A stretch of 64,000 bases of DNA. It comes from an uncultured Clostridia bacterium. GTDB taxonomy: Bacteria; Bacillota; Clostridia; Christensenellales; UBA1750. The notes beneath the pieces are model-generated. The model worked only from the letters and a program-made list of their open reading frames with translations. It was not told the origin of the DNA and did not search any database. Made by a program: the position numbers and the translations under genes. This document shows, piece after piece, positions 1 through 64,000 of this stretch. The first letter of the stretch is position 1. Every line of letters starts with the position of its first letter. The DNA is taken from positions 1 to 64,000 of the forward strand of contig CAJFMX010000010.1 in the NCBI GenBank assembly GCA_904393115.1, read 5' to 3'.

Positions 1-99
1 CTGTTCCCGCAGTACCTGGACGGGGCGATCACCGCGGAGCAGTGCGCCGCGCAGACGCAGGAGCGCTACCGCATGTACAAGCTCGAACAGGGGGAATGA
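1..99 (+). CDS. C-terminal end of a protein, probably an extracellular solute-binding protein (partial)
   Basis: An open frame runs in from the left edge and stops at 97-99; only 32 residues are visible, ending in the charged helix YRMYKLEQGE. Nothing in these residues is diagnostic. The call rests on position: it lies 4 bases before a MalF-type permease, where carbohydrate ABC operons normally carry the binding lipoprotein, and such proteins often end in a helical tail of this kind. The rest of the gene lies outside the window. Confidence 0.5.
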   Translation: MFPQYLDGAITAEQCAAQTQERYRMYKLEQGE

Positions 100-103
100 A
101 CGC

Positions 104-943
104 ATGCGCGTTTCCATGCACAGGGCACTGCCCTTCTTCGCGCCGAGCCTGGCAGGGCTGCTGGTCTTCTTTCTCGGGCCGCTGGCCCTTGGTCTGCCGT
201 TCTCCGTCTGGTCGCCGGCGCGGGGATGGCTGGGACCGGGGCCCTTCCTGGAGACGCTGCGGAACCCGATGTTCCAAACGGGGCTGGAAAACTCGGCGCT
301 CTTCCTGGTGCTGTGCGTCCCGGCGACGCTGGGGTTGGCGCTGGGCTTCAGCCTGTGGCTGAACCGGGCGCGCAGCGCTGCAAAGTGGCTGCAGAGCCTG
401 CTCTTTCTGCCCTATGTGCTGCCAACGGTCTGCGCGCTGTTCGCCTTCCGCTGGCTGCTGGACTACGGCGGGGTCGTGAACCGCCTTCGCGATCTATTCG
501 GACTTGCGCAGGTCGCATTCCTCTCCGGAGCTGCCTTGCGCGGCACGGTTCTGCTCCTTTTCCTCTGGAAGAACACGGGATTCTTCGTGGCATTCCTTTC
601 CACGCGCCTGCTCTCCACGCCACGGGATTGGATCGAGGCGGCCCGGCTCGACGGCGCGGGGCCCTTTCGGCGCTTTTGGGCGGTATATCTGCCGCATCTG
701 CGGCCGACGCTGGTGTTTGCGCTCGTGCTCTGCGCGGTGCAGGCCATGGAGATCTTCCGCGAGTGCTATCTGCTGGCGGGCAGCTACCCCGCGCCGGAGG
801 TCTACACGCTGCAGCACTACCTCTACAACCGCTTCCACAGCGGGGACTACGCCAGCGCCGCCGCGGCGCTGTATCTGATCCTCCCCGTATCAGCCGGAAT
901 GGTGCTGGCGCTGCTGAAAGGAGAAAAGTATGCGGAAGCATGA
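104..943 (+). CDS. Carbohydrate ABC transporter permease (MalF/UgpA type)
   Basis: Integral membrane subunit of a sugar importer, 279 residues with about six hydrophobic segments. The binding-protein-dependent permease loop is visible as EAARLDGAGPFRRFW near residue 180, the coupling motif that contacts the ATPase. An RBS-like GGGGGAA lies 8 bases before the ATG, inside the end of the upstream gene; an ATG 12 bases further in is a possible alternative start. It pairs with the second permease at 1285, from which it is separated by a small secreted protein. No ATPase gene is in the operon, as is usual for Bacillota sugar importers that share an MsmX-type ATPase. Substrate unknown. Confidence 0.88.
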   Translation: MRVSMHRALPFFAPSLAGLLVFFLGPLALGLPFSVWSPARGWLGPGPFLETLRNPMFQTGLENSALFLVLCVPATLGLALGFSLWLNRARSAAKWLQSLLFLPYVLPTVCALFAFRWLLDYGGVVNRLRDLFGLAQVAFLSGAALRGTVLLLFLWKNTGFFVAFLSTRLLSTPRDWIEAARLDGAGPFRRFWAVYLPHLRPTLVFALVLCAVQAMEIFRECYLLAGSYPAPEVYTLQHYLYNRFHSGDYASAAAALYLILPVSAGMVLALLKGEKYAEA

Positions 944-1262
944 CGGGAAAATCGCTTTCATGTGCGCACTTGCGCTGCTGCTGAGCCTGCACGCGGACTG
1001 CGCCCTAGCGGCGGAAGTGCCGGGGATGGTACGCTGCGATGGCCGGCCGGTATATGTTTACGAGGTGGACAGCCACGAGGTCTATGGCCGGGAGTGCCGC
1101 GTCATTGGCGTGCTGTGCAGCTGCTCGGGCGAGGCGGGTGCGGTGCACCGGCACGAGCACCTGCGCTTCCACACGCATCCCGATTGCCCTGACGCACCGC
1201 AGACGCTCTGCACGCACGGGGCGGCGCACCTGGATCTGTGGGTACTGCGGGCGACAGAATAG
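930..1262 (+). CDS. Small secreted Cys/His-rich protein of unknown function
   Basis: 110 residues. The N-terminus MRKHDGKIAFMCALALLLS followed by a small-residue cleavage site near CALAAEV is a clear signal peptide. The mature part (about 84 residues) is rich in Cys and His: CSCSGEAGAVHRHEHLRFH, then HPDCPD and CTHGAAHLDLW. The spacing suggests metal binding or disulfides, but no known family is recognised. The start overlaps the end of the upstream permease by 14 bases with AAAGGAG in front, so it is translated as part of the operon. A non-transporter protein between the two permease genes is unusual. Confidence 0.65.
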   Translation: MRKHDGKIAFMCALALLLSLHADCALAAEVPGMVRCDGRPVYVYEVDSHEVYGRECRVIGVLCSCSGEAGAVHRHEHLRFHTHPDCPDAPQTLCTHGAAHLDLWVLRATE

Positions 1263-1284
1263 AGCGTGAAAGGGGGAAAGGCGC

Positions 1285-2130
1285 ATGCACAGGCGACATA
1301 AGGGGCGGGAGGCGGCGCTGTCGCTGCTGCTGGCGCTGCCCTTCTTGCTGCCGCTGCTGCTGAGCCTTGGCTTTACATTCCTTGGCGACTGGGAAGTGCG
1401 GCAGCTGCTGCGCGAGGTGGGGCGCTACGAGGATGGGGTATTTTTGCCTCTGCGCCTGCCGCCGATGGAGGCGAGCCTGGGGCAGTACGCTGACGTGCTG
1501 CTGCACCGGCCGGAGATCCTGACCACGTTCTTTAACTCCCTGGGCTATGTGCTGCTCTCCGTGAGTGGCATGCTGCTGGTGGCGCCGCCTGCGGCCTTCG
1601 CCTTTGCCAAGCTGCGCTTTCGCGGACGGGAGGCGCTGTTCTACGGCTATGTTCTGGCGCTGCTGCTGCCGTTCCAGGTGCTCTGCGTGCCGCTGACGCT
1701 GACGATGGACGCGCTGCGCTTGCAGGACACGCCCTGGGCCATCGTGCTGCCGGAGGTCTTTTCCCCGCTGCCGGTGTTCCTCTTGCGGCAATTCTTCAAA
1801 TCGGTCCCGGACAGCGTGCTCGAGGCGGCCGCTGTGGACGGCGCGCCGCTCTGGCGGACATATCTGCAGATCCTGCTGCCGCTGTCGGGCCCCGCGCTGG
1901 CGGTGGCCGCGATGCTTTCCGCTGCGCGCTGCTGGAACTTGATCGAGCAGCCGATGCTCTTCCTGCGCACGCAGCGGCTCCATCCGCTGTCGCTCTACAT
2001 CCACGAGATGATGAGCGCGAGCCAGCCGGAGTTTCTGGCGACCTCGGTGCTGGCCATGCTTCCGCTGCTCCTGCTCTTCCTGCTGCTCAACGACGAGATG
2101 CGCAAAGGCCTCAGCCAAATGAATCTGTGA
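1285..2130 (+). CDS. Carbohydrate ABC transporter permease (MalG type)
   Basis: 281-residue membrane protein, second permease of the importer. It starts with a basic stretch (MHRRHKGREAAL) and a first membrane helix, and carries the permease coupling loop EAAAVDGAPLWRTYL about 85 residues from the C-terminus. GAAAGGGGG precedes the ATG. The periplasmic loop after helix 1 is long, as in MalG/LacG proteins. It should form the membrane channel with the permease at 104. Confidence 0.88.
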   Translation: MHRRHKGREAALSLLLALPFLLPLLLSLGFTFLGDWEVRQLLREVGRYEDGVFLPLRLPPMEASLGQYADVLLHRPEILTTFFNSLGYVLLSVSGMLLVAPPAAFAFAKLRFRGREALFYGYVLALLLPFQVLCVPLTLTMDALRLQDTPWAIVLPEVFSPLPVFLLRQFFKSVPDSVLEAAAVDGAPLWRTYLQILLPLSGPALAVAAMLSAARCWNLIEQPMLFLRTQRLHPLSLYIHEMMSASQPEFLATSVLAMLPLLLLFLLLNDEMRKGLSQMNL

Positions 2131-2140
2131 GGTGGAGACG

Positions 2141-3331
2141 ATGAAGAAATGGATCGCGCTGCTGCTGGGCCTGGTCCTTGCAGCTGCGGGGATTTGCCTG
2201 TTCCTGAGCCGAACCTGGATGTGGGCGGACGTGCCGCGCGTCGTGGCCGGAACGCTCTCCACGGGATCGGTGACCAAGCGGTTCTCCCTGAACGCAGAGC
2301 TCGAGGCGGAGGCCGGGGTGGACGTCGTGCCGGATGAACGGCTCGACGCTTCCCTCATCGTGCAGGAGGTCTGCGTGCGCGTGGGCGATGCGGTCGAGGC
2401 TGGGCAGACGCTGCTGCGATGCCGGCCGAGCGCGGCGCTGACGGAGGAGCTCGCGACGGCGGAACAGGCGCTGGAGCGCGCGCGGCTCTCCGCGCTGGAG
2501 GCGCGCGCGGGCACGGAGGAGGTCTACGCCGCCTACAAGTCCTGGGAGGCGGCGGCAGACGCCGCGCTGCAAACCCCGGCAGACGCCGCGCTCGCCGCGC
2601 AGGAGGCGCGCGCTCGCGCGGAGCTGGATGCGGCCTGCGCATCCGCGGATGCACGGGCGCGGCTCTCTGCGCGCCTGACCGCAGAACGGCGGTTGGAAGC
2701 GGCGCAGGAGGAATGGACGGCGCTGCAAGCGCTGACGGAGCGGGCGCAGGCGCTCACCGCGCCGCAGGATGGCGTTGTGGTCTACCTTGCGGGGGCCGCG
2801 GGCGACGAGATCCGCGCGGACGAGACGGCAGCGACGCTTTCCGCCTCGCCGACGCTCCTGGTCTGTGCGCCGGCAACCGCAGAAGAGGCCGCCTATTTTG
2901 CGACCGCGCAGAGCCTGCTGCGCGCAGACGTGCGCATCGGCCAGGTGAGCGTGCCGGCGGGGGAGCCCTTTGCGGCTGCGCGCGGCGGGCAGCCGCTGCT
3001 CTGCGCGCCGGTGCAGATCCCGGGCGCAGGGGTCGGCACCGCCTGCACGCTGGAGCTGGAGCTGACCAGCGGCGACGGGATGCTGCTGCCGCGCACGGCG
3101 GTGGACGCGCTGCGGGAGGGAACCGTGACCTTTTTTGTGATCGAGGAGCGGTCCGGGTTCTTCGGTCCGGAGAGCTTCGCCGTGCGCGTGGAGGCCGAAG
3201 CGCTCGACTGGGACGAGGAAAACGTGCTCGTGGTCGTGGAGGACGTCTCCACGCACGACCCGATCATCGTGGAAAGCTCTGCGCCGCTTGCGGAGGGGAT
3301 GCAGGTGCTCCTCGTGGAGGAAATCGATTGA
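2141..3331 (+). CDS. Membrane-fusion (HlyD/RND-adaptor-like) protein
   Basis: 396 residues. An N-terminal membrane anchor (MKKWIALLLGLVLAAAGI) is followed by a barrel/lipoyl half (IVQEVCVRVGDAVEAGQTLL), an Ala/Glu-rich coiled-coil hairpin of about 110 residues (ATAEQALERARLSALEARA and onward), the second lipoyl half (LTAPQDGVVVYLAGAAGDEI) and a C-terminal beta region. That is the order seen in periplasmic adaptor proteins. ATG 2141 is preferred over the in-frame GTG 2132 because GGTGGAG lies just before it. No ABC or RND partner is adjacent, so it either serves another pump or has been adopted by this operon. It begins 10 bases after the MalG-type permease gene. Confidence 0.68.
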   Translation: MKKWIALLLGLVLAAAGICLFLSRTWMWADVPRVVAGTLSTGSVTKRFSLNAELEAEAGVDVVPDERLDASLIVQEVCVRVGDAVEAGQTLLRCRPSAALTEELATAEQALERARLSALEARAGTEEVYAAYKSWEAAADAALQTPADAALAAQEARARAELDAACASADARARLSARLTAERRLEAAQEEWTALQALTERAQALTAPQDGVVVYLAGAAGDEIRADETAATLSASPTLLVCAPATAEEAAYFATAQSLLRADVRIGQVSVPAGEPFAAARGGQPLLCAPVQIPGAGVGTACTLELELTSGDGMLLPRTAVDALREGTVTFFVIEERSGFFGPESFAVRVEAEALDWDEENVLVVVEDVSTHDPIIVESSAPLAEGMQVLLVEEID

Positions 3332-3420
3332 CGGCAGTGAAACGCAGATGCGGCCTTGCGCCGCGGGGATGCTGCTGGCCGTGCGATCCCAAGAGACCGC
3401 GTATAAAGATCCAATTGGAT

Positions 3421-3465
3421 ACGTTGCATAATGATTTGGCTGATGCTATAATACATATGCAACGT
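3421..3465 (+). promoter_or_regulatory. Promoter framed by a perfect 10-bp inverted repeat (candidate operator)
   Basis: TTGCAT at 3424-3429, a 17-base spacer and TATAAT at 3447-3452 make a strong sigma-A promoter for the ABC exporter genes. The arm ACGTTGCATA (3421-3430) covers the -35 box and its exact inverse TATGCAACGT (3456-3465) covers the expected start of transcription. Arms that bracket the whole promoter suggest a repressor site. Confidence 0.75.
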
Positions 3466-3563
3466 GTTTTTTTATAAAGAGCGTGCGAGGGACTGCAAAG
3501 ACCAAATGCATGCGCTTCGGAAAAACGGCAGTTTCACAATGCGAAAAGCTCTTTGTCGGAAGG

Positions 3564-5390
3564 ATGGAACTGCGGAAAGGAATGGTTTTTCGCCGGAATC
3601 GCGGTGAAAAATTTCTAAGAAAAGTGAATGCTGTTTTGAGGTGCATCTATCGATGCTTGCGCAGAGCCTTTCAGCATGAGAAACGCATAGTTGTGTGGAG
3701 TATCGTTCGCAGCTTAAGCTGGGTGGGGATGCCATTTGTAGCGGCCTGTGTGCTGCGGGTTGTGCTGCATGCGTTTTCAAATGGCACAGAGCTTTGCAGC
3801 GTGTGGACTGTTGTTGCGCTGTTGTTGCTCTTGGAAGGTGTGCTGCAATATGGGAGTATCTGCGCGGAACGGAATCTCGAGGTTTTGCTCAATGACTTTC
3901 GGCAGGCGGAGATCACGCGCATGCTGGCTGTGGTGAATTCTACAGCGTATGAATATTTGGAGAGCGACCAATTCTGGCGCAGCAATCAACATGCAGTGCA
4001 AGCGACACGCCGCAACTTCGCTGGCAATGAAGGACTCATTCACGATGCGCTGGATCTTGCTGTAGCGCTGGCTTCCTGCGTGACAGCGGTGTGCATTCTG
4101 GCGACGACAAATGGAATCCTGCTTCTCCTATTGCTGCCGATTTCGGTGGTTTACGTGCTCGCTCGCATGAAGATTCGGCGGAAAGTGGAGAAGAATAGCG
4201 GCAAGTACAATAGCGATTTACAGAAAATCGAACTGCACAAAGAGCATATGCTTGATGCGGAAGCTGCGCCAGGATATCAATGCACAAATGCCTATTCCAT
4301 CGGCATCAAAAAGCTGCATCGGCTGATCTCGTCTTATCTAGGCAATGTCGCGAAAGACAATACAACGCTGTTCGCGTATAGTATGCTGGCCAGTATCTTG
4401 ATTCTGGTGCAGAACTGCTTTCTGTATGGCGCGATGGGCATGCAACTCTTCGATGTCGCAGAACTGCTGTTTCAGATTTCAACGGTGGGAATTTTCCTGC
4501 AGAACATGGAGAAATTGGCTGCCGTATTCTGCCAGATGGAAGCGGATACGGTGTTGGTAGAGAAATACGACCGCTTTCTGCAGGACTATGGAAGGGATGC
4601 GCACGATTCTGACGCGAAGCGCGCATCCCTTTCCCTAAAGCGGAATATTGAGCTGAAAAATATCTGCTTTGGCTACGGCAAGGGTTCAAAGGACGTCCTT
4701 CGGGATATCCACCTGACGATCCACAAACAGGAACACATTGCAATCATCGGTCCGAATGGCGCGGGCAAATCCACACTGGTTCATCTGATTATGGGCCTGC
4801 TGCAGGAGAAGCAAGGTCAGGTTTTCATCGATGGCACATTGCGGGACAAAGAGAATCTTGCTTCGACGTTTTCGCTGTTTTCCTCTTGCTTTCAGCAGCC
4901 GTGCATTTTCCCTCTCACCGTGTGGGAGAATGTCGGGCTGTGTGAAAAGAGCGAAATGGACTGGGCGCGCTACGAGGAGGTGATCCGCTTTGTTGGATTG
5001 GAAAAGGGGATCGCCCAGCTTCCGCAGGGGAAAGATACCCTTCTTTCGTTTGACTTGGCGCAAGGCTCTGGCGGGCTCTCTGGGGGCGAGAGACAGAGAC
5101 TTGCGTTGGCGCGCGCGCTGTACAAAGACAGTCCTGTGCTCATTTTCGATGAACCGTCGGCAGCCCTGGACCCCATTGCAGAGGTAGAACTGTTTGAGAA
5201 GCTGACAGAATTTACGAGAGAGAAGACGTTGATCTACATTACGCATCGGCTTTCTTGTGCGAAATATTGTGATCGCATTGTCTACATGCGAGATGGCAGG
5301 ATTGCAGAAATGGGTACGCACGAGCAATTGATGCAGAATGGAGGAGAATATGCAACACAATACCGTGCACAAAGGGCCTATTATCAATGA
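3564..5390 (+). CDS. ABC exporter half-transporter, fused membrane and ATPase domains (subunit 1)
   Basis: About 608 residues. An N-terminal six-helix membrane domain (roughly residues 25-310) is followed by an ATPase domain with Walker A GPNGAGKST, Q-loop region, signature LSGGERQR, Walker B VLIFDEP with catalytic Glu, and switch His in THRLS. The start is uncertain: the frame is open from GTG 3483; ATG 3564 (GGAAGG upstream) and ATG 3582 (GGAAAGG) fit the usual short N-tail better. It overlaps the second half-transporter, so the two probably form a heterodimer. Base composition is clearly more AT-rich than the flanking genes. Drug or peptide export is likely, but no precursor-peptide gene was found. 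Confidence 0.85.
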   Translation: MELRKGMVFRRNRGEKFLRKVNAVLRCIYRCLRRAFQHEKRIVVWSIVRSLSWVGMPFVAACVLRVVLHAFSNGTELCSVWTVVALLLLLEGVLQYGSICAERNLEVLLNDFRQAEITRMLAVVNSTAYEYLESDQFWRSNQHAVQATRRNFAGNEGLIHDALDLAVALASCVTAVCILATTNGILLLLLLPISVVYVLARMKIRRKVEKNSGKYNSDLQKIELHKEHMLDAEAAPGYQCTNAYSIGIKKLHRLISSYLGNVAKDNTTLFAYSMLASILILVQNCFLYGAMGMQLFDVAELLFQISTVGIFLQNMEKLAAVFCQMEADTVLVEKYDRFLQDYGRDAHDSDAKRASLSLKRNIELKNICFGYGKGSKDVLRDIHLTIHKQEHIAIIGPNGAGKSTLVHLIMGLLQEKQGQVFIDGTLRDKENLASTFSLFSSCFQQPCIFPLTVWENVGLCEKSEMDWARYEEVIRFVGLEKGIAQLPQGKDTLLSFDLAQGSGGLSGGERQRLALARALYKDSPVLIFDEPSAALDPIAEVELFEKLTEFTREKTLIYITHRLSCAKYCDRIVYMRDGRIAEMGTHEQLMQNGGEYATQYRAQRAYYQ

Positions 5391-7173
5391 GATTTCAAGG
5401 TCGCTGCGCTTGGGAATCGCCATGAATGCCCTTCTCTTTCGGAATGCCCCACTGTTGTGGTTTTCCATGGTATTTTCCCCCGTGTTGTTCGGCATGCTGT
5501 CTATGTGCACAGTGCTGCTGCCCAAATATCTCGTCGAGGCCATCACCGGTGAATACGGCATTGCCGTTGTGCTATTTCTGCTTGCTTGTTTTGCGCTATC
5601 CGCGAGCTTACACACAGTGCTTGCGGAATTTAGGACGTACATTCTCGATACGAGATATCAGAAGCTGTCCATGTGGATGAAGCAAAAGCTCATTGAGCGC
5701 TATCAGCGCAATACACTGGACATTCTGGAGAGCAATGAGGAAAATATCAGGAAAAACAAAGCGCTTTACGCCATTGAGAACGTGGATATCGTGCGGAATT
5801 GCTGCAGCGCATGGATGGCAACGATGGAAATGCTGATCTTTCTGCTGTTCTCTGTAACAGTCGTTGCAAAGACGAATGTGTGGATGATGATTCTGCTTGT
5901 TGTTGCAACCGCATGGAACATCTATTTGGACAGCAAACGCAAAAACTATGATCGCAAATGTTGGGACCTTTGGGCGAACGATATCTCTAAAGTGCGAACG
6001 ATCATTCGAACCGCAGCCTCGCCAGACATTGCGAAGGACGTGCGCATTTTTGGCGCAAAAGACTTCCTGGTGAAGAAGGTTGAGGACTGCAATGCAGTGT
6101 TTACGGAAAGGCTGCGTCAAAAGGCAAAGCATCATCTTTTTTTCGATAAAATGGATGGCGCAGTAGAGCTCTTGAAGAATATCATACTATATCTTTATAG
6201 TGTATTTTTGTTGTATCATGGATCCATTTCTCTTGGAGACTTTGCTGCGTATGTTGGCGTGATTCGCAGCTTTATCCACAACACCACGCGTTTTGGCACT
6301 TCTATGTTGGATCTAAAACTGTATAGCAGTTACCTGGAAGATCTGCTGGGATATCTCAACACGGAGGCCCCGCAAGAGAATTCGGAAACCGAAGAACAGC
6401 ATTTTCTACATCCCCCCTCCATCGAATTTGACCATGTTTTCTTTCGTTACCCTGGACAAGAGGATTATGCAGTAAAGGATGTAAGCTTTACATTGCGGAG
6501 TGGGGAACACTGTGCGCTGGTTGGAGAAAACGGTGCAGGGAAATCGACCCTTGTAAAGCTGATGCTGGGGCTGTATAAACCGGAGAGAGGGCGCGTTTTC
6601 CTCAATGGCCGAGATCTGTGCAGCTTGTCCAGACAGGAAATTCTGGGTACCTTTTCCGTCGCATTCCAAGGCGAAAAAGGATTCCCGTTCAGCATAGTGG
6701 AGAATGTTTGCATGAAGGAGGAAGAATACATCACTCCGGAAGATGAGAGAAGAGCAGACGCTATTTTTCGCAAGCTGGACGTTGCGGAGGTCATCGATCG
6801 CCTGCCGAATACGCTGCATACTCCGCTTTCCACAGTATATGAAGGCGGCGTCAACCTTTCAAAGGGACAACAGCAGAAGCTGACCATTGCACGAGTTCTT
6901 TGGAATAAGCAATTTGTTGTTGTGATGGATGAGCCGAATGCGGCGTTAGATGCAAGAGCCGAAATGGATTTGAATCGCCTTTTGGAGGAAGATTTTCAAG
7001 GCTGCTCGGTAATCTGCGTTTCGCATCGTTTAACAACTGTGCAAAAGGCGGATCGCATCCTCGTAATGCATGCGGGCGCCCTTGTTGAAAGCGGGCCTCA
7101 CGAAGCCTTGATGCGTGAGCCTGGAAGGTACAAAAAAATGTTTGAAGCGCAGGCATCCCTATACGAAATATGA
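5350..7173 (+). CDS. ABC exporter half-transporter, fused membrane and ATPase domains (subunit 2)
   Basis: 607 residues, with membrane helices in roughly residues 20-315 and a C-terminal ATPase. Walker A is GENGAGKST, Walker B FVVVMDEPNAALD, switch His SHRLT. The signature is the variant LSKGQQQK rather than LSGGQ, a sign of an asymmetric heterodimer in which one ATP site is weaker. ATG 5350 is chosen over ATG 5338 because GGAGG at 5340-5344 lies 5 bases before it. The gene starts 41 bases inside the end of subunit 1, implying coupled translation. Confidence 0.87.
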   Translation: MQHNTVHKGPIINEISRSLRLGIAMNALLFRNAPLLWFSMVFSPVLFGMLSMCTVLLPKYLVEAITGEYGIAVVLFLLACFALSASLHTVLAEFRTYILDTRYQKLSMWMKQKLIERYQRNTLDILESNEENIRKNKALYAIENVDIVRNCCSAWMATMEMLIFLLFSVTVVAKTNVWMMILLVVATAWNIYLDSKRKNYDRKCWDLWANDISKVRTIIRTAASPDIAKDVRIFGAKDFLVKKVEDCNAVFTERLRQKAKHHLFFDKMDGAVELLKNIILYLYSVFLLYHGSISLGDFAAYVGVIRSFIHNTTRFGTSMLDLKLYSSYLEDLLGYLNTEAPQENSETEEQHFLHPPSIEFDHVFFRYPGQEDYAVKDVSFTLRSGEHCALVGENGAGKSTLVKLMLGLYKPERGRVFLNGRDLCSLSRQEILGTFSVAFQGEKGFPFSIVENVCMKEEEYITPEDERRADAIFRKLDVAEVIDRLPNTLHTPLSTVYEGGVNLSKGQQQKLTIARVLWNKQFVVVMDEPNAALDARAEMDLNRLLEEDFQGCSVICVSHRLTTVQKADRILVMHAGALVESGPHEALMREPGRYKKMFEAQASLYEI

Positions 7174-7243
7174 GGAAAGGAAAACACGCGGCTTCCGGCA
7201 AGCGATGCCTCCTGTGCGCAGAATAGGGCGCTGCAGGAAGCAG

Positions 7244-7280
7244 GCTCCGTCTGCTCATGGATGCAGAGGGAGCTTTTTTT
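7244..7280 (+). terminator. Rho-independent terminator after the ABC exporter genes
   Basis: Stem GCTCCGTCTGC (7244-7254) with GCAGAGGGAGC (7263-7273), one mismatch, an 8-base loop, then seven T. It separates the exporter operon from the sigma factor gene. Confidence 0.85.
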
Positions 7281-7443
7281 CGCACCGAGTGGAGCTTTTC
7301 AGGGCCCGTCTGTACAAGGTGAGGGAGAGCGTTGGAGAATAAAAACACGCTATGTGATTTTACACAAACTTAATATTTTGGGATTTAAATTTTGGAGAGG
7401 AAAGAGATAAATAACTATAGAGGAACGTATTTTGTAAAATAGT

Positions 7444-8073
7444 GTGTCAATCAGGAAAAAGCATGAATTGGAGGCGCAGGAACAATATGATACGCTATAT
7501 GACCAATGGGGAAAGAAAATGGAGATGAGAAGAAAGATGATAAAAAGCAAAAAAAGACAGGAAGAGGCCATGGCGTATATCGTTCGCTTTCGATCCGCGA
7601 TTTGGAGGGAAATAAAAAGCATACTGGACGATCCCTATCTGGCCGAAGACGCTTTTCAAGAAACGGCGCTCAGATTTTTTCGATATTATGACAATGTAGA
7701 TACTTCCATAGATTTTGTAGTCCGAAAATATATTTTGACGATCGCAAAAAATGCTGCGCTGAAAATCTATAAAAAGCACAAAAAAGTTTGCTTTCCACAG
7801 GAAGAAGAATCCTTGGATGTCGAGGCGCAGGAACTGAGCGTAGAAGATATCATCATCAACAAAGAAACAGTTCAAGAGATGATCGAAAAAGTTCGCACTT
7901 TGGATGAGAAATACGCAATGCCGCTGATTCTACATGTTGTACAAGACAAAAGCTACAAAGAAATTGCAATGATGCTGGGGATTTCTGTAGAAATAGTAAG
8001 GCGCCGCGTCTATTATGCAAAAGGAAAACTGAAACAACTGATCCGTTCGCAAGGAAAAGAGGGGAAGGAATGA
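7444..8073 (+). CDS. ECF-type RNA polymerase sigma factor
   Basis: 209 residues from a GTG start. Region 2 is seen as LDDPYLAEDAFQETALRFF and the C-terminal region 4 helix-turn-helix as SYKEIAMMLGISVEIVRRRV, followed by a basic tail. No strong RBS precedes GTG 7444; internal ATGs near 7519-7570 would give a protein closer to the usual ECF length, so the N-terminus is uncertain. The stop codon overlaps the start of a DUF4367-type membrane protein, the usual sigma/anti-sigma arrangement. The gene is AT-rich like the ABC genes before it. Likely targets are its own promoter and perhaps the lipoprotein genes downstream (inference). Confidence 0.82.
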   Translation: MSIRKKHELEAQEQYDTLYDQWGKKMEMRRKMIKSKKRQEEAMAYIVRFRSAIWREIKSILDDPYLAEDAFQETALRFFRYYDNVDTSIDFVVRKYILTIAKNAALKIYKKHKKVCFPQEEESLDVEAQELSVEDIIINKETVQEMIEKVRTLDEKYAMPLILHVVQDKSYKEIAMMLGISVEIVRRRVYYAKGKLKQLIRSQGKEGKE

Positions 8074-8762
8074 GTAAGAGCAAGAAATATGAGGACGCGA
8101 TACTGGAGGCGTTTCTATTGCGTGCAATAGAGGCGGAGAACCAGGCGCTGCAGGAGACGCCGGAAGAACCATTGGACGAGGAGACGGATCAAAGATTAAG
8201 AAGACTCATACAAGCTGCGTACCGAAAAGATCGCGTACGAAGGCGGGTGAAAAGATATACACGCAGAACATTCGCGTGTCTTGCCGTGGCCTTGACCGTT
8301 TCTCTTACTGTAGTTTTAAATGTAAAAGCATGGAGAGCAGAACTGCTGAATTACACGATTGCCATATTTGAAGATCACGGTGTCATATACTCGGAACCGA
8401 TGGATTTCTATGATGACCACCCCCGCTATTTGCCAACGAAAATTCCAAATGGATTTGAAATCAGTGAAACGTTCATAGATACAGAAGACACTCTAATGTT
8501 AGAGTATGAAAACAAGGAAGAAGGAAGCAGCTTTATTATTTATTTATCCTATGTACCTACAAATATTAAATTCGACACGGAAGATGCGATCATTAAAAAG
8601 AAAATGATTGGCACAGAAGAAGTAATTGTAACAATAAAAAATAACTTTGTTCAAGTTTTGGGGAAAATTCAGGGAACGGATTATCAATATACAATTTCTG
8701 GAGATCTCACGGAAGAAGAATTATTGACTGTTGCCTCTAGCTTTCAACCTGTGACAAAATAG
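8070..8762 (+). CDS. Membrane-anchored anti-sigma-like protein with DUF4367-type extracellular domain
   Basis: 230 residues: a cytoplasmic N-terminus rich in Glu/Arg (about 70 residues), one membrane helix (FACLAVALTVSLTVVLNV, about residues 70-88), and an extracellular part resembling DUF4367: PTKIPNGFEISETFIDTED, then a beta-rich stretch ending TVASSFQPVTK. ATG 8070 overlaps the sigma stop by 4 bases with GGAAGGA in front. The cytoplasmic part would hold the sigma factor and the outer domain would sense an envelope signal. No zinc-binding HxxxCxxC motif is present. Confidence 0.8.
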   Translation: MSKSKKYEDAILEAFLLRAIEAENQALQETPEEPLDEETDQRLRRLIQAAYRKDRVRRRVKRYTRRTFACLAVALTVSLTVVLNVKAWRAELLNYTIAIFEDHGVIYSEPMDFYDDHPRYLPTKIPNGFEISETFIDTEDTLMLEYENKEEGSSFIIYLSYVPTNIKFDTEDAIIKKKMIGTEEVIVTIKNNFVQVLGKIQGTDYQYTISGDLTEEELLTVASSFQPVTK

Positions 8763-9102
8763 TGAAGAGATGTACGGAAAAAGTCCATTGTGCAGTGTAG
8801 CGCTAACAAATCCGAAAGAGCAGGATGCCATCGACATCCAGACCTGCGTGGCGTTGGAAATTTTCTGCGGCGGCCTTGGCCGCGGCGGGCAGCTGCCGGC
8901 ACCGGAGAAGCACGTTCCCTGCTCATGATCGGATAACCAGTAGGCGTGCGGAAATCTCCTTTTTCCCGTCGTCCGCGGTCGAACGGGATGTTTTTTGAGC
9001 TCGTGTATAGAATAGCGCATTCTGTATAGAAAACACAGTGACAGATCCGTGCCACTGTGCACATAACAAGTATTTTTCGGAAAAGAGAGGGGAAAAACCA
9101 CC
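8763..9102 (+). other. Intergenic region; GC-rich stretch that may be a coding remnant
   Basis: About 340 bases without a convincing gene. 8820-8930 is much more GC-rich than the sigma/anti-sigma genes and is open in one frame up to the TGA at 8926, with no start or RBS, so it may be a gene remnant left at the edge of the AT-rich block. It is followed by the terminator-like hairpin at 8965-8996 and by CAGTG/CACTG arms near 9038-9057. Confidence 0.3.
8965..8996 (+). terminator. Possible rho-independent terminator
   Basis: CCCGT (8965-8969) pairs with ACGGG (8983-8987), with CG/CG pairing possible inside, followed by six T at 8991-8996. The stem is short; it would end transcription from the sigma/anti-sigma pair. 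Confidence 0.5.
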
Positions 9103-10305
9103 ATGAAAAATCTGAGAAAGTGCGCGCTGGTGCTGTGCCTGACCGCGCTGTTCTTCCTGACGGGCTGCGGTTTGCAGATCACAATCGACGTCGCGCCGAC
9201 TGCCACGCCGCTGGCGCTGCCGACGAGCACCCCCGCGGCAGCTGAGGAAACGCCGACCGCCCCGGCAACGGCCTTGGTGCCGCCGACGGGCACAGCCGCC
9301 GCCGATCCGATCCCGGCAACCCCCGCGCCGACCGCCCCGGCAACGCCCGCGGCGGCGGCGACAACAGCACCCACGGCAACCCCTGCGTCCACGACAACCC
9401 CTGAGCCGAGCGTGCCATCCCAGCGCTCCAGCCTGGAGGAGGCGCTGGAGATCTTCGGTGGGCCCTATCTGAACGAGGACGAGGAGATGGCCTCCCTCTG
9501 TGCTGAGTGGGGCATACAGGATGAACGCGGGAATCCTGCTGCCGCGTTTGAGATGACACAAGATGGCGGTGGACGCTGGAGCGCCGAAATTGAATTGGAG
9601 CACGGATATTTTTACGCGAGATATGATGAAAAACTGTGCAGGACGAGCAGCTTCTACATTCGCGACAGCGAACTGCAGGGAAAAAAGGTGGACTGGGTGC
9701 AAGCGCTGCAGGGCGAGAATTGGTGTCTTGTGATGCATGATGTGCCGCGGGAGGAAGTGCCAAGAGAATGGCCGCAAATTGTGGGTTTTGAAGACGAGAA
9801 ATTTGGCGATACGGTGGACTTGATCTGTCTGCTCTCCGATTGGGGGGAGATATTGGGCGGGTACATCGTTCCGCTGGGGAGCAGAATCCTTCTTTTTGAA
9901 GACGATGCGGTTCTGCATGATGAGAAGGATGAAAGCTTCATTGTAGACCTGCGTACCAACACCATTCGCTCCGCTCTGAAGGATCAAACGCGGCGCTTTG
10001 CCGATGGCTCCTATGTGGGGTCCTCTTGGAGTCTCAATGAAAAGGAGACACCGCAGGAAATCCAATTTTGTCGCGCAGACGGAACCGTCTACCGTACCAT
10101 GCAGCCCGAGGAGTTTTATGACCGCATCGACGCGGAGCTGGCAGCGCGCAGCCGCGATGGCTACACATTCTCGCTCATCACTAAGCATTACATCCAGTTC
10201 GTGAGCCCCACGGAATGCCACATCCTCTTCTATCCCTACATCGAGTACAACGGCGAATACATTTCCACAAGCTATGAACTCTGTCTGCTGGCCTTTGAAG
10301 TCTAA
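9103..10305 (+). CDS. Lipoprotein of unknown function (paralogue of the next gene)
   Basis: 400 residues. A lipoprotein signal peptide ends in the lipobox LTGC (Cys 25). It is followed by about 80 residues rich in Thr, Pro and Ala (TATPLALPTSTPAAAEETP and similar), a cell-wall-spanning linker, and then a globular domain starting near GPYLNEDEEMASLCAEWGI. The same domain occurs in the next gene (GLYLNEVDEIAAMREELGV), including YASYDE-type and FGDTVDLICLLS / FGETVELLCTVS segments. An AGAGAGGGG element precedes the ATG. No enzyme motif was recognised. Confidence 0.72.
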   Translation: MKNLRKCALVLCLTALFFLTGCGLQITIDVAPTATPLALPTSTPAAAEETPTAPATALVPPTGTAAADPIPATPAPTAPATPAAAATTAPTATPASTTTPEPSVPSQRSSLEEALEIFGGPYLNEDEEMASLCAEWGIQDERGNPAAAFEMTQDGGGRWSAEIELEHGYFYARYDEKLCRTSSFYIRDSELQGKKVDWVQALQGENWCLVMHDVPREEVPREWPQIVGFEDEKFGDTVDLICLLSDWGEILGGYIVPLGSRILLFEDDAVLHDEKDESFIVDLRTNTIRSALKDQTRRFADGSYVGSSWSLNEKETPQEIQFCRADGTVYRTMQPEEFYDRIDAELAARSRDGYTFSLITKHYIQFVSPTECHILFYPYIEYNGEYISTSYELCLLAFEV

Positions 10306-10352
10306 GGGTTCTTTTCAGGAGGGAAATGAGAAAAAACGAAGGAGGATGCCCC

Positions 10353-11732
10353 ATGCCCAGTGCAGGAAAGCGCGCCCTGGCGTTGCTGCTATGCCTGACA
10401 ACCCTCTCAGCCCTGAGCGGCTGCATGTCCGCGGAGCTTGTCGCGGGCCGGCTTACGGAAACTGTGCTGCCCCTACCCACGCCCACTGCGGAGGCTGTGC
10501 CGACGACTGCCCCTACGCAGAGCGCTTCTACAAGCCTTTCTACACCCGAGCTGTCTCCGGATCGTTCCCCCGCACCGACCCTGTCGGTTGAACCGAGCGG
10601 TGCGGCTCCGTCGAGCGCCACAGCCACGCCGACCGCAAGGCCCGGTCCTACGCCGACGATCCCGAGCGGGGAAGAGGCGATGTCGCACTTTGACGGCTTG
10701 TACCTCAACGAGGTGGACGAGATTGCGGCCATGCGCGAGGAGCTGGGCGTGCGCGACGACCGCATCGACCAGCGTAACGTGATTCAGCTCCGGTGTGCCG
10801 GAGACCGATTTGGCGCCACCTATCCCTGCCAACGTGGCACATTCTACGCCAGCTATGACGAGAACCTGCAGCGCACCGGCTGCTTCTACCTGCCGCAGGA
10901 ACTGTATCAAGGGTATTCCATTGGGTGGAGCGCGCCCCAGGAGGATGGAACTTGGCACTTTTCCCTAGAGGAGTATCCTCTGTCCAAGGTGGAGGCGGAC
11001 ACAATGCGCATAACTGGCTTTGACGAAGAGGACTTTGGCGAGACCGTGGAACTGCTTTGTACGGTTTCCGCCACCGGGGAAATGCTGAAACAGGAGTGCA
11101 TCGCTCCGCAGGGACATTTAGGCTCCCTGTTCGGCAACATCCTTCTTACAGGGGACATGAAGGAAGAGAGACTCGTGATAGATCTGCGCACGAACACCGA
11201 GATAGACATCGGAGAGCAGTCCCTGGGAAGCATCACGCACATCGACGACGACTTGGTGGTCTGGTGGGTCTCAAGTGTTTCCGAGGGATACGAGGTGGAT
11301 AACATACTGGCGTGCAGCACGATCATCGGCCGTGAGATGTGGCGGCTACAGGTGCCCTTTGACGAGGACTATGTCGGCAGCATGGAGGACGGCACCTACT
11401 ACATCACCGATACCTACCTGGAGGAATTCGAGTATTACGCCGATCACTACGATGCGCCGGTTTACTTCTTTCGCGCGGACGTGGACCCCTATCTCGCCTA
11501 CGAGGAGGGAGAGGTGTACGCTGCGCTGAAGAGAACGCTGAACAGCATGGCGGAGGATGGCTTTACCTTCAGCGCCCCCTGCGGGTACAGCTTCCGCTTT
11601 CGGACGCCGACGAGTTTTCGTGCGATTTTTCATCCGTACTCGGGGTATCTCGGGAAAAACGGGGAATACAGCCCATATGGGGAATTCGTAGACGTCATGG
11701 ACTACGTCTGCGTGCTCGACGTGGAGATGTGA
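10353..11732 (+). CDS. Lipoprotein of unknown function (paralogue of the previous gene)
   Basis: 459 residues from ATG 10353, chosen because AAGGAGG lies 7 bases upstream and the signal peptide begins here (KRALALLLCLTTL, lipobox LSGC). A Thr/Pro/Ser-rich linker of about 85 residues precedes a domain that aligns along its length with the upstream lipoprotein (for example DLRTNTEIDIGEQSL against DLRTNTIRSALKDQT). The late segment FTFSAPCGYSFRFRTPTSF matches FTFSLITKHYIQFVSPTEC. Tandem duplication with strong divergence is the simplest history. Role unknown; an envelope-stress target of the nearby ECF sigma is possible but unproven. Confidence 0.72.
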   Translation: MPSAGKRALALLLCLTTLSALSGCMSAELVAGRLTETVLPLPTPTAEAVPTTAPTQSASTSLSTPELSPDRSPAPTLSVEPSGAAPSSATATPTARPGPTPTIPSGEEAMSHFDGLYLNEVDEIAAMREELGVRDDRIDQRNVIQLRCAGDRFGATYPCQRGTFYASYDENLQRTGCFYLPQELYQGYSIGWSAPQEDGTWHFSLEEYPLSKVEADTMRITGFDEEDFGETVELLCTVSATGEMLKQECIAPQGHLGSLFGNILLTGDMKEERLVIDLRTNTEIDIGEQSLGSITHIDDDLVVWWVSSVSEGYEVDNILACSTIIGREMWRLQVPFDEDYVGSMEDGTYYITDTYLEEFEYYADHYDAPVYFFRADVDPYLAYEEGEVYAALKRTLNSMAEDGFTFSAPCGYSFRFRTPTSFRAIFHPYSGYLGKNGEYSPYGEFVDVMDYVCVLDVEM

Positions 11733-11772
11733 GCGCCGCGGAAGAAATCGAGAAAGAGAGGGTGTGTTTCCC

Positions 11773-13080
11773 ATGAAAACGCGTCGGCCGCTCCTTGCGG
11801 CGCTGATCCTGCTGAGCGCGCTGCTCTGCGCCTGCACGCCGCCGGACAAGGCCGTGATCCTCGTTCCAACGCCCGTGCAGACGCATGACTCGGCCTTTGA
11901 CCCCACGCCCGCGCCCGTGGACGTCGACTTTTCCGCCTGCACGCAAGCCCTGGAGGCCGTGCCCTTCTCGCCCTACGAGTGGGAGCTGCCGATCGAAATT
12001 TCCATGTACTCGTCGTGGGCGGATGCGCTGCCCACCGGGCCGGTGGAGATGGCCTGCGCGATGCAGAACATGCAGGGCGTGGTCTTCGTCGGGACGGAGG
12101 AGGATGGGCGGCAGTTCCTCGCGGCGATCGACCTGGAGCGCGCAAAGGCCAAGCGCCTCTACACGCTCGAGGCGGGCATGCGCGTGACCTCCCTCGTGCA
12201 GACCAAGAAATACGGCCGCGCGGACGAGACCGGGGCCTTCACCTGGACGGAAACGGATGGCGACGCCTGGCGCCTGCGCCTCTACGACGAGCGGCTGACC
12301 GGCGACCCGGCGGCCGACGCCGCGCTGCTTGGCGAGACCACGCTGGAGCAGGGCGCGCTCTCCCAGGGGGATGCGTTCCTGCCCGCGCAGTCCAGCGCGG
12401 AGCTCGCCGACGATCTGCTGACCTTCGCCCTGCTGAGCCAGGGCGAGCCGACGCTGCGCACCGCCAGCCACGGCGGCGTGTCCTACCCCCTGCCCGGCGC
12501 GGAGCCGGTCTGCTATGCGGGCGCGCCCGTGTGCAAGGTTGGGGAGTGGAACCTCGTCTACCTGGAGGAGCGGGACGGCGTCCGGTACTTCTGCTTCGCC
12601 GCCCTGGACGAGGGCGCACAGCGCTTTGCGGAGGTCTTCCGCGCCTCCTACCGGCTGCCCGAGGGGGAGGAGATCGTGCAGATCCTGGAGATGCACATGG
12701 ACAGCCCTTCGGCCTGGCGCATCTGCTTCCGCACGAGTGCGGGGAAGATCTACTGGCACGAGCGACGGGCCGACGGCACGGCGGACACGCGGCTCGTGGC
12801 GGCGGACGTGGTGGCGGCGGAGGGGACGCTCTATGCCGACGCCTTTGCCATCTCCACGCAGCAGAGCCGGCTCGTGCGGTTCCGGAGCGACCAGGAAACG
12901 CTGAAGGAATTCTTCCTCGATCGTGGGGACATGCCCGCGGAGCTGACGGCGATCACGGCCGCCTACACGGGCGAGTACGCGCATGAGCCCTATGGGATTT
13001 TCGTCTTTGCCGTCGCAGAGGGCAAGCCGCGGCTCTTCCACATGGAGATCGACAGCGAGGGCCGGGAGGCCAGCAATTGA
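11773..13080 (+). CDS. Lipoprotein of unknown function (first of a second tandem pair)
   Basis: 435 residues from ATG 11773. The signal peptide RRPLLAALILLSALLCAC ends in the lipobox LCAC. After a short linker the mature protein opens with VDVDFSACTQALE. The region GMRVTSLVQTKK ... FTWTETDGDAWRLRLYDE is nearly repeated in the next gene. Alternating beta-strand-like segments are compatible with a propeller or repeat fold, which is inference. GAAAGAGAGGG lies about 10 bases upstream of the start. Confidence 0.7.
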   Translation: MKTRRPLLAALILLSALLCACTPPDKAVILVPTPVQTHDSAFDPTPAPVDVDFSACTQALEAVPFSPYEWELPIEISMYSSWADALPTGPVEMACAMQNMQGVVFVGTEEDGRQFLAAIDLERAKAKRLYTLEAGMRVTSLVQTKKYGRADETGAFTWTETDGDAWRLRLYDERLTGDPAADAALLGETTLEQGALSQGDAFLPAQSSAELADDLLTFALLSQGEPTLRTASHGGVSYPLPGAEPVCYAGAPVCKVGEWNLVYLEERDGVRYFCFAALDEGAQRFAEVFRASYRLPEGEEIVQILEMHMDSPSAWRICFRTSAGKIYWHERRADGTADTRLVAADVVAAEGTLYADAFAISTQQSRLVRFRSDQETLKEFFLDRGDMPAELTAITAAYTGEYAHEPYGIFVFAVAEGKPRLFHMEIDSEGREASN

Positions 13081-13103
13081 GCACGAAGAGAGGAGAAAAC
13101 GCG

Positions 13104-14456
13104 ATGAAAGCCGTTCACTGCCTGCCGCGCCGCGCGGGGATCGCCCTCCTTGCGCTGGCGCTGCTGCTGCTCAATGCCTGCATGGCGGAGGAGACGGTGC
13201 TCCTGCCCACGGAGGCGGCCACGGAAGCTGCGTCCCCTGCCGCGACCGCAGCGCCGGAGCCCACACCCACTGCGTCCCTTGCGCCCGTGGACGTGGACTT
13301 CAGCACCTGCACCGAGCCCCTGGAGAAAAAGCCGTACATGCCGTTTTCCTTGCATCCGCACCGGATCCTCCGCCGCGCGCTCACGGGCTTTCCCGCCACG
13401 GCGCAGGTGGAGAGGGCCTGCGCGCTGCGGGACCTGGGCGGCGTGATCCTGGTCGGCACGGACGAAACCGGCCGCCAGTTCCTCGCGGGGCTCAGCACGG
13501 AGACCTGGACGTGCGAGGTGTTCTACATGCTCGGGGAAGGGATGCGCGTGACCTCCCTCGGCCAGGCCGCTTCCTCGGGGCGCTACAACGAGAGCGGGGC
13601 CTTTGCCTGGACGGAGACGGACGGCGACGCCTGGCGCCTGCGCCTGTACGACGAGCGCCTGCAGGAGGGGGAGAGCGCCGAGCTGCTCGCCGAGACCACG
13701 CTGGCCTCCGGCGCGCTCTCGCAGGGCAGCGCGTTCTTGCCCCAGCTGCGCTCGCGGACCTCGTACTGGAAAACAACCGTTTACGCGGTCTACGACTCGC
13801 CCGAGGGCGCGATGCGCCTGGAATTGGGCTCCGGGGAAACCTTTGCACTCTCCGGCTTTACGCCGTTCTGCTGCGAGAACGCGCCCATCTGGTCGCCCGC
13901 CTACGACACAGCCTTTGCCATCGTGCAGCAGGACGGCCAGCTGGCCCTGCGCGTCTGGAAGGAGGACAAAGAGGCGGGGGAGATGTATGAAGACGCAACC
14001 TTCACGCTGCGCCTGCCGGACGGCGAAATGCCGACAAAGCTCCTGAGCACGTACTGGGGGTACGCGGATACAGATGACTACTCGTTTTGCTTGCTGACGG
14101 ACGCCGGGAACCTCTACTGGTACGATTGGGAGAAGAACGCGTACGATCCCCCACAGGAGGAGACCCTGCTCGTGGCGCGGGACGTCGTGGCCGCAGAGCC
14201 CTGCAGCCATACGGAGGCCTGGTTCCTCTCTCCGGAGTGTGACAACCTCCTGAAATTCTACGACAGCGAGGAGCGCGTGACGGCATTCCGTCTGTCGGAA
14301 AAGCCGGTGGAGCTCACGGCCGTTACCTCCGGCTATACGGATGAGCGCAGGAGCGAACCGCACGAGACCTTTGTGTTTGGCACCGAGGAGGGTGTGCCCG
14401 TGGTCTTCGTGCTGGAGGAAGCGGATGACTACCGCGCGGATTGGGGCGGTGCATAA
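13104..14456 (+). CDS. Lipoprotein of unknown function (second of the tandem pair)
   Basis: 450 residues from ATG 13104, which has AGAGGAG upstream. The lipobox is LNAC (in LALALLLLNAC). After a Thr/Ala/Pro linker it repeats the motifs of the previous gene: VDVDFSTCTEPLE, GMRVTSLGQAASS and WTETDGDAWRLRLYDERL. The pair overlaps in operon layout (23-base gap). Four lipoproteins in a row in two paralogous pairs suggests a locally expanding surface family. Confidence 0.7.
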   Translation: MKAVHCLPRRAGIALLALALLLLNACMAEETVLLPTEAATEAASPAATAAPEPTPTASLAPVDVDFSTCTEPLEKKPYMPFSLHPHRILRRALTGFPATAQVERACALRDLGGVILVGTDETGRQFLAGLSTETWTCEVFYMLGEGMRVTSLGQAASSGRYNESGAFAWTETDGDAWRLRLYDERLQEGESAELLAETTLASGALSQGSAFLPQLRSRTSYWKTTVYAVYDSPEGAMRLELGSGETFALSGFTPFCCENAPIWSPAYDTAFAIVQQDGQLALRVWKEDKEAGEMYEDATFTLRLPDGEMPTKLLSTYWGYADTDDYSFCLLTDAGNLYWYDWEKNAYDPPQEETLLVARDVVAAEPCSHTEAWFLSPECDNLLKFYDSEERVTAFRLSEKPVELTAVTSGYTDERRSEPHETFVFGTEEGVPVVFVLEEADDYRADWGGA

Positions 14457-14553
14457 TGGCCCGGCCTTGTCACTGTTTGGGAAAGGCATCTTCTGGTATT
14501 CTATGTGCAAGCAAGGGCCCTTGCCAAAGAAACCAAAGGAGTGAATTTCTCAA

Positions 14554-15729
14554 ATGGCAACCTATAAGCTGAATTCCTATGGCGTTGTGGAATACCCCCC
14601 TAACGATGCAGATGACAACCCGTTCATCAATTCGACGGAGGTCGCGGAGCACTTTCCGATGAAGGAATTTACCTGCTCGCAGCCGGGCGATACGACTTGG
14701 ATTCATCCGCAGTTGGCATACGCCCTGGAAAAGCTGCGCACGGAGTTCTTTCGGCGCGCGATAACGATTTACTCCGGGCACCGGACGGTAGCGTACAACG
14801 ACAATCTTGCCGGGAAGGGAAACGGCACGGCATGGAACAGCGAGCACATCTACGGCACGGCGGCGGACATCCATCCTTCCCGGCGTGAAGGTTGGACAGA
14901 GGAAAGCCGGCAGTGGGTGGAGGACGCGATTGCCATCTACCGCAACCGCAGCGCCTATGGCTTGCGCGGCGTGGGTCTCTACGACTACGCGGGCAGTGAT
15001 GCAGGCAAAAGCTACATCCACGTGGATGTGGGACCGGGTTCCTCTGCGCCGAGCCTCAAAGAGGGGATGAAGCGGGAGGAGCGGCCTTCCTTCTGGTATC
15101 AGTGGATCCGCAACCCCGTGCAGGGACAGGCCTACGCGATCTACCTGTACGAATCGGACAAAATCCGCAAGCTGCTCAACAACCTGCAGGCCAGCGGAGG
15201 CGATCCCCGCGACTACATCAGCGGGCTGACCGGCGGCAAGACGCGCGTTGTCGTGCATGGAGAGGAGGAGTCCTCCGGCGGCGACAGCTCCTATTCGGAC
15301 ACCTTTACGGAGTATCGCGGCCGGACGAAGCTCCTGCAGCTGTATCTGCGCTTCCGCGGCATGTACTCCGGCTCGGTGGACGGCATCTACGGTTCCGGCA
15401 CGGCCGCAGGCGTTCGCGAATTCCAGGAGGAAAACGACCTCGACAACGATGGCGTCATCGTCTGGGACGGCGGAAACACCTTCCCGATGATGTTCCCCAC
15501 GCTGCGCCGCGGCCAGCGGGATTCGGACTCCCCGGCGCTGACGCGCAATCGAAACATTGCCTTCCTGCAGACGATCCTTGCGGAGGAGCTCGGGTATTCC
15601 TACGTCGGAGAGGCGGACGGAATCTTTGGCAGCAACACCGAGAAGGCGGTGGAGGACATCCAGGGCTCTGGCGCGGACGGCATCGCCGGCCCGCTCACCT
15701 GGGACCAGATCGCAACGCTTCTGGAGTAA
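14554..15729 (+). CDS. M15-type D,D-peptidase-like protein with two peptidoglycan-binding repeats
   Basis: 391 residues. The N-terminal domain (about 1-170) has the Zn-peptidase layout of M15A/DUF882 proteins: TIYSGHRTVAYND, SEHIYGTAADIHP (H and D ligands) and SYIHVDVGP (HVD). The C-terminal half carries two peptidoglycan-binding type 1 repeats, GSVDGIYGSGTAAGVREFQ and GEADGIFGSNTEKAVEDIQ. There is no signal peptide, as in phage endolysins and some sporulation or lysis enzymes that are released by holins or cell lysis. GGAGTG precedes the ATG. It may cleave D-Ala peptide bonds in cell wall. Confidence 0.78.
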   Translation: MATYKLNSYGVVEYPPNDADDNPFINSTEVAEHFPMKEFTCSQPGDTTWIHPQLAYALEKLRTEFFRRAITIYSGHRTVAYNDNLAGKGNGTAWNSEHIYGTAADIHPSRREGWTEESRQWVEDAIAIYRNRSAYGLRGVGLYDYAGSDAGKSYIHVDVGPGSSAPSLKEGMKREERPSFWYQWIRNPVQGQAYAIYLYESDKIRKLLNNLQASGGDPRDYISGLTGGKTRVVVHGEEESSGGDSSYSDTFTEYRGRTKLLQLYLRFRGMYSGSVDGIYGSGTAAGVREFQEENDLDNDGVIVWDGGNTFPMMFPTLRRGQRDSDSPALTRNRNIAFLQTILAEELGYSYVGEADGIFGSNTEKAVEDIQGSGADGIAGPLTWDQIATLLE

Positions 15730-15744
15730 TCCCTCGGATGCAAG

Positions 15745-15781
15745 GAAATGGGCCGCCCAGATGGGCAGCCCATTTCTTTTT
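15745..15781 (+). terminator. Rho-independent terminator after the M15-like peptidase gene
   Basis: GAAATGGGC (15745-15753) pairs with GCCCATTTC (15767-15775), with further GCCCA/TGGGC pairing inside, then CTTTTTC. It faces the convergent oleate hydratase gene. Confidence 0.75.
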
Positions 15782-15842
15782 CGGACGGAGCGAGCGTTCC
15801 CGCGGCGGGGGTTGGGGAAGCGGGAGGGAGCGCCCCGGCGGG

Positions 15843-17618
15843 TTAGATCAAGTGGTATTCCTGCAGCAGTTTCTCCACGTCGGTGCCGGAGACGGCCTTC
15901 AGAACCTCCTTCAGGGCGATCCGCTCCTTCAGCCCAAGCTCCATGTCGGTGAGCTTTCGGCCGTCCCGCAGCTGGACCGCCGCGTTCAGCAGGTCCCGAA
16001 CGTCGTACACGCTGGCCCAGACCTCGGGCACGGCCCGGTCGATGTCCAGCAGGGTATACACGGCCTCCATGCCGGTGCGCATGGAATACTCCGTGGTGAA
16101 GATGGTGTCTCGGGGCGTCTCGGCAAACTGGCCGATAAAGGCGAAATTGACGGCGCCCTTGGGCACCACATCCGGCCGGTCGCCCGCCGCACGCGGCATG
16201 AAGAAGGCGGTGATGTAGGGCATCATGCAGGGGATGGTGTTTGCGCTGCGGGCGGCCAGACCCTCGATCTCGCTTTCGGGGACGCCCAGATGGTAGAGCC
16301 ACTCCATGCAGATCTCCTTTCCGGTGCATTCCCGCATGGGCTTTTTCACGAAATTGCCCGGCCGGTCGCTGAACAGGCCGTAAATCCACCCCACCAGCTG
16401 CCCCTTCGGCTGGCTGCGGAACTGCGGCTGGCGGTTGAAGGTCCAGCTCAAAAGCCAGTTGGAGTCCTTGGCCGTGACGATGCCGCCGGTGACCACCCTG
16501 CCGCTGAAGGGGTCCCGCTGGCAGATCCGCTGGATATAGGGCGGGATCTGATCGTCCAGGGTGGTGACGGTGGCGCTCATCCAGTTGGTCTTTTCCGCGT
16601 CGCTGCAGAACTTGTCCGGGCGGCCGAAGGCGGGGTCCTGCGCGGCGATGCGCCGCCACAGATCCCAGCCGCCCCCCTCCTTGAGGTCGGGGCAGTAGGC
16701 GGCGGGGCGGTCCTGGGAGCCGAGGGCAGAGTTCTCCACGCAGCCGCCGGGGGTGAGGAACAGCAGGTCGTCCTCCGTCAGGTCCAAGGTCTGCTCCCCG
16801 TCCGCGGCGGAGAAGCGGATCTGCCGGGCGGTCTTTTTTCCGCCGGCGATCTCGAAGCGCACGTCCACGACCTTTGTGCGGTAGTGGAACTGCACCCCGG
16901 CCTTCTCCAGGTATTGGACCATGGGCAGAATCATGGACTCATACTGGTTGTAGCGCGTGAAGCGCAGGGCGCGGAAATCCGGCAGGCCGCCGATGTGATG
17001 AATGTAGCGGCGGAGGTAGAGCTTCATCTCCAGGGCGCTGTGCCAATTTTCAAAGGCGAACATGGTGCGCCAATAGAGCCAGAAATTCGAATTCAGCACC
17101 GCGTCGCTGAAGAAGTCCGTGATGGGGCGGTCGTAGAGCGCCTCGTCCGGGGTGAAGAACAGGCGCAGGATCTCCAGGGCGCCCTTGTCGCTCAGGCCGA
17201 ACTTTCCGTCGGTGTGGGCGTCGCGGCCCCGATCCACCGTGGCCCGCATCAGGGAATAGTTGGGGTCGCGCTTGTTCAGGTAGTAGTACTCGTCCAGGAC
17301 GCTTAGGTCCGGGGATTCGATGGAGGGGATGGAGCGGAACAGGTCCCACATCACCTCGAAGTGGTTGTCCATCTCCCGGCCGCCGCGCATCACATAGCCC
17401 AGCCCCGGGTATTCCCAGCCGTCGCAGGCCCCGCCGGGGATGGGGTCCTTCTCGAAGATGTGGATGTGCTTTCCGGGCATCTGCCCATCCCGCAAAAGGT
17501 AGCAGGCCGCCGTCAGGGCGGCAAGGCCCGTGCCCACGATGTAGGCAGACTTGCGCTCCACGCCCTCCGGCTTTTGGGGACGGACGAACGCCTCGTAGTT
17601 TCCGCTGGAATAATACAT
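15843..17618 (-). CDS. ohyA: Oleate hydratase
   Basis: 591 residues, the family's usual length. It adds water to the cis-9 double bond of oleate and related fatty acids, giving 10-hydroxy acids, and uses FAD as a structural cofactor. Visible signs are the N-terminal Rossmann motif AYIVGTGLAALTAACYLLRDG, the family stretch FEKDPIPGGACDGWEYPGLG with RGGREMDNHFEVMWDLF, and FCSDAEKTNWMSATVTT later in the protein. AAGGAGG lies 8 bases before the ATG. A TetR-type regulator lies directly upstream on the same strand. Fatty-acid detoxification is the accepted role in Gram-positive bacteria. Confidence 0.93.
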   Translation of the reverse strand: MYYSSGNYEAFVRPQKPEGVERKSAYIVGTGLAALTAACYLLRDGQMPGKHIHIFEKDPIPGGACDGWEYPGLGYVMRGGREMDNHFEVMWDLFRSIPSIESPDLSVLDEYYYLNKRDPNYSLMRATVDRGRDAHTDGKFGLSDKGALEILRLFFTPDEALYDRPITDFFSDAVLNSNFWLYWRTMFAFENWHSALEMKLYLRRYIHHIGGLPDFRALRFTRYNQYESMILPMVQYLEKAGVQFHYRTKVVDVRFEIAGGKKTARQIRFSAADGEQTLDLTEDDLLFLTPGGCVENSALGSQDRPAAYCPDLKEGGGWDLWRRIAAQDPAFGRPDKFCSDAEKTNWMSATVTTLDDQIPPYIQRICQRDPFSGRVVTGGIVTAKDSNWLLSWTFNRQPQFRSQPKGQLVGWIYGLFSDRPGNFVKKPMRECTGKEICMEWLYHLGVPESEIEGLAARSANTIPCMMPYITAFFMPRAAGDRPDVVPKGAVNFAFIGQFAETPRDTIFTTEYSMRTGMEAVYTLLDIDRAVPEVWASVYDVRDLLNAAVQLRDGRKLTDMELGLKERIALKEVLKAVSGTDVEKLLQEYHLI

Positions 17619-17650
17619 GAAAACGACCTCCTTGCGCTGAAGATGGTCCC

Positions 17651-17679
17651 ATTGTATCCGGCGGAAGCCGCGCCCACAA
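17651..17679 (-). promoter_or_regulatory. Probable promoter of oleate hydratase
   Basis: On the minus strand, TTGTGG (17674-17679) and TACAAT (17651-17656) are separated by 17 bases, about 33 bases before the ohyA start. Confidence 0.55.
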
Positions 17680-17687
17680 TAGACAAG

Positions 17688-17724
17688 GCGCCCCGGATGA
17701 TGAAAGCTTTATCATCTGGGGCGC
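17688..17724 (-). terminator. Long inverted repeat between tetR and ohyA (terminator or operator)
   Basis: GCGCCCC-GATGAT-AAG type arms form a near-perfect hairpin (GCGCCCC at 17688-17694, GGGGCGC at 17718-17724). On the minus strand it follows tetR and is trailed by a T-rich stretch, so it can end the tetR transcript just before the ohyA promoter. An operator role is also possible. Confidence 0.6.
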
Positions 17725-17754
17725 TTTGCGCAGAGGCCCTGTCCGCAGGGCGCG

Positions 17755-18330
17755 TCAAGGGTTCGGAAGGTTCGCCGCCATGTTTCGGATGGCGCCGAGC
17801 AGCTGGCCGTGGCTCATCCGGCTGACCCGGCCCACCACCTGCTCCGGCGCCTCCTTCATGTCGCACCGGACCCAGTCCAGCATGACCCCGACAAAGGCGT
17901 GTTTGTAGAAATTCGTGATGTACGCCTGGTCTTCCTCGGAGATGGCATAGCCGCGGGAGAGCTCCTTCACCACGTCGATCAGCAGGCCGTAGACCACGCG
18001 GCCCAGATAGGCTTCGATCTGCTCCCGCTGAACGGAGTGATAGACCCCCTCGATGAAGGTCCGGTTTTCGATGACAGCGTGGCACAGGGCGGTAAAGCCC
18101 TCCTGCCAGGTCCGGTAGTCCTTCCGGCCCTGGAGGGCGCGGCCGCCCTCCTCCTGGCAGATCCAGTCGATCAGGTCGTAGATGTCCTGGAAGTGGTAGT
18201 AGAAGGTCATGCGATTCATGCCGCAGTGCGCCGTGATGTCGGAAATCGTGATCTTGGAGAGCGGTTTTTGGGCGAGCAGCGCCTTGAGCGACTCGGCCAG
18301 GGCCCGCTTGGTGAGTTGAGACACGGCCAT
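17755..18330 (-). CDS. TetR-family transcriptional regulator (DhaS-like)
   Basis: 191 residues from ATG 18330; GTG at 18324 is an alternative, better spaced from AAAGGAGGG. The N-terminal helix-turn-helix is ISDITAHCGMNRMTFYYHFQDIYDLIDWI, cited here as its core NRMTFYYHF; the C-terminal half is helical and of the type seen in DhaS-like regulators. Position suggests control of oleate hydratase, probably in response to a fatty acid; the neighbouring inverted repeat may be its site. Both points are inference. Confidence 0.82.
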   Translation of the reverse strand: MAVSQLTKRALAESLKALLAQKPLSKITISDITAHCGMNRMTFYYHFQDIYDLIDWICQEEGGRALQGRKDYRTWQEGFTALCHAVIENRTFIEGVYHSVQREQIEAYLGRVVYGLLIDVVKELSRGYAISEEDQAYITNFYKHAFVGVMLDWVRCDMKEAPEQVVGRVSRMSHGQLLGAIRNMAANLPNP

Positions 18331-18411
18331 CCCTCCTTTCGCCAAGTCCAGTATAGCACAGCGCGGCGGTAAGGAAAAGGGAGACAAGCGCGCGGTTTAA
18401 CACGCATATGG

Positions 18412-18440
18412 TTGACAGTTCGCGTTTCTCATGATAAAAT
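18412..18440 (+). promoter_or_regulatory. Strong promoter of the polyamine operon leader
   Basis: TTGACA (18412-18417), a 17-base spacer and TAAAAT (18435-18440). Expected transcription start is near 18447, about 415 bases before the speA start codon. Confidence 0.8.
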
Positions 18441-18446
18441 GCAGAA

Positions 18447-18836
18447 AGTTTGAAAGGGTCTAGATTGCAGAGTCTTTTCAAAGCAATTATCTGTGCCCCC
18501 CTCCGGGCGGAGGGAAGCCACTGCCGAATGGTAGCCTTGTGCTGCCTTATTGATTGAGTTAAGAGCTCAAATTTTATAAGTTGGTTCCTTCATAACCAAA
18601 ATGCGCCTGTGCGCAGACTTGTGAAACGGTCAATAAGAGTAGTAAAAGTAGAATTGCTATATAGACTCTGATCACCCCGTCCCGCTTGAAACCGAATCTC
18701 TCCCCGCCGCGATGCCGCCCCCTGTCCCTTAGCAGGGGAGGGCGCCGCTGCGCAGGCCGTCTCCACGCTGCCAGGGCCGGGAGCTTGTTCAAGAGGAACG
18801 CGCAAGTTGTGCAGGAGCACGGCTTGCGCGTTTTTT
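18447..18836 (+). ncRNA. Candidate structured leader RNA of the polyamine operon, class not recognised
   Basis: The transcript from 18412-18440 has about 390 untranslated bases before a terminator. Helices visible by eye: TTTGAAAGGGT (18449-18459) with GTCTTTTCAAA (18472-18482), 11 pairs including wobbles; CCCTCC/GGAGGG near 18499-18514; TTGGTT/AACCAA near 18581-18599; TGCGC/GCGCA near 18602-18615; CCCCTG/CAGGGG near 18720-18738; and the terminator stem at 18797-18832. A leader with a terminator just ahead of the first gene is the layout of riboswitches and attenuators. No consensus of a known class (T-box, SAM, lysine, guanidine, cobalamin) could be matched. A separate small RNA such as a 6S-like RNA in the first 150 bases is an alternative. 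Confidence 0.45.
18797..18836 (+). terminator. Terminator in the leader, 26 bases before speA
   Basis: AACGCGCAAG (18797-18806) pairs perfectly with CTTGCGCGTT (18823-18832), followed by a T tract to 18836. It sits immediately upstream of the speA RBS, so readthrough must be controlled or a second promoter must exist. Confidence 0.8.
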
Positions 18837-18861
18837 GTTGTGTTGTGGCCGAAAGGAGGGA

Positions 18862-20328
18862 ATGGAATTGCAAAACCGTCGAATGCAGCTGGACCAAAGG
18901 CGCGCCCCCATCTATGAAGCGCTGGAAAACTTCCGGCGCATGCGGGTGGTGCCCTTTGACGTGCCCGGCCACAAGCATGGCCGGGGCAACCCGGAGCTGA
19001 CGGCGTTCCTCGGGCAGCAGTGCGTGGGCGTGGACGTCAACAGCATGAAGCCCCTGGACAACCTCTGCCACCCCGTCTCCGTCATCCAAGAGGCGGAGGA
19101 GCTGGCGGCCGACGCCTTTGGCGCGGCCCACGCCTTCCTCATGGTGGGCGGGACGACCAGCTCCGTGCAGAGCATGGTCCTGACGGCCTGCAAGCGCGGG
19201 GACGAGATCATCCTGCCCCGCAACGTGCACAGGAGCGTCATCAACGCGCTGGTGCTCTGCGGGGCCGTGCCGGTCTACGTGAACCCGGAGGTCAACCAGA
19301 GGCTGGGCATCTCCCTGGGGATGCGGCGCGAGGAGGTGGCCAAGGCCATCGCCGAGCACCCGAAGGCCGTGGCCGTCCTGGTCAACAACCCCACCTACTA
19401 CGGCGTGTGCAGCGACCTGCGCGCCATCGTGCAGATGGCCCACAGCGCCGGGATGCTGTGCCTGGCGGACGAGGCGCACGGCACCCACTTTTACTTTGGC
19501 GGCGGCCTTCCGGTCTCCGCCATGGCCGCGGGGGCGGACATGGCCGCGGTCTCCATGCACAAGAGCGGCGGGAGCCTGACGCAGTCCAGCCTGCTGCTGG
19601 TCGGGCCGAACGTCCACGCCGGGTACGTGCGCCAGATCATCAACCTCACCCAGACCACCTCGGGCAGCTACCTGCTGCTCTCCAGCCTGGACATCAGCCG
19701 GCGGAACCTCGCCCTGCGCGGCCGCGCGATGTTCCACCAGGTGGCGGACATGGCCGAATACGCCCGGCAGGAGATCAACGCCGTGGGCGGCTACTACGCC
19801 TTTGGCCGGGAGATCATGAACGGCAACTCCGTGTTCGACTTTGACAGCACGAAGCTCAGCGTCCACACGCGCGACATCGGCCTTGCCGGCATCGAGGTCT
19901 ACGACATCCTGCGCGACGAGTACGACATCCAGATCGAATTCGGGGACATCGGCAACATCCTGGCCTATCTCTCCATGGGCGACCGGCCCCAGGAGCTGGA
20001 GCGCCTCGTCAGCGCCCTGGCCGAGATCCGCCGCCGCTACCAGCGGGACAGCGCGGGCCTGCTCAGCCAGGAGTACATTGCCCCGGAGGTCGTCATCAGC
20101 CCGCAGGACGCCTTTTACGCCGAGAAGGTCAGCCTGCCGCTGGAGGAGTGCGTCGGGCACGTGTGCAGCGAATTCGTCATGTGCTACCCGCCCGGCATCC
20201 CGATCCTGGCGCCGGGCGAGCGCATCACAAAGGAGATCCTGGAGCACATCCAGTACGCGAAGGAAAAGGGATGCAGCATGACCGGGCCCGAGGACCCGGA
20301 GATCCACCGCATCAACGTTTTGACCTGA
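18862..20328 (+). CDS. speA: Arginine decarboxylase, Orn/Lys/Arg decarboxylase class I fold
   Basis: 488 residues from ATG 18862 (AAAGGAGGG upstream but only 2 bases away; TTG 18868 is better spaced). PLP enzyme of the class found in Bacillus SpeA: VVPFDVPGHKHGRGNPEL near the N-terminus, FLMVGGTTSSVQSM for the phosphate loop, DEAHGTHFYF for the Asp that contacts PLP, and SMHKSGGSLTQSS with the Schiff-base Lys near residue 233. Arginine rather than lysine or ornithine is inferred from the agmatinase and spermidine synthase genes that follow. It makes agmatine, first step to putrescine. Confidence 0.85.
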   Translation: MELQNRRMQLDQRRAPIYEALENFRRMRVVPFDVPGHKHGRGNPELTAFLGQQCVGVDVNSMKPLDNLCHPVSVIQEAEELAADAFGAAHAFLMVGGTTSSVQSMVLTACKRGDEIILPRNVHRSVINALVLCGAVPVYVNPEVNQRLGISLGMRREEVAKAIAEHPKAVAVLVNNPTYYGVCSDLRAIVQMAHSAGMLCLADEAHGTHFYFGGGLPVSAMAAGADMAAVSMHKSGGSLTQSSLLLVGPNVHAGYVRQIINLTQTTSGSYLLLSSLDISRRNLALRGRAMFHQVADMAEYARQEINAVGGYYAFGREIMNGNSVFDFDSTKLSVHTRDIGLAGIEVYDILRDEYDIQIEFGDIGNILAYLSMGDRPQELERLVSALAEIRRRYQRDSAGLLSQEYIAPEVVISPQDAFYAEKVSLPLEECVGHVCSEFVMCYPPGIPILAPGERITKEILEHIQYAKEKGCSMTGPEDPEIHRINVLT

Positions 20329-20341
20329 GAGGGGGAAGGAT

Positions 20342-21196
20342 ATGGAACTGTGGTTCAGCGAATTTCACACGCCCGACGTGCAGCACAGCATCCGGGTGAC
20401 GAGGCACCTGTACTCCAAGCGGAGCGAGTATCAGCAGATCGACATCCTGGAGACGCCGGAGTTTGGCCGGGTCCTGACGCTGGATGGGAACGTGATGCTC
20501 ACCGAGCGGGACGAGTTCATCTACGATGAGATGATCACCCACGTGCCCATGGCGGTCCACACCGGCATCCGGGACGTGCTGGTCATCGGCGCGGGGGACG
20601 GCGGCGTCGTGCGGGAGCTGACGCGCTACGACCGCGTGGAGCGCATCGACCTTGTCGAGATGGATCCCATGGTCGTGGAGGCCTGCCGCACGTATCTGCC
20701 CAGCAACGCCTGCCGCATGGACGACCGCCGCGTCCACATCCACTTTGAGAACGCGCTCAAGTTCATCCGGCGGTGCGAGGCGGAGTACGACCTGATCATC
20801 GTGGACTCCACCGACCCCTTCGGCCCCTCGGAGGGGCTGTTCACGCGCGAGTTCTACGGCAACTGCCACAACGCCCTGCGCGAGGACGGCATCATGGTCA
20901 ACCAGCAGGGCAGCCCCTTCTACGCCGAGGACGCCAAGGCCATGCAGCGCAGCCACAAGAACATCGTCAAGACCTTCCCCATCAGCCGGGTCTACCAGGC
21001 GCACATCCCCACCTATGCCGCGGGGTACTGGCTCTTCGGCTTTGCCAGCAAGAAGTATCACCCCATCGACGACCTGGACGCCCAGGCCTGGAGCAAGCTG
21101 AACCTGCACACGCGCTATTACACGCCGCGCCTGCACATCGGCGCCTTCTACCTGCCCGCGTTCCTGGAGGAGATGCTCGAGGAGGTGGAGGAATGA
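20342..21196 (+). CDS. speE: Polyamine aminopropyltransferase (spermidine synthase)
   Basis: 284 residues. It transfers aminopropyl from decarboxylated S-adenosylmethionine to putrescine (or agmatine in some relatives). Family motifs: LDGNVMLTERDEFIYDEM, the nucleotide-binding VIGAGDGGVVRELTRYD, and IVDSTDPFGPSEGLF with the catalytic Asp. GAGGGGGAAGG precedes the ATG, and the last bases overlap the agmatinase start. No S-adenosylmethionine decarboxylase gene is in the operon, so the donor must come from elsewhere. Confidence 0.92.
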   Translation: MELWFSEFHTPDVQHSIRVTRHLYSKRSEYQQIDILETPEFGRVLTLDGNVMLTERDEFIYDEMITHVPMAVHTGIRDVLVIGAGDGGVVRELTRYDRVERIDLVEMDPMVVEACRTYLPSNACRMDDRRVHIHFENALKFIRRCEAEYDLIIVDSTDPFGPSEGLFTREFYGNCHNALREDGIMVNQQGSPFYAEDAKAMQRSHKNIVKTFPISRVYQAHIPTYAAGYWLFGFASKKYHPIDDLDAQAWSKLNLHTRYYTPRLHIGAFYLPAFLEEMLEEVEE

Positions 21197-22065
21197 TGCG
21201 CCCGAACATCGAGACGTTCCTCGGCTGCGACAGCGACTACGAGCGCGCGTCCGTCGTGCTCTACGGCGCGCCGTTTGACTCCACGACCAGCTTCCGGCCG
21301 GGTGCGCGCTTCGGCCCCTCGGCCATGCGGCACGAGAGCTTCGGCCTGGAGACGTACAGCCCCTACCAGGACCGGGACCTTGGCGACTGCGCGGTCTTTG
21401 ACAGCGGGGACCTGGAGCTCTGCTTTGGCAGCGCGGAGAGGGCGCTTGCGGACATCGAGGCGCGGGCGGAGGAGATCCTGCGGGATGGGAAGTTCCCCCT
21501 GCTGCTGGGCGGCGAGCACCTGGTGACGCTCGGCGCGGTGCGCGCGCTCGCGCGGCGGCACCCGGACCTGCACATCGTCCACTTCGACGCCCACGCGGAC
21601 CTGCGCGACGACTACCTGGGCGCAAAGCTCAGCCACGCCTGCGTGCTCCGGCGCTGTCACGAGATCCTGGGAGACGGGCGCATCCACCAGTTCTGCATCC
21701 GCAGCGGGGAGAGGGAGGAGTTCCGCTTCGCAAAGGCGCACACGGACCTGCACCCCTTTTCCTTCGACGGCCTTGCGCAGACCGTGGAGGCGCTGATCGC
21801 GCAGGGCGCGCCCGTGTACCTGACGATCGACCTGGACTGCCTGGACCCCTCGGCCTTCCCCGGCACGGGCACGCCGGAGGCCGGCGGCGTCACCTTCCTC
21901 CAACTCCTGGAGGCCGTGCGCCGCACCTGCACCACGCGCATCGTCGGCGCGGACGTAAACGAATTGGCCCCGGGCCTGGACGCCAGCGGCGTGTCCACGG
22001 CCACGGCCTGCAAGGTTCTGCGGGAGCTCCTGCTGGCGCTGCCGGCGGGGAAGCCCGCACTCTAA
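21193..22065 (+). CDS. speB: Agmatinase (ureohydrolase family)
   Basis: 290 residues (ATG 21193 or 21196; the two are adjacent and the first overlaps the speE stop). It hydrolyses agmatine to putrescine and urea with a dimanganese centre. The metal ligands are visible: GGEHLVTLG, HFDAHADLRDDY and TIDLDCLDPSAFPGTGTPE. Its place after speA and speE supports agmatinase over arginase or guanidinobutyrase. Confidence 0.9.
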   Translation: MMRPNIETFLGCDSDYERASVVLYGAPFDSTTSFRPGARFGPSAMRHESFGLETYSPYQDRDLGDCAVFDSGDLELCFGSAERALADIEARAEEILRDGKFPLLLGGEHLVTLGAVRALARRHPDLHIVHFDAHADLRDDYLGAKLSHACVLRRCHEILGDGRIHQFCIRSGEREEFRFAKAHTDLHPFSFDGLAQTVEALIAQGAPVYLTIDLDCLDPSAFPGTGTPEAGGVTFLQLLEAVRRTCTTRIVGADVNELAPGLDASGVSTATACKVLRELLLALPAGKPAL

Positions 22066-22096
22066 ATTCAAAGCATTGCAAAGGAGCGTGATCTTG

Positions 22097-23356
22097 ATGA
22101 GCAAGGTTCTCGTCATCGGCTGCGGCGGCGTCGCCTCCGTCGCCATCCAGAAGTGCTGCCAGGTCAGCGAGGTGTTCACCGACCTGTGCATCGCCAGCCG
22201 CACAAAGTCCAAGTGCGACCGCCTCGCCGCGGAGCTTGCGGGCAAGACCGCGACCCGCATCACCGCCGCCCAGGTCGACGCCAACGACGTGCAGCAGGTC
22301 GTCGACCTCATCCGCAGCTACGGCCCGGACCTGGTGATGAACATCGCCCTGCCCTACCAGGACCTGACCATCATGGAGGCCTGCCTCACCTGCGGCGTCC
22401 ACTACCTGGACACCGCCAATTACGAGCCGGAGGACACCAACGACCCCGCCTGGCGCGCGGTCTACGAGGCGCGCTGCAAGGAGGCCGGCTTCTCCGCGTA
22501 CTTCGACTACAGCTGGCAGTGGGCCTACAAGAAGCGCTTTGCGGAGGCGGGCCTTACCGCCCTGCTCGGCTGCGGCTTTGACCCCGGCGTCACCCAGGCC
22601 TACTGCGCCTACGCCAAGAAGCACGAGTTCGACACCATCGACACCATCGACATCCTGGACTGCAACGGCGGCGACCACGGCTATCCCTTTGCCACCAACT
22701 TCAACCCGGAGGTCAACCTGCGCGAGGTTTCCGCGCCCGGCAGCTACTGGGAGGACGGCCATTGGATCGAGGTCGAACCCATGAGCATCCACCGCGAGTA
22801 CGACTTTGACCAGGTCGGCCGCAAGGACATGTACCTGCTCCACCACGAGGAGATCGAGAGCCTGGCCAAGAACCTGCCCGAGGTGCGGCGCATCCGCTTC
22901 TTCATGACGTTCGGGCAGAGCTATCTGACCCACATGAAGTGCCTGGAGAACGTGGGGATGCTCTCCACCGAGCCCGTGGAGTTCGAGGGCCACAAGATCG
23001 TGCCCATCCAGTTCCTCAAGGCCCTGCTGCCCGACCCGGCCAGCCTCGGCCCGCGCACGAAGGGCAAGACCAACATCGGCTGCATCTTCACCGGCAAGAA
23101 GGACGGCAAGGACAAGACCTACTACATCTACAACGTCTGCGACCACCAGGCCTGCTACCGCGAGGTCGGCAGCCAGGCCATCAGCTACACCACGGGCGTG
23201 CCCGCCATGTGCGCCGCGCTGCTGCTCCTGCAGGGGACCTGGCGCAGGCCCGGCGTCTACACCGTCGAGGAGCTCGACCCCGATCCCTTCCTGGAGGCGC
23301 TGGACCGCTACGGCCTGCCAAAGAGCGAGTCCCGCGCGCCGGCGCTGGTGGACTGA
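22097..23356 (+). CDS. Carboxynorspermidine/carboxyspermidine dehydrogenase (saccharopine dehydrogenase fold)
   Basis: 419 residues from ATG 22097 with AAAGGAG upstream. It condenses putrescine or diaminopropane with aspartate semialdehyde, using NADPH, to give carboxyspermidine or carboxynorspermidine. The N-terminal dinucleotide motif is VLVIGCGGVASVAIQKC, followed by family-typical LDTANYEPED and GCGFDPGVTQAYCAYA. The substrate assignment rests on the next gene, nspC, and on the putrescine-forming genes upstream. Relatives are often labelled saccharopine dehydrogenase; lysine metabolism genes are absent here. Confidence 0.88.
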   Translation: MSKVLVIGCGGVASVAIQKCCQVSEVFTDLCIASRTKSKCDRLAAELAGKTATRITAAQVDANDVQQVVDLIRSYGPDLVMNIALPYQDLTIMEACLTCGVHYLDTANYEPEDTNDPAWRAVYEARCKEAGFSAYFDYSWQWAYKKRFAEAGLTALLGCGFDPGVTQAYCAYAKKHEFDTIDTIDILDCNGGDHGYPFATNFNPEVNLREVSAPGSYWEDGHWIEVEPMSIHREYDFDQVGRKDMYLLHHEEIESLAKNLPEVRRIRFFMTFGQSYLTHMKCLENVGMLSTEPVEFEGHKIVPIQFLKALLPDPASLGPRTKGKTNIGCIFTGKKDGKDKTYYIYNVCDHQACYREVGSQAISYTTGVPAMCAALLLLQGTWRRPGVYTVEELDPDPFLEALDRYGLPKSESRAPALVD

Positions 23357-24579
23357 TGCGGCCCGACGCGCGCCCGCCCTTTGCGGGCCTTGCCGGGAGA
23401 GATCCGCGGGCGCTGTTCTCCGCCCTGCCCACGCCCTGCTATGTGCTGGACGAGGCCGCCCTGCGAAAAAACGGCGAGATCCTGCGGGACCTCGCTAAGC
23501 GCACGGGCTGTCGCGTGCTCCTGGCGCAGAAGGCGTTCTCCAACTTCAACCTCTACCCGGTCCTTGCGCCGTACCTTGCCGGCACGGAGGCCAGCGGCCT
23601 GTTCGAGGCGCGCCTTGGGGCGGAGGAGATGCCGGGCAAGGAAGTGCACGTCTTCTGCGCGGCCTACCGCGAGGAGGAGTTTGCGGATATTTTGCGGTAC
23701 GCGGACCACATCGTCTTCAACTCCCCGCGCCAGCTCGCCAAGTTCGGCCCCGCGGCCAGGCGCGCGGGCAAGAGCCTGGGCCTGCGCCTGAACCCGGAGT
23801 GCTCTACGCAAGGAACCCACGAGATCTACGACCCCTGCGCCCCGGGCAGCCGCCTGGGCACGACGCGCGCCCAGTGGGACGCGCAGATGACGCCGGAGCT
23901 GCTGAACCTGCTGGACGGCCTGCACTTCCACACGCTCTGCGAGCAGGATTCCGACGCGCTCGAGCAGACGCTCGAGGCGGTCGCCGCGCGCTTTGGCGAC
24001 GTGCTGCCGCGGATGCAGTGGCTGAACTTTGGCGGCGGCCACCACATCACCCGGCCGGGATACGACCTGGAGCGCCTCGTGCGCTGCATCCGCCGCGCGC
24101 AGGCGGAGTGGGGCGTGACGGTCTACCTCGAGCCGGGCGAGGCCTGCGCGCTCAACGCGGGGTACCTCGCAAGCCGCGTGCTGGACGTCCTGCAAAATGG
24201 AGAGACGCGCATCGCCGTCCTGGACGCCAGCGCCGCCTGCCACATGCCGGACGTGCTGGAGATGCCCTACCGCCCGCCCCTCTACGGCGCGGAGGCGGCT
24301 GACGATGCGGGGGCCGAACCTCGGCCGGGATGTGAGGTCTACCGCCTGGCCGGGCCGACGTGCTTGGCCGGGGACGTGATCGGGGACTACGGCTTCGACG
24401 CGCCCCTTGCGGAGGGGGACCTGCTGCTCTTCGGAGACATGGCCATCTACACCACCTGCAAGAACAACACCTTCAACGGCATGCCCCTGCCCGCCATCTA
24501 CGCCCTGCGCGAGGGCGGGGCGCTGGAGCCGCTGCGCACCTTCGGTTACGAGGACTTCAAGACCCGCCTGGGCACGTGA
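23356..24579 (+). CDS. nspC: Carboxynorspermidine/carboxyspermidine decarboxylase
   Basis: 407 residues, alanine-racemase-fold PLP decarboxylase. It decarboxylates carboxyspermidine to spermidine (or the nor form). Motifs: LPTPCYVLDEAALRKN, VLLAQKAFSNFNLYP with the PLP Lys, GLHFHTLCEQ, WLNFGGGHHI and LEPGEACALNAGYL. The ATG overlaps the upstream TGA. Together with the dehydrogenase it provides a spermidine route that does not use decarboxylated SAM, alongside SpeE. Confidence 0.92.
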   Translation: MRPDARPPFAGLAGRDPRALFSALPTPCYVLDEAALRKNGEILRDLAKRTGCRVLLAQKAFSNFNLYPVLAPYLAGTEASGLFEARLGAEEMPGKEVHVFCAAYREEEFADILRYADHIVFNSPRQLAKFGPAARRAGKSLGLRLNPECSTQGTHEIYDPCAPGSRLGTTRAQWDAQMTPELLNLLDGLHFHTLCEQDSDALEQTLEAVAARFGDVLPRMQWLNFGGGHHITRPGYDLERLVRCIRRAQAEWGVTVYLEPGEACALNAGYLASRVLDVLQNGETRIAVLDASAACHMPDVLEMPYRPPLYGAEAADDAGAEPRPGCEVYRLAGPTCLAGDVIGDYGFDAPLAEGDLLLFGDMAIYTTCKNNTFNGMPLPAIYALREGGALEPLRTFGYEDFKTRLGT

Positions 24580-24592
24580 GCGCCCGGCCCCC

Positions 24593-24647
24593 AAAAAAGG
24601 CACGCCGCCCCGGTCCGAGAATTGCTCGGGCCGGGGCGGCGCGTTTT
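24593..24647 (+). terminator. Bidirectional terminator between nspC and the solute-binding lipoprotein gene
   Basis: A 17-bp stem (24603-24619 with 24625-24641, one wobble) has TTTT on the right and AAAAAA (24593-24598) on the left, so it can end transcripts from both sides. Confidence 0.9.
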
Positions 24648-24669
24648 GCGGCAAAGGGGGGAGAGGGGA

Positions 24670-26379
24670 TCAGCGGGATTCGGCCAGGCCGCCGTTGCGC
24701 ACCCACTCCATCATCTCGTCCGGGTCGGTGGGGATGTACTCGTAGGCGTTGAGGTCGTCCAGCACGGGCTGCACCTGCGGCATCATCTCCGCGATCCAGG
24801 CGCGCCAGTCCGCCTCGATGGTGTCGCCCGTGGAGTTGGCCAGAAGGTCGATGACCTTGGCCTTGGTCTGGGCGGTGAAGGTGCCCAGCTTGTCCTTGTT
24901 GGGCGTGGTGGTGTAGGTCTGCACGTAGTCCAGGACCTTGACCTTGTCGCCGATGTTCTCGACGCTCCAATCCATGGCGCTGCGCACGTCCTCGACGTCC
25001 TGCGGGTTCTTGGAGACGTTGGTGAAGTTGGCCGCGTTGTCGTAGACGGAAAGGCGCGTGTAGTACTCGCGGAAGGGATAGGGATCGACGTAGGTGCCGG
25101 CCTCGTCCTTTTCCCAGAGCAGGTTGATGGAGCCGTCGTCATTCACGGTGAAGTCCGTGCCCTCCAGGCCGTACAGGCCCAGGTTCAGCCCCTCCGGGGA
25201 GAGGTTCCAGTCCTGTGTGGCGAGGAAGCGGTCCTTCTGCGCGTCCGTGGCCTTCAGGGAGAAGGCGACGCAGGACCAGTAGCTGGCGACCGCGTGCTGG
25301 TAGAACTCGTCCTCCGTGCCGGGGTTGGAGATCTTGGCGATGGCGTAGACCTTGTCGCGCTCCAGGGAGGGGTCGACCTTGATCATGTCGTCGCGGACCT
25401 GGGAGACAAAGCCCAGGGACAGGTTCTGCGCCATGGCGCCCATCTGCCCGGCGACGTACAGCTCGCGGTAGAGCGTCTCGCTGGAGTCGATGACGTTGTC
25501 CGGCCAGATGATGCCGCGATCGTAGAGGTCCTTGACGATCTTCAGGCCCTCGATGTAGGCGTCCGTGGACGGGTACCAGACGTACTGGCCGTCCATCTCG
25601 ATGTAGCCGGGCTCCTCAAAGGTCCAGGGCGTGGGGTTCGTCTGCCAGATGCCCAGGATGTCCGGGAAGTAGCCCATGCGGGTGCACAGGCCGTAGGTGT
25701 TGCCCGCGCCGTTTCCGCCGGGGTCCTGCTCGATGAAGGCCTGCAGCAGGTTCATGAACTCGTCCCAGGTGTAGACGTCGCCCTCGTTGCGCATGCCGAG
25801 CTTCTCCGCCCAGTCCGCGCGGTAGCCGATGCCCATGTTGATCATGAAGTCGTAGGAGGCGGAGTCGCGCATGGCGGGCAGGGACATGAGCTTGCCGTCA
25901 AAGGTGCACAGCTCGTCGCCGAGCATGGCCTCCTGGTCGTACATGGCCTGGATGTTCGGATAGGCGTCCAGGCTCGGCACCTCGGCGAACATGCCGGAGT
26001 TCATCCAGGTGATGTACTCGGAGTAGATCACGTCGTTCAGGCCGATCCAGACCACGTCCGGCAGGTCGTCCGTCGCGATCCAGATGCGCAGCTTGTCAAA
26101 GCGCTCGGCGTACTGCAGGGGCACCCAGTCCACGGTGAAGTTGAACTTGTCCGTGTAATAGTTCCACAGGGCGTCGTCCTCGGCGGGCGGGTCGGAGGTG
26201 GTGTTCATGGTGAAGGTGACGTGCTCGGCAAACGCGCTGTCGGTTTCGGCGGCAGGCGCTTCCGGGCTCTGCGCGGCGGGGTCCGCGGCGTCCTCGGGCG
26301 CTTGCGTCGGCGCGGAGCAGGCGACGCAGCCAAGGGCCAGGATCAGGACCAGAGCCAGGGCGAACAGGCGGGTTTTCAT
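24670..26379 (-). CDS. Extracellular solute-binding lipoprotein (LplA type)
   Basis: 569 residues, the length typical of LplA-like binding proteins. Signal peptide MKTRLFALALVLILALGC with lipobox VAC (Cys 21), then an acidic Ala/Pro/Glu linker. The mature region has YTDKFNFTVDWVP, DDLPDVVWIGLNDVI and YTWDEFMNLLQAF, features of this family. AAAGGAGGAG precedes the ATG. It should deliver an oligosaccharide to the two permeases encoded upstream on the same strand. No ATPase gene is present. Confidence 0.9.
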   Translation of the reverse strand: MKTRLFALALVLILALGCVACSAPTQAPEDAADPAAQSPEAPAAETDSAFAEHVTFTMNTTSDPPAEDDALWNYYTDKFNFTVDWVPLQYAERFDKLRIWIATDDLPDVVWIGLNDVIYSEYITWMNSGMFAEVPSLDAYPNIQAMYDQEAMLGDELCTFDGKLMSLPAMRDSASYDFMINMGIGYRADWAEKLGMRNEGDVYTWDEFMNLLQAFIEQDPGGNGAGNTYGLCTRMGYFPDILGIWQTNPTPWTFEEPGYIEMDGQYVWYPSTDAYIEGLKIVKDLYDRGIIWPDNVIDSSETLYRELYVAGQMGAMAQNLSLGFVSQVRDDMIKVDPSLERDKVYAIAKISNPGTEDEFYQHAVASYWSCVAFSLKATDAQKDRFLATQDWNLSPEGLNLGLYGLEGTDFTVNDDGSINLLWEKDEAGTYVDPYPFREYYTRLSVYDNAANFTNVSKNPQDVEDVRSAMDWSVENIGDKVKVLDYVQTYTTTPNKDKLGTFTAQTKAKVIDLLANSTGDTIEADWRAWIAEMMPQVQPVLDDLNAYEYIPTDPDEMMEWVRNGGLAESR

Positions 26380-26433
26380 GGGTTCTCCTCCTTTGTTTTG
26401 GAATGCAGCATGGGGAATCGGGGGAGCGCGGCC

Positions 26434-27336
26434 TCAGCCCTTGACGGCGCCGACCGTGAGCCCCGAAACAAAATACTTTTGAATGAACGGGTAGACCAGG
26501 ATGATGGGCGTGGCCGTCACCACGATGCACGCCATCTTGATGCCCTCGGAAAAGGGGGTGATGTTGTACTGCTGCAGGTCGCTGGTCATCATCGCCTGGC
26601 CCGTGGTCTGGATGATGCCGCGCAGCACGAGCTGCAGGGGCCGCTTCTCAAAGCTGCGGATGAAGAGCATGCCGTTGTACCACTCGTTCCACCGCTCCAC
26701 GCCGTAGTAGAGCGCGAATGTCACCAGGATCGGCACCGAGAGCGGCAGCAGGATCTTGAACAGGATCGTAAGGTCGTTCGCGCCGTCCATGCGCGCGCTC
26801 TCCTCCAGCTCCGCCGGCAGCGACTCGAAGTTCTGGCGGATGACCGTCATGTACATGATCGACACGCCCGTGGGCAGGATCATCGAAAAGACGTTGTCGA
26901 TCAGGTTCAGGTCCTTGATGAGCAGGTAGAACGGGATCAGCCCGCCGGAGAAGTACATCGTGAAGACGATCATCGAGAGGAAGAACTTCCGCCCGGGAAA
27001 CTGCTTGGAGAAGCCGTAGGCCAGCGACACCGTCAGCAGCATGTTGTACACGACGCCCACCAGCGTGATGAAGATCGTCACCTTCATGCCGTCGAAGATG
27101 GACCCGTTTTCAAAGACGATGAAGTAGGACTCGAGCGTGATGTTCTTCGGATAGAGCATGAACCGCGTCTTGATGTAGTCCGCCTGGGACACCAGGGACA
27201 CGCAGATCGAGTTGTAGAACGGGTAGAGGATGATCAGCGCGAACAGCGCGAGAAAGGCCATGATCGCATAGTCCACGCCGTTGAGGCGGTTGAGGCGGCT
27301 CCGGCGCTTGGGAGCCTGCAGCGCTTTGCTGGTCAT
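26434..27336 (-). CDS. Carbohydrate ABC transporter permease (LplC type)
   Basis: 300-residue membrane protein with about six helices and the permease loop EESARMDGANDLTILFKI. It ends in GLTVGAVKG, the C-terminal signature common to LplC/YtcP-type permeases. GAGGAGGGA lies 5 bases before the ATG. It lies between the binding protein and the LplB-type permease in one operon. Confidence 0.92.
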   Translation of the reverse strand: MTSKALQAPKRRSRLNRLNGVDYAIMAFLALFALIILYPFYNSICVSLVSQADYIKTRFMLYPKNITLESYFIVFENGSIFDGMKVTIFITLVGVVYNMLLTVSLAYGFSKQFPGRKFFLSMIVFTMYFSGGLIPFYLLIKDLNLIDNVFSMILPTGVSIMYMTVIRQNFESLPAELEESARMDGANDLTILFKILLPLSVPILVTFALYYGVERWNEWYNGMLFIRSFEKRPLQLVLRGIIQTTGQAMMTSDLQQYNITPFSEGIKMACIVVTATPIILVYPFIQKYFVSGLTVGAVKG

Positions 27337-27348
27337 GATGTTCCCTCC

Positions 27349-28335
27349 TCACATGATGGTGGTTCCGTTGATCTTCTTGCAAACGGCGTTGACGCTCAGC
27401 AGCAGGATGCAGTTCGTCAGGCCCTTGAACAGGCCTACCGCCGTGGAGAAGCCGTAGTTCGGCATCCGCTGGAACGTGATGCGGTAGATGTAGGTGTCCA
27501 GGATGTCCGCAACGTCCAGAACCGTGTTGTTGTACAGGTTCATCACCTGGTCAAAGCCCGCGTCCATCATGCTGCCCACGCGCAGGATCAGCGTGATGAG
27601 CACCACCGGCAGAATCCCCGGCCAGGTGATGTGCAGGATCTTGTGCCAACGGTTCGCCCCGTCGATGGTCGCCGCCTCGTAGAGCGAGGGGTCGATGCCC
27701 GTGATCGCCGCGATGTAGAGGATGCAGCTCCACCCCGCCTCCTTCCAGGAGAGGGTGAAGACCAGGATGTAGCGGAACAGCCCCTTGTCCGTCAGGAAGT
27801 TGTACTTTTCCAGGCCCATGGTTGCCAGCAGGTTGTTCACCGCGCCGTTGTTGGCCAGGATGTTCATCATGATGCCCGCAACGATCACCCAGGACAGGAA
27901 GTGCGGAAAGGTCAGGATCGTCTGCACCGAGCGCTTGTAGCGCATGGGCTTGACCTCGTTGATGAGGATTGACAGCACGATCGGGAACGGGAAGAACAGC
28001 AAAAGCTGCATGTAGGAGATGATCAGCGTGTTCTTCAGCGCCAGGAAGAACTCCCGGTCGCGAAAGAGCAGCTCGAAGTTCGCCCAGCCCACCCAGGGCG
28101 AGGCGGAGATGCCCTCCGCAATGTTGAACTCCTTGAAGGCGAGCTGGATGCCATACATCGGCACGTACTTGAAGAGGAGAAAATAGGCCATGCCCGGCAG
28201 GATGATCAGATAGCACCAGCGCTTGATCCAGATCTGCTGCCAGATCGACCGCTTGGGCCGCGTCCCGGGCACCGTGCCGTGGGACGGCCCCCGACCGTGG
28301 GACGGCCCCCGCCGCGAAAGCGAAGAACTGCTCAT
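27349..28335 (-). CDS. Carbohydrate ABC transporter permease (LplB type)
   Basis: 328 residues from ATG 28335, chosen because AGGAGG lies about 8 bases before it (GTG 28344 is in frame but inside the RBS). The cytoplasmic N-tail carries a short tandem repeat, GPSHGRGPSHG, encoded by two copies of an 18-base unit at about 28275-28312. The membrane part has LIILPGMAYFLLFKYVPMYG and the coupling loop YEAATIDGANRWHKILHI. First gene of the operon. Confidence 0.92.
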   Translation of the reverse strand: MSSSSLSRRGPSHGRGPSHGTVPGTRPKRSIWQQIWIKRWCYLIILPGMAYFLLFKYVPMYGIQLAFKEFNIAEGISASPWVGWANFELLFRDREFFLALKNTLIISYMQLLLFFPFPIVLSILINEVKPMRYKRSVQTILTFPHFLSWVIVAGIMMNILANNGAVNNLLATMGLEKYNFLTDKGLFRYILVFTLSWKEAGWSCILYIAAITGIDPSLYEAATIDGANRWHKILHITWPGILPVVLITLILRVGSMMDAGFDQVMNLYNNTVLDVADILDTYIYRITFQRMPNYGFSTAVGLFKGLTNCILLLSVNAVCKKINGTTIM

Positions 28336-28362
28336 GAAGTTCACCTCCTGAATGTTAACTTT

Positions 28363-28391
28363 ATCGTAACGAAGAAATAAAAAGTTTACAA
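28363..28391 (-). promoter_or_regulatory. Probable promoter of the LplB-type operon
   Basis: On the minus strand TTGTAA (28386-28391), a 17-base spacer and TACGAT (28363-28368), about 28 bases before the permease start. Confidence 0.5.
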
Positions 28392-28545
28392 TTCACAAAA
28401 CCCGGATTTTCTTGTACAAATCCCGTCTCTTTTCCATCGCCGGGCCTTTCTGGCCCCAAAAAGACCGGAGATTCGGCATCTTGCGCGGAGCGTTCGCGAA
28501 AGCTCCGCCGCTGCGCCGCCGATCGTGTAAAAAACACAAGTCATT

Positions 28546-28568
28546 TCTGTAAATGATCTATTTACAGA
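28546..28568. promoter_or_regulatory. Perfect inverted repeat in the divergent promoter region (candidate operator)
   Basis: TCTGTAAAT (28546-28554), 5-base spacer, ATTTACAGA (28560-28568). It sits about 60 bases before the yesN-like start and in the region shared with the divergent transporter operon. A site for the encoded AraC-type response regulator is a reasonable guess. Confidence 0.55.
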
Positions 28569-28629
28569 CTTTACAAAATGTGATTCAATGAAGGGAGGAG
28601 AAAAACCGCCGGGGATGGGAGGATGGGCG

Positions 28630-29385
28630 ATGTACACCGTCTACCTGATTGACGACGAGAAGTGGGCGCTCTACGACGTGCAGCACACCTGCCCCTTTGC
28701 GGAGTACGGGTTTTCCGTCGCCGGGGCGCAGACGAATCCCTTTGCCGCCCTGGACGAGGTGATCGCGCTGCGGCCGGACGCGGTCTTTGTGGACGTGCGC
28801 ATGCCGCAGGTCTCCGGCCTGGACCTCATCCGCATGATCCAGCAGCGCGCGCCGGAGACGGCCTTTGTGATCCTGAGCGGGTATGCGGAGTTTTCCTACG
28901 CGGCGACGGCCCTGCGCCTGGGCGCGGTGGACTACTGCCTAAAGCCCATGGACCTGCCGGAGGCGCGGGCGCTGCTGGAGCGCCTGCGGGAGTTTTTGCG
29001 CAGCCGGCCGGCCGCGCCCGCGCAGGACGCGCCGGAGATCGCGTGCAGCAGCGAGCAGTTCGCCGCGCTGCTGCGGCACGTCAACGCGCACATCAACGAG
29101 CCGCTCGTCCTCGGGGAGCTGGCGCAGCGCTTTTTCATCAACGTAAGCTACTGCGGGGAGCTGTTTAAGACCGTGACGGGCGAGACGTTCACGCACTACG
29201 TCCGCCGCCGACGGCTCGAGCAGGCCTGCGACCTGCTGGAGCACACGGCCCTGCCGCTGACGCAGATCGCCGCGCGCGTGGGCTATGCGGACCTGCCGTA
29301 CTTCAGCCGCGTCTTCACGGCGAGCTACGGCGTCTCGCCCAGCCGGTACCGCGCGGCGGCGCGGGCGGGAGGGAGGCGGCCATGA
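28630..29385 (+). CDS. Response regulator with AraC-type DNA-binding domain (YesN type)
   Basis: 251 residues from ATG 28630, which has GGGAGGA 6 bases upstream. The N-terminal receiver domain has YLIDDEKW (acidic pocket), FVDVRMPQVSG with the phosphorylated Asp near residue 56, and SGYAEF with the Thr/Ser position. The C-terminal AraC domain is FINVSYCGELFKTVTGETF and VGYADLPYFSRVFTASYG. The stop overlaps the start of the kinase gene. It probably activates the divergent sugar transporter operon. Confidence 0.92.
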   Translation: MYTVYLIDDEKWALYDVQHTCPFAEYGFSVAGAQTNPFAALDEVIALRPDAVFVDVRMPQVSGLDLIRMIQQRAPETAFVILSGYAEFSYAATALRLGAVDYCLKPMDLPEARALLERLREFLRSRPAAPAQDAPEIACSSEQFAALLRHVNAHINEPLVLGELAQRFFINVSYCGELFKTVTGETFTHYVRRRRLEQACDLLEHTALPLTQIAARVGYADLPYFSRVFTASYGVSPSRYRAAARAGGRRP

Positions 29386-31082
29386 ACCGCATCAAGTTCC
29401 AGCTCTACGCCATCGAGCTGTGCGCGCTGCTCCTGCTGCTGTGCATGTTCGTGCTCTCCTTTCAGCGCGTGCAGGCCCTTGCGGAGGAGAAGCAGGAGAT
29501 CTACCTGAAAAACGCCCTCTCCCAGGCGGCGCAGGGCGTGGAGCGCAAGCTCGCGGACATCGCCGCCTCCGTGCAGAACTACGCCTACAGCGACGCGGTG
29601 CAGGACCTGCTGCGCGCCGAGCCGCGCAGCGCGGAGATGCTCGGCCGCCACGCCGCCGCGCAGAGCTACGCCTATTCCCTGATGGACATCAACCAGGACA
29701 TCGTCGGCATCGCGATCCTCCCGCCGGAGGGGACGTATTTCAGCTTTGGCCTGGAGGAGCAGTACCGCTACGTGCAGGCCATCCGCGCGGCGCTCGGGCA
29801 GGACCTGCCCAAGGCGGGCGCCTTTGACGGCAGCCTGACGAACGCCTACGGCGACCAGCGCGCGGTCTTCACCTACGCGATCCCGATCTTCTCCGTGGAG
29901 CAGGGGCCGGGCGCGGACCTGGGCGAATACCTGGGGACCTGCCTGGCCTTCTGCGACAAAGGGGCCCTGGAGCGCGTGCTGCGCGCGGCGCTGCTGGAGG
30001 GCATGACCATCGAGCTGCGCGGCGGGGGGCAGAGCGTTTTGACGGTCGGCGCGGCCGCGGCGGAAGGGGAGCTCGCCTACAACGCCTACGAGCTTGCGGC
30101 GCCGAGCTGGACGCTGGTGCAGCGCTCCTACCGCGCCGGGCAGGAGGCGCCGTACCTGGCGATGTTCGGCCTGTCGCTCGGGCTGTCGCTGGCGGTGCTG
30201 TTCCTGCTCTCGTGGATCGTGCACCGCAACTTCACCGCGCCCATCACCCGCATCAACGCGGAGCTGCTGCGCATGGCCGAGCAGCCCCTGCAGGCGCAGG
30301 ACCTGCGCGTGCGCTGCGGGAACGAGCTGGCCACCATTGCGCAGTCCGTGAACGTGCTCCTGTCCCGGCTGCGCGCCTCGCAGCGGGCGCAGGCCGAGCA
30401 GGAGACGCACGTGCTGCGCGCGCAGCTCTCCGTGGGCCGGCTGCAGCTCGCCCTCCTGCAGAACCAGATCAACCCGCACTTCCTCTACAACACGCTCGCC
30501 TGCATCCGGGGCATCGCCCTGAGCCGGGACGTGCAGGAGATCGCGGACATCGCCGCGGACATGGCGGCCCTGTACCGCTACAGCATCAAGGGCGGGGTCT
30601 CCGCCCGCCTGCGGGACGAGCTGGACATCGTGCGCCGGTACCTCGAGATCATGAACGCGCGCATGGACGGGCGGTTCTGCGTGCGCTTCGAGGTGCCCGA
30701 GGCGCTCGGGGAGGCGTCCGTGCCCAAGATGATCCTGCAGCCCCTGGTGGAAAACGCGATCCTGCACGGCCTGGAGTGCCGGGAGAGCGGCGGGGAGCTG
30801 CGCATCTGTGCGGCGCACTTCCCGGGGGACGGCGCGTTTCTGCTGCACGTGTGGGACAACGGCCTGGGCATGGAGCCGGAGGCCGTGCGCGCCTGGAACG
30901 AGGCCTTCAACCGGCCGGTGGACGCGGAGGACCCGGAGGAGGGACTCGGCTTGCTCTGCGTGCACCGCAAGGTGCGGCTCCACTGCGGCGAGCCCTACGG
31001 CCTGCACCTGGAGAGCCGGCGCGGGGCCTACACCCGCGCGTCGCTCCTGCTGCCGCTGCGCGCGGAGCGCGGGGAACCCTAG
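29382..31082 (+). CDS. Sensor histidine kinase (YesM type)
   Basis: 566 residues: an N-terminal helix, an extracellular sensor of about 240 residues, a second helix (LSLGLSLAVLFLLSWIVH), a HAMP-like segment, the His-kinase motif LLQNQINPHFLYNTL with the phosphorylated His, and a C-terminal ATPase (LVENAILHG, WDNGLGM, GLGLLCVHRKV). GGGAGGGAGG precedes the ATG. It should sense a sugar outside the cell and phosphorylate the regulator encoded just before it. Confidence 0.92.
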   Translation: MNRIKFQLYAIELCALLLLLCMFVLSFQRVQALAEEKQEIYLKNALSQAAQGVERKLADIAASVQNYAYSDAVQDLLRAEPRSAEMLGRHAAAQSYAYSLMDINQDIVGIAILPPEGTYFSFGLEEQYRYVQAIRAALGQDLPKAGAFDGSLTNAYGDQRAVFTYAIPIFSVEQGPGADLGEYLGTCLAFCDKGALERVLRAALLEGMTIELRGGGQSVLTVGAAAAEGELAYNAYELAAPSWTLVQRSYRAGQEAPYLAMFGLSLGLSLAVLFLLSWIVHRNFTAPITRINAELLRMAEQPLQAQDLRVRCGNELATIAQSVNVLLSRLRASQRAQAEQETHVLRAQLSVGRLQLALLQNQINPHFLYNTLACIRGIALSRDVQEIADIAADMAALYRYSIKGGVSARLRDELDIVRRYLEIMNARMDGRFCVRFEVPEALGEASVPKMILQPLVENAILHGLECRESGGELRICAAHFPGDGAFLLHVWDNGLGMEPEAVRAWNEAFNRPVDAEDPEEGLGLLCVHRKVRLHCGEPYGLHLESRRGAYTRASLLLPLRAERGEP

Positions 31083-31132
31083 CCGGAAAAACGGCCCAGG
31101 CAAAACCGAGGAGAAAGTTGCCGCGCTCCCCA

Positions 31133-31166
31133 TTGACAGGCGCTGTTTTGTCTGTACAATAGACAA
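31133..31166 (+). promoter_or_regulatory. Promoter of the MFS gene with an inverted repeat over the -10 box
   Basis: TTGACA (31133-31138), a 16-base spacer and TACAAT (31155-31160). TTGTCT (31148-31153) and AGACAA (31161-31166) are inverted arms around the -10 box, a typical repressor position. Confidence 0.65.
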
Positions 31167-31244
31167 TTGGGGACACGCGGCGCGGGGGGGACTGGAGCGG
31201 AATGCGCCGCATGTCGATCGGAGAGAAATGAGGATGAGAAAGAC

Positions 31245-32516
31245 ATGAGTTTGCAGTCCATGACCAAACGCATCCGGGAGCACCCCCTGGTGGACGTGCT
31301 CGTCCGCAACAAGGGCAACCCGCGCACGCTGGTGCTCATCGAGCCCCTGTGGGGCATTCCGTACAACCTGATCGCGCCCTTTGCCACGCTCTACATGTAC
31401 ACGCAGGGCATCACCGACGTGCAGATCGGCCTGATCACCTCCATCGCCATGGTCGTGCAGGTGCTCTGCTCCTTCTTCGGCGGAATCCTCACCGACAAGA
31501 TGGGCCGAAAGTACACCACCATGATGGGCGACTTCTTCGGCTGGGCCGTGGCCTGCCTGATCTGGGCGGTCTCGCAGAACTTCTGGCTGTTCCTGCTGGC
31601 GGCCATACTCAACAGCTTTGAGCAGATCAACCAGACGGCCTGGTACTGTCTATTGATCGAGGATGCGGACAAGCGGGACCTGGTCAACCTGTACGCCTGG
31701 GTGAGCATCGGCGGGCTGATCGCCGTCTTCTTCGCGCCGCTGAGCGGGCTGTTCATCAACGCAAATTCCGTGGTGCCCGTCCTGCGCGTGCTCTACACGA
31801 TCTTCTCCCTGACCATGGTGGCAAAGTCCCTGATCACCTTCCGCTTCTGTCAGGAGACGCGCCAGGGCAAGATCCGCCGCGCGGAGACGAAGAACGTCTC
31901 CGTGGCGCACATGCTTGCGGAGTACAAGCACCTGATTCCCCAGGTGCTGCGCAACGGCGGCGTCATGAAGGCGGTCGCCGTATCGGTCATTCTCTACATT
32001 GCCAACATCGTCAGCACGAACTGCTTCAGCCTCTACGTCACGCAGCGGCTGGGAATCTCCGACGAGTTCCTCGCGGTGTTCCCGATCGTCAACGCGGCGG
32101 TGACGCTCGTGTTCCTGGTGGGCGTGCAGCACAGGCTCAGTGGTGTGCGCTTCCGCCTGCCCATGTGGGCGGGCCTCGGCCTGCAGGCCGGCGCGGCGCT
32201 GCTGCTGATCCTGACGCCCCTGGGGAACCTGGGCTGCGTCCTGATCTACGTGCTGATGATCGCGGTGGCGGGCGCGCTCGTCAACCCGCGCAAGGAGGCC
32301 CTGATCCAGCTCAACATCGACCCGCAGGAGCGCGCGCGCATCAACGCGCTGATCATGGCCTCGACCATCGCCTTCTCCGCGCCCTTTGGGTACCTGACCG
32401 GCTGGCTCTCGAGCATCGACCGCCGGCTGCCCTTCGCCTTCATGATCGCGCTCTACATCGTGGCCATCGTGATCGTCGGCCGCATCCGCGAGCCGGAGAC
32501 CGAGGGCGAGGCGTAG
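31245..32516 (+). CDS. Major facilitator superfamily transporter
   Basis: 423 residues, about 12 helices, starting at ATG 31245 (GAGGATGAG upstream). The loop 2-3 motif of the superfamily appears as [13 protein letters not shown]. The second half has [13 protein letters not shown] and [16 protein letters not shown]. The substrate cannot be told from sequence; sugar or drug transport are both possible. It has its own promoter and terminator, so it is a single-gene unit. Confidence 0.85.
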
Positions 32517-32547
32517 GGAACGCAGACGCCGAACTTCTCGACGTGAA

Positions 32548-32581
32548 AACGCGCTGGGCACTTCGCCTGGCGCGTTTTTTT
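32548..32581 (+). terminator. Rho-independent terminator after the MFS gene
   Basis: A 12-pair stem with two wobbles (32548-32559 and 32565-32576), 5-base loop, then a run of seven T. Confidence 0.9.
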
Positions 32582-32655
32582 CCCGGCGCGCGCTTGTGGG
32601 ATACGGAAAAGGACCCGGCGCCGGGAAAGTGCGCCGGGAGAAAAGGAGAGAGAAT

Positions 32656-33525
32656 ATGCTGAAAATCGGCTGCCATCTGTCCAGCGCAAAGGGATACCTG
32701 GCCATGGGCCGGGAAGCTGTGCGCATCGGCGCCAACACCTTCCAATTCTTCACGCGCAACCCGCGCGGCGGCAGGGCCAAGCCCCTGGACGAGGCGGACA
32801 TCGCGGCCTTCCGCGCCTTTGCGCAGGAGCGAGACCTGCTCCCGATCCTCGCCCACGCGCCCTACACGCTCAACGCCTGCGCCGCGGACGAGGGGCTGCG
32901 CACCTTTGCCCGCGAGACCATGGCCGACGACCTCGCCCGGCTTGAGCACATCCCCGGCAGCTTCTACAACTTCCATCCGGGCAGCCACGTGCGCCAGGGC
33001 GTGGAGGTGGGCGTCGAGCGCATCGCCGAGCACCTGAACGCGATCCTGCAGCCCGAACAGTCCACCACCGTGCTCCTGGAGACCATGGCGGGCAAGGGAT
33101 CGGAGGTCGGCGGCAGCTTCGCGGAGCTGCGCGCCATCCTCGACCGCGTGCGCCTGCCGGAAAAGCTCGGCGTCTGCCTGGACACCTGCCATGTCCATGA
33201 CGCGGGGTACGACATCTGCGGCGACCTGGACGGCGTGCTGGAGGAGTTCGACCGCGTCGTGGGCCTGGAACGCCTGCGGGCCGTGCACCTCAACGACAGC
33301 AAGAACCCCCTGGGCAGCCGCAAGGACCGGCACGAGAAGCTCGGCCTCGGAACGATCGGGCTCGAGGCGCTCGCCCGCGTGGTGAACCACCCGGCCCTGC
33401 GCGGCCTGCCCTTTTACCTGGAGACGCCCAACGACCTGGACGGCTATGCGCGGGAGATCGCCTGCGTCAAGAGCCTGGCCGGGGAGGGGAAGAAAAAATT
33501 AACCATTTTTTCGAAAACATATTGA
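32656..33525 (+). CDS. nfo: Endonuclease IV (AP endonuclease family 2)
   Basis: 289 residues from ATG 32656 with AAGGAGAG upstream. It cuts DNA at abasic sites using a three-zinc centre. Signature stretches: [56 protein letters not shown], and PFYLETPND. The final residues ([12 protein letters not shown]) run into an AT-rich inverted repeat and do not look like the family's normal end, so the 3' end may have been altered by the rearrangement that created the fragments downstream. Confidence 0.9.
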
Positions 33526-33571
33526 CAATATAGCGGAGATGCCTTATCATGTGTTTATGAATTTATAAACA
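33522..33571 (+). promoter_or_regulatory. Promoter overlapping the nfo stop codon, followed by a palindrome
   Basis: TTGACA (33522-33527), 17 bases, TATCAT (33545-33550). TGTTTAT (33552-33558) and ATAAACA (33565-33571) form an inverted repeat at the expected transcription start. It reads toward cas3, about 570 bases away. Confidence 0.55.
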
Positions 33572-33612
33572 TGGAACGAAACGGGATATTAAAATACAAA
33601 AAATCGATTTTC

Positions 33613-33686
33613 CCTCATGCGCGAAAAGGTTACCTATACGCGCTCGACGGTCTGGCGCGTGACGCGCGGGGCTCTGCCTGCCTCCG
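33613..33686 (+). repeat. 74-bp direct repeat, copy 1 (truncated)
   Basis: Matches 33968-34041 with three differences. It is cut off at its right end by the nfo fragment. The frame through it would read MREKVTYTRSTVW. Confidence 0.8.
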
Positions 33687-33827
33687 GAACGATTGGGCTC
33701 GAGGCGCTCACCCGCGTGGTGAACCACCCGGCCCCGCGCGGCCTGCCCTTTTACCTGGAGGCGCCCAACGACCTGGAAGGCAATGCGCGGGAGATCGCCT
33801 GTGCCAAGGGCCTGGCCGGAGAGGGGT
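33686..33827 (+). pseudogene. Duplicated 3' fragment of nfo
   Basis: About 142 bases match 33349-33490 inside nfo at a constant offset of 337, with around ten substitutions (for example [16 protein letters not shown] against [16 protein letters not shown]). It is joined to the right end of repeat copy 1 at a short shared CCTCCG/CCTCGG sequence. It lacks the N-terminal two thirds and all catalytic His/Asp clusters, so it cannot work. Confidence 0.85.
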
Positions 33828-33967
33828 GGGAGAGCGGGAAAGATGCCCTAAAAACTTTTCAAAAAAGGGCTTTATTTTTCAGAACAGGCGTGTTACTCTA
33901 AAAAGAATTTGAATGTAAGAATAAAGGGCTCGAATCAATGTATGCCTAAACGGAAAATGACTTTGTT

Positions 33968-34041
33968 CCTCATGCGCGAAAAGGTTACCTATACGCGTTC
34001 GACGGTCTGGTGCGTGACGCGCGGGGCTCCGCCTGCCTCCG
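33968..34041 (+). repeat. 74-bp direct repeat, copy 2 (intact context)
   Basis: Matches copy 1 at 33613-33686. Here the sequence continues smoothly to about 34113 in a frame reading RRRKWIALLAKILQSLGKRF, suggesting this is the complete form of a dispersed element. Confidence 0.75.
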
Positions 34042-34137
34042 AAGGGAGAAGGCGGAAATGGATTGCCCTCCTGGCCAAAATTCTCCAAAGTCTTGGCAAA
34101 AGGTTTGGCGGATAAAACATCGAAAGGCGGATGGAAC

Positions 34138-36849
34138 ATGGAACGACAACAGACAGGTTGGAGCCCCCTCGCGCGGAAGATGGCGGGAAAGTCGGACCCG
34201 GAGCAGAGCGGGTATTGGCTCCCGCTCTGGATGCACGCGCTGGACACGGCCGGCGTGTTCCAGCGCCTCGTCCAGAACTGGATCCCGCAGAGCGTGCGCG
34301 AGGAGATCGACCTCTCGGAGGAGGAACTTGTACAAGTTGCGCGCTATTTAGGTGTGATTCATGACGTTGGCAAATCGATTTTGGCATTCCAAGCGCACAT
34401 CTTGCGCGGCCTGCCCGAGGCGCGGGAGCGGCTGTGCGCGGCGCTGCCCCTGACGGAGTCCTTCCTCCATGCGGGCAAATCCCCCCATGCGCGGGCCAGC
34501 GAGGCGATCCTGCTCGCGCTCGGATGCCGGGAGGGCGTGGCCGCCGTCGCGGGCGCGCATCATGGAAAGCCCCAGGAATCCACGATCGGTGACAAAATCG
34601 AGGACCAGCTGGAAATCTACAGATGGAATTATTATGGGGAAGGGCAGAAGGCGCAGTGGCAGGGCGTCTGGGAGGAATTCCATGCGAGGGCCTTGGCGGA
34701 GAGCGGCCTGGCCTCTGCGGCGGAGCTCCAGACCCTGACGGCGCCGCAGGAGGTGCTGCTGACGGGGCTGCTGATCATGGCGGACTGGATCGCGAGCAAC
34801 GTGGCCTTCTTTCCCCTGATCCCGGAGTCCGACCTTGGCGAGGAGGATGCGTATCCGGAGCGCGTGGACCGGGCGTGGCGGGCGCTCGGGCTCACATCCC
34901 CCTGGGAGAGCGCCTGCGCGGGGATGGAGGACTCGGTCTTCCGGGCGCGGTTCGGGTTTGCGCCCAACGCCGTCCAGCGCGCGGTGATCGACTGCGCCCG
35001 CGAGGTCTCGGCGGCGGGGATCTGGATTCTGGAGGCGCAGATGGGCGTGGGAAAGACCGAGGCGGCGCTCGCGGCCGCGGAGATCCTCGCGGAGCGCTTC
35101 CAGGCCGGGGGCCTCTTCTTCGGCCTGCCCACGCAGGCCACGGCCAACGGCCTGTTCGACCGCCTGCTGGCGTGGGGAAGCGCCCAATCCCAGGACATGG
35201 CCCACTCCATCCGCCTGGCGCACGGCGCGGCGTCGCTCAACGAGGCGTATGCCCAGTTCCTTGCCGGGCGGGCGATCACGCAGGAGGAGGACCCGGAGGA
35301 GGGGCTCTGGGTGCACCGCTGGTTCCAGGGCAGCAAGCAGGCGCTCCTGGCCGACTTCGTCGTGGGGACGGTGGACCAGCTGCTGATGGCCGCGCTGCGG
35401 CAGAAGCACGTCATGCTCCGGCACCTGGGGCTCGCGGGAAAGGTCGTGATCGTGGACGAGTGCCACGCCTACGACGCGTACATGAACGGCTATCTCGACC
35501 GCGCGCTGGAGTGGCTGGGCCGCTACCGCGTGCCGGTGATCCTCCTTTCGGCCACGCTCCCGGCCCGGCGGCGGGAGCAGCTGATCCGGGCCTACCTGGG
35601 AAAGCGCGCGCAGTCGGGCGCGTGGAGCCGGAGCCGGGGCTATCCGCTGCTGACGTGGACGGACGGCGACCAGGTGTTTCAGAAGACCATCCCCCAGGGC
35701 GAGCGGGAACGGCGCGTCGCCTTCCTGCGCGTAAACGAGAGCGGGCTCCCGAAGCTCTTGCAGGAGAAGCTGCAGGGCGGCGGCTGCGCGGGCGTGATCG
35801 TCAACACGGTCCGGAAGGCGCAGCGGGTCGCCGCGTTCCTGCGCAGGACGATGCCGGGGTTCCAGGTCCAGCTGATCCATGCGCAGTTCCTGATGCCGGA
35901 TCGCGCGGAAAAGGAGGCGGAGCTGCGCAGAAACCTGGGCAAGAATTCCACGGCGGCACAGCGCGACCGGCGAATCCTCGTGGGCACGCAGGTCCTGGAG
36001 CAGTCCCTGGACATCGACTTCGACCTCCTGGTGACCGACCTTTGCCCCATGGACCTGCTCCTGCAGCGCATCGGCCGCCTGCAGCGCCACCTGCGCCAGG
36101 ACCGGCCCGCGGGCCTGGAAACGGCCGTCTGCGCGGTGCTGGACGAGGAGGACGGCGCGTACGACCCGGGAAGCCTCGCGATCTACGGGGAGTGGCTGCT
36201 CTGGCGCACGCGGGAGCTGCTTCCGGAGCAGATCCTCCTGCCGGCGGACATCCCCAGGCTCGTGCAGGACGTCTATGGCTGGGCGGAGGGCGACTGCCTG
36301 CCGGAGGGCGCCGCGCAGGAGGCGGCGCGGGAGGCCTACGAGATCGCGCAGGACAAGCGAAAAAAGGGCGCCGAGAATTACGCGGTCTCCAAACCCTGGA
36401 AGAGGGAGCGGGACTACCACAACTGGCTGACCACCAGCGCGGCGCTGTCGGACGCGGCGGCCCGGGCCGCCGTGCGCGACGGGGATCCCGCCCTGGACGT
36501 GCTCGTGATGATGTTCGGCGAGGACGGCAGCGTGCGCTTCCTGCCCTGGCAGGAGGGCGGCGCGCAGGTGGCCACGGACCGGCCGCCCTCCTGGGAGGAG
36601 AGCCGGCGCATCGCCCGCCAGCAGCTGCGCCTGCCGGGGTATTTCAGCAAGAGATGGAACCTGGACCGCGCAATCCGGGAGTTGGAGGAGGACAACCGCG
36701 AGCGCCTGGCGGAGTGGCAGCGCGCGCCGCTGCTGAAGGGCGAGCTGGTGCTGCTCCTGAATGCGTCGCTGGAGGCCGACCTTGCAGGCGCGCACCTTCG
36801 GTACGATCGGGAGGAAGGGCTTGTCTACCAAAGAGGAGGAGACGAATGA
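34138..36849 (+). CDS. cas3: CRISPR-associated helicase-nuclease Cas3 (type I-E)
   Basis: 903 residues from ATG 34138 (GAAAGGCGG upstream). It is recruited by Cascade and degrades target DNA. An N-terminal HD nuclease has His 33 (WMHALD), His75-Asp76 (GVIHDVGKS), His 111 and His141-His142 (AGAHHGK). The helicase part has Walker A QMGVGKTEAA near 301, the box VIVDECHAYDAY near 440, LLSATLP and the C-terminal motif LLLQRIGRLQRH. The last bases overlap casA. The order HD-helicase in one protein is standard for I-E. Confidence 0.95.
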   Translation: MERQQTGWSPLARKMAGKSDPEQSGYWLPLWMHALDTAGVFQRLVQNWIPQSVREEIDLSEEELVQVARYLGVIHDVGKSILAFQAHILRGLPEARERLCAALPLTESFLHAGKSPHARASEAILLALGCREGVAAVAGAHHGKPQESTIGDKIEDQLEIYRWNYYGEGQKAQWQGVWEEFHARALAESGLASAAELQTLTAPQEVLLTGLLIMADWIASNVAFFPLIPESDLGEEDAYPERVDRAWRALGLTSPWESACAGMEDSVFRARFGFAPNAVQRAVIDCAREVSAAGIWILEAQMGVGKTEAALAAAEILAERFQAGGLFFGLPTQATANGLFDRLLAWGSAQSQDMAHSIRLAHGAASLNEAYAQFLAGRAITQEEDPEEGLWVHRWFQGSKQALLADFVVGTVDQLLMAALRQKHVMLRHLGLAGKVVIVDECHAYDAYMNGYLDRALEWLGRYRVPVILLSATLPARRREQLIRAYLGKRAQSGAWSRSRGYPLLTWTDGDQVFQKTIPQGERERRVAFLRVNESGLPKLLQEKLQGGGCAGVIVNTVRKAQRVAAFLRRTMPGFQVQLIHAQFLMPDRAEKEAELRRNLGKNSTAAQRDRRILVGTQVLEQSLDIDFDLLVTDLCPMDLLLQRIGRLQRHLRQDRPAGLETAVCAVLDEEDGAYDPGSLAIYGEWLLWRTRELLPEQILLPADIPRLVQDVYGWAEGDCLPEGAAQEAAREAYEIAQDKRKKGAENYAVSKPWKRERDYHNWLTTSAALSDAAARAAVRDGDPALDVLVMMFGEDGSVRFLPWQEGGAQVATDRPPSWEESRRIARQQLRLPGYFSKRWNLDRAIRELEEDNRERLAEWQRAPLLKGELVLLLNASLEADLAGAHLRYDREEGLVYQRGGDE

Positions 36850-38501
36850 ACCAGGTCGAGTTTAACCTTTTGGACGAACCTTGGATCCGCGTGCGGGACG
36901 CGGCCTGCAGGGTGCAGGAGGTCTCCCTCGCGGACGCCCTGCTGCGCGCGCAGGAATTCACGGACCTGGCCGGGGAGATGCCCACGCAGGATGCGGCGAT
37001 GCTGCGCCTGCTGCTGGCGGTGCTGCAGAGCGTGTTCTGCCGCGTGGACGCGGCGGGGGAGAGCGCGCCGCTGTGGGACGAGGACGACGCGGACGCGGCG
37101 GTCGAGCGCTGGGAGGAGCTGTGGAGCCTCGGGCGCATTCCGGAGGCGCCGGTGCGCGACTATCTTGCGCGCTGGCACGACCGATTCTGGCTCTTTCACC
37201 CGGAGCGGCCGTTCTACCAGGTGCCGGAGGCGGGCATCGGGACGGAGTACGCGGCGGCCAAGCTGAACGGCGAGATCGCGGAGAGCGGGAACAAGCTGCG
37301 CCTCTTTTCCGCCTACGCCGGCGCGGGGAAGGCGGAGCTGCGCTATGCGCAGGCGGCCCGGTGGCTGCTGTACGTCAACGGCTATGACGACACCTCCGCA
37401 AAGCCGAAGGGCAAGAACCTGCCCTCGCCGGGCGCCGGATGGCTGGGGAAGATCGGCCTGATCTACGCGACCGGGGCGAATCTCTTCGAGACCCTGCTGC
37501 TGAACCTGGTCCTGGCGCGGGAGGACGGCCGCCCCTGGGGCGAGCCGCGCCCCTGCTGGGAGCTGGACGCGCCCCGCAGCCGGGAGCGGACGGAGATCGC
37601 GCCCCCGGACAACCAGGCGGAACTGCTCACGCTGCAATCCCGTCGGCTGCTCTTGCACCGGTCCGGGGACAGGGTGACGGGGTATTCCCTGCTCGGCGGC
37701 GACTTCTTCGGCCGGGAGAACGCGTTTTTCGAGCAGATGACGGTGTGGCGCAGGCGGGCCGAGACCAAGAACGCGCCGGCGGCGTTCCTCCCCAAGCGCC
37801 ACGACCCGGCCAAGCAGTTCTGGCGGGAGTTCCCCAGCGTCTTTGTGAAGCAGAAGGAGGTCCAGGTCCCAGGCATTGTGAGCTGGCTGGGGAAGCTGCA
37901 GGAAGAGGACGAGAGCCTCGGAAAGCGGATGCTCCACTTCCGCATCGTGGGGGTGGAGTACGGGGACAAGGACTTCTTCGTCACGGATGCGTTCCAGGAT
38001 GGGCTCTCCTTCCACGCATCGCTACTGGAGGAGCTGGGCCGGTCGTGGCGCGCGTGGATCACGGAGGAAATCGCCCACTGCGAGCAGCTCGCCCAGGCGG
38101 TCGGCAGCCTGGCCTACGACCTCTCCCTCGCCTCCGGCGACAAGCCAACGCCCGCCGCCAAGACGGCCGCCGCCAAGGCCCAGCGGGCGCGGGAGCAGTT
38201 CTACTTTCAGATCGACCAGCCGTTCCGGCAATGGCTGTACGAGATCGAGCCGGAGTGGGGCAGGGAAAAGACGCAGGAGCACATCGCATCCTGGCGCAGC
38301 CAGGCGCAGAAGATCGCCCGCACCCTGGGCCAGCGCCTGGTGGACCGCGCGGGCGACGCGGCCTTTGTGGGGCGCAAGGTCACCGTGGCCGCGGAGCGGG
38401 GCGGAAAAAAGGAGGAGGCAAAGTCGTTCTACTCCGCTTCGCCCAAGTCGTTTTCCTACTTTCAGTACCGCATCCGCACCGAATATAAAGAGAAGCAGTG
38501 A
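36846..38501 (+). CDS. casA: Cascade large subunit CasA/Cse1 (Cas8e)
   Basis: 551 residues. Recognises the PAM and recruits Cas3. The N-terminus FNLLDEPWIRVRD is the family signature; further on come HPERPFYQVPEAG, LIYATGANLFETLLLNLVL and a C-terminal helical bundle. The ATG overlaps the cas3 stop by 4 bases, with AGGAGGAG upstream. Confidence 0.93.
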   Translation: MNQVEFNLLDEPWIRVRDAACRVQEVSLADALLRAQEFTDLAGEMPTQDAAMLRLLLAVLQSVFCRVDAAGESAPLWDEDDADAAVERWEELWSLGRIPEAPVRDYLARWHDRFWLFHPERPFYQVPEAGIGTEYAAAKLNGEIAESGNKLRLFSAYAGAGKAELRYAQAARWLLYVNGYDDTSAKPKGKNLPSPGAGWLGKIGLIYATGANLFETLLLNLVLAREDGRPWGEPRPCWELDAPRSRERTEIAPPDNQAELLTLQSRRLLLHRSGDRVTGYSLLGGDFFGRENAFFEQMTVWRRRAETKNAPAAFLPKRHDPAKQFWREFPSVFVKQKEVQVPGIVSWLGKLQEEDESLGKRMLHFRIVGVEYGDKDFFVTDAFQDGLSFHASLLEELGRSWRAWITEEIAHCEQLAQAVGSLAYDLSLASGDKPTPAAKTAAAKAQRAREQFYFQIDQPFRQWLYEIEPEWGREKTQEHIASWRSQAQKIARTLGQRLVDRAGDAAFVGRKVTVAAERGGKKEEAKSFYSASPKSFSYFQYRIRTEYKEKQ

Positions 38502-38513
38502 GGAGGGAATTCG

Positions 38514-39140
38514 ATGGCGGAAGACAGGATTCAGGATATTCAAGAGTACGTCTCCGAGCGCCTGGACGCCCTTGCGCAGACGGCGGAGCACCCGCAGAAG
38601 GCCATGCTGGCCAAGCTGCGCCGGGGCGTGGGCCGCGCGCCGGGGGACCTGCCGGAGCTGTGGGGATTTTTTCTGGAAGGCCAGCCCGGGGAATGGGAGA
38701 GCCGGGGCGGCCCGCCCTCGAGGGAGGAATGGGCGGTCTACCTGGCGCTGACGCTGTACGCGCTGCACCAGCAGGGGCGCTCGACCCGGGAAGAGGACGG
38801 GAATATGCACAAGAAGGGCGAATCGCTCGGCCGCGCGATCCGGAAGCTGCTGGACCCCGGGGAGGCGCCGGAGGACAGCAGCGTCCTGCGCCGGTTCAAC
38901 GCGCTGGCCACGGCGAACGGCATGCCCGAGCGCGTCCATTACCTGCGCGGCATCGTGCAGCTGCTGCGCGCGAAGGGAATCCCCCTGGACTATGCGCAGC
39001 TGGCGGTGGACCTCTACCTCCTGCAGAGCCCGGAAAGCGCCGCGCATGTCCGCCTGCACTGGGGGGAGAACTTCTACTTTACGCAGCCCGAAGAAAATGC
39101 AAAAGAACCCGACCGCAATGCGCAAGAAAAGGAGAATTGA
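38514..39140 (+). CDS. casB: Cascade small subunit CasB/Cse2
   Basis: 208 residues, mostly helical, positively charged, with AVYLALTLYALHQQG and SVLRRFNALATANGMPER typical of Cse2. It binds the non-target strand and stabilises Cascade. GAGGAGGGAA precedes the ATG. Its place between casA and casC is the standard I-E order. Confidence 0.92.
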   Translation: MAEDRIQDIQEYVSERLDALAQTAEHPQKAMLAKLRRGVGRAPGDLPELWGFFLEGQPGEWESRGGPPSREEWAVYLALTLYALHQQGRSTREEDGNMHKKGESLGRAIRKLLDPGEAPEDSSVLRRFNALATANGMPERVHYLRGIVQLLRAKGIPLDYAQLAVDLYLLQSPESAAHVRLHWGENFYFTQPEENAKEPDRNAQEKEN

Positions 39141-39141
39141 G

Positions 39142-40212
39142 ATGAGCGACTCGCGTTTCTATCTGGACATCCACATTTTGCAGACCGTTCCGCCCAGCTG
39201 CGTCAACCGCGACGACACCGGAACCCCCAAGACCGCCGTCTACGGCGGCACGACGCGCGCGCGCGTCTCCTCCCAGGCGTGGAAGCGCGCGGTGCGCGAT
39301 CTGTTCCGCGAAGGCCTCCTGCGCTCTGAACAGATCGGAAGCCGCACGAAGAAGATCGTCGCCCTCGTGGCCGGGCAGATCGCCGACCTGGCCCCGGACA
39401 AGGACGCCGTAAAGCTCGCGACCGCCGCCCTGGAGAAGGCGGGGCTGAAGAAGGTCACGGAGGAAAAGGGCACGGACGCGCTCTTTTTCATGAGCCGGGA
39501 GCAGGCCCGCGCGCTGGCCAAGCTGGCCGTGGAGGGCAGCAACGACAAGGCGGCCTACAAGGAAGCGATCAAGGCCGCGCCGTCGGTGGACATGGTGCTC
39601 TTCGGCCGCATGGTGGCCAGCGATCCCTCCCTGAACTACGACGCGGCGGTCCAGGTCGCGCACAGCATCTCCACCCACGCCGTGCAGAACGAATTCGACT
39701 ACTTTGCCGCCGTGGACGACTGCGCGCCGGAGGACAACGCGGGCGCCGGTCACCTGGGCACCGTGGAGTACAACTCCTCCACGCTGTACCGCTATGCCAA
39801 CGTCAACGTGCGGGAGGTGGCGGAGCACCTGGGCAAGGCGGAGACGCCCGGCGTGGTCCGCGCCTTTGCCGAGGGGTTCATCCGCTCGATGCCCGCGGGC
39901 AAGCAAAACCCGTTTGCCAACCGCACCCTTCCGGACGCGGTCTACATCGCCCTGCGCTCCGACCAGCCGGTCAATCTGTGCGGCGCGTTTGAGAAGGCGG
40001 TCCCGGCCTCTCCCGAGGGCTTTGTGGGGCCCTCCAAAGCGCGGCTGGTGCGCTGCGCCCAGGACCTCTACGAGAGCTTTGCGCAGGCGCCCGATTGGGC
40101 CCTGACCATCGGCAGCGGATGGGAAGCGCTCGCGCCCGCCCGGCCCCTGCAGGCGGCGCTGAACGACTTGGAAGGGGAACTTCAGCGGCGGCTCGGAAAT
40201 GGGGTGGAGTGA
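39142..40212 (+). CDS. casC: Cascade backbone subunit CasC (Cas7e)
   Basis: 356 residues. Several copies coat the crRNA. Motifs: DIHILQTVPPSCVNRDD, GGTTRARVSSQAWKRAVR (the crRNA-binding Arg/Ser stretch) and FDYFAAVDD. AAAGGAGAATTGAG precedes the ATG 1 base after the casB stop. Confidence 0.95.
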   Translation: MSDSRFYLDIHILQTVPPSCVNRDDTGTPKTAVYGGTTRARVSSQAWKRAVRDLFREGLLRSEQIGSRTKKIVALVAGQIADLAPDKDAVKLATAALEKAGLKKVTEEKGTDALFFMSREQARALAKLAVEGSNDKAAYKEAIKAAPSVDMVLFGRMVASDPSLNYDAAVQVAHSISTHAVQNEFDYFAAVDDCAPEDNAGAGHLGTVEYNSSTLYRYANVNVREVAEHLGKAETPGVVRAFAEGFIRSMPAGKQNPFANRTLPDAVYIALRSDQPVNLCGAFEKAVPASPEGFVGPSKARLVRCAQDLYESFAQAPDWALTIGSGWEALAPARPLQAALNDLEGELQRRLGNGVE

Positions 40213-40958
40213 TGGCAACGCTCCTGCTGCGCCTGGCGGCGCCGCTCCAGTCCTGGGGCGCAGACTCCAAGTTTGAAGTGCGCAAGACGAACCGCGAGCC
40301 GACCAAGAGCGGCGTCCTCGGGCTGCTGGCCGCGGCCCTGGGGTACAGGCGGGACGAGGACCAGGCCGTGCAGCGGCTCAACGCGCTGCGCTTTGCGGTC
40401 CGCGTGGACCGGGAAGGGGAGCTGCTGGTGGATTTCCACACCGCGGGGAGCCCCTCCCCGGAGGAAGTCCGGCGCGCGCGCAAGGCGGGAAAGGCGCCCG
40501 GCGCGCCGTATGTCTCCCGGCGGTTTTATCTTTCGGACGCGGTGTTCCTGGTGGGGCTGGAGGATGAGGAGGAGGCGTTTCTGCAGGAGCTGCAGACCGC
40601 GCTGACCCATCCCGCGTTCCCGCTCTTCCTGGGGCGCCGGTCCTGCCCGCCGACGCTCCCTCTGTGCCTGGGCATCCGGCAGAAGGACCTCCTGCAGGCG
40701 ATGCGGGAGGAGCCGAGCCTGACGCCGCCCCGCCGGCGGGCGGACGAGCCGCCGCGCGCGCGCCTGGTCTACGACGCGGGGCCGCAGCAGCCGGCCGCGC
40801 TGCCGCGGCGGGACGCGCCGCTCTCCTTCAGCCCGATTCACCGGCAGTACGGCTATCGCCCCGCGTGGGAAGAGGGGGTCCGGCTGCCTGCCCCCGATCC
40901 GAGAAGAGAAACGACCGATCACGATCCATTTGCGGCGCTGGAGAAGGGAGGGGATTGA
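40212..40958 (+). CDS. casD: Cascade subunit CasD (Cas5e)
   Basis: 248 residues. Caps the 5' handle of the crRNA. The N-terminus LLLRLAAPLQSWGADSKF is the Cas5 signature, followed by REPTKSGVLGLLAAALG. The ATG overlaps the casC TGA, with GGGGTGGAG upstream. Confidence 0.94.
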   Translation: MATLLLRLAAPLQSWGADSKFEVRKTNREPTKSGVLGLLAAALGYRRDEDQAVQRLNALRFAVRVDREGELLVDFHTAGSPSPEEVRRARKAGKAPGAPYVSRRFYLSDAVFLVGLEDEEEAFLQELQTALTHPAFPLFLGRRSCPPTLPLCLGIRQKDLLQAMREEPSLTPPRRRADEPPRARLVYDAGPQQPAALPRRDAPLSFSPIHRQYGYRPAWEEGVRLPAPDPRRETTDHDPFAALEKGGD

Positions 40959-40959
40959 C

Positions 40960-41598
40960 GTGTATCTGTCCAGGGTGGAACTGGATGAGGGAAAGATCAA
41001 CACCATGCGGGCGCTCCTCGAGCCGCAGAAGCTGCACGGCGCGATTGAACAGGCGTTTCCGGGCGAGAGACAGCGCCGGCTGTGGCGGCTGGACCGCCTG
41101 AAGGGCAAGCTGTACCTGCTGCTCCTGAGCGAGGAGGAGCCGAACCTCGCGGGCCTCGCCGCGCAGTTCGGCCCGGAAGAGGGCAGGGCCGAGACGCGGG
41201 ACTACGCGCCGCTCCTGCAGCGGATCGCGCCGGGGAGCATATGGCAATTCCGGCTGACGGCCAACCCGACAAAGAGCCGCATGGAGTCTGGGCAGGAGAA
41301 ACGGGGAAAGGTCCAGCCGCACATCACGGTGGAACACCAGAGCAAGTGGCTGCTCGACCGGGCAGAGAAGCACGGGTTCGCCCTCGATCCGGCGGCCTTC
41401 ACGGTCACGGCGTCCGGCTGGCTGCACTTTTCCAAGGACGACAAGAATCGGGTTTCCCTGCTCTCGGCGACGTATGAGGGCGTTTTGCAGGTGACGGACG
41501 CGGACCTCTTCCGGCAGACGCTCACAAGGGGAATCGGCCGGGGCAAGGCGTATGGGCAGGGCCTTCTGACCGTCCTGCCGCGGAGGGACGGGCGATGA
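40960..41598 (+). CDS. casE: crRNA-processing endoribonuclease CasE (Cas6e)
   Basis: 212 residues from GTG 40960, selected because GGGAGGGG lies just upstream and the protein then begins YLSRVELDEGK as in Cas6e. It cuts each repeat at the base of its stem-loop. The catalytic His is probably His 26 (QKLHGAIEQAF). The C-terminal Gly-rich loop is GIGRGKAYGQGLLTV. The repeat hairpin of the array (CCCCGC/GCGGGG) is the expected substrate. Confidence 0.94.
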   Translation: MYLSRVELDEGKINTMRALLEPQKLHGAIEQAFPGERQRRLWRLDRLKGKLYLLLLSEEEPNLAGLAAQFGPEEGRAETRDYAPLLQRIAPGSIWQFRLTANPTKSRMESGQEKRGKVQPHITVEHQSKWLLDRAEKHGFALDPAAFTVTASGWLHFSKDDKNRVSLLSATYEGVLQVTDADLFRQTLTRGIGRGKAYGQGLLTVLPRRDGR

Positions 41599-42545
41599 CG
41601 GAGCTGCCCGGAATGGTGCGGCCGGACCTGCAGGCCCTGCCGCAGATCAAGGACCGGATGACCTTCCTCTACCTCGAGCACTGCACGCTGGGGCGGCAGG
41701 ACGGCGCCATCACCGTCACGGATGAGCGGGGGATTGTGCAGATCCCTGCGGCGGCGATCTCGGTGCTGCTGCTGGGGCCGGGCACGCGCGTCACCCATCG
41801 GGCCATGGAACTCATGGGGGATGCGGGCGTGGGCGCGGTCTGGGTGGGGGAGCACGGCGTGCGCTACTACGCCCATGGCCGCGCCCTGACGGCCCGGACA
41901 AAGCTGCTGCAGAAGCAGGCGGAACTCGTGAGCAACACGCGCAAGCACCTGGCCGTTGTGCGGAAGATGTACCAGCTCCGCTTCCCCGGGGAAGACGTCT
42001 CCCAGCTCACGATGCAGCAGCTGCGCGGCCGGGAGGGGAGCCGGGTCCGCAGCGTGTATCGAAAGATGGCGCAGGAGACCGGCGTGCCCTGGAACGGCCG
42101 GCTGTATCGACCGGAGGACTTCGCCTCCGGGGACTTGGTCAACCAAGCGCTGTCCGCGGGCCATGCCTGTCTCTACGGCCTTGCGCACGCGGTGATCGTC
42201 GCCTTGGGCTGCGCCCCGGGGCTGGGATTCGTGCACATAGGGCAGGAGGGCTCGTTTGTCTACGACGTTGCAGACCTGTACAAGGCGGAGGTGACCATCC
42301 CCATCGCCTTCCGGACGGCAGCGGAGGCGCCGGAGGACCTTCCGGCGGTGGTGCGCCGGCGCGTGCGGGATGCCATGGTCGCACAGCACATCCTCGAACG
42401 CATGGTCCACGACATCCGCTGGCTCCTCCTGCCGGAGGAAGAGGCGGAAGACCAGGAAGAGGCAATCTATCTCTGGGACAACCGGTTGGGCCAGGTGAGA
42501 AACGGCGTAAACTACGCGGAAGCGGAAATGGAGGGCGGAACATGA
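41595..42545 (+). CDS. cas1: Spacer integrase Cas1 (type I-E)
   Basis: 316 residues. Active-site residues are in place: Glu 147 (GREGSRVR), His 214 (GFVHIGQ), Asp 224 and Asp 227 (FVYDVADLYK). It overlaps casE at its start and cas2 at its end. With Cas2 it inserts new spacers at the leader end of the array. Confidence 0.95.
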   Translation: MTELPGMVRPDLQALPQIKDRMTFLYLEHCTLGRQDGAITVTDERGIVQIPAAAISVLLLGPGTRVTHRAMELMGDAGVGAVWVGEHGVRYYAHGRALTARTKLLQKQAELVSNTRKHLAVVRKMYQLRFPGEDVSQLTMQQLRGREGSRVRSVYRKMAQETGVPWNGRLYRPEDFASGDLVNQALSAGHACLYGLAHAVIVALGCAPGLGFVHIGQEGSFVYDVADLYKAEVTIPIAFRTAAEAPEDLPAVVRRRVRDAMVAQHILERMVHDIRWLLLPEEEAEDQEEAIYLWDNRLGQVRNGVNYAEAEMEGGT

Positions 42546-43417
42546 TCGTTCTGGCCATGACAGACTGCCCGCCGCGCCTGAGAGGGGACATATCCAAATG
42601 GCTCTGCGAGATCAATACGGGCGTGTACGTGGGAAACGTCAGCGCGCGCGTGCGGGAAGAGCTGTGGAGCCGTGTCTGCAAGAACCTGAAAAACGGGCGC
42701 GCAACGCTCGTATACAGTTCCAACGGGGAGCAGAAGATGGAATTCCGCGTGCACAACACCAGCTGGACGCCCGTGGACTTTGACGGAATCACGCTGATGC
42801 GCCGGCCGCTGCCGCAGGCTGCGGAACCGGCGGAAGAGTTGAAGCCCGGCTTCAGCAAGGCGGCCAAGCGCCAAATGGCGCAGAGGCGCAGCGCCGCTTC
42901 CCAACAGAAGCGGGACTGCTTTGTGGTGATCGACCTGGAGACGACCGGACTGCATCCGGATCGGGACGAGATCCTGGAATATGGAGCGAAGAGGGTGGTA
43001 AATGGAGAAACGACGGAGACCTTTTCCCGGCTGGTCCGGTGCGGGCGTGCGCTCCCGCAAGAGATCCAAAATCTCACAGGAATCACGGAAGAACTGCTGC
43101 AAGAGCAAGGCGTTCTGCCGGACCAGGCGCTGGAAGAATTCCTGGAGTTCCTTGGGAGAGACAAACTGGTTGGGTACAACATCTCCTTTGACAAAAACTT
43201 TCTGTGGGCCGCGTGCAAGAGGGCCGGGCATCCGCTCCCCTTGAATCCCTGCATGGACCTGATGCAGCTGGCCCGCAGAAAAGTGTACGGCGTCCCCAAC
43301 TACAAGCTGGAGACGCTGGCCAAGCATTTTTCCCTGCCCGCTTCCATTTCCCACAGGGCGCTGGAGGACTGCGAGCAGACCCTTCAGCTGTATCGCAAAC
43401 TCAATGAAACCGAGTAA
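42542..43417 (+). CDS. cas2: Cas2 fused to a DnaQ-like DEDDh 3'-5' exonuclease
   Basis: 291 residues, about three times a normal I-E Cas2. Residues 1-90 are Cas2e (MIVLAMTDCPPRLRGDISKW, INTGVYVGNVSARVREELW). After a linker, residues 126-291 are a DEDDh exonuclease with all five catalytic residues: Asp 131 and Glu 133 (VVIDLETTG), Asp 217 (GYNISFDKNF), His 271 and Asp 276 (HRALED). Such Cas2-DnaQ fusions are known in some I-E systems, for example in Streptococcus thermophilus, where the exonuclease helps trim prespacers. The gene ends 41 bases before the array. Confidence 0.93.
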   Translation: MIVLAMTDCPPRLRGDISKWLCEINTGVYVGNVSARVREELWSRVCKNLKNGRATLVYSSNGEQKMEFRVHNTSWTPVDFDGITLMRRPLPQAAEPAEELKPGFSKAAKRQMAQRRSAASQQKRDCFVVIDLETTGLHPDRDEILEYGAKRVVNGETTETFSRLVRCGRALPQEIQNLTGITEELLQEQGVLPDQALEEFLEFLGRDKLVGYNISFDKNFLWAACKRAGHPLPLNPCMDLMQLARRKVYGVPNYKLETLAKHFSLPASISHRALEDCEQTLQLYRKLNETE

Positions 43418-43458
43418 CATGGGATGGCAAAATGGCGGAATTATGGGATTTTCTTAGT
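43418..43458 (+). promoter_or_regulatory. Very short leader between cas2 and the array
   Basis: Only 41 bases, moderately AT-rich (TTATGGGATTTTCTTAG at its end). Type I-E leaders are usually longer, so the promoter for the array may lie in the 3' end of the cas2 fusion gene. Confidence 0.5.
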
Positions 43459-45809
43459 CTTTTCCCCGCACAGGCGGGGGTGATCCTTCACGCAAAACAT
43501 GCGGCACTGCAGCCTGTCCCTTTTCCCCGCACAGGCGGGGGTGATCCTTGTGCAGTACAACGACAAGCGGTTGCGCAAATCTTTTCCCCGCACAGGCGGG
43601 GGTGATCCCAAATCCCGGGACCAATCAGCATAGAGGAGGTGCTTTTCCCCGCACAGGCGGGGGTGATCCCTCCAGGTCCCCGCGCCTAAAGCCTGTAAGA
43701 TCCTTTTCCCCGCACAGGCGGGGGTGATCCCCATCTTTCGTTCTCCTCAACCACGGTGCAGATCTTTTCCCCGCACAGGCGGGGGTGATCCTGGGTAGCC
43801 GCAGAGGGATTGATCTACACGCTCCTTTTCCCCGCACAGGCGGGGGTGATCCCCATGCCCTCTTCAGAAGGGGGCATCATTTTTCCTTTTCCCCGCACAG
43901 GCGGGGGTGATCCCTGATCCTCCGGAACTTGGAAGCAAACCGACGCCTTTTCCCCGCACAGGCGGGGGTGATCCCCGGCAAGGTTCGCCTTTCCTATGCG
44001 CATCTGGCTTTTCCCCGCACAGGCGGGGGTGATCCTTTCCGATTGTACTGTTCACCACGCCGAGCATACTTTTCCCCGCACAGGCGGGGGTGATCCGATT
44101 ATGTTTTCTGCGATCGTTGCACTTCCTCGCTTTTCCCCGCACAGGCGGGGGTGATCCGCCGTTAGGCGCCGGCGTTCCGGTCAGGCCGACCTTTTCCCCG
44201 CACAGGCGGGGGTGATCCTAACGCAAGAGAAACGCTTAAAGCGATGATACACTTTTCCCCGCACAGGCGGGGGTGATCCTTTGTCCAGCTCCCCAGATAT
44301 AACTAGTGCTACCTTTTCCCCGCACAGGCGGGGGTGATCCTTTGTCCAGCTCCCCAGATATAACTAGTGCTACCTTTTCCCCGCACAGGCGGGGGTGATC
44401 CGTGGAGCAGTGAGCGAATCGCCGAAATGCTGAACTTTTCCCCGCACAGGCGGGGGTGATCCCATATACGTTCGCACCGTTACCCGGAAGGCCCTCTTTT
44501 CCCCGCACACGCGGGGGTGATCCCTTATGAACCTATGTCAATAAAAAGTTCTGAAACTTTTCCCCGCACACGCGGGGGTGATCCGTCCTACCGCAGCAGA
44601 GAAACGCGCTTTCAAGTCTTTTCCCCGCACACGCGGGGGTGATCCCTGCGTGTGGTACACCGACGAAACCGAAGAGGACTTTTCCCCGCACACGCGGGGG
44701 TGATCCCAATTTCGGATTCACCAGAACCCTGTGATAGTTCTTTTCCCCGCACACGCGGGGGTGATCCTACAAAATTTAAAAATAACTATTGACAATCTAC
44801 CTTTTCCCCGCACATGCGGGGGTGATCCTATACTGCTCACGCCCGAACACACCGCCGAACTCTTTTCCCCGCACACGCGGGGGTGATCCCGCCGTTGCCG
44901 ATTCCCTCCCAGGAGATGCCCTCTTTTCCCCGCACACGCGGGGGTGATCCTGAAACAAAGCCTCTCGTCCCAAAAGCGAGGGGCTTTTCCCCGCACACGC
45001 GGGGGTGATCCCGGCGGAGATCACGGCCTCCGCCCAAGCCATACCTTTTCCCCGCACACGCGGGGGTGATCCATGATGGCGGAAAAGAATCGCGGAGGGA
45101 GACCGCTTTTCCCCGCACACGCGGGGGTGATCCTGGCCAGCTGATACAGGGGAGCGGTAACCCTGACTTTTCCCCGCACACGCGGGGGTGATCCTACTCG
45201 CGCTATTCTCATACCCGCTTCCCTCCACTTTTCCCCGCACACGCGGGGGTGATCCCGGCACGGCGGCGACCTGGTACACCGGCTCCAACTTTTCCCCGCA
45301 CACGCGGGGGTGATCCCCGCCAACCGTCCGCGCCCATGTAGTCGTAGCGCTTTTCCCCGCACACGCGGGGGTGATCCTGAGGGCGGGGCGATAAAGTCCT
45401 TTGTGCACAGCTTTTCCCCGCATGCGCGGGGGTGATCCGTTCTTTTCGTCCTCCGGGGCTTCGTAGCAGATCTTTTCCCTGCATAGGCAGGGGTGATCCC
45501 AGAAAGGCTGAGAGTAAACATGACTCGGCCGCCTTTTCCCCGCACGGGCGGGGGTGATCCGTGGGGCGGCATTCCGACCGGGATTACGCAGAACAGGACA
45601 GTTCCCCGCATACGCGGGGGTGATCCGTTTTTTTTCTTCGTCGGGGGCCTCATACCAAATCTTTTCCCCGCGTATGCGGGGGTGATCCGATCGAGGAACA
45701 GAAAAAGGCGGTCCGAGCAGGCATTCCCCGCATGGGCGGGGGCGATCCGTATGCCAAGAGCGTGACCATCGAGTCCGCGACCCTTTCCCCGCACGGGCAG
45801 GGGTGACAT
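43459..45809 (+). CRISPR. Type I-E CRISPR array, 39 repeats and 38 spacers
   Basis: 28-bp repeats at a period of 61 (33-bp spacers) with a CCCCGC/GCGGGG stem and 4-base loop. Repeats 1-17 (43459 to 44462) have loop ACAG. Repeats 18-32 (44496 to 45377) have loop ACAC, except number 23 (44801) with ACAT. Repeats 33-39 (45411, 45472, 45533, 45599, 45661, 45721, 45782) diverge; spacing becomes irregular and the last repeat has a damaged 3' end. Distal decay and the position of cas2 put the leader on the left. Spacers at 44280-44312 and 44341-44373 are identical. Confidence 0.98.
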
Positions 45810-45859
45810 TGGCGCGCGCCCCGGTGCTGCCGCGCAACGCGCCGCGCCGTTCGCTGCAA

Positions 45860-45882
45860 GCGGCCAGGACCGAGGCCGCTTT
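45860..45882 (+). terminator. Weak hairpin downstream of the array
   Basis: GCGGCC (45860-45865) and GGCCGC (45874-45879) with an 8-base loop and three T. It could end the pre-crRNA transcript. The rest of 45810-46077 shows nothing coding; ATTCTC/GAGAAT arms lie at 45996-46009. Confidence 0.35.
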
Positions 45883-46077
45883 CCGCAGAGTGAGCCTCTC
45901 GCGGCTGTTTTTTGCGCCCTAAAGAAGGGGCGGGGGAAGCACGGCGCACTCCGGAGCGCGGGGGCGGAAAGCGCCGCATTCACAATTCGCAAACAATTCT
46001 CTCGAGAATCACAAACAAGGGAGTGGCAGAATAGGGGCAACACGTGAGAGATCACAGAGAATTTGGAGGGGTTCATC

Positions 46078-46446
46078 GTGCAAAAGAAAAACTTCGTGTC
46101 CATGATCCTGGGAACCATCGGCGGAATCCTGTTCGCGCTCGGCATGTGCATGTGCCTGCTGCCGGAGTGGGGCGCCTTCGGGCCGGGCGTCGTCATCGCG
46201 GCCGTGGGCGCGGTCGTGCTGCTGGTCCTGGTCTTCGTCCGGCGGAAGATGGAGGGCAAGCCCGCGGTGCACTGGAGCGGCAAGGCGGTCGGAACCGTTC
46301 TGCTGGGCGTCGCCGGGGCGCTGGTGCTAGGCGTGGGCATGTGCACGACCATGATCTGGAACATGCTGGTGCCCGGCATCCTGATCGGCATCGTGGGCAT
46401 CGTGCTGCTGCTCTGCCTCATCCCGCTCATCAAGGGCCTGAAGTGA
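46078..46446 (+). CDS. Small membrane protein of unknown function
   Basis: 122 residues from GTG 46078, with TTGGAGGGG 6 bases upstream. Four hydrophobic segments (for example SMILGTIGGILFALGMCMCLL and LVPGILIGIVGIVLLLCLI) are separated by short charged loops such as RRKMEGKPAVHWSGK. Met/Cys pairs occur in helices 1 and 3 (GMCMC, GMCTTM). The pattern of two similar halves resembles small membrane proteins commonly found in Clostridia, but no named function is recognised. It stands alone with its own terminator. Confidence 0.65.
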   Translation: MQKKNFVSMILGTIGGILFALGMCMCLLPEWGAFGPGVVIAAVGAVVLLVLVFVRRKMEGKPAVHWSGKAVGTVLLGVAGALVLGVGMCTTMIWNMLVPGILIGIVGIVLLLCLIPLIKGLK

Positions 46447-46469
46447 GGGAAGCGCTTCCCCCCGGAGGA

Positions 46470-46499
46470 CCGGCGCCTGCGCGGCGCCGGCCTTTTTTT
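46470..46499 (+). terminator. Rho-independent terminator
   Basis: CCGGCGCC (46470-46477) pairs perfectly with GGCGCCGG (46483-46490), 5-base loop, then seven T at 46493-46499. Confidence 0.9.
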
Positions 46500-46507
46500 G
46501 TGCAAAT

Positions 46508-46562
46508 GGTTGACGGCTTGTAGGTTTCGTGTTATACTGTGAAAAACTACAAGCAGTCAACC
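46508..46562 (+). promoter_or_regulatory. Promoter of the blaI-like gene framed by 16-bp inverted arms
   Basis: TTGACG (46510-46515), 17 bases, TATACT (46533-46538). The arms 46508-46523 and 46547-46562 match as inverted repeats at 15 of 16 positions and carry CTACAA/TTGTAG, the half-site type used by BlaI/MecI repressors. Autoregulation is likely. Confidence 0.75.
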
Positions 46563-46578
46563 AAAGGAGGGAGCGGAC

Positions 46579-46977
46579 ATGCGGCAGCGGATTTCCATCT
46601 CGGAGTCCGAGTGGCAGGTGATGAAGGTCCTCTGGGGCGAGGCGCCGCGGACCCTGCCCGAGATCCTGGACAGCCTCCGGGATGCCGGCTGGAGCAAGAC
46701 GACGATCCAGACCTACTTGGCGCGCCTGGTGAAAAAGGGCGCGCTGACCACCGAGCGCCAGGGGAAGGGCTATCTCTACTTCCCTGCGGTCGCGCAGGAC
46801 GAGTGCCAGCTCGCCGAGAGCCGCAGCTTCCTGCAGCGCGTGTACGACGGCTCCCTGTCCAAGATGGTCCTGGGCTTTGTCCAGAGCGGGGACCTGACTC
46901 AGGAGGAGCTCGACGCGCTGCGGGCCATCCTCGATACGAAGGAGGCGCAAGATGCAGATCCTCGGAAACCTCTTTAA
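46579..46977 (+). CDS. BlaI/MecI-family transcriptional repressor
   Basis: 132 residues. Winged helix: ISESEWQVMKVLWGEAPRT, WSKTTIQTYLARLVKKGAL (recognition helix), ERQGKGYLYFPAV (wing), and a C-terminal dimerisation helix. AAAGGAGGGAG precedes the ATG. It overlaps the M56 peptidase gene by 26 bases. In the classical system the peptidase leads to repressor cleavage; here the target is more likely the ABC exporter downstream than a beta-lactamase, since none is present. Confidence 0.9.
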   Translation: MRQRISISESEWQVMKVLWGEAPRTLPEILDSLRDAGWSKTTIQTYLARLVKKGALTTERQGKGYLYFPAVAQDECQLAESRSFLQRVYDGSLSKMVLGFVQSGDLTQEELDALRAILDTKEAQDADPRKPL

Positions 46978-47917
46978 CGCGGTGCTGTTCGCGTCGGTCG
47001 TGGGCGGAGCGTTCGCGGCGGCGACGCTCGTTTGCAGCCGGGCATTTCGGCTCGCGCTGCCCCTGTGGGCGGCTGCGGCGGCCGCGCTGCTGTTCTGCGT
47101 GCCGGTCCTGTCGCCCGATGTGCGCCTCTTTTCGCCGGAAGAGCAGATCTGGCTCGCGTGGTACTGCGCCGCCAGCCGCGTTTGGGCCTGCGGAGCGGCC
47201 GCCCTGCTGCTCGGCCAGGGCATCCGCACGCTCCTGGCGAGCCGGGCGCTGCGCCGGCGGCCCGCCTGCCGGGATGCGCGGCTCCGGGCGGTCTTTGCCC
47301 GCTGCGCCGCCGCGGCCGGCCTGCGCAGGGCTCCCGACCTGCGCAGCGGCGCGGGGGAGACGGCGGCCTGCGTCGCGGGCGCGCTGCGCCCCGTCGTCCT
47401 GGTGAACGAGGCCGCGCTTGCGGCGCTCGCGGAGGAGGAGGTCGAGGCCGTGCTCCTGCACGAGCTCACGCACATCCGGCGGCGCCACCTGCTCCTGGAG
47501 CGCGCCGCGGACCTCGCCTGCGCGCTGTGCTGGTTTCAGCCGCTCGCCTGGCTCGTGCGGCGGGAGCTCGCCCTGCAGTGCGAGATCGACTGCGACCGCC
47601 ATGCGCTCGCCGCGTCGGGCCTGTCGCGGCAGGCGTACGCGGGCGCGATCCTGCGCCTGCTGGAGCGCAGCGCGGTCCGGCCCAGGCGGCTCAGCCGGGG
47701 AATGGGCGCGCTCCGCTTCTCCCAGACGCGGCGGCGGCTCGGGCAGATCCTCGCGGCCCCGCGCAGGCGGCGGGAGCGGTGGACCGCCGCCGCGCTGGTC
47801 CTGCTCCTGCTGCTGACGTTCATCGGCTCCGCCCGCCTGAGCCGGGAGCACTTCTATCCCTATCCCGCCTATGCCGCCGGCGAGGAGCGCGCCGCCGGCG
47901 ACTTTTTTGCCCAATAA
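46952..47917 (+). CDS. BlaR1-like M56 membrane peptidase without the sensor domain
   Basis: 321 residues. N-terminal membrane helices, the zinc motif LLHELTHIRRRH (HExxH) near residue 172, a Glu-containing segment LQCEIDCDRHAL, and a last helix (TAAALVLLLLLTFIGSA) followed by only about 25 outside residues. The penicillin-binding C-terminal sensor of true BlaR1 (about 250 residues) is absent, so beta-lactams are unlikely to be sensed in the classical way. Signal unknown. Confidence 0.86.
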   Translation: MQILGNLFNAVLFASVVGGAFAAATLVCSRAFRLALPLWAAAAAALLFCVPVLSPDVRLFSPEEQIWLAWYCAASRVWACGAAALLLGQGIRTLLASRALRRRPACRDARLRAVFARCAAAAGLRRAPDLRSGAGETAACVAGALRPVVLVNEAALAALAEEEVEAVLLHELTHIRRRHLLLERAADLACALCWFQPLAWLVRRELALQCEIDCDRHALAASGLSRQAYAGAILRLLERSAVRPRRLSRGMGALRFSQTRRRLGQILAAPRRRRERWTAAALVLLLLLTFIGSARLSREHFYPYPAYAAGEERAAGDFFAQ

Positions 47918-47920
47918 AAC

Positions 47921-47930
47921 TACAAATGTA
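47921..47930. promoter_or_regulatory. BlaI-type operator in front of the ABC exporter genes
   Basis: TACAAATGTA matches the BlaI/MecI core TACA-N2-TGTA. It lies 4 bases after the M56 gene stop and 17 bases before the ATPase start, overlapping the space before the RBS AAGGAGG. It shares CTACAA with the blaI promoter arm. Confidence 0.6.
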
Positions 47931-47947
47931 ATTATAAGGAGGACAGT

Positions 47948-48829
47948 ATGCAAACCGCAAACATCGAGATCCTGCACGTGAGCAAGGCATATCGCAACGG
48001 TGCGCAGGCGCTGGCGGACGTCAGCTTTTCGGTCGGCAGCGGCGTATTCGGCCTGCTGGGGCACAACGGCGCGGGGAAGACCACGCTCCTGCAGGCCCTG
48101 GCCACGGTGCTGCGCCCGACCGCGGGGACGATCCGCGTCTGCGGATTTGACGCGCAGGCGGCGGGCGACGAGGTCCGCGCCCGCATCGGCTACCTGCCGC
48201 AGGAGCTGGCCATGTACCCCGCGCTCTCCTGCTGGGACTTTGTCGCCTACATGGCCTCGCTCAAGGGCGTGCGCGGGAGGGACGCCGTCTGGCGCGCCCT
48301 GGAGCAGGTGGAGATGGCGGACTGCGCCAAGCGGCGGATCGGCCAGCTCTCCGGCGGGATGCGCCGGCGGATCGGGATCGCGCAGGCGCTGCTGGGCGAC
48401 CCGCCCGTGCTCATCGTGGACGAGCCCACGGCCGGTCTGGACCCGGAGGAGCGGGTGCGCTTCCGCGGCGTGCTCTCCCGCTGCGCGCAGGAGGGGCGGA
48501 CCGTCCTGCTCTCCACCCACATCGTCGAGGACGTGCACCAGATCTGCCGGAAGCTCGCCGTGCTCCGGAGGGGGCGGCTCTTCTTCGCGGGCCCGGCCGC
48601 GGACCTGCTGGGGCGCGTGCAGGGGCGGGTCAAGACCAAAAGGCTGGCCGGGGAGGCGGCGCTCGCCGCGCTGCAGCGCGAGGCCGTCGTGCTCTCGACG
48701 GCGTACGAGAGCCAGGGCCTGACCGCGCGCTTTGTGGACGAGGGCGGCGCCTTTCCCCAGGCCGAGCCCGTCCCGGCCACGCTCGAGGACGCCTACGTCT
48801 ACTGCATGGGAGGGAAGGCCCATGCGTAG
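47948..48829 (+). CDS. ABC transporter ATP-binding protein
   Basis: 293 residues. Walker A GLLGHNGAGKTTLL, Q-loop YLPQEL, signature LSGGMRRR, Walker B VLIVDEPTAGLDP, switch His STHIVEDV. The long C-terminal extension (about 80 residues) is common in export-type ATPases. AAGGAGG precedes the ATG. The stop overlaps the first permease gene. With the two permeases it forms an exporter whose expression is probably under BlaI control. Confidence 0.92.
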   Translation: MQTANIEILHVSKAYRNGAQALADVSFSVGSGVFGLLGHNGAGKTTLLQALATVLRPTAGTIRVCGFDAQAAGDEVRARIGYLPQELAMYPALSCWDFVAYMASLKGVRGRDAVWRALEQVEMADCAKRRIGQLSGGMRRRIGIAQALLGDPPVLIVDEPTAGLDPEERVRFRGVLSRCAQEGRTVLLSTHIVEDVHQICRKLAVLRRGRLFFAGPAADLLGRVQGRVKTKRLAGEAALAALQREAVVLSTAYESQGLTARFVDEGGAFPQAEPVPATLEDAYVYCMGGKAHA

Positions 48830-49580
48830 GATGTTGACCGTTCTCCGCCGCGAGGCCGCGATGCAGCTGGGGCGCGCGGCGACCTGGGGCGTGTTCGGCG
48901 CGGCGATGCTCCTGTCGCTGCTGGACAACGCGCCCACCGCGGGAAACCTCGCGCGCCTGGAGTTTTTGCAGGACCCGGCGTATTTCCTCTACCGGGTGAC
49001 GAGCTTTGATTTGCTGGTGCTGCTGTTCGGGCTAGTGTTCCTCCTCGCGGGCCGCCTGCCCCTGGACGGGAAGACGGGCATGCGCGACCTGCTGATGGCC
49101 ACGCCCCTGCGCAAGGGCGAGTACGCGCTGGGCAAGCTCCTGGGCGGGTTCGCGTCGACCTTCCTCGTCTCGGCGCTGTTCCTCGCGGCGAACGCAGCGG
49201 TCTACGCCGCATTCGCACCGCTTGCGCGCCCGATCGACTGCGCCCTGCCGCTTACGCGGGCCATCTTCTGCTGCGCGCTCCCGGCGAGCCTGTTCGCGAG
49301 CTTCTGCGCGGTCGCCCTGGGCGGGGTGCTGGACGTGCGCCTGGTCTACGCGCTCGCGGCGGCGTATTTCGGGTGGAACGCGGCGTATATCGCCTCGGCC
49401 GGGGACCCGCCCTTCGGCCTGCTGACCGCCGGCGGGCTCGTGCGCACGATCTGGACGCATCCCCGCTGGCCCGCGGCGAGCGCCTCCAGCGCCGCGGCGA
49501 ACGCCGCCTTCCTGGCGCTCGGGGCGGGGCTGGCCTGCGCGCTGCTGCTCGGCTCGCGCCGGATTTGGAGGCGGAGATGA
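48822..49580 (+). CDS. ABC-2-like exporter permease, subunit 1
   Basis: 252 residues from ATG 48822 (GGGAAGG upstream), overlapping the ATPase gene by 8 bases. About six hydrophobic segments, with GKTGMRDLLMATPLRKGEYALGK, cited by its core MRDLLMATPL, a motif typical of ABC-2 type permeases of Bacillota. The substrate cannot be inferred. Confidence 0.8.
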   Translation: MRRMLTVLRREAAMQLGRAATWGVFGAAMLLSLLDNAPTAGNLARLEFLQDPAYFLYRVTSFDLLVLLFGLVFLLAGRLPLDGKTGMRDLLMATPLRKGEYALGKLLGGFASTFLVSALFLAANAAVYAAFAPLARPIDCALPLTRAIFCCALPASLFASFCAVALGGVLDVRLVYALAAAYFGWNAAYIASAGDPPFGLLTAGGLVRTIWTHPRWPAASASSAAANAAFLALGAGLACALLLGSRRIWRRR

Positions 49581-50218
49581 TGCGGCGGTGGAGAATCGAG
49601 GCGAAGCTCCTGGGCCTCAACTTCCTGCTCGTGTCCGGCGGCGTAGCGCTGGGGATTCTCGCCCTGGCGGCGGCCGCCGGGGACCAGATCGACTTTGCGG
49701 CCGTGGCCTTTGAGGTGGGGTTCCCGCTCTTTGCCGCCATCGCTGCGGGGGAATGGGGGAAGACGCGCGCGGACGCGAACTTCTGCGCCATCGCGGCGCA
49801 GAGCCGGGCCCTGCTGCCCTGGGTCGCGGGGCGGTACGCGGCGGCCTTCGTCCCGACGATGGCCCTGGCCGGCCTGTGCATGGCGGGCGCGGGCTGGCTC
49901 CGCCCGGGGGAGATCGCCGCGGACTGGATCTGGGCCTGCCTTTCAACGAGCTTTTTCTTCTCCTCGCTCAGCGCGTGGATCGGCGTCCGCTGCGCGCAGG
50001 AGCACGCGGCCGCGCTCGCCTGCGGCCTGCTGTGGCTGGCGGCCCTGCTGGCGCGCGGCCTGCTGCGCCTGCCGGGGGTGGAATGCGTCTACCCGTTCCT
50101 GCGCTTTGCGGGCGACCCGAACGGGATCTGGCTGCGGAACAAGGCCGCGCTCGCCGCGGCGGGCGCGCTGCTCTGGGCCTCGATCGCCTGGAGGTGCCGC
50201 CCGCGCCGGCGGCGCTGA
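49577..50218 (+). CDS. ABC-2-like exporter permease, subunit 2
   Basis: 213 residues from ATG 49577 (49580 is equally possible), overlapping the previous stop. About six hydrophobic segments, starting LLGLNFLLVSGGVALGILAL. Short for a permease and without recognised motifs; assigned from context as the second membrane subunit. It ends the operon before a strong bidirectional terminator. Confidence 0.72.
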   Translation: MMRRWRIEAKLLGLNFLLVSGGVALGILALAAAAGDQIDFAAVAFEVGFPLFAAIAAGEWGKTRADANFCAIAAQSRALLPWVAGRYAAAFVPTMALAGLCMAGAGWLRPGEIAADWIWACLSTSFFFSSLSAWIGVRCAQEHAAALACGLLWLAALLARGLLRLPGVECVYPFLRFAGDPNGIWLRNKAALAAAGALLWASIAWRCRPRRRR

Positions 50219-50227
50219 CCGGCGCAG

Positions 50228-50270
50228 AAAAAAGCGGACCGCCCTGCGCAGGGCGGTCCGCCGTTTTTTT
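50228..50270. terminator. Bidirectional terminator
   Basis: A perfect 28-base palindrome (50234-50261) with AAAAAA on the left and TTTTTTT on the right, serving the ABC operon (+) and the AGCS gene (-). Confidence 0.92.
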
Positions 50271-51697
50271 CACTTGTGCGCCGTGCGCCGGGGGAGGCGC
50301 CGGTCGCGGGGCGCGTGGACGATGGAGAGCACCGTCCCGGTCAGGGCGAAGAGCGCGATGGCGTTGGGGAGCACCATCAGGTTGTTGAACATGTCGGTCA
50401 GCTCCCAGACCAGGTCGTTGGACACCAGCGTCCCCAGGAACAGGAACGCCAGCGCCAGGACGGAATAGACCTTCACGGACTTCTTGCCAAAGAGGTAGAT
50501 CACGTTGATCTTGCCGAAGAGGTTCCAGCCCAGCACCGTGGAGAACGCGAAGAAGAACAGGCAGACCGCCACAAAGGCCGCCCCGAGCGTTTCACCCATC
50601 ACCGAACCGAACGCCGCCTGCGCCAGGTTTGCGCTGTTGAGCGTCTCGGTGATTGCGCCGGTGTAGCCCTGGGCCAGCGGCCCGTCCGAAACGTAGAGCG
50701 TGGAGAGGATCACCAGCGCATTGAGCGTCAGGACCACGAACGTGTCGATGAACACGCCGATCATGGCCACGACGCCCTGGTCGTGGGGATCGGTGACGTT
50801 GGCCTGGGCGTGCGCGTGGGGCGTGGAGCCCATGCCCGCCTCGTTGGAGAAGAGGCCGCGCTTTGCGCCCTGGGTGATGGCCTGCTTCAGGGCGTAGCCC
50901 AGGCTGCCGCCCACGATGGCCTGCGGCTGGAAGGCGTAGCGGAAGATCAGGCCGAAGGTCTCCGGCAGGTAGCGAATCCGCACCGCGAGCACCGCCAGCG
51001 CGCCCACCAGGAAGACCAGCGCCATGACCGGCACGAGCTTTTCCGTGACCGCGGCAAGGCGCTGGATGCCGCCCAGGAAGATGACGGCGCACACGATCAC
51101 CAGCACAACGCCCACGATCCAGCTCGGGATGCCAAAGGCCGTCGAGAACGTCGAGCCGATGGAGTTCGACTGCACCATGCAGCCCATGAAGCCCAGCGCC
51201 AGGATGATCGCCACCGCGAAGAACCCGGCCAGGAACTTGCCGAACCGCCCCGGGAAGGCGGTCGTGATGTAGTAGACCGGGCCGCCGTGGATGGCGCCGT
51301 CCGCGTCCCGGCGGCGGGTCTTGACCGCCAGCGTCGCCTCGGCGTAGATCGTCGCCATGCCGAAGAAGGCGATCACCCACATCCAGAAGATCGCGCCCGG
51401 GCCGCCGATCAGGATCGCGCCGGAGGCGCCGACGATGTTGCCCGTGCCCACCTGCGCGGCGATGGCCGTGGCCAGCGCCTGGAAGGAGCTCATGCCGCTC
51501 TTGTGGCGCTTGCCGCGCAGCGTCAGGCTGCCGAAGACCCGGCGCATCCCCTCGCCAAAGCAGCGCACCTGCACAAAGCGCGTGCGGATGGTGTACCACA
51601 GCCCCACGGCGATGAGGAGGATGACCAGGATGTAGCTGGACAGGTAGTTGTTGATGCTGCTGACCACTTCCAGCAGCGCAGATTGCAGGGACGCCAT
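50270..51697 (-). CDS. Alanine/glycine:cation symporter (AGCS family)
   Basis: 475 residues from ATG 51697; the frame extends further upstream but through the riboswitch, so this start is used. About 11 helices. Family signatures: SSFQALATAIAAQVGTGNI and GAKRGLFSNEAGMGSTPHA. It takes up alanine or glycine with Na+ or H+. The glycine riboswitch in its leader argues for glycine. AGAGAG lies about 10 bases before the start. Confidence 0.92.
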   Translation of the reverse strand: MASLQSALLEVVSSINNYLSSYILVILLIAVGLWYTIRTRFVQVRCFGEGMRRVFGSLTLRGKRHKSGMSSFQALATAIAAQVGTGNIVGASGAILIGGPGAIFWMWVIAFFGMATIYAEATLAVKTRRRDADGAIHGGPVYYITTAFPGRFGKFLAGFFAVAIILALGFMGCMVQSNSIGSTFSTAFGIPSWIVGVVLVIVCAVIFLGGIQRLAAVTEKLVPVMALVFLVGALAVLAVRIRYLPETFGLIFRYAFQPQAIVGGSLGYALKQAITQGAKRGLFSNEAGMGSTPHAHAQANVTDPHDQGVVAMIGVFIDTFVVLTLNALVILSTLYVSDGPLAQGYTGAITETLNSANLAQAAFGSVMGETLGAAFVAVCLFFFAFSTVLGWNLFGKINVIYLFGKKSVKVYSVLALAFLFLGTLVSNDLVWELTDMFNNLMVLPNAIALFALTGTVLSIVHAPRDRRLPRRTAHK

Positions 51698-51739
51698 TGC
51701 CGTCAACTCTCTTTCTCCACTTCCGCCCGAAAAAGCGCG

Positions 51740-51775
51740 AAAAAAACCGGCCCGGGGAGAGGCCCCACGGTCCGG
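51740..51775 (-). terminator. Expression-platform terminator of the glycine riboswitch
   Basis: On the minus strand a GC-rich hairpin (51747-51775) is followed by seven T, between the aptamer and the symporter start. Confidence 0.8.
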
Positions 51776-51828
51776 ACAACTGACAGGAACGTCCCCAGCC
51801 CCCGCGCAGGGGACCGGAAACCCGGTCT

Positions 51829-51906
51829 GCTCTGTCCTTTTGCCTGAGAGATTCAGCCCAAACGGGCCTTGCACCTTCGGCACTCACCAGCGAGATTCTC
51901 CAGAGC
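51829..51906 (-). promoter_or_regulatory. Glycine riboswitch (gcvT element), single aptamer
   Basis: On the minus strand P1 GCTCTG (51901-51906) pairs with CAGAGC (51829-51834). The conserved core reads GCCGAAGGTGCAA and, near the 3' side, AATCTCTCAGGCAAAAGG, both hallmarks of the glycine aptamer. Only one aptamer is evident; most glycine riboswitches are tandem. It precedes a glycine/alanine symporter gene. Confidence 0.9.
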
Positions 51907-51975
51907 TCTCTTGACCCCAAGTTCCACCGCAGCGGTTCATAGGGCTTCATCGAGGAAGTATGCAATTACCTCACT

Positions 51976-52004
51976 AGGATACCACATCCGCGCGAAAAAG
52001 GCAA
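51976..52004 (-). promoter_or_regulatory. Probable promoter of the riboswitch-symporter unit
   Basis: Minus strand TTGCCT (51999-52004), 17 bases, TATCCT (51976-51981), about 70 bases before the aptamer. Confidence 0.5.
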
Positions 52005-52052
52005 ACCCTTTGCGCCCGGGGGAAGAAAGTTTTTTTCGCCGGGCTTTGAGGC

Positions 52053-52081
52053 TTGATGAATGCCCGGAGAAATCCTATAAT
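52053..52081 (+). promoter_or_regulatory. Promoter of the aldo/keto reductase gene
   Basis: TTGATG (52053-52058), 17 bases, TATAAT (52076-52081). The following leader can fold through GGGCGCTTT near 52134-52142. Confidence 0.7.
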
Positions 52082-52206
52082 GGAAGAACAAATCCGCAAA
52101 AGGCACGCCCAAAGCGATCGAATTCGCGTAGGACGGGCGCTTTGTCTGCGTTTGTTTGGCTAAAACCAAGGCCGGCAACAAAGAAAGCGCGAGGGAGACA
52201 CAGAAG

Positions 52207-53067
52207 ATGATCTATTCCATCCTGGGGAAGACCGGGCGCAAGGTGAGCCGGATCGGGTTCGGCGGGGCGACGGCGGGCCTGAAGAACTACACCGGCGCGT
52301 TTGATCCGCAGAAGCAGGCGGACCGCGAGGGCGTCGTGGCCGCCATACGCCGCGCCTACGAGCTGGGCATCAACTACTTCGACACGGCGGCCGGCTATGG
52401 AGACGGCGCGAGCGAGGAGATCTTCGGCGAGGGCCTCGCCGGCATCCCGGAGGAGGAGATCTTCCTGGCGACAAAGGCCTTCCCGACCGATCCCAAGAAG
52501 GTGCGCGCCTCCCTGGAGCGCAGCCTCAGGAACCTGCGGCGGGACCGCATCGACCTCCTCCAGCTGCACGGCTCCTACCTGGGCCCGGAGGTCGGGCGGG
52601 AGATCTTGCGCGAGGGCGGCATTTTGCAGGAGCTCAAAAAGCTCCGGGACGAGGGCCTGGTGAGGTACCTGGGCTTTAGCATCGAGTGTCAGAACGAGGT
52701 CCTGCACGAGCTGATCGCCTGCGGGGAGTTCGACGTGATGCAGATCGAATACAACTTCCTCTTCCAGCATCCCTACGACCCGTACTTCCGCTGCGGCAGC
52801 CTCTACGACGCGGAAGCGCAGAAGCTCGGCATCGTCAACATGCGCACCGCGACCTCCGGAATCTTCCAGAAGTGGATTCGCCTGGTCAATCCGGAGAACA
52901 CCTTCGACTACAATGCCGCGCTGATCCAGTTCGTGCTCTCCAATCCCCTGGTGGACGTCTCCCTGCTCGGGATGCGCGACGTGGAGATTGTGGAGAAGAA
53001 CGTGGCCACCTGCAACGACCTGAGCGGGCGGATCGACATCGCCGCGCTCCACGAGCGCTATTCGTAA
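52207..53067 (+). CDS. Aldo/keto reductase family oxidoreductase
   Basis: 286 residues from ATG 52207 (GAGGGAG upstream). TIM-barrel NADPH-dependent reductase: GINYFDTAAGYGDGASEEIFG contains the catalytic Asp and Tyr, cited by FDTAAGYG; DLLQLHGSY carries the His position; and LATKAFPTDP the Lys. The nicotinamide-binding end is shorter than usual. Substrate unknown. It is followed after 28 bases by an MBL-fold hydrolase, probably in one transcript. Confidence 0.85.
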   Translation: MIYSILGKTGRKVSRIGFGGATAGLKNYTGAFDPQKQADREGVVAAIRRAYELGINYFDTAAGYGDGASEEIFGEGLAGIPEEEIFLATKAFPTDPKKVRASLERSLRNLRRDRIDLLQLHGSYLGPEVGREILREGGILQELKKLRDEGLVRYLGFSIECQNEVLHELIACGEFDVMQIEYNFLFQHPYDPYFRCGSLYDAEAQKLGIVNMRTATSGIFQKWIRLVNPENTFDYNAALIQFVLSNPLVDVSLLGMRDVEIVEKNVATCNDLSGRIDIAALHERYS

Positions 53068-53095
53068 GCCGCGCAAGGGAAAGGGGGGAAGGGCG

Positions 53096-53719
53096 ATGAA
53101 CCGCTTTACAATTCTGACCCTGGGGTGCTTCAGCCGGAACCGCTACTGGGGCGAGGAGGACGCGAAGTCCTACCGCCGCGCGCTGTGCACCTCGACGCTG
53201 ATCGAGACCCCGCAGGGCGCGCGCATCCTGGTGGACCCCGCGGTCTCCGGGGCGGCGCTCGCGCAGGTGCTGGACGAGCGCTGCGGCCTGCGGCCCGAGG
53301 CGGTCGACTACGTGTACGTGACGCACCGGCACGGGGACCACTACATGGGCATGGCGGACCTGCCCCGGGCCGTGTGGCTCGCGGCGCCGGGCAACGCCGG
53401 GGAGATCCGCCGGGCCCTGCCGCAGCACGCGAAGCGGATCTTTGCCGCCGGGGCGGAGATCGTGACGGGAATCCGGGTGCTCCCGCTGCCGGGGCACACC
53501 CCGGGCCTTGCCGGGCTGCTCTTTGCGAGCGAGGACGGGATGGTCGCCGTCGCCGGGGACAGCGTAATGACGCGGGACTTCTTCAAGGACCGCAGGGGAT
53601 ATTACAACAGCGCGGACTTTGCCGCCTCTGCTCGCTCCATCGACCTGCTGATGGAGAAGGCGGACATCGTTGTGCCGGGCCATGGCAACTACTTCCTGAC
53701 GCACAGGCGCGCGCAGTAG
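53096..53719 (+). CDS. MBL-fold metallohydrolase
   Basis: 207 residues. Metal-binding set: VTHRHGDHYMG (HxHxDH), LPGHTPG, VAGDSVMTRDFF and VVPGHGNYF. This is the full beta-lactamase-fold ligand set, so it should be active; the substrate (thioester, phosphoester or lactone) cannot be told. GGGGGGAAGGG precedes the ATG. Confidence 0.87.
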   Translation: MNRFTILTLGCFSRNRYWGEEDAKSYRRALCTSTLIETPQGARILVDPAVSGAALAQVLDERCGLRPEAVDYVYVTHRHGDHYMGMADLPRAVWLAAPGNAGEIRRALPQHAKRIFAAGAEIVTGIRVLPLPGHTPGLAGLLFASEDGMVAVAGDSVMTRDFFKDRRGYYNSADFAASARSIDLLMEKADIVVPGHGNYFLTHRRAQ

Positions 53720-53762
53720 GCCCGACTTTTCAGCCAAAACGAAACAAAGGGGAGGAGTCAGC

Positions 53763-54479
53763 ATGTCAAGCGAAACGGTCAACCGGAAGAGGCGGCGGAA
53801 GCGGCGAAGCCGGCGGCGGTCCCGCAGCCGCGCGTGGATCGCCGTGCTGGCCGTCGTGCTGGTCGCGGCGGCGGGCGCCGGCGCGTGGATCTATTTCCGC
53901 GGCCTGCCGCCCAAGGCGGAGCTGTATCTGGCCCTGCGGCAGTGGACGGCGCAGTGGCGCGCCGGCGACGGCAGCGCGCTGGAGGAGGGGCTCCGCTTCG
54001 GCGCGCCGCGGGCGGATGCGGCGCGCGCGGAGGCGGACGACCTCTCCCGCACGGAGGAGGAGCGGCGCAAGGCCATGGAACCCTACGCCGCCCTGCTGGA
54101 CGAGCCGGCCCCGGAGGCGGAGGAGGACCTGCTCTCCGTCCTGCTGCCGCAGACGGAGGTCGCCTTCTCGCTGCCGGACCGCGTGGAGGCGGGCGCGGCG
54201 GTGACCTTTGTCATCACCGGGCCGGACATGGCGCAGATCCTGCCGCAGCTGGACGGCGCCGCCTCGCCCGAGGCGCTCCGGGAGGAGCTGCGCGCGCTCC
54301 TCGCGCAGGGCGGCTACCCGGAGCGCACCGTCACCGCGCAGGCGCCCATCGAGGCGCTGGAATCGGGGTACCGCCTGCGCAACTCCTATGCGCTCATCGA
54401 CGGCCTCTACGGCGGCCTGCCCGGCATCGTGGCCGGGGCGCTGCCCGCGGCGCAGGAAACGGGGAGGGAAGAGGCGTGA
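53763..54479 (+). CDS. Single-pass membrane protein with a very basic N-terminus, unknown function
   Basis: 238 residues. The first 25 are almost entirely Lys/Arg/Ser (KRRRKRRSRRRSRSR), then one membrane helix (WIAVLAVVLVAAAGAGAWIYF), then an extracellular, Glu- and Ala-rich domain of about 185 residues ending QETGREEA. AGGGGAGGAG precedes the ATG. It is followed 2 bases later by a large exported protein, with which it probably works. No family recognised. Confidence 0.68.
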   Translation: MSSETVNRKRRRKRRSRRRSRSRAWIAVLAVVLVAAAGAGAWIYFRGLPPKAELYLALRQWTAQWRAGDGSALEEGLRFGAPRADAARAEADDLSRTEEERRKAMEPYAALLDEPAPEAEEDLLSVLLPQTEVAFSLPDRVEAGAAVTFVITGPDMAQILPQLDGAASPEALREELRALLAQGGYPERTVTAQAPIEALESGYRLRNSYALIDGLYGGLPGIVAGALPAAQETGREEA

Positions 54480-54481
54480 AC

Positions 54482-57337
54482 ATGCGCGGATGGAAGAGAA
54501 AATGGCTCGCACTGGCGCTCGCGCTGTGCCTGCTCCTGCCCGGCGGCACGGCCCTGGCGCAGGGGGAAGACGAGGCCGCCGGCCCCCACATCCCCTTTGG
54601 GGAGGACGTGCGCGGCTACGACCCGGCCGAGGACGGCTATTACGCCCTGCTGCCCATGCAGTACGAGACCGGCACGACCGAGCAGGGCCTTCGGACCCTG
54701 GAGAAGGCCTATGTGCCCGCGCTGGTCTACGAGGCGCACCTCTACCTTTCCGAGGACGAGATCCGCTCGGTCCTGGGCCTTTCGCTCGACAAGTCGGGAA
54801 ACACGATGCGCATCTCCGCCTTTGAGCGGAACCTGTACCTGACGGTCGGCCGGCGGGAGGGGCAGTTCTTCGCCGGGGACTTCCTGGACACCTATGTGGA
54901 CGTGGAGATGCAGCTCACCGCCGCGCCGCTGGAGATGGGCGGCAAGTTCTACGTCCCCCTGCGGGACCTGTGCATCCTCTTCGACCTCGGCCTGCACGAG
55001 GAGCAGATCGAGGGGGAGCGCTTTTTGACCGTCTACGACCCGAGCGAGGGCGTGATCGACGTGCTGGCCTACCTCTACAACAACAGCGCGTCCTGCAAGG
55101 CGGCCTATGTGGATGCGAACCTGCCGCTGCTCGCGGCGGACAGCGCGCTGGCGCAGCTGGCGGCCAAGCTCCTGGACGGGGACCCCACGGCCTGGGCGGC
55201 GCTGCTGCAGGCGAGCTTCGGCTTCTCGGACGCGGCGTATGAGCGCCTTGTGCGCCAGCTTGCGGACGAGCTGACGATGGAGCTGCTCTGCGTGCTGCCG
55301 GACGAGGCGCACTTCCTCCAGCAGGAGACGGTCTCCGAGTTCTCGGACGTGCTCAACGTGCTGGCGGTCGAGGCGGACATCGGCGGCAACGCCGCGGTCG
55401 ACCTGGACCTGATGGACGCGGTGTTCGAGGCCCGCGTGGCCAGCGACCCGCTGGTCGCGGCCAACGACCCGCGCTGGTTCAGCGAGGCGCTGGACAAGAT
55501 CGACGCCCTGACCGAGCAGAAAGAGGCCATCGGCCGCCTGAGCGGGGGGCTGGACGGCGCGGTGACGGGCGTGAGCACGGTGCTGGGGATGCTCGGCACC
55601 GCGGCGACCTACGCCTCCGTGGACGAGCTGAGCAGCTACGGCGTGGGCGCGATCGTCGGCAACAAGGAGTTCCTCACCTACAGCGACGCCGTGGTCCTGG
55701 ACGAGATCGAGGCGCACGCCGCGTGGGTGCACAGCAGCAACGCGGTCGAATACTCGCTCTACGACTACGTCTCCAAGAACTGGGGCAGCTGGGTGCTGGA
55801 CGGCCTTTCCGCCTCCGTGCCGGCGTTCAAGGTCCTGCAGCTCTCCTCGCACCTGGTGCCCGGCATCGCCCAGGGCGTGGACGCGACGCACAGCTTCCAG
55901 ATGAGCATGCTGGCCATCCCCCTGCAGAGCGACGTCGAGCGCCTCCTGCTGGCGACGATGGAGTATTACCCCGCGCGCAGGGCGGACGAGGAGGGGTTCA
56001 AGGCCCTGACCGACGCGGCGTACATCTACCTGAAGACCTGCTACCTGGCGCGCAACCACGCCGCCGGCGCGCTCACGCTCTCCGCGGCGGAGCAGGAGGC
56101 GCAGCAGCAGCAGATGGACGCCCTCCTGGAAAAGATGGCCATCCTCTCCGTGAACTACGGCCGCACGCCGGAGAACGCCTACGACAAGTACTACCGCCTG
56201 GCGGAGATTGCGGACGACGCGGACCTGATCGAGGCCTATGCCAAGCTGGGATACGTGCGCATCAGCGGCGAGGTGCGCGCCCGGGCGGACGACTCGCCCG
56301 TCGAGGACGCCGCCTGCGAGGTGCGAAACGGCGCGGGCGAAGTCTGCGCCACCTTCTCCGGCACGCCGGGCGGCGCGTACGCGGACCTGGTCCTGCCGCT
56401 GTGCGGGCCCGGCACCTGCCTGCCCTACGAGGCGGACCTGACGCTCTCGGCCGTGCTGACCTTCACCTCAGAGCGCGTCGAGGGCACGGGCAGCATCTCC
56501 CTGCGCTGCCCGCCGGGCGCCGTCCTCGACCCCGCGCAGACCGCCTACATCGGGGAGGAGGCGGGCGTGGCCATCGCCAGCCCCCTGGGCGTGGTGAGCG
56601 GCGAGCTCTGCGCTGTGACCACACGCAACATCCCCGAGGGCGCGGGCATCCGCGAGCTCGACCTGCCCGTGGACGCGGAGAACGGCTACTACGCTGCGTC
56701 CTTTGCCGCCTACGGCGGCCGCATCTACTTCGTCGAAAAGCAGCCCGGGACCTCCGGGGACGTGCCCCTGCGCCTGTGCAGCTGCAAGCTGGACGGCAGC
56801 GACCGCGCGGTCCTGGGCGACGTGAGCTGGGACGGCATGTACTTTGTCATCGAGGACGGCGTCCTCACCTGGCAGACCGTCAACTACGCGGACTGGTCCA
56901 CGCTCTACCGCTCCTGCGACCTGGAGTCCGGGGAATGGTCGGAGCTCGCCGAGCCCGCGGGGCCGCTGACGCGCCTGATCTTCCGCGGCTACGACCTCCA
57001 GGGCTACGACGGCAACAAGACCGCCCTGGAGCCCGCGGGCGAGGGGGCCTGGACGCTGTACCGGGCCATGCGCTTTGACGGGGGCCCGGGGTCGCTCTCC
57101 ATCTCGAACGTCACCGTGTCCGAGAGCGGGGAGACGAGCGTCGAGCTCGTGGGCGAGCCCGGGGGCATCGAGGGCCTGATGAGCCTCTTCGCCATCCACG
57201 ACGGGTATGCCTACGTCTCCGCCTACGAGGGGAACGACGGCATCCTCTACCGGCTCAACCTCCGCGACACAAACGACCTGCAGGAGATCGCCCGGCACCC
57301 CACCGCGGGCGGCGGTGACCCCTTCTTCAACCACTGA
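54482..57337 (+). CDS. Large exported protein with copper-amine-oxidase-N-like and beta-propeller-like parts
   Basis: 951 residues. Signal peptide KWLALALALCLLLPGGTALA. An N-terminal segment with GGKFYVPLRDLCILFDLGL resembles the repeat domain called Cu_amine_oxidN1, found in many secreted Clostridial proteins. The middle (about 200-600) is helical. From about 750 on there are repeated beta segments such as GGRIYFVEKQPG and WDGMYFVIEDGVLTW, as in DUF5050-like propellers. GTG 54476 is an alternative start. No catalytic motif was seen. Probably a cell-surface protein. Confidence 0.68.
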   Translation: MRGWKRKWLALALALCLLLPGGTALAQGEDEAAGPHIPFGEDVRGYDPAEDGYYALLPMQYETGTTEQGLRTLEKAYVPALVYEAHLYLSEDEIRSVLGLSLDKSGNTMRISAFERNLYLTVGRREGQFFAGDFLDTYVDVEMQLTAAPLEMGGKFYVPLRDLCILFDLGLHEEQIEGERFLTVYDPSEGVIDVLAYLYNNSASCKAAYVDANLPLLAADSALAQLAAKLLDGDPTAWAALLQASFGFSDAAYERLVRQLADELTMELLCVLPDEAHFLQQETVSEFSDVLNVLAVEADIGGNAAVDLDLMDAVFEARVASDPLVAANDPRWFSEALDKIDALTEQKEAIGRLSGGLDGAVTGVSTVLGMLGTAATYASVDELSSYGVGAIVGNKEFLTYSDAVVLDEIEAHAAWVHSSNAVEYSLYDYVSKNWGSWVLDGLSASVPAFKVLQLSSHLVPGIAQGVDATHSFQMSMLAIPLQSDVERLLLATMEYYPARRADEEGFKALTDAAYIYLKTCYLARNHAAGALTLSAAEQEAQQQQMDALLEKMAILSVNYGRTPENAYDKYYRLAEIADDADLIEAYAKLGYVRISGEVRARADDSPVEDAACEVRNGAGEVCATFSGTPGGAYADLVLPLCGPGTCLPYEADLTLSAVLTFTSERVEGTGSISLRCPPGAVLDPAQTAYIGEEAGVAIASPLGVVSGELCAVTTRNIPEGAGIRELDLPVDAENGYYAASFAAYGGRIYFVEKQPGTSGDVPLRLCSCKLDGSDRAVLGDVSWDGMYFVIEDGVLTWQTVNYADWSTLYRSCDLESGEWSELAEPAGPLTRLIFRGYDLQGYDGNKTALEPAGEGAWTLYRAMRFDGGPGSLSISNVTVSESGETSVELVGEPGGIEGLMSLFAIHDGYAYVSAYEGNDGILYRLNLRDTNDLQEIARHPTAGGGDPFFNH

Positions 57338-57346
57338 CCCCGCAGG

Positions 57347-57391
57347 GCGAGGAGCCGAAGGACGAAAGATCCTTCGGCTCCTCGCTTGTTT
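57347..57391 (+). terminator. Rho-independent terminator
   Basis: A perfect 16-bp stem (57347-57362 and 57370-57385), loop CGAAAGA, then TTGTTT. Confidence 0.9.
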
Positions 57392-57579
57392 GGGGAGAAC
57401 TGGGAAATTTACCTGGGATTTACAAAACGTAGAGGAATTCTTGAATTCCCTTTGTTATAAAAAGCCGAGGCGCCGCGCCGGAAGCGGGAATGGAACAATT
57501 TCAAAGAAAAATGGGCAAATCGATCCCGGTTTTTTGCAGAGAGGGACCGTATTTCTATATGTGGGAGGGATTCTGCTGC

Positions 57580-58302
57580 ATGAGAGAGGAACACAAGATC
57601 CTTCAGCAGGTCTATGCGGCAAAGGAGGACGTACAGGCGGCGGATCAGCTGATCGTCGCCTACATGCCCTTCATCAAGGCGGAGACGGGGCGGTTTCTGC
57701 GCCGCATGCCCGTGGAGGGGCTGGACGACGAGCTGAGCATCGCCATGATCGCCTTCCACGAGGCGATCGGCGGGTATTCCCGTGCCCGCGGCGCGTTTCT
57801 GAACTACGCGTCCCTGCTGATCCGCAGCCGGCTGATCGACTACAGCCGCAGGGAGCAGCGGCACCGCCGCAACCTTTCCCTGGACGCGCCGGCCGGGGAG
57901 GACGACGCCGCCCTGGGCGAGACCCTGGCCGCGGAGGACGACCCGCACGAGGAGGCGGTGGCCCGGTATGCGACCCGCATGGAAATCGAGGAGCTGACCC
58001 GGCAGATGCAGGCGTTTGGCGTCAGCCTCCACGACGTGGCGGACAACTGCCCCAAGCAGCAGCGCACGCTGGAGGCCTGCCGGAAGGCGCTGCGGCACGC
58101 GCAGGAGAACCCGGAACTGCTGGAGGCCTTCCTCAAGACGAAGAAGCTCCCCCTCGGGCCGCTGGCGGCCGCCGGCGTGGAGCGCAAGACGCTGGAGCGG
58201 CACCGCAAGTACCTGGTGGCCCTGCTGCTGATCGCCACCAATGGATATGAGATCCTCCGCGGGCATTTGCGGCAAGTGATGAAAGGAGGGGCAGCGCGAT
58301 GA
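57580..58302 (+). CDS. sigI: Sigma-I type RNA polymerase sigma factor
   Basis: 240 residues from ATG 57580 (GGGAGGG upstream). Region 2 motifs match SigI: LIVAYMPFIKAETGRFLRR, DELSIAMIAFHEAIGGYS and SLLIRSRLIDYSRRE. The C-terminal part has GVSLHDVADNCPKQQRTLE and GVERKTLERHRKYLVALL, the SigI DNA-binding region. SigI factors in Clostridia answer to extracellular signals through membrane anti-sigma partners of the RsgI family. The stop overlaps the start of an RsgI-like gene by 4 bases. Confidence 0.92.
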   Translation: MREEHKILQQVYAAKEDVQAADQLIVAYMPFIKAETGRFLRRMPVEGLDDELSIAMIAFHEAIGGYSRARGAFLNYASLLIRSRLIDYSRREQRHRRNLSLDAPAGEDDAALGETLAAEDDPHEEAVARYATRMEIEELTRQMQAFGVSLHDVADNCPKQQRTLEACRKALRHAQENPELLEAFLKTKKLPLGPLAAAGVERKTLERHRKYLVALLLIATNGYEILRGHLRQVMKGGAAR

Positions 58303-59111
58303 AGTACCTGGTCATGGAGTGCCACCCCGGCTATGCGATCCTCCTGGACGAGGAGGGGCGCTTCCGCAAAGCGGCCAATCTGCACTACAAAGTCGGGCAG
58401 ACCGTGCGCGACCCGGTGTGGATGCGGACGGAGAGGCGGCGCCCGGCGCGCTGGGTCCGCAGCGGGATCGCGGCGGCCGCGGCCTGCCTGCTGCTCTTCC
58501 TGGGCGTGCAGTTCTATCAGGGCTATTTGCAGCCCTATTCCTTCATCTACCTGACCATCAACCCGGAGGTGCGGATGAACCTGAACCGCCAGGGGACGGT
58601 CGTCGGGCTCGCGGGGACCAATGCGGACGGCGAGGCGCTGCTGGAGGGCTACGACGGCAGGGGAAAGAACAAGGTGACCGTCGCGGACGAGCTGATCGAC
58701 CGGGCCATCGAGATGGGCTTCCTCTCCGACGGCGGCCGGGTCTCCTTCTCGATCGACGCCCCGGACGAGGCCCTGTTCCAGGCCTATGGAACGGAGCTGC
58801 GCACCGAGGTGACGGAGCACCTGGACGGGCGGATTCTCGTCACGCTGGAGATCGTCGACCACGACCGCGCGCAGGAGGCGCTGGCCAGGCCCTCTGCATC
58901 GGGCACCGCCACGGCAACGCCCGCGCCAACCCCCACCGCAATCCCCACGCCCACGGCGACGCCCTCGCCCGAGCCGACCCGGCCGGCCAACACGCCCACC
59001 GCCGCGCCCCCCGCGGGGGACAGCGGCTACGGCGACAGCGGCTATGACGACGACGGCGACAGCGGCTATGACGACGATGACGGCGGGGACAGCGATTACG
59101 ACGACGATTGA
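58299..59111 (+). CDS. RsgI-like membrane anti-sigma factor with an acidic repeat tail
   Basis: 270 residues. The cytoplasmic N-terminus MKYLVMECHPGYAILLDEEG with ANLHYKVGQTV is the RsgI anti-sigma domain. One membrane helix (AAAAACLLLFLGVQFYQGY) follows, then the RsgI middle domain (IYLTINPEVRMNLNRQG), a Thr/Pro linker and a 30-residue tail made of Asp, Gly, Ser and Tyr (GDSGYGDSGYDDDGDSGYD). Clostridial RsgI proteins often end in carbohydrate-binding modules; here the end is this acidic tail instead. It should hold SigI until a surface signal arrives. Confidence 0.9.
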   Translation: MKYLVMECHPGYAILLDEEGRFRKAANLHYKVGQTVRDPVWMRTERRRPARWVRSGIAAAAACLLLFLGVQFYQGYLQPYSFIYLTINPEVRMNLNRQGTVVGLAGTNADGEALLEGYDGRGKNKVTVADELIDRAIEMGFLSDGGRVSFSIDAPDEALFQAYGTELRTEVTEHLDGRILVTLEIVDHDRAQEALARPSASGTATATPAPTPTAIPTPTATPSPEPTRPANTPTAAPPAGDSGYGDSGYDDDGDSGYDDDDGGDSDYDDD

Positions 59112-59222
59112 TTTTCCCCAAAAAGTTTCCGGCGCACCCCGGTTTTCCCAGCCCGCCCCCGTACTCTATGGATGTAAGGCAAGACAAAAGCCAATCCAAA
59201 CGCGTCGAAAGGAGCAACCCAC

Positions 59223-60263
59223 ATGAAAACGAGAAGAAAACTCTTTGCAGCGGTCTCTTCCCTGGCTGTCGCGCTGACAGTCCTTCTGACCGGATGCGCG
59301 GAGCCGGAGGGCGCTGCGCTGCGGGACACCGGCACCCTCACCCTGAGCGTCAACCCGGAGATCCAGATCGAGTACGACGAGGCGGGCAGGGTGCTCGCCC
59401 TGACCGGCCGCAACGAGGACGGCAAGGACATCGTGGAGGTCTACACCGACTACATCGGGAAGGACTGCGACGAGGTCCTGCAGGACCTGATCGTGGAGAT
59501 CCACGAGGCCGGCTTCTTCGTGGACGGCGTGGACGGCAACGAAAAGAACATCGTCCTGCAGCTGGAGCCGGGCTCCGTGCTCCCGGACGACGACTTCCTG
59601 GAGGAGATGTGTGCCAGCACGCAGGCCGCGGTCCAGGGGCTGGACCTTTCCTCCGGCATCGTGACCATCGACAGCGGGGACTATGACCCGGCCTATGCGC
59701 AGGGCGGACAGCCGTCGCCCTACATCACCCTGGAGAAGGCGCAGGAGATCGCGCTCGCCCAGGCGAACGTCCCGGCGGCGGAGGCCGTGTTCGACGACAG
59801 GGACTTCGACCACGACGACGGCACCCCGATCTTCGAGCTGGAATTTGCCGCCAACGGAAACGAGTATGAATACGACGTCCACGCCGTGACGGGCAAGGTC
59901 GTCCGGGCGGAGCACAGAATCCTCGTCGCCCAGCCCGCGGACGGCGCGGCGAACTACGACGACACGGACTACGGCCCGAACAGCGACGGCGTGACCGACT
60001 ACGGCGACACGGACTACGGCCCGAACAGCGATGGCGTGACGGACTACGGCGACACGGACTACGGCCCGAACAGCGATGGCGTGACGGACTATGACGACAC
60101 GGACTACGGCCCGAACAGCGACGGCGTGACGGACTACGGCAACTCGAACTACGGCGACACGAACTACGGTAACTCGAACTACGGTAATTCGAACTACGGC
60201 GATTCCAACTACGACGACGGCGGCAGCGACTACAGCGACGGGGATTCCGGCTATGACGATTGA
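59223..60263 (+). CDS. Lipoprotein with RsgI-middle-like and PepSY-like domains and a long repeat tail
   Basis: 346 residues. Lipobox LLTGC (Cys 25). The first domain (LTLSVNPEIQIEYDEAGRVLALTGRNEDGKD in part, cited as SVNPEIQIEYDEAGRVL) aligns with the RsgI middle domain of the previous gene (TINPEVRMNLNRQGTVV). A PepSY-like domain follows: ITLEKAQEIALAQANVP and FELEFAANGNEYEYDVHA. The last 110 residues are tandem repeats rich in Asp, Tyr, Asn, Gly and Ser. GAAAGGAG precedes the ATG. It may be an envelope sensor or a structural surface protein. Confidence 0.82.
   Translation: MKTRRKLFAAVSSLAVALTVLLTGCAEPEGAALRDTGTLTLSVNPEIQIEYDEAGRVLALTGRNEDGKDIVEVYTDYIGKDCDEVLQDLIVEIHEAGFFVDGVDGNEKNIVLQLEPGSVLPDDDFLEEMCASTQAAVQGLDLSSGIVTIDSGDYDPAYAQGGQPSPYITLEKAQEIALAQANVPAAEAVFDDRDFDHDDGTPIFELEFAANGNEYEYDVHAVTGKVVRAEHRILVAQPADGAANYDDTDYGPNSDGVTDYGDTDYGPNSDGVTDYGDTDYGPNSDGVTDYDDTDYGPNSDGVTDYGNSNYGDTNYGNSNYGNSNYGDSNYDDGGSDYSDGDSGYDD
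59961..60140 (+). repeat. Four tandem 45-bp coding repeats
   Basis: Units at 59961, 60006, 60051 and 60096 each encode DTDYGPNSDGVTDYG or a one-residue variant. Nucleotide identity between units is very high. They are followed (60141-60215) by shorter 15-bp NSNYG/DTNYG units. Confidence 0.92.
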
Positions 60264-60951
60264 GCCGGGAAAGACCCCTTCCCTGCGGCACGAGTGGAAG
60301 CACCAGATCAACCCGCAGGAAGATCTGGTGCTTTCCCAAAGGCTTCGCAAGCTGTTCCCCCGCGACGGAAACGCGGGGCCGGACGGCGCCTACCGGGTGA
60401 CCAGCCTGTATTTCGACACCCCGTATGACAGCGCCCTGCGCGAGAAGCTCGACGGGGTCAACCGGCGGGAAAAGTTCCGCCTGCGCTACTACGGGACGGA
60501 CCTCTCCTTCCTGCGGCTGGAGAAGAAGTACAAGGTGAACGGCCTGTGCGGCAAGCGCAGCGCCCGCCTGACGCGGGAGCAGGCGGAGCGGCTGCTCGAT
60601 GGCGACGCGCGGTTCCTGCTGGATACAGGGGACGCCCTGCTCCTGGAGCTGTACAGCAAGATCCAGGGGCAGGGGCTGCGGCCGAAGACCATCGTCCGCT
60701 ACGACCGCGAGGCCTTTCTCTATGCGCCCGGCAACGTGCGCATCACGCTGGACCGGGACATCCGCACCGGCCTTGGCAGCGTGGACTTTTTGAACTCGGG
60801 GGTGTTCTGCGTGCGCGCGGCGGGCCCCGGCACGGTGCTGGAGGTCAAATACGACGCGTTTTTGCCGGAGATCGTCCGCATGGCGGTGCAGGTGCCCGGC
60901 AGGCGGGCGGCGGCCTGCTCCAAGTACGCCCTTTGCCGCCGGTTGGATTGA
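60253..60951 (+). CDS. VTC-domain polyphosphate polymerase-like protein
   Basis: 232 residues, overlapping the previous gene by 11 bases. Tunnel-fold VTC residues are present: EWKHQI, TSLYFDTPYDSALREK, REKFRLRYYG, LRLEKKYKV, YDREAF, RITLDRDI and VLEVKYD. In yeast VTC4 this domain makes polyphosphate from ATP; bacterial stand-alone versions commonly sit with DUF4956 and CotH genes, exactly as here. No membrane segment; activity at the inner face of the membrane is likely. Confidence 0.88.
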   Translation: MTIEPGKTPSLRHEWKHQINPQEDLVLSQRLRKLFPRDGNAGPDGAYRVTSLYFDTPYDSALREKLDGVNRREKFRLRYYGTDLSFLRLEKKYKVNGLCGKRSARLTREQAERLLDGDARFLLDTGDALLLELYSKIQGQGLRPKTIVRYDREAFLYAPGNVRITLDRDIRTGLGSVDFLNSGVFCVRAAGPGTVLEVKYDAFLPEIVRMAVQVPGRRAAACSKYALCRRLD

Positions 60952-60974
60952 ATTCGTCAAGAGGAGGGGCTGCC

Positions 60975-61646
60975 ATGACGTTTCGGGATGTTTTCAAGTC
61001 CGACTTTCTGGAGAACATCGCCAGCGTTTCCCTGCTGGACATGGGGATTGCGCTGGTCCTGGCCTTTCTGCTGGGGTTGTTCCTCTTTTTCATCTACAAG
61101 AAATGCTATAGCGGCGTGATGTACTCGGCCAGCTTCGGCGTGACGCTGATCGCTCTGGCCATGATCACGGCGCTGCTGATCCTGACGGTGGTGAGCAACG
61201 TCGTGCTGTCCCTGGGCATGGTGGGCGCGCTGTCCATCGTCCGCTTCCGCACGGCCATCAAGGAGCCCATGGACATCGCGTTCCTGTTCTGGGCCATCGC
61301 GATGGGCATTGTGCTTGCGGCGGGGCTGATCCCGCTGGCGGTGTTCGGCAGCATCGGCATCGGCGCGGTGCTCTACGCCTTTGCCAAAAAGAAGACGGTG
61401 GATTCCCCCTACATCCTCGTGCTGCACTGCGAAAACGGGGAGACGGAGGAGCGGGCGCGGGCGTTTGTGCAGTCCCAGGTCAAGCGCCTGAACCTCAAGA
61501 GCAAGAGCGTAGACGAGGGCCGCATCGAGCTCAACTACGAGGTCCGCCTGCGGGAGGACAGCAGCGCCTTTGTCAACGAGCTGGAGGCGATGGCGGGCGT
61601 GTCCCGGGTCGTGCTGGTCTCCTACAACGGCGACTACATGGGCTAG
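60975..61646 (+). CDS. DUF4956 family membrane protein
   Basis: 223 residues from ATG 60975 (GAGGAGGGG upstream). Three or four helices (ALVLAFLLGLFLFFIYK, ASFGVTLIALAMITALLI), the family-typical LSLGMVGALSIVRFRTAIK, then a cytoplasmic ferredoxin-like domain of about 85 residues. Function unknown, but it is a regular partner of VTC-domain proteins and may serve as their membrane platform or channel. Confidence 0.88.
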   Translation: MTFRDVFKSDFLENIASVSLLDMGIALVLAFLLGLFLFFIYKKCYSGVMYSASFGVTLIALAMITALLILTVVSNVVLSLGMVGALSIVRFRTAIKEPMDIAFLFWAIAMGIVLAAGLIPLAVFGSIGIGAVLYAFAKKKTVDSPYILVLHCENGETEERARAFVQSQVKRLNLKSKSVDEGRIELNYEVRLREDSSAFVNELEAMAGVSRVVLVSYNGDYMG

Positions 61647-61650
61647 GGCG

Positions 61651-63120
61651 ATGGAACAGCATCGGCACATCGACCGGATCTGCGTCGGCGCGGCGGCCCT
61701 GGCCGCCCTGCTCGCGCTGCTGCTGATGTTCGGCGAGCAGCTGGGGATTCCCAAGGCCAGCGCCAACCCGGGATACGCGTCCCGGCTGTTCGACGACAGC
61801 CGGGTGCACACCGTGAACATCCAGATCGAGGACTGGGGCGCGTTCCTCGAGGGCGCGGAGGAGGAAGCGTACGCGGCCTGCACCGTGGAGATCGACGGAG
61901 AAACGTTCCGGAACGTGGGGATTCGGGCAAAGGGCAACAACTCCCTGCGGCTGACGGCGGAATACGGGCTCTCCCGCTACAGCCTCAAGCTGGAGTTCGA
62001 CCAGTTTCAGGACGGCGGAAACTACCACGGGCTGGACAAGCTCTCCCTGGACGCCTCCTTCCAGGACAACAGCTACCTGAAGACCTATATCGCGTACGAC
62101 ATGATGCGGTTCCAGGGGGTCCCCACGCCGCTCTGCAGCTATGCCTGGGTGACGGTGAACGGGGAGGACTGGGGCCTGTTCCTGGCGGTGGAGGAGCCGG
62201 AGGAGGCCTTTGCCCGCCGGAACTTCGGAAAGGATCACGGCCAGCTGTACAAGCCGGATTACCGCTCCCTGCGCGCGGAAAACGCCGACGTCGCGCTGCG
62301 CTACATCGACGACCGGCCGGAGAGCTATCCCGGCATCTTCGAAAACGCCAAGTTCCCGACCACGGAAGCCGACCAGGCGCGGGTGATCGCCGCGCTGAAG
62401 ACCCTGTCCACCGGGGAAAACCTGGAGACCGCCATCGACGTGGAGGAGGTGCTGCGCTACTTTACCGTGCAGGTCTTTGTGATGAACTGGGACAGCTACC
62501 TGGGCTACACGGGGCACAACTACTTTCTCTACGAGGAGGAGGGGATCCTGCGCATCCTGCCCTGGGATTACAACCTGGCCTTTGGCACCTACGCGCTGGG
62601 GATGACGAACCCGGTCCAGGACCCCAACGTCCTGATCAACTACCCGATCAACACCCCGGCGGAGGGCGCGGTCATGCGCAACCGCCCGCTCTACCACAAC
62701 GTGATGCAGCACGACGCGCACTTCGCCCGGTATCGCGCGCTCTTTGACAGGCTGATCTCGGGATACTTCGAGAGCGGGCGCTTTGCGGCCACCCTCCGGC
62801 GGGCGGAGGCGCAGATCGCGCCCTACGTCCAGCGGGACCCGACGGCGTTCTGCTCCTTTGCAGACCATCAGCGGGCGGTCGACGCGCTGGAAGAGATCTG
62901 CCTGCTCCGGGCGCAGAGCGTCCGCGGGCAGCTGGACGGGGAGTTCCCCGACACGCTCCGGGAGCAGGCGGAGAACCCCGGCGCCGGGGTGGATGCCTCG
63001 GGCGTCCAGCTGACCGATTTGGGGGACTTTGCGGACCTGGAGGAGGCCAGGGACAGGCAGGACGCCGCCCGGCAGAACGTCCAGGCGCGCACCGATCGCT
63101 CCGCAGCCGAAGGGGGCTGA
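61651..63120 (+). CDS. CotH-family protein kinase, membrane anchored
   Basis: 489 residues from ATG 61651, 4 bases after the previous stop. One N-terminal helix (AAALAALLALLLMFGEQL) anchors it outside the cell. CotH motifs: IRAKGNNSLR, RYSLKLEFDQF, DKLSLDASFQDNSYLKTYIAY (in part), GLFLAVEEPEEAF, and the catalytic end NWDSYLGYTGHNYFLY with LPWDYNLAFG, which keeps the two Asp residues. CotH of Bacillus phosphorylates serines of spore coat proteins. The nearby repeat-tailed proteins are possible substrates. Confidence 0.9.
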   Translation: MEQHRHIDRICVGAAALAALLALLLMFGEQLGIPKASANPGYASRLFDDSRVHTVNIQIEDWGAFLEGAEEEAYAACTVEIDGETFRNVGIRAKGNNSLRLTAEYGLSRYSLKLEFDQFQDGGNYHGLDKLSLDASFQDNSYLKTYIAYDMMRFQGVPTPLCSYAWVTVNGEDWGLFLAVEEPEEAFARRNFGKDHGQLYKPDYRSLRAENADVALRYIDDRPESYPGIFENAKFPTTEADQARVIAALKTLSTGENLETAIDVEEVLRYFTVQVFVMNWDSYLGYTGHNYFLYEEEGILRILPWDYNLAFGTYALGMTNPVQDPNVLINYPINTPAEGAVMRNRPLYHNVMQHDAHFARYRALFDRLISGYFESGRFAATLRRAEAQIAPYVQRDPTAFCSFADHQRAVDALEEICLLRAQSVRGQLDGEFPDTLREQAENPGAGVDASGVQLTDLGDFADLEEARDRQDAARQNVQARTDRSAAEGG

Positions 63121-63144
63121 GAATGCTCCCCCTCGGCTTTTTTT
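63106..63144 (+). terminator. Rho-independent terminator after the CotH gene
   Basis: GCCGA-GGGGG (from 63106) pairs with CCCCC-TCGGC (to 63137), followed by seven T. Confidence 0.8.
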
Positions 63145-63437
63145 GCCTGTTTTTGAAAGACGCTGTGCATTTTTTGCAGGGTGGAAAAGAAAATCCTGCA
63201 AAATGCACAAAGAACGGGAAAACGGAGAATGAGCTGAAAAATATGAAAAAATGAAGATTTTATTGGGAAACATCGAATGAAAACAAATTTTTCGTGTGTT
63301 CAACATATGGAAATCTTGTTTTTTAATCGGGGAAGCCGTTTGACGGAAAAAACTTTGCCGGCATGGGGATTGACAGCCTGCATATGCGGCATTACAATAA
63401 ACGAAAATTCAGGGCGAGAAGCCGGAAAGGAGAGCGC
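63121..63437 (+). other. Intergenic region between the CotH and PII genes
   Basis: Contains the terminator above, about 220 AT-rich bases in which no gene or clear motif was seen, and the PII promoter at 63370-63398. Confidence 0.6.
63370..63398 (+). promoter_or_regulatory. Promoter of the PII gene
   Basis: TTGACA (63370-63375), 17 bases, TACAAT (63393-63398), 40 bases before the start codon. Confidence 0.8.
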
Positions 63438-63779
63438 ATGAAAGAGTTGAATCTGATCGTTCGCGCGGAGAAGCTGGAAGAGATCAAGAAAATCCTCATC
63501 GACGAGTTCGGCTGCGGCGGCATGACGGTTTCCAACGTCCTCGGCTGCGGGGGCCAAAAGGGCTTTGCCGAGGAATACGTCGGAACGCGGACGCATGTCA
63601 ACCTGCTGCCCAAGCTGGATGTGCGCGTGGTGGTCAGGGACGAGGACGTCGAGACCATCATCGACAAGCTCTGCGAAGCCGTCCGCACCGGTCACTACGG
63701 GGATGGAAAGATCTTCGTGCGCGAAGTGCTCGACGCCGTGCGCATCCGCACGCGCGAACGCGGAGAAAAGGCGATCTGA
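63438..63779 (+). CDS. PII-family nitrogen regulatory protein
   Basis: 113 residues from ATG 63438 with AAAGGAG upstream. Small trimeric signal protein that binds ATP/ADP and 2-oxoglutarate. Signature regions: GCGGQKGFAEEYVG (T-loop, with Tyr), NLLPKLDVRVVVRDEDVE, and the C-terminal signature TGHYGDGKIFV. There is no ammonium transporter or glutamine synthetase gene beside it, so it is an orphan copy here. Confidence 0.92.
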   Translation: MKELNLIVRAEKLEEIKKILIDEFGCGGMTVSNVLGCGGQKGFAEEYVGTRTHVNLLPKLDVRVVVRDEDVETIIDKLCEAVRTGHYGDGKIFVREVLDAVRIRTRERGEKAI

Positions 63780-63840
63780 GATCCTGCCGCGCGCAGGGCC
63801 GACCGGGCGTTGCCGATTTTCAGAATCCTGATGAAATTCA

Positions 63841-63894
63841 ACGGAGCATACAAAGGCGTATGGGGTTCCAGCGCAGTGTATGCTCCGTTTTTTT
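63841..63894 (+). terminator. Rho-independent terminator after the PII gene
   Basis: ACGGAGCATACA (63841-63852) pairs perfectly with TGTATGCTCCGT (63877-63888) around a 24-base loop, followed by a T run to 63894. Nothing further was recognised from 63895 to 64000. Confidence 0.82.
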
Positions 63895-64000
63895 CGGGAA
63901 GGTCCCTGCGGCGCGCAGGCGCCGGGGGAACCGGCAAAGCCATGCAACAACCGAATCCGGTCGCCGCAAAGCGGCCGCAGACGAGAAGGCGTACAAAGGC

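Follow-up and report, generated by a model that had tools for sequence, protein, structure and literature searches.

A widely conserved leader RNA ahead of a clostridial polyamine operon, probably a polyamine-sensing transcriptional OFF switch

The leader of the speA-speE-speB-CASDH-nspC operon in an uncultured Clostridia bacterium is probably a riboswitch-type transcriptional OFF switch that senses a polyamine, most likely spermidine. By computation, this leader, which lies in the 64,000-nucleotide stretch of DNA that was analysed (the window), has a structured core, an association with polyamine genes, an intrinsic terminator and a co-varying antiterminator that excludes two of the core helices (P7 and P9). 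Sequence comparisons indicate a structured RNA class that is widely conserved across Clostridia and Bacilli and is located, in Firmicutes, almost only upstream of polyamine synthesis or uptake genes, and the window copy would very probably serve as a sensor that halts transcription when polyamine is high. The locus is laid out as follows.

18412-18440 (+): sigma-70 promoter, TTGACA-17-TAAAAT with an extended -10 TG (sequence and promoter scan)
18793-18836 (+): intrinsic terminator, with a 20-pair stem, a loop of 4 and a T tract
18855-18859 (+): ribosome-binding site GGAGG (sequence)
18862-20328 (+): speA, Orn/Lys/Arg decarboxylase, the operon's first gene
20342-21196 (+): speE, polyamine aminopropyltransferase
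21193-22065 (+): speB, agmatinase
22100-23356 (+): CASDH, carboxy(nor)spermidine synthase/dehydrogenase-like, under the NCBIfam cut-off for carboxynorspermidine synthase
23350-24579 (+): nspC, carboxynorspermidine decarboxylase

The promoter that a sequence-only reading had placed at 18412-18440 is present with both hexamers and the extended TG, and is the sole sigma-70-like site within 17500-19500 (0.4 expected); transcription of the leader is expected, from this promoter, to start near 18447-18448, with ~390 nt between the promoter and the terminator end. The terminator claimed shortly before speA was likewise recovered, its end at 18836 lying 26 nt upstream of the ATG at 18862, and the scan found no second promoter-like site between these two points, where a transcription start would have spoken against a regulatory leader. 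Folding of 18440-18861 was more stable than that of dinucleotide-shuffled sequences (-171.1 versus -140.8 +/- 6.4 kcal/mol; z -4.75, 0/100 shuffles). The operon adjoins a divergent TetR-family regulator gene (17755-18387, -), and an MCRA-family (oleate hydratase-like) gene (15843-17618, -) lies beside it. Elsewhere in the window, an ordinary glycine riboswitch aptamer (RF00504, 51822-51913, -, 57.8 bits) was found directly upstream of a frame (50270-51883, -) that resembles a gene for an AGCS/AlsT sodium:alanine symporter.

In the comparative structure, P0 is followed by P1 and P2, by P4-P9 and then by the near-invariant GAGUAGUAAAAGUA, and the unconstrained minimum-energy fold of the window leader reproduced the comparative P1-P9. 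The elements are as follows.

18449-18482 (+): P0 hairpin, 18449-18457 with 18474-18482, containing the P1 5' strand
18468-18670 (+): P1 closing helix, CAGAGTC 18468-18474 with GACTCTG 18664-18670 (comparative and minimum-energy fold)
18483-18657 (+): P2 helix, GCAATT 18483-18488 with AATTGC 18652-18657, stacked on P1 (covariation)
18499-18514 (+): GC hairpin CCCTCC-GGGC-GGAGGG, at the place of P3 in relatives (sequence and relatives)
18522-18671 (+): conserved core of ~150 nt, matched by covariance model R1
18530-18546 (+): P4 hairpin, GGTAGC/GCTGCC, 5/5 scored pairs changed on both sides
18547-18636 (+): P5, TTATTGA 18547-18553 with TCAATAA 18630-18636, almost invariant (98.9% of cells paired)
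18554-18570 (+): P6 hairpin, TTGAGT/GCTCAA, 5/5 scored pairs changed on both sides
18573-18625 (+): P7, TTTATAAGT 18573-18581 with ACTTGTGAA 18617-18625, the 3' strand also being the antiterminator target
18583-18597 (+): P8 hairpin, GGTT/AACC, 2 pairs changed on both sides
18602-18615 (+): P9 hairpin, TGCGC/GCGCA, variable among lineages, its 3' strand also in the antiterminator
18637-18651 (+): near-invariant single-stranded GAGTAGTAAAAGTAG (alignment)

The hairpin noted earlier right after the start is real and corresponds to P0, which, judged by eye and not by statistics, is kept with altered sequence in relatives; P0 and P1 are either alternatives or pseudoknotted together. The several further hairpins of the same reading exist as helices, most of them as parts of one multibranched domain closed by 18468-18474/18664-18670. 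Compensatory changes support the core helices: alignment of relatives' leaders, a check that the sequence-only reading had put forward, revealed 12 core pairs with double changes and 51 such cells (14.6 in shuffled alignments; 0/500 shuffles on any measure), and sliding the partner columns by 1-3 lowered pairing from 96% to 33-50%. This covariation comes from P4, P6 and some of P8; P5 and P7 hardly vary and thus contribute little. For P2, with 5' strands anchored via flanking sequence and not by complementarity, matched partners paired better than permuted ones (0/5000 permutations; 38/5000 on distinct sequence pairs). Two further pairings were set aside: a speculative pseudoknot that would join the P8 loop ACUUU to the invariant AAAGU (85% of cells pairable, no covariation), and a 3' hairpin AGAGU/ACUCU proposed by RNAalifold, both strands of which are invariant and which is inseparable from P1 by covariation.

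Missing conservation in relatives would have counted against a regulatory role; the opposite was found, with strong conservation across families. Positions 18518-18671 matched nine other genomes among 60 relatives at 74-85% identity (blastn), eight of which belong to different families within the order, and such conservation of the core outside the genus indicates that it is not a chance fold. A 3'-end pattern scanned over one genome per species recovered at least 118 stretches, from Clostridia, from some Bacilli and from a small number of Bacteroidota metagenome bins. The covariance model R1, built after a 45-sequence alignment of the core, matched the window core at full length (153.7 bits, E 1.5e-30) as a single copy in its genome, and had matches in 40/291 genomes sampled from the class, 25/399 from the phylum and 26/271 from a second class, probably Bacilli. 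The leader is therefore what is expected of a riboswitch in one respect, a conserved structured RNA in a 5' UTR. Copies on Bacteroidota-labelled contigs (Prevotellaceae, Salinivirgaceae) were located at L018 158-312 (-), L047 5675-5829 and L023 1566-1705; those in L023 and L047 precede speA genes that group with a Ruminococcus, and the Bacteroidota copies may reflect horizontal transfer or metagenome binning error. Single arms are missing from some relatives (P6 in L107, at 397-531, and in L111; P9 in L119) or shortened (P8/P9 in L020), natural deletions that would be helpful in locating the minimal binding core.

The genes downstream were almost exclusively polyamine genes. Among the matches listed, 99 of the 127 pattern- or blast-found copies precede synthesis genes (speD 51, speA 43, CASDH 5), 5 have insufficient downstream DNA, and the remaining 23 comprise 22 before a PotA-like ATPase gene, in most cases with permease genes next, and one other, so that polyamine synthesis or potABCD uptake genes lie downstream in 121/122 copies (PotA being above the NCBIfam cut-off on two loci and assigned by sequence similarity on the others). 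All 72 of the model-found loci listed are likewise before speA, speD, CASDH or PotA (29 + 21 + 22 across the three samples), a set that overlaps slightly with the pattern-found copies and is not wholly independent of them. The sole relative before a non-polyamine gene, L036 2010-2124 from an Erysipelotrichaceae bin, precedes a C39-peptidase-like lipoprotein gene; a second, weak RNA match lies at 3037-3208 of the same locus.

Of 118 leaders with a located gene start, 115 carried an intrinsic terminator of dG -6 or lower, compared with 74/354 mononucleotide shuffles. The 5' arm of this terminator can base-pair with both the P9 3' strand and the conserved ACUUG(UG) that forms the P7 3' strand, and a pairing scan along the leader peaked at this P9-3'/ACUUG segment. 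The two halves of the predicted antiterminator in the window are as follows.

18611-18623 (+): 5' half, GCGCA, a bulged G and ACTTGTG, pairing with 18801-18812 (dG -14.9 kcal/mol)
18801-18812 (+): 3' half, CGCAAGTTGTGC, identical with the terminator 5' arm (pairing scan)

Leaders paired better with their own terminator arms than with swapped ones (mean -10.74 versus -8.47 +/- 0.21 kcal/mol; 0/20000 permutations), also among 48 non-redundant loci (-11.09 versus -8.39; 0/20000) and within gene groups (0/5000), in permutation tests that remove shared ancestry only in part. The window's own arm ranks 13th of 108 for the window site, so the arm covariation belongs to the set as a whole and not to the window copy. 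Because the terminator 5' arm co-varies with the P9 and P7 3' strands, the antiterminator and P7/P9 are mutually exclusive, which gives the leader a second hallmark of a riboswitch, an expression platform with mutually exclusive folds; judged by comparative sequence evidence, the layout is that of a transcriptional OFF switch. The attenuator or riboswitch first suggested from the letters of the window thus finds support in conservation, covariation, polyamine-gene association, near-universal terminators and a co-varying antiterminator. A constitutive partial terminator that senses nothing, beside a conserved element unrelated to it, would leave the antiterminator signal (0/20000 permutations) purposeless, and we give it a very slim chance.

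Leader peptides offer another route to attenuation. Upstream of speF in enterobacteria, ornithine is sensed by a leader peptide, and a ribosome-stalling attenuator would be compatible with the gene set found here; the window even contains, by chance, a 7-codon ATG frame that runs over P9 into ACTTGTGA. Yet a start codon with an RBS-like site and at least 8 codons occurred in only 12/108 leaders, scattered in position, compared with 75/118 in the gene-start control. With no conserved leader ORF in the 108 leaders, leader-peptide attenuation was rejected as extremely improbable.

Searches of the window leader against Rfam, at gathering and permissive thresholds, returned chance matches only and thus no unrelated separate RNA, the outcome that had been proposed as a test of the regulatory reading. 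Identity with SAM-I, SAM-variant or T-box RNAs was rejected for lack of a match (RF00162 and other SAM families gave none at E up to 10), and the window had no match to speF or other polyamine-motif Rfam families. A raiA-type identity was also discarded: the raiA RNA in L003 (RF03072, 930-1129, -, 155 bits) lies outside the leader locus, ~400 nt before the polyamine leader, oriented divergently and unrelated to it. In relatives, Rfam did match RF02440, 'SpF59 sRNA (ldcC RNA)', whose 54 nt correspond to a 5' subdomain, P3. At the membership cut-off of 37.2 bits on the 54-nt covariance model, RF02440 was absent from the window, L001, L002 and the whole window genome; above it, matches occurred in 33/291, 17/399 and 21/271 genomes of the three surveys, every one directly 5' of an R1 core match. 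R1 occurred without RF02440 in 7, 8 and 5 genomes (class, phylum and second-class samples, respectively), and core-only relatives had no Rfam match, permissive search included. Since every above-cut-off RF02440 match in these surveys lies beside R1, which is also found alone, RF02440 represents one optional arm within a larger RNA, and the window copy has both marks of this full-length class, the core and a location upstream of a polyamine gene with a terminator in between.

The P3 arm gives way to a plain GC hairpin in the window (18499-18514) and in L002. The window's SpeA falls, on a tree of that protein, among relatives that carry P3 (Neglectibacter L048, L065), which indicates that P3 was lost in the window copy; the automatic no-P3 label on that tree also covers upstream-truncated loci and diverged P3 copies. 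This loss of the sole subdomain that Rfam models explains why the window is invisible to Rfam and why the sequence-only reading could not match the leader to a known class. As P3 is present in most relatives, the window copy might have an altered function, and it is a ready-made deletion variant with which to locate the binding site.

The sRNA typing of RF02440 in Rfam raises the alternative that the terminated transcript (~18448-18836) works in trans as an independent small RNA. The Streptococcus pneumoniae member, F59/srn235, located between SP0915 and SP0916, was listed among sRNAs, with a fitness defect in the lung (PMC3395615), and remains a putative sRNA in a 2025 list (PMC12323649). Against this stand the near-universal position at polyamine genes even though the first gene varies (speD, speA, CASDH or PotA) and a co-varying antiterminator that is required solely for cis control. 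We consider an independent small RNA highly unlikely; an additional trans role on top of cis control could exist.

In the polyamine-sensing switch that we favour, polymerase would first transcribe the compact multibranched P1-P9 domain. At high polyamine, most likely spermidine, the ligand would bind this domain and stabilize P7 and P9, leaving the downstream hairpin with a free 5' arm, so that the terminator would form and transcription would stop at ~18836. At low polyamine, the P9 3' strand and ACUUGUG (18611-18623) would instead pair with 18801-18812, allowing readthrough into speA. Direct ligand binding, the ligand's identity and the direction of the switch are what we infer here. From gene association, spermidine is the most likely signal, favoured as the compound common to the SpeD/SpeE-type and carboxyspermidine routes of synthesis and to import, with putrescine and norspermidine as alternatives. 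Among the signals suggested previously, a polyamine is favoured. Arginine, agmatine and guanidine are less likely, since potABCD uptake and the carboxyspermidine branch, which follow the RNA in many relatives, do not have these compounds in common. AdoMet decarboxylase (PF02675) had no match in the window genome (98% complete), which makes dcSAM an unlikely signal there. The operon thus combines speE with CASDH and nspC in a genome lacking such a match, which suggests a route to spermidine that does not need decarboxylated SAM, or else a carboxyaminopropyltransferase-like activity for SpeE.

A polyamine-responsive RNA-binding protein acting on the core could set the same choice between terminator and antiterminator, and the comparative data would look the same for a protein as for a ligand, with the same genes and terminator layout expected. 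However, ~150 nt with many positions that are unpaired and invariant across Clostridia and Bacilli resembles an aptamer and not a short protein site, and an unsystematic look at the neighbourhoods noticed no RNA-binding protein gene as a constant neighbour; we judge such a protein-dependent attenuator unlikely, and direct sensing by the RNA remains our preferred reading.

The class spans polyamine synthesis and uptake and makes leaders available for testing by the hundred, in Bacilli and in gut bacteria as common as Faecalibacterium, Blautia, Mediterraneibacter and Neglectibacter, and pneumococcal F59/srn235, with its link to lung fitness, would move from trans sRNA to cis-regulatory leader. 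Partial recognition of the class certainly came earlier, as the Rfam alias 'ldcC RNA' implies that someone had already linked the RNA to a decarboxylase gene. For the full class, we found no description in the open literature, the scope of our search, nor in the main texts of the 26- and 50-genome discovery papers, a C. difficile review, a human-microbiome RNA paper and a premature-terminator paper; a closed-access description is possible.

Among known systems, RF02440/F59 belongs to the same RNA class as the window core but represents the 54-nt optional P3 alone, typed as an sRNA, with the 150-nt core outside the Rfam model. The speF and odc1/potE motifs are also candidate RNA elements near polyamine genes, and by description differ in gene association or organisms (alphaproteobacteria for speF) and in structure (PMC11477304, PMC8632094). 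RNA sensing of polyamines, long anticipated, was first shown in 2023, for a rare SAM-I derivative with 13 examples, in genera including Oceanobacillus, Bacillus, Trichococcus and Lysinibacillus (Salvail et al. 2023, PMC10853860). That spermidine riboswitch resembles the window RNA in preceding polyamine synthesis genes, in being a terminating OFF switch, as proposed here, and in occurring in Gram-positives (PMC10853860), but it has the four-stem SAM-I fold, whereas the window RNA has a different architecture and belongs to a class with a far wider distribution. On balance, we lean towards regarding this class as a second natural spermidine or polyamine riboswitch, structurally independent of the SAM-I-derived one and far commoner (in gut Clostridia, Bacilli and probably streptococci), whose core went undescribed because Rfam holds only its optional arm, as an sRNA.

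Follow-up and report, generated by a model that had tools for sequence, protein, structure and literature searches.

Several described systems come close to the locus analysed here. In SigI/RsgI signalling, the SEAL domain of RsgI cuts itself at an Asn-Pro bond; once the tail half has departed, cleavage of RsgI by a site-2 protease releases SigI (PMC10202637, PMC10575876, PMC12203970). SigI promoters share a C-rich -35 and a CGWA -10 element (PMC4711584, PMC10575876). CotH kinases, in turn, phosphorylate disordered repeats encoded beside cotH (PMC7821199). The gene table of C. perfringens NELoc-2 holds a SigI-like sigma factor, an anti-sigma protein, two VTC proteins, two membrane proteins of 222-226 aa (DUF4956-like) and CotH, genes that were listed and never interpreted as one sigma-controlled circuit (PMC2879425, PMC11677781).

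Here, we analysed a locus from an uncultured Clostridia bacterium within a window of 64 kb, i.e. the whole stretch of DNA under study. Gene calls gave six genes (sigI, rsgI, a lipoprotein gene, VTC, DUF4956 and cotH), all on the + strand and flanked by two stem-loops. This co-directional layout had been proposed in an earlier note; its coordinates were confirmed and both stem-loops were checked by folding.

57347..57388, +: stem-loop 5' of the block, the preceding gene's terminator (folding: -40.6 kcal/mol, z -6.9; poor T-tract)
57525..57556, +: sigma-I-type promoter 1 (CCCGGTTT ... CGTATTTCT), 5' of sigI, where it is conserved; one of the genome's only two matches
57580..58302, +: sigI, encoding a sigma factor of the SigI family, from a distinct clade (sigma-70 region 2; most similar to SigI)
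58299..59111, +: rsgI, 4-nt overlap with sigI; anti-sigma factor in the membrane (RsgI_N, one TM segment, SEAL domain, a stretch rich in Pro/Thr and an acidic tail, DSGYDDD)
58536..58877, +: SEAL (RsgI_M) domain of RsgI with Asn-Pro motif INPEV (profile match)
59137..59168, +: sigma-I-type promoter 2 (CCCCGGTTT-N14-CGTACTCTA), 5' of the lipoprotein operon (exact match to the pattern)
59223..60263, +: lipoprotein gene (lipobox LTGC, SEAL domain, PepSY domain, repeat tail; domain searches)
59352..59357, +: Asn44-Pro45 codons; at this bond the lipoprotein's SEAL domain is predicted to cleave itself (NP in 68/68 lipoproteins)
59949..60260, +: lipoprotein repeat tail, four DTDYGPNSDGVTDY units, then NYGDSNY/DSGYDD (from the sequence)
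60253..60951, +: VTC (polyphosphate polymerase-like) domain protein, 11-nt overlap with the lipoprotein gene (VTC E 4e-33)
60975..61646, +: membrane protein of the DUF4956 family, its C-terminal domain an MgtC-like ACT domain (DUF4956 E 2e-11)
61651..63120, +: cotH, protein kinase of the CotH family, exported and retaining the two catalytic Asp (D281, D306; CotH E 2e-58)
about 63105..63143, +: terminator 3' of cotH (folding: stem-loop, then TTTTTTT, a T7 tract)

Promoters and transcription units

The pattern CCCCGnTTT-N14-CGTAnTCT, of sigma-I type, precedes sigI and again the lipoprotein gene, in both cases with the same 23-bp register, and a scan of the organism's own 2.7-Mb genome matched these two sites only. 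Promoter 2 lies in the 111-nt gap which separates rsgI from the lipoprotein gene, so that, at the sequence level, the block does not form a single transcription unit. As the same promoter stands before sigI and before the lipoprotein gene, SigI is tied to the rest of the block. The locus thus offers, as read from sequence only, the C-rich -35/CGWA -10 promoter and the autoregulation typical of SigI: promoter 1 is predicted to place sigI under its own control, and there is strong support for the prediction that SigI transcribes two units, sigI-rsgI and lipoprotein-VTC-DUF4956-cotH, from one promoter type.

The pattern is retained well beyond this genome. Promoter 2 is kept in 52 of 59 intergenic regions, and sites with 0-1 mismatch in 20 SigI-positive genomes fall at the locus with few exceptions. 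In family f114, sigI-rsgI and the downstream operon sit at separate loci, and a promoter with at most one mismatch still precedes the trans operon in six of nine loci checked; a recognisable promoter is missing in the other three, where one of the contigs stops short of its position. The clade promoter occurred at none of 40 non-clade SigI loci, and another 20 gave a single weak match to a looser pattern, off its sigI start.

A separate SigI clade and its conserved neighbourhood

The block's SigI resembles the solved SigI6 (8i24; E 6e-31) and SigI1 (E 8e-28) over its full length, with N- and C-terminal domains, and misses the NCBIfam SigI equivalog cut-offs (best 166.6 bits versus 306; TIGR02895 152.8 versus 185). 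Judged by its sequence, it is a divergent, separate clade within the SigI family. Across 391 Clostridia genomes, clade members score at least 311 bits and every other SigI at most 180, with intermediates of 261-308 bits turning up once one order is densely sampled.

Loci of this clade are spread over several orders, mostly among chicken-gut Clostridia. CotH was present in 47 of the 49 resolvable loci (a count that takes in the CotH of locus L129) and all six genes in 38, whereas lipoprotein, VTC, DUF4956 and CotH were each lacking from all 60 non-clade SigI loci. The block's arrangement is conserved in dozens of species and is thus not due to chance. Together with the common promoter of both halves, these counts support the proposal of the earlier note that the block forms one sigma-controlled surface system. 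The same note had named independent, rarely adjacent units as the result that would speak against it. For this SigI clade no such independence is seen; viewed from the VTC side it is, as 61 related genomes hold 49 VTC genes, of which only one has a SigI nearby, while 45 adjoin DUF4956 and 33 adjoin CotH. The VTC/DUF4956/CotH triad is thus older and broader than the SigI-linked block. From the gene neighbourhoods compared, SigI/RsgI, lipoprotein and CotH make up a conserved, widespread, self-contained system in gut Clostridia, which to our knowledge has nowhere been recognised as such. The clade SigI was not found on phages, viral contigs or plasmids (plasmids gave only Bacillales SigI, 26-32%), hence no mobile carrier was found despite the patchy distribution. 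Cultured gut isolates of Faecalibacterium, Blautia, Lachnoclostridium, Gemmiger and Merdimmobilis carry the system, which, being common in gut Clostridia, is therefore open to experimental testing.

The SEAL lipoprotein, its repeat tail and CotH

The block's RsgI has the parts of an anti-sigma factor of its family: a SEAL domain with Asn-Pro (RsgI_M, E 2e-17), a transmembrane segment seen by inspection and a weak RsgI_N match (18.7 bits versus a cut-off of 25), which exceeds the cut-off in the RsgI of another clade member. Overlooked in the earlier note, the lipoprotein carries RsgI's own RsgI_M domain (E 1e-13) as well as PepSY (E 1e-9). The SEAL domains of both proteins are homologous; that of the lipoprotein matches the fold of B. 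subtilis RsgI (TM 0.74) with the predicted scissile Asn-Pro in the loop between the first strands, and the alignment to the solved RsgI1 chain B (8hep) begins at the Pro of Asn-Pro. CotH shows the expected fold, and all 20 sequences compared retain D281 and D306, equivalent to D228 and D251 of B. subtilis CotH in the alignment to 5jd9.

The VTC profile matches Vtc4 (3g3q, E 9e-7), with invariant Arg/Lys/Glu positions that we take to be the basic tunnel residues of Vtc4. Since VTC and DUF4956 are both absent from nine of 47 CotH-bearing clade loci, they look accessory, and we rejected the view that they are indispensable. The two proteins, for which the predicted DUF4956 structure is of low confidence (pLDDT 68), might tentatively be assigned to an accessory phosphate supply, possibly of polyphosphate made at or moved through the membrane.

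The tail repeat unit of the lipoprotein reads DTDYGPNxDGVTDY; the DTDYG repeat occurs in six of 391 genomes, every time in this locus, and was not found in the literature searched. Disordered (judged from composition only), acceptor-rich and encoded beside CotH, the tandem repeats look like a substrate of the CotB/CotG type. An acidic S/T/Y repeat tail and the system's CotH were both present in 61 cases, both missing in 15 and never mixed, using a motif set that was defined after the first batch was seen and extended by one motif for the second. On the best tree, all eight independent tail-CotH contrasts are concordant, but only four of them involve branches with good support (sign test p 0.125). 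This strict co-occurrence and the CotB/CotG precedent suggest that CotH phosphorylates the lipoprotein tail. RsgI itself may not be a substrate, as its tail has few acceptors at some CotH-bearing loci, e.g. L073.

A probable sigma-I circuit, its alternatives and known systems

We consider it probable that the block encodes a self-contained sigma-I circuit which builds a phosphorylated surface layer and in which the sensor induces its own kinase along with the kinase's substrate, much as in CotB/CotG-CotH. RsgI would bind SigI at the membrane and keep it inactive, while the SEAL domain outside the cell would cleave itself at Asn-Pro, with both halves holding together until the disordered tail meets a wall or surface defect or is pulled. 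Departure of the tail half would then let the site-2 protease cut RsgI and free SigI, as known for the family, and SigI would switch on both units. But why should such a circuit encode a lipid-anchored copy of its sensor's SEAL domain, fused to PepSY and a long acidic S/T/Y tail? As copy and tail-bearer in one, the lipoprotein could shed or carry the same load as the sensor. Going by the strict co-occurrence, exported CotH would phosphorylate its repeats, and often those of RsgI, as it does on CotB and CotG; surface charge would change and the sensor would receive feedback, with VTC/DUF4956 perhaps supplying phosphate. More doubtful is an extension in which the secreted kinase induced by the circuit acts on mechanosensing RsgI as well as on the lipoprotein, extracellular kinase activity resets the sensor, and VTC/DUF4956 pass polyphosphate across the membrane as phosphate source.

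It is unlikely, in our assessment, that CotH, VTC and DUF4956 instead target a surface polysaccharide or the pathway that makes it, with the tail as a calcium-binding or charged spacer rather than a kinase substrate. In streptococci and clostridia, pel clusters directly adjoin genes for CotH, polyphosphate polymerase and DUF4956 (PMC7112168), and S. intermedius mutants deleted for their CotH-like and DUF4956-like genes show less Pel and aggregation (PMC12345266); the tails, also D/N-rich, resemble calcium-binding or purely structural repeats, and the D-x-D and N-D-G patterns of the repeat are like those of calcium-binding loops. However, the conserved block lacks polysaccharide synthesis genes, Pfam found no repeat family in the tail, calcium-repeat families included, and tails at CotH-less loci stay acidic yet lose S, T and Y. 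We give little credence to a regulatory role in which the lipoprotein, as decoy or co-sensor, competes for the wall contact of RsgI and tunes SigI while CotH phosphorylates something else. The SEAL domain and repeats which it has in common with RsgI, and its presence in most CotH-less clade loci, would fit; some loci of the clade (L238, L239) have RsgI without it, and the strict tail-CotH match would be left unexplained. Two unrelated modules, adjacent by chance or shared transfer, are barely credible and were rejected: most relatives have the triad without SigI and f114 keeps SigI-RsgI apart from the operon, but gene order is kept across orders, both halves share a promoter mostly retained after separation, and tail matches CotH.

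With the favoured circuit, CotH kinases outside spores would gain a definite candidate substrate as well as a regulator, and the orphan triad a testable context; the circuit would also extend the reach of SigI/RsgI signalling past wall repair and cellulosomes, and introduce a lipoprotein that re-uses its sensor's SEAL domain, with predicted self-cleavage.

That no system of this composition has been described, as the earlier note stated, holds in so far as none has been interpreted as one regulated system; NELoc-2 nevertheless lists a similar gene set. Compared by gene table only, NELoc-2 differs from the block in listing no SEAL lipoprotein, containing a resolvase and continuing with HEAT and glycosyltransferase genes. 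The pel-associated cluster (PMC7112168, PMC12345266) has the same triad of CotH, VTC-type polymerase and DUF4956 (MgtC/ACT), to which the block adds SigI, RsgI and the SEAL lipoprotein; the conserved block has no pel synthesis genes and thus lacks the contiguity that defines that cluster. With B. subtilis CotB/CotH/CotG, the block shares a CotH gene adjoining genes for disordered, acceptor-rich tandem-repeat proteins, although its repeats are acidic T/Y/S instead of Ser/Lys/Arg, and its putative substrate is a lipid-anchored surface protein under SigI instead of a spore coat protein. Like the SigI/RsgI systems of B. subtilis and C. thermocellum, it combines a sigma factor, a membrane anti-sigma factor with SEAL domain and Asn-Pro, an autoregulated operon and CGWA -10/C-rich -35 promoters, and the disordered extracellular tail is as in B. 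subtilis. Unlike them, it has a SigI of a separate clade below the equivalog cut-offs and a dedicated second unit, in which a SEAL lipoprotein and CotH replace wall enzymes or cellulosome genes.

The gene block and its SEAL lipoprotein

The six + strand genes of the earlier note were borne out, folding places a stem-loop on either side of them, and each of the six gene names is backed by family searches. The genes join as follows:

sigI and rsgI: 4-nt overlap
rsgI to the lipoprotein gene: 111 nt between
lipoprotein gene and VTC gene: 11-nt overlap
VTC gene to DUF4956 gene: 23-nt gap
DUF4956 gene to cotH: 4-nt gap

A PII-like nitrogen regulator gene, so named by inspection, lies past the block at 63370-63779 and has a sigma-70-like promoter of its own, TTGACA-17-TACAAT.

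Beyond what the earlier note describes, the family searches show that the lipoprotein carries the RsgI_M (SEAL) domain known from RsgI (E 1e-13); after it come a PepSY domain and a repeat tail. Directly aligned, RsgI and the lipoprotein share 34% identity over 106 residues (E 5e-10), and DSGYDD endings are common to both. Of 68 lipoproteins, 66 have a lipobox and all have the Asn-Pro motif, the predicted self-cleavage bond. In an AlphaFold2 model (pLDDT 85), strands 37-42 and 46-51 flank Asn44-Pro45; among solved structures, B. subtilis RsgI matches the model best (8t9n, TM 0.74 by target). In a phmmer search, chain B of the solved C. thermocellum RsgI1 aligns from the Pro residue onward, which fits cleavage of the Asn-Pro bond. 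B. subtilis RsgI is reported to be cleaved constitutively, its two parts remaining attached until the protein senses a wall defect (PMC10202637), and we infer that the lipoprotein would cleave and hold together likewise. At locus L310 (1917-4433), the SEAL lipoprotein gene is duplicated ahead of VTC-DUF4956-CotH, and a scan detected no PepSY domain in the first copy.

A profile of VTC hits yeast Vtc4 (E 9e-7), and the Arg, Lys and Glu residues that a polymerase tunnel should have do not vary among 28 members. The DUF4956 protein spans the membrane with several helices and has, at its C-terminus, an ACT-like domain nearest that of MgtC, as likewise noted for the S. intermedius homologue (PMC12345266). 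Both appear accessory to the system, since nine of the best 80 loci (sampled as described below) hold SigI-RsgI and CotH without them. That they supply phosphate or polyphosphate is offered only as a suggestion; a polyphosphate step in the system seems possible but less likely than not.

A distinct SigI clade and its probably local regulon

Searching one genome per GTDB species with the SigI of the window returned 434 relatives, the best 80 of which were fetched with flanks and annotated by homology. SigI, RsgI, SEAL lipoprotein, VTC, DUF4956 and CotH occur all together at 38 of these 80 loci; CotH was not found at two (L110, L130), and at L129 it is placed upstream of sigI. A contig edge cuts 31 of the 80 (L051-L130), mostly inside the lipoprotein or RsgI tail. 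Loci of this type are systematically truncated in metagenome assemblies, contigs breaking at the tail repeats: genome G036 has sigI on one contig and VTC-DUF4956-cotH on another, and each of the two terminates in one and the same repeat; the sigI contig of G003 stops within a tail whose sequence overlaps the beginning of the contig with cotH, VTC and DUF4956 being absent there. Hosts, mostly from chicken gut, are Lachnospiraceae, Oscillospiraceae, Christensenellaceae-like bacteria, Emergencia and Traorella. The SigI of the window shares 80% identity with one in Candidatus Merdivicinus, those of the own lineage reach only 56-64% (order mates) and 56-61% (in A1), and three genus mates lack a SigI of this type; transfer or patchy loss is therefore likely. 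At L242, sigI is split into two frames, possibly by decay, with rsgI and the lipoprotein gene still open.

Among 391 Clostridia-class genomes, 11 SigI loci score 311-425 bits and every other at most 180 bits, a gap narrower than first apparent because denser sampling within a single order turns up scores of 261-308 bits in between. CotH is present at 6 of the 11. Lipoprotein, VTC, DUF4956 and CotH are all absent from the 60 fetched non-clade loci; the clade promoter was not found at 40 of them, and at the other 20 the sole weak match, to a looser pattern, sits away from its sigI start. From the VTC side, 61 related genomes hold 49 VTC genes: DUF4956 lies within 1.5 kb of 45 and CotH within 4 kb of 33, whereas a true SigI lies within 5 kb of one only, that of the window. 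The co-occurrence of sigI-rsgI with the VTC-DUF4956-CotH triad proposed earlier thus holds when viewed from SigI but not from VTC, and these counts point to the triad as an older, broader unit recruited by this SigI clade. The own genome holds a second triad without SigI (C5, L048 3091-10627), in the order large CotH protein, VTC, DUF4956, then a metallo-beta-lactamase-like and a triple-PepSY lipoprotein; the same post-VTC gene run is seen in G003 (L036), and PepSY lipoproteins are repeatedly found beside the triad. A third VTC-DUF4956 pair (C1, L047 4957-8380) adjoins a 902-aa protein and has no CotH.

The regions 5' of sigI and of the lipoprotein gene share CCCCGnTTT-N14-CGTAnTCT in a fixed 23-bp register, found by a strict script in 65 of 81 and 52 of 59 upstream regions, respectively; about a dozen more sigI regions carry it with one extra T. 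Judged by sequence, this is the predicted sigma-I promoter, for which ACCCCC--AA-N15-CGAA is the Bacillales consensus, CGWA the clostridial form and CGTA that used by SigI3 (PMC4711584, PMC10575876). In the 2.73-Mb genome of the window, the pattern occurs twice only, at 57525 and 59138; the opposite strand has no match, and a reversed control pattern gives none either; chance matches in relatives average below one per genome. The regulon looks local: a few exceptions aside, 20 SigI-bearing genomes have no sites with 0-1 mismatches beyond the pair at the locus. Natural separation in family f114, where SigI-RsgI and lipoprotein-VTC-DUF4956-CotH occupy different places in the genome, is the strongest evidence for a regulatory link between SigI and the operon as against mere adjacency: the promoter is kept with at most one mismatch at six of nine trans loci (L310, L312, L313, L314, L316, L318), L311 and L317 have none or one-mismatch sites only, whose position is less clear, and L315 stops short of the promoter region. 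At L236 (6405-6731), four tandem promoter copies, ~105 bp apart, lie between rsgI and the lipoprotein gene. At the CotH-less clade loci L238 and L239 the promoter is of the CGAA form, and a secreted protein of ~1376 aa is encoded downstream. Insulated promoter specificity is suggested by genome G367, which holds the CGAA/CotH-less type and the CGTA/CotH system together.

The repeat tail and the CotH kinase

In total, 293 tail units fit D-T-D-Y-G-x-x-x-D-G-[VIA]-T-D-Y. This repeat occurs in 6 of the 391 genomes, every time at a clade SigI locus, and CotH-less clade loci either lack a tail or have one in which D is combined with K, R, H or W, which suggests that the tail is the CotH substrate. 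After adding 20 loci from two groups, and searching their genomes and those of other apparent exceptions for system-type CotH (670 bits or more, other CotH reaching no more than 295 bits), S/T/Y repeat tail and CotH were both present in 61 loci, both missing in 15 and mixed in none. The tail motifs were settled once the first 55 loci had been seen, with DS-x-Y added for the second batch, and CotH was scored locally in the first batch, genome-wide in the second. Apparent counter-examples in f114 (DSDY tails, no local CotH) had CotH elsewhere in the genome, as predicted. On the SigI tree, both traits change eight times; the best tree gives eight independent contrasts, every one concordant (by our own arithmetic, a two-sided sign test yields about 0.008), but only four of them lie on well-supported branches (p 0.125). 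Against B. cereus CotH (5jd9), the CotH of the window scores E 8e-17, and the positions that correspond to D228 and D251 in the alignment do not vary. In B. subtilis, CotB and CotG have disordered tandem repeats rich in Ser that are phosphorylated by CotH, whose gene adjoins theirs (PMC7821199). Phosphorylation of the tail by CotH appears fairly likely.

Comparison with known systems

SigI/RsgI, CotH and the CotH/VTC/DUF4956 cluster, the last described beside pel genes (PMC7112168), are each already known singly. The earlier note named no described system of this composition, and the open-licence literature yielded no paper on the circuit or the repeat, but NELoc-2 of C. perfringens lists similar genes: SigI together with an anti-sigma protein, VTC and CotH, and membrane proteins that at the time were named tubulin/FtsZ (PMC2879425, PMC11677781). 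That list gives no SEAL lipoprotein and no functional interpretation. Compared with it, we propose a SigI/RsgI system whose output would be a SEAL lipoprotein and its probable kinase, the regulatory unit with the lipoprotein being, as far as sequences can tell, very probable and close to shown.
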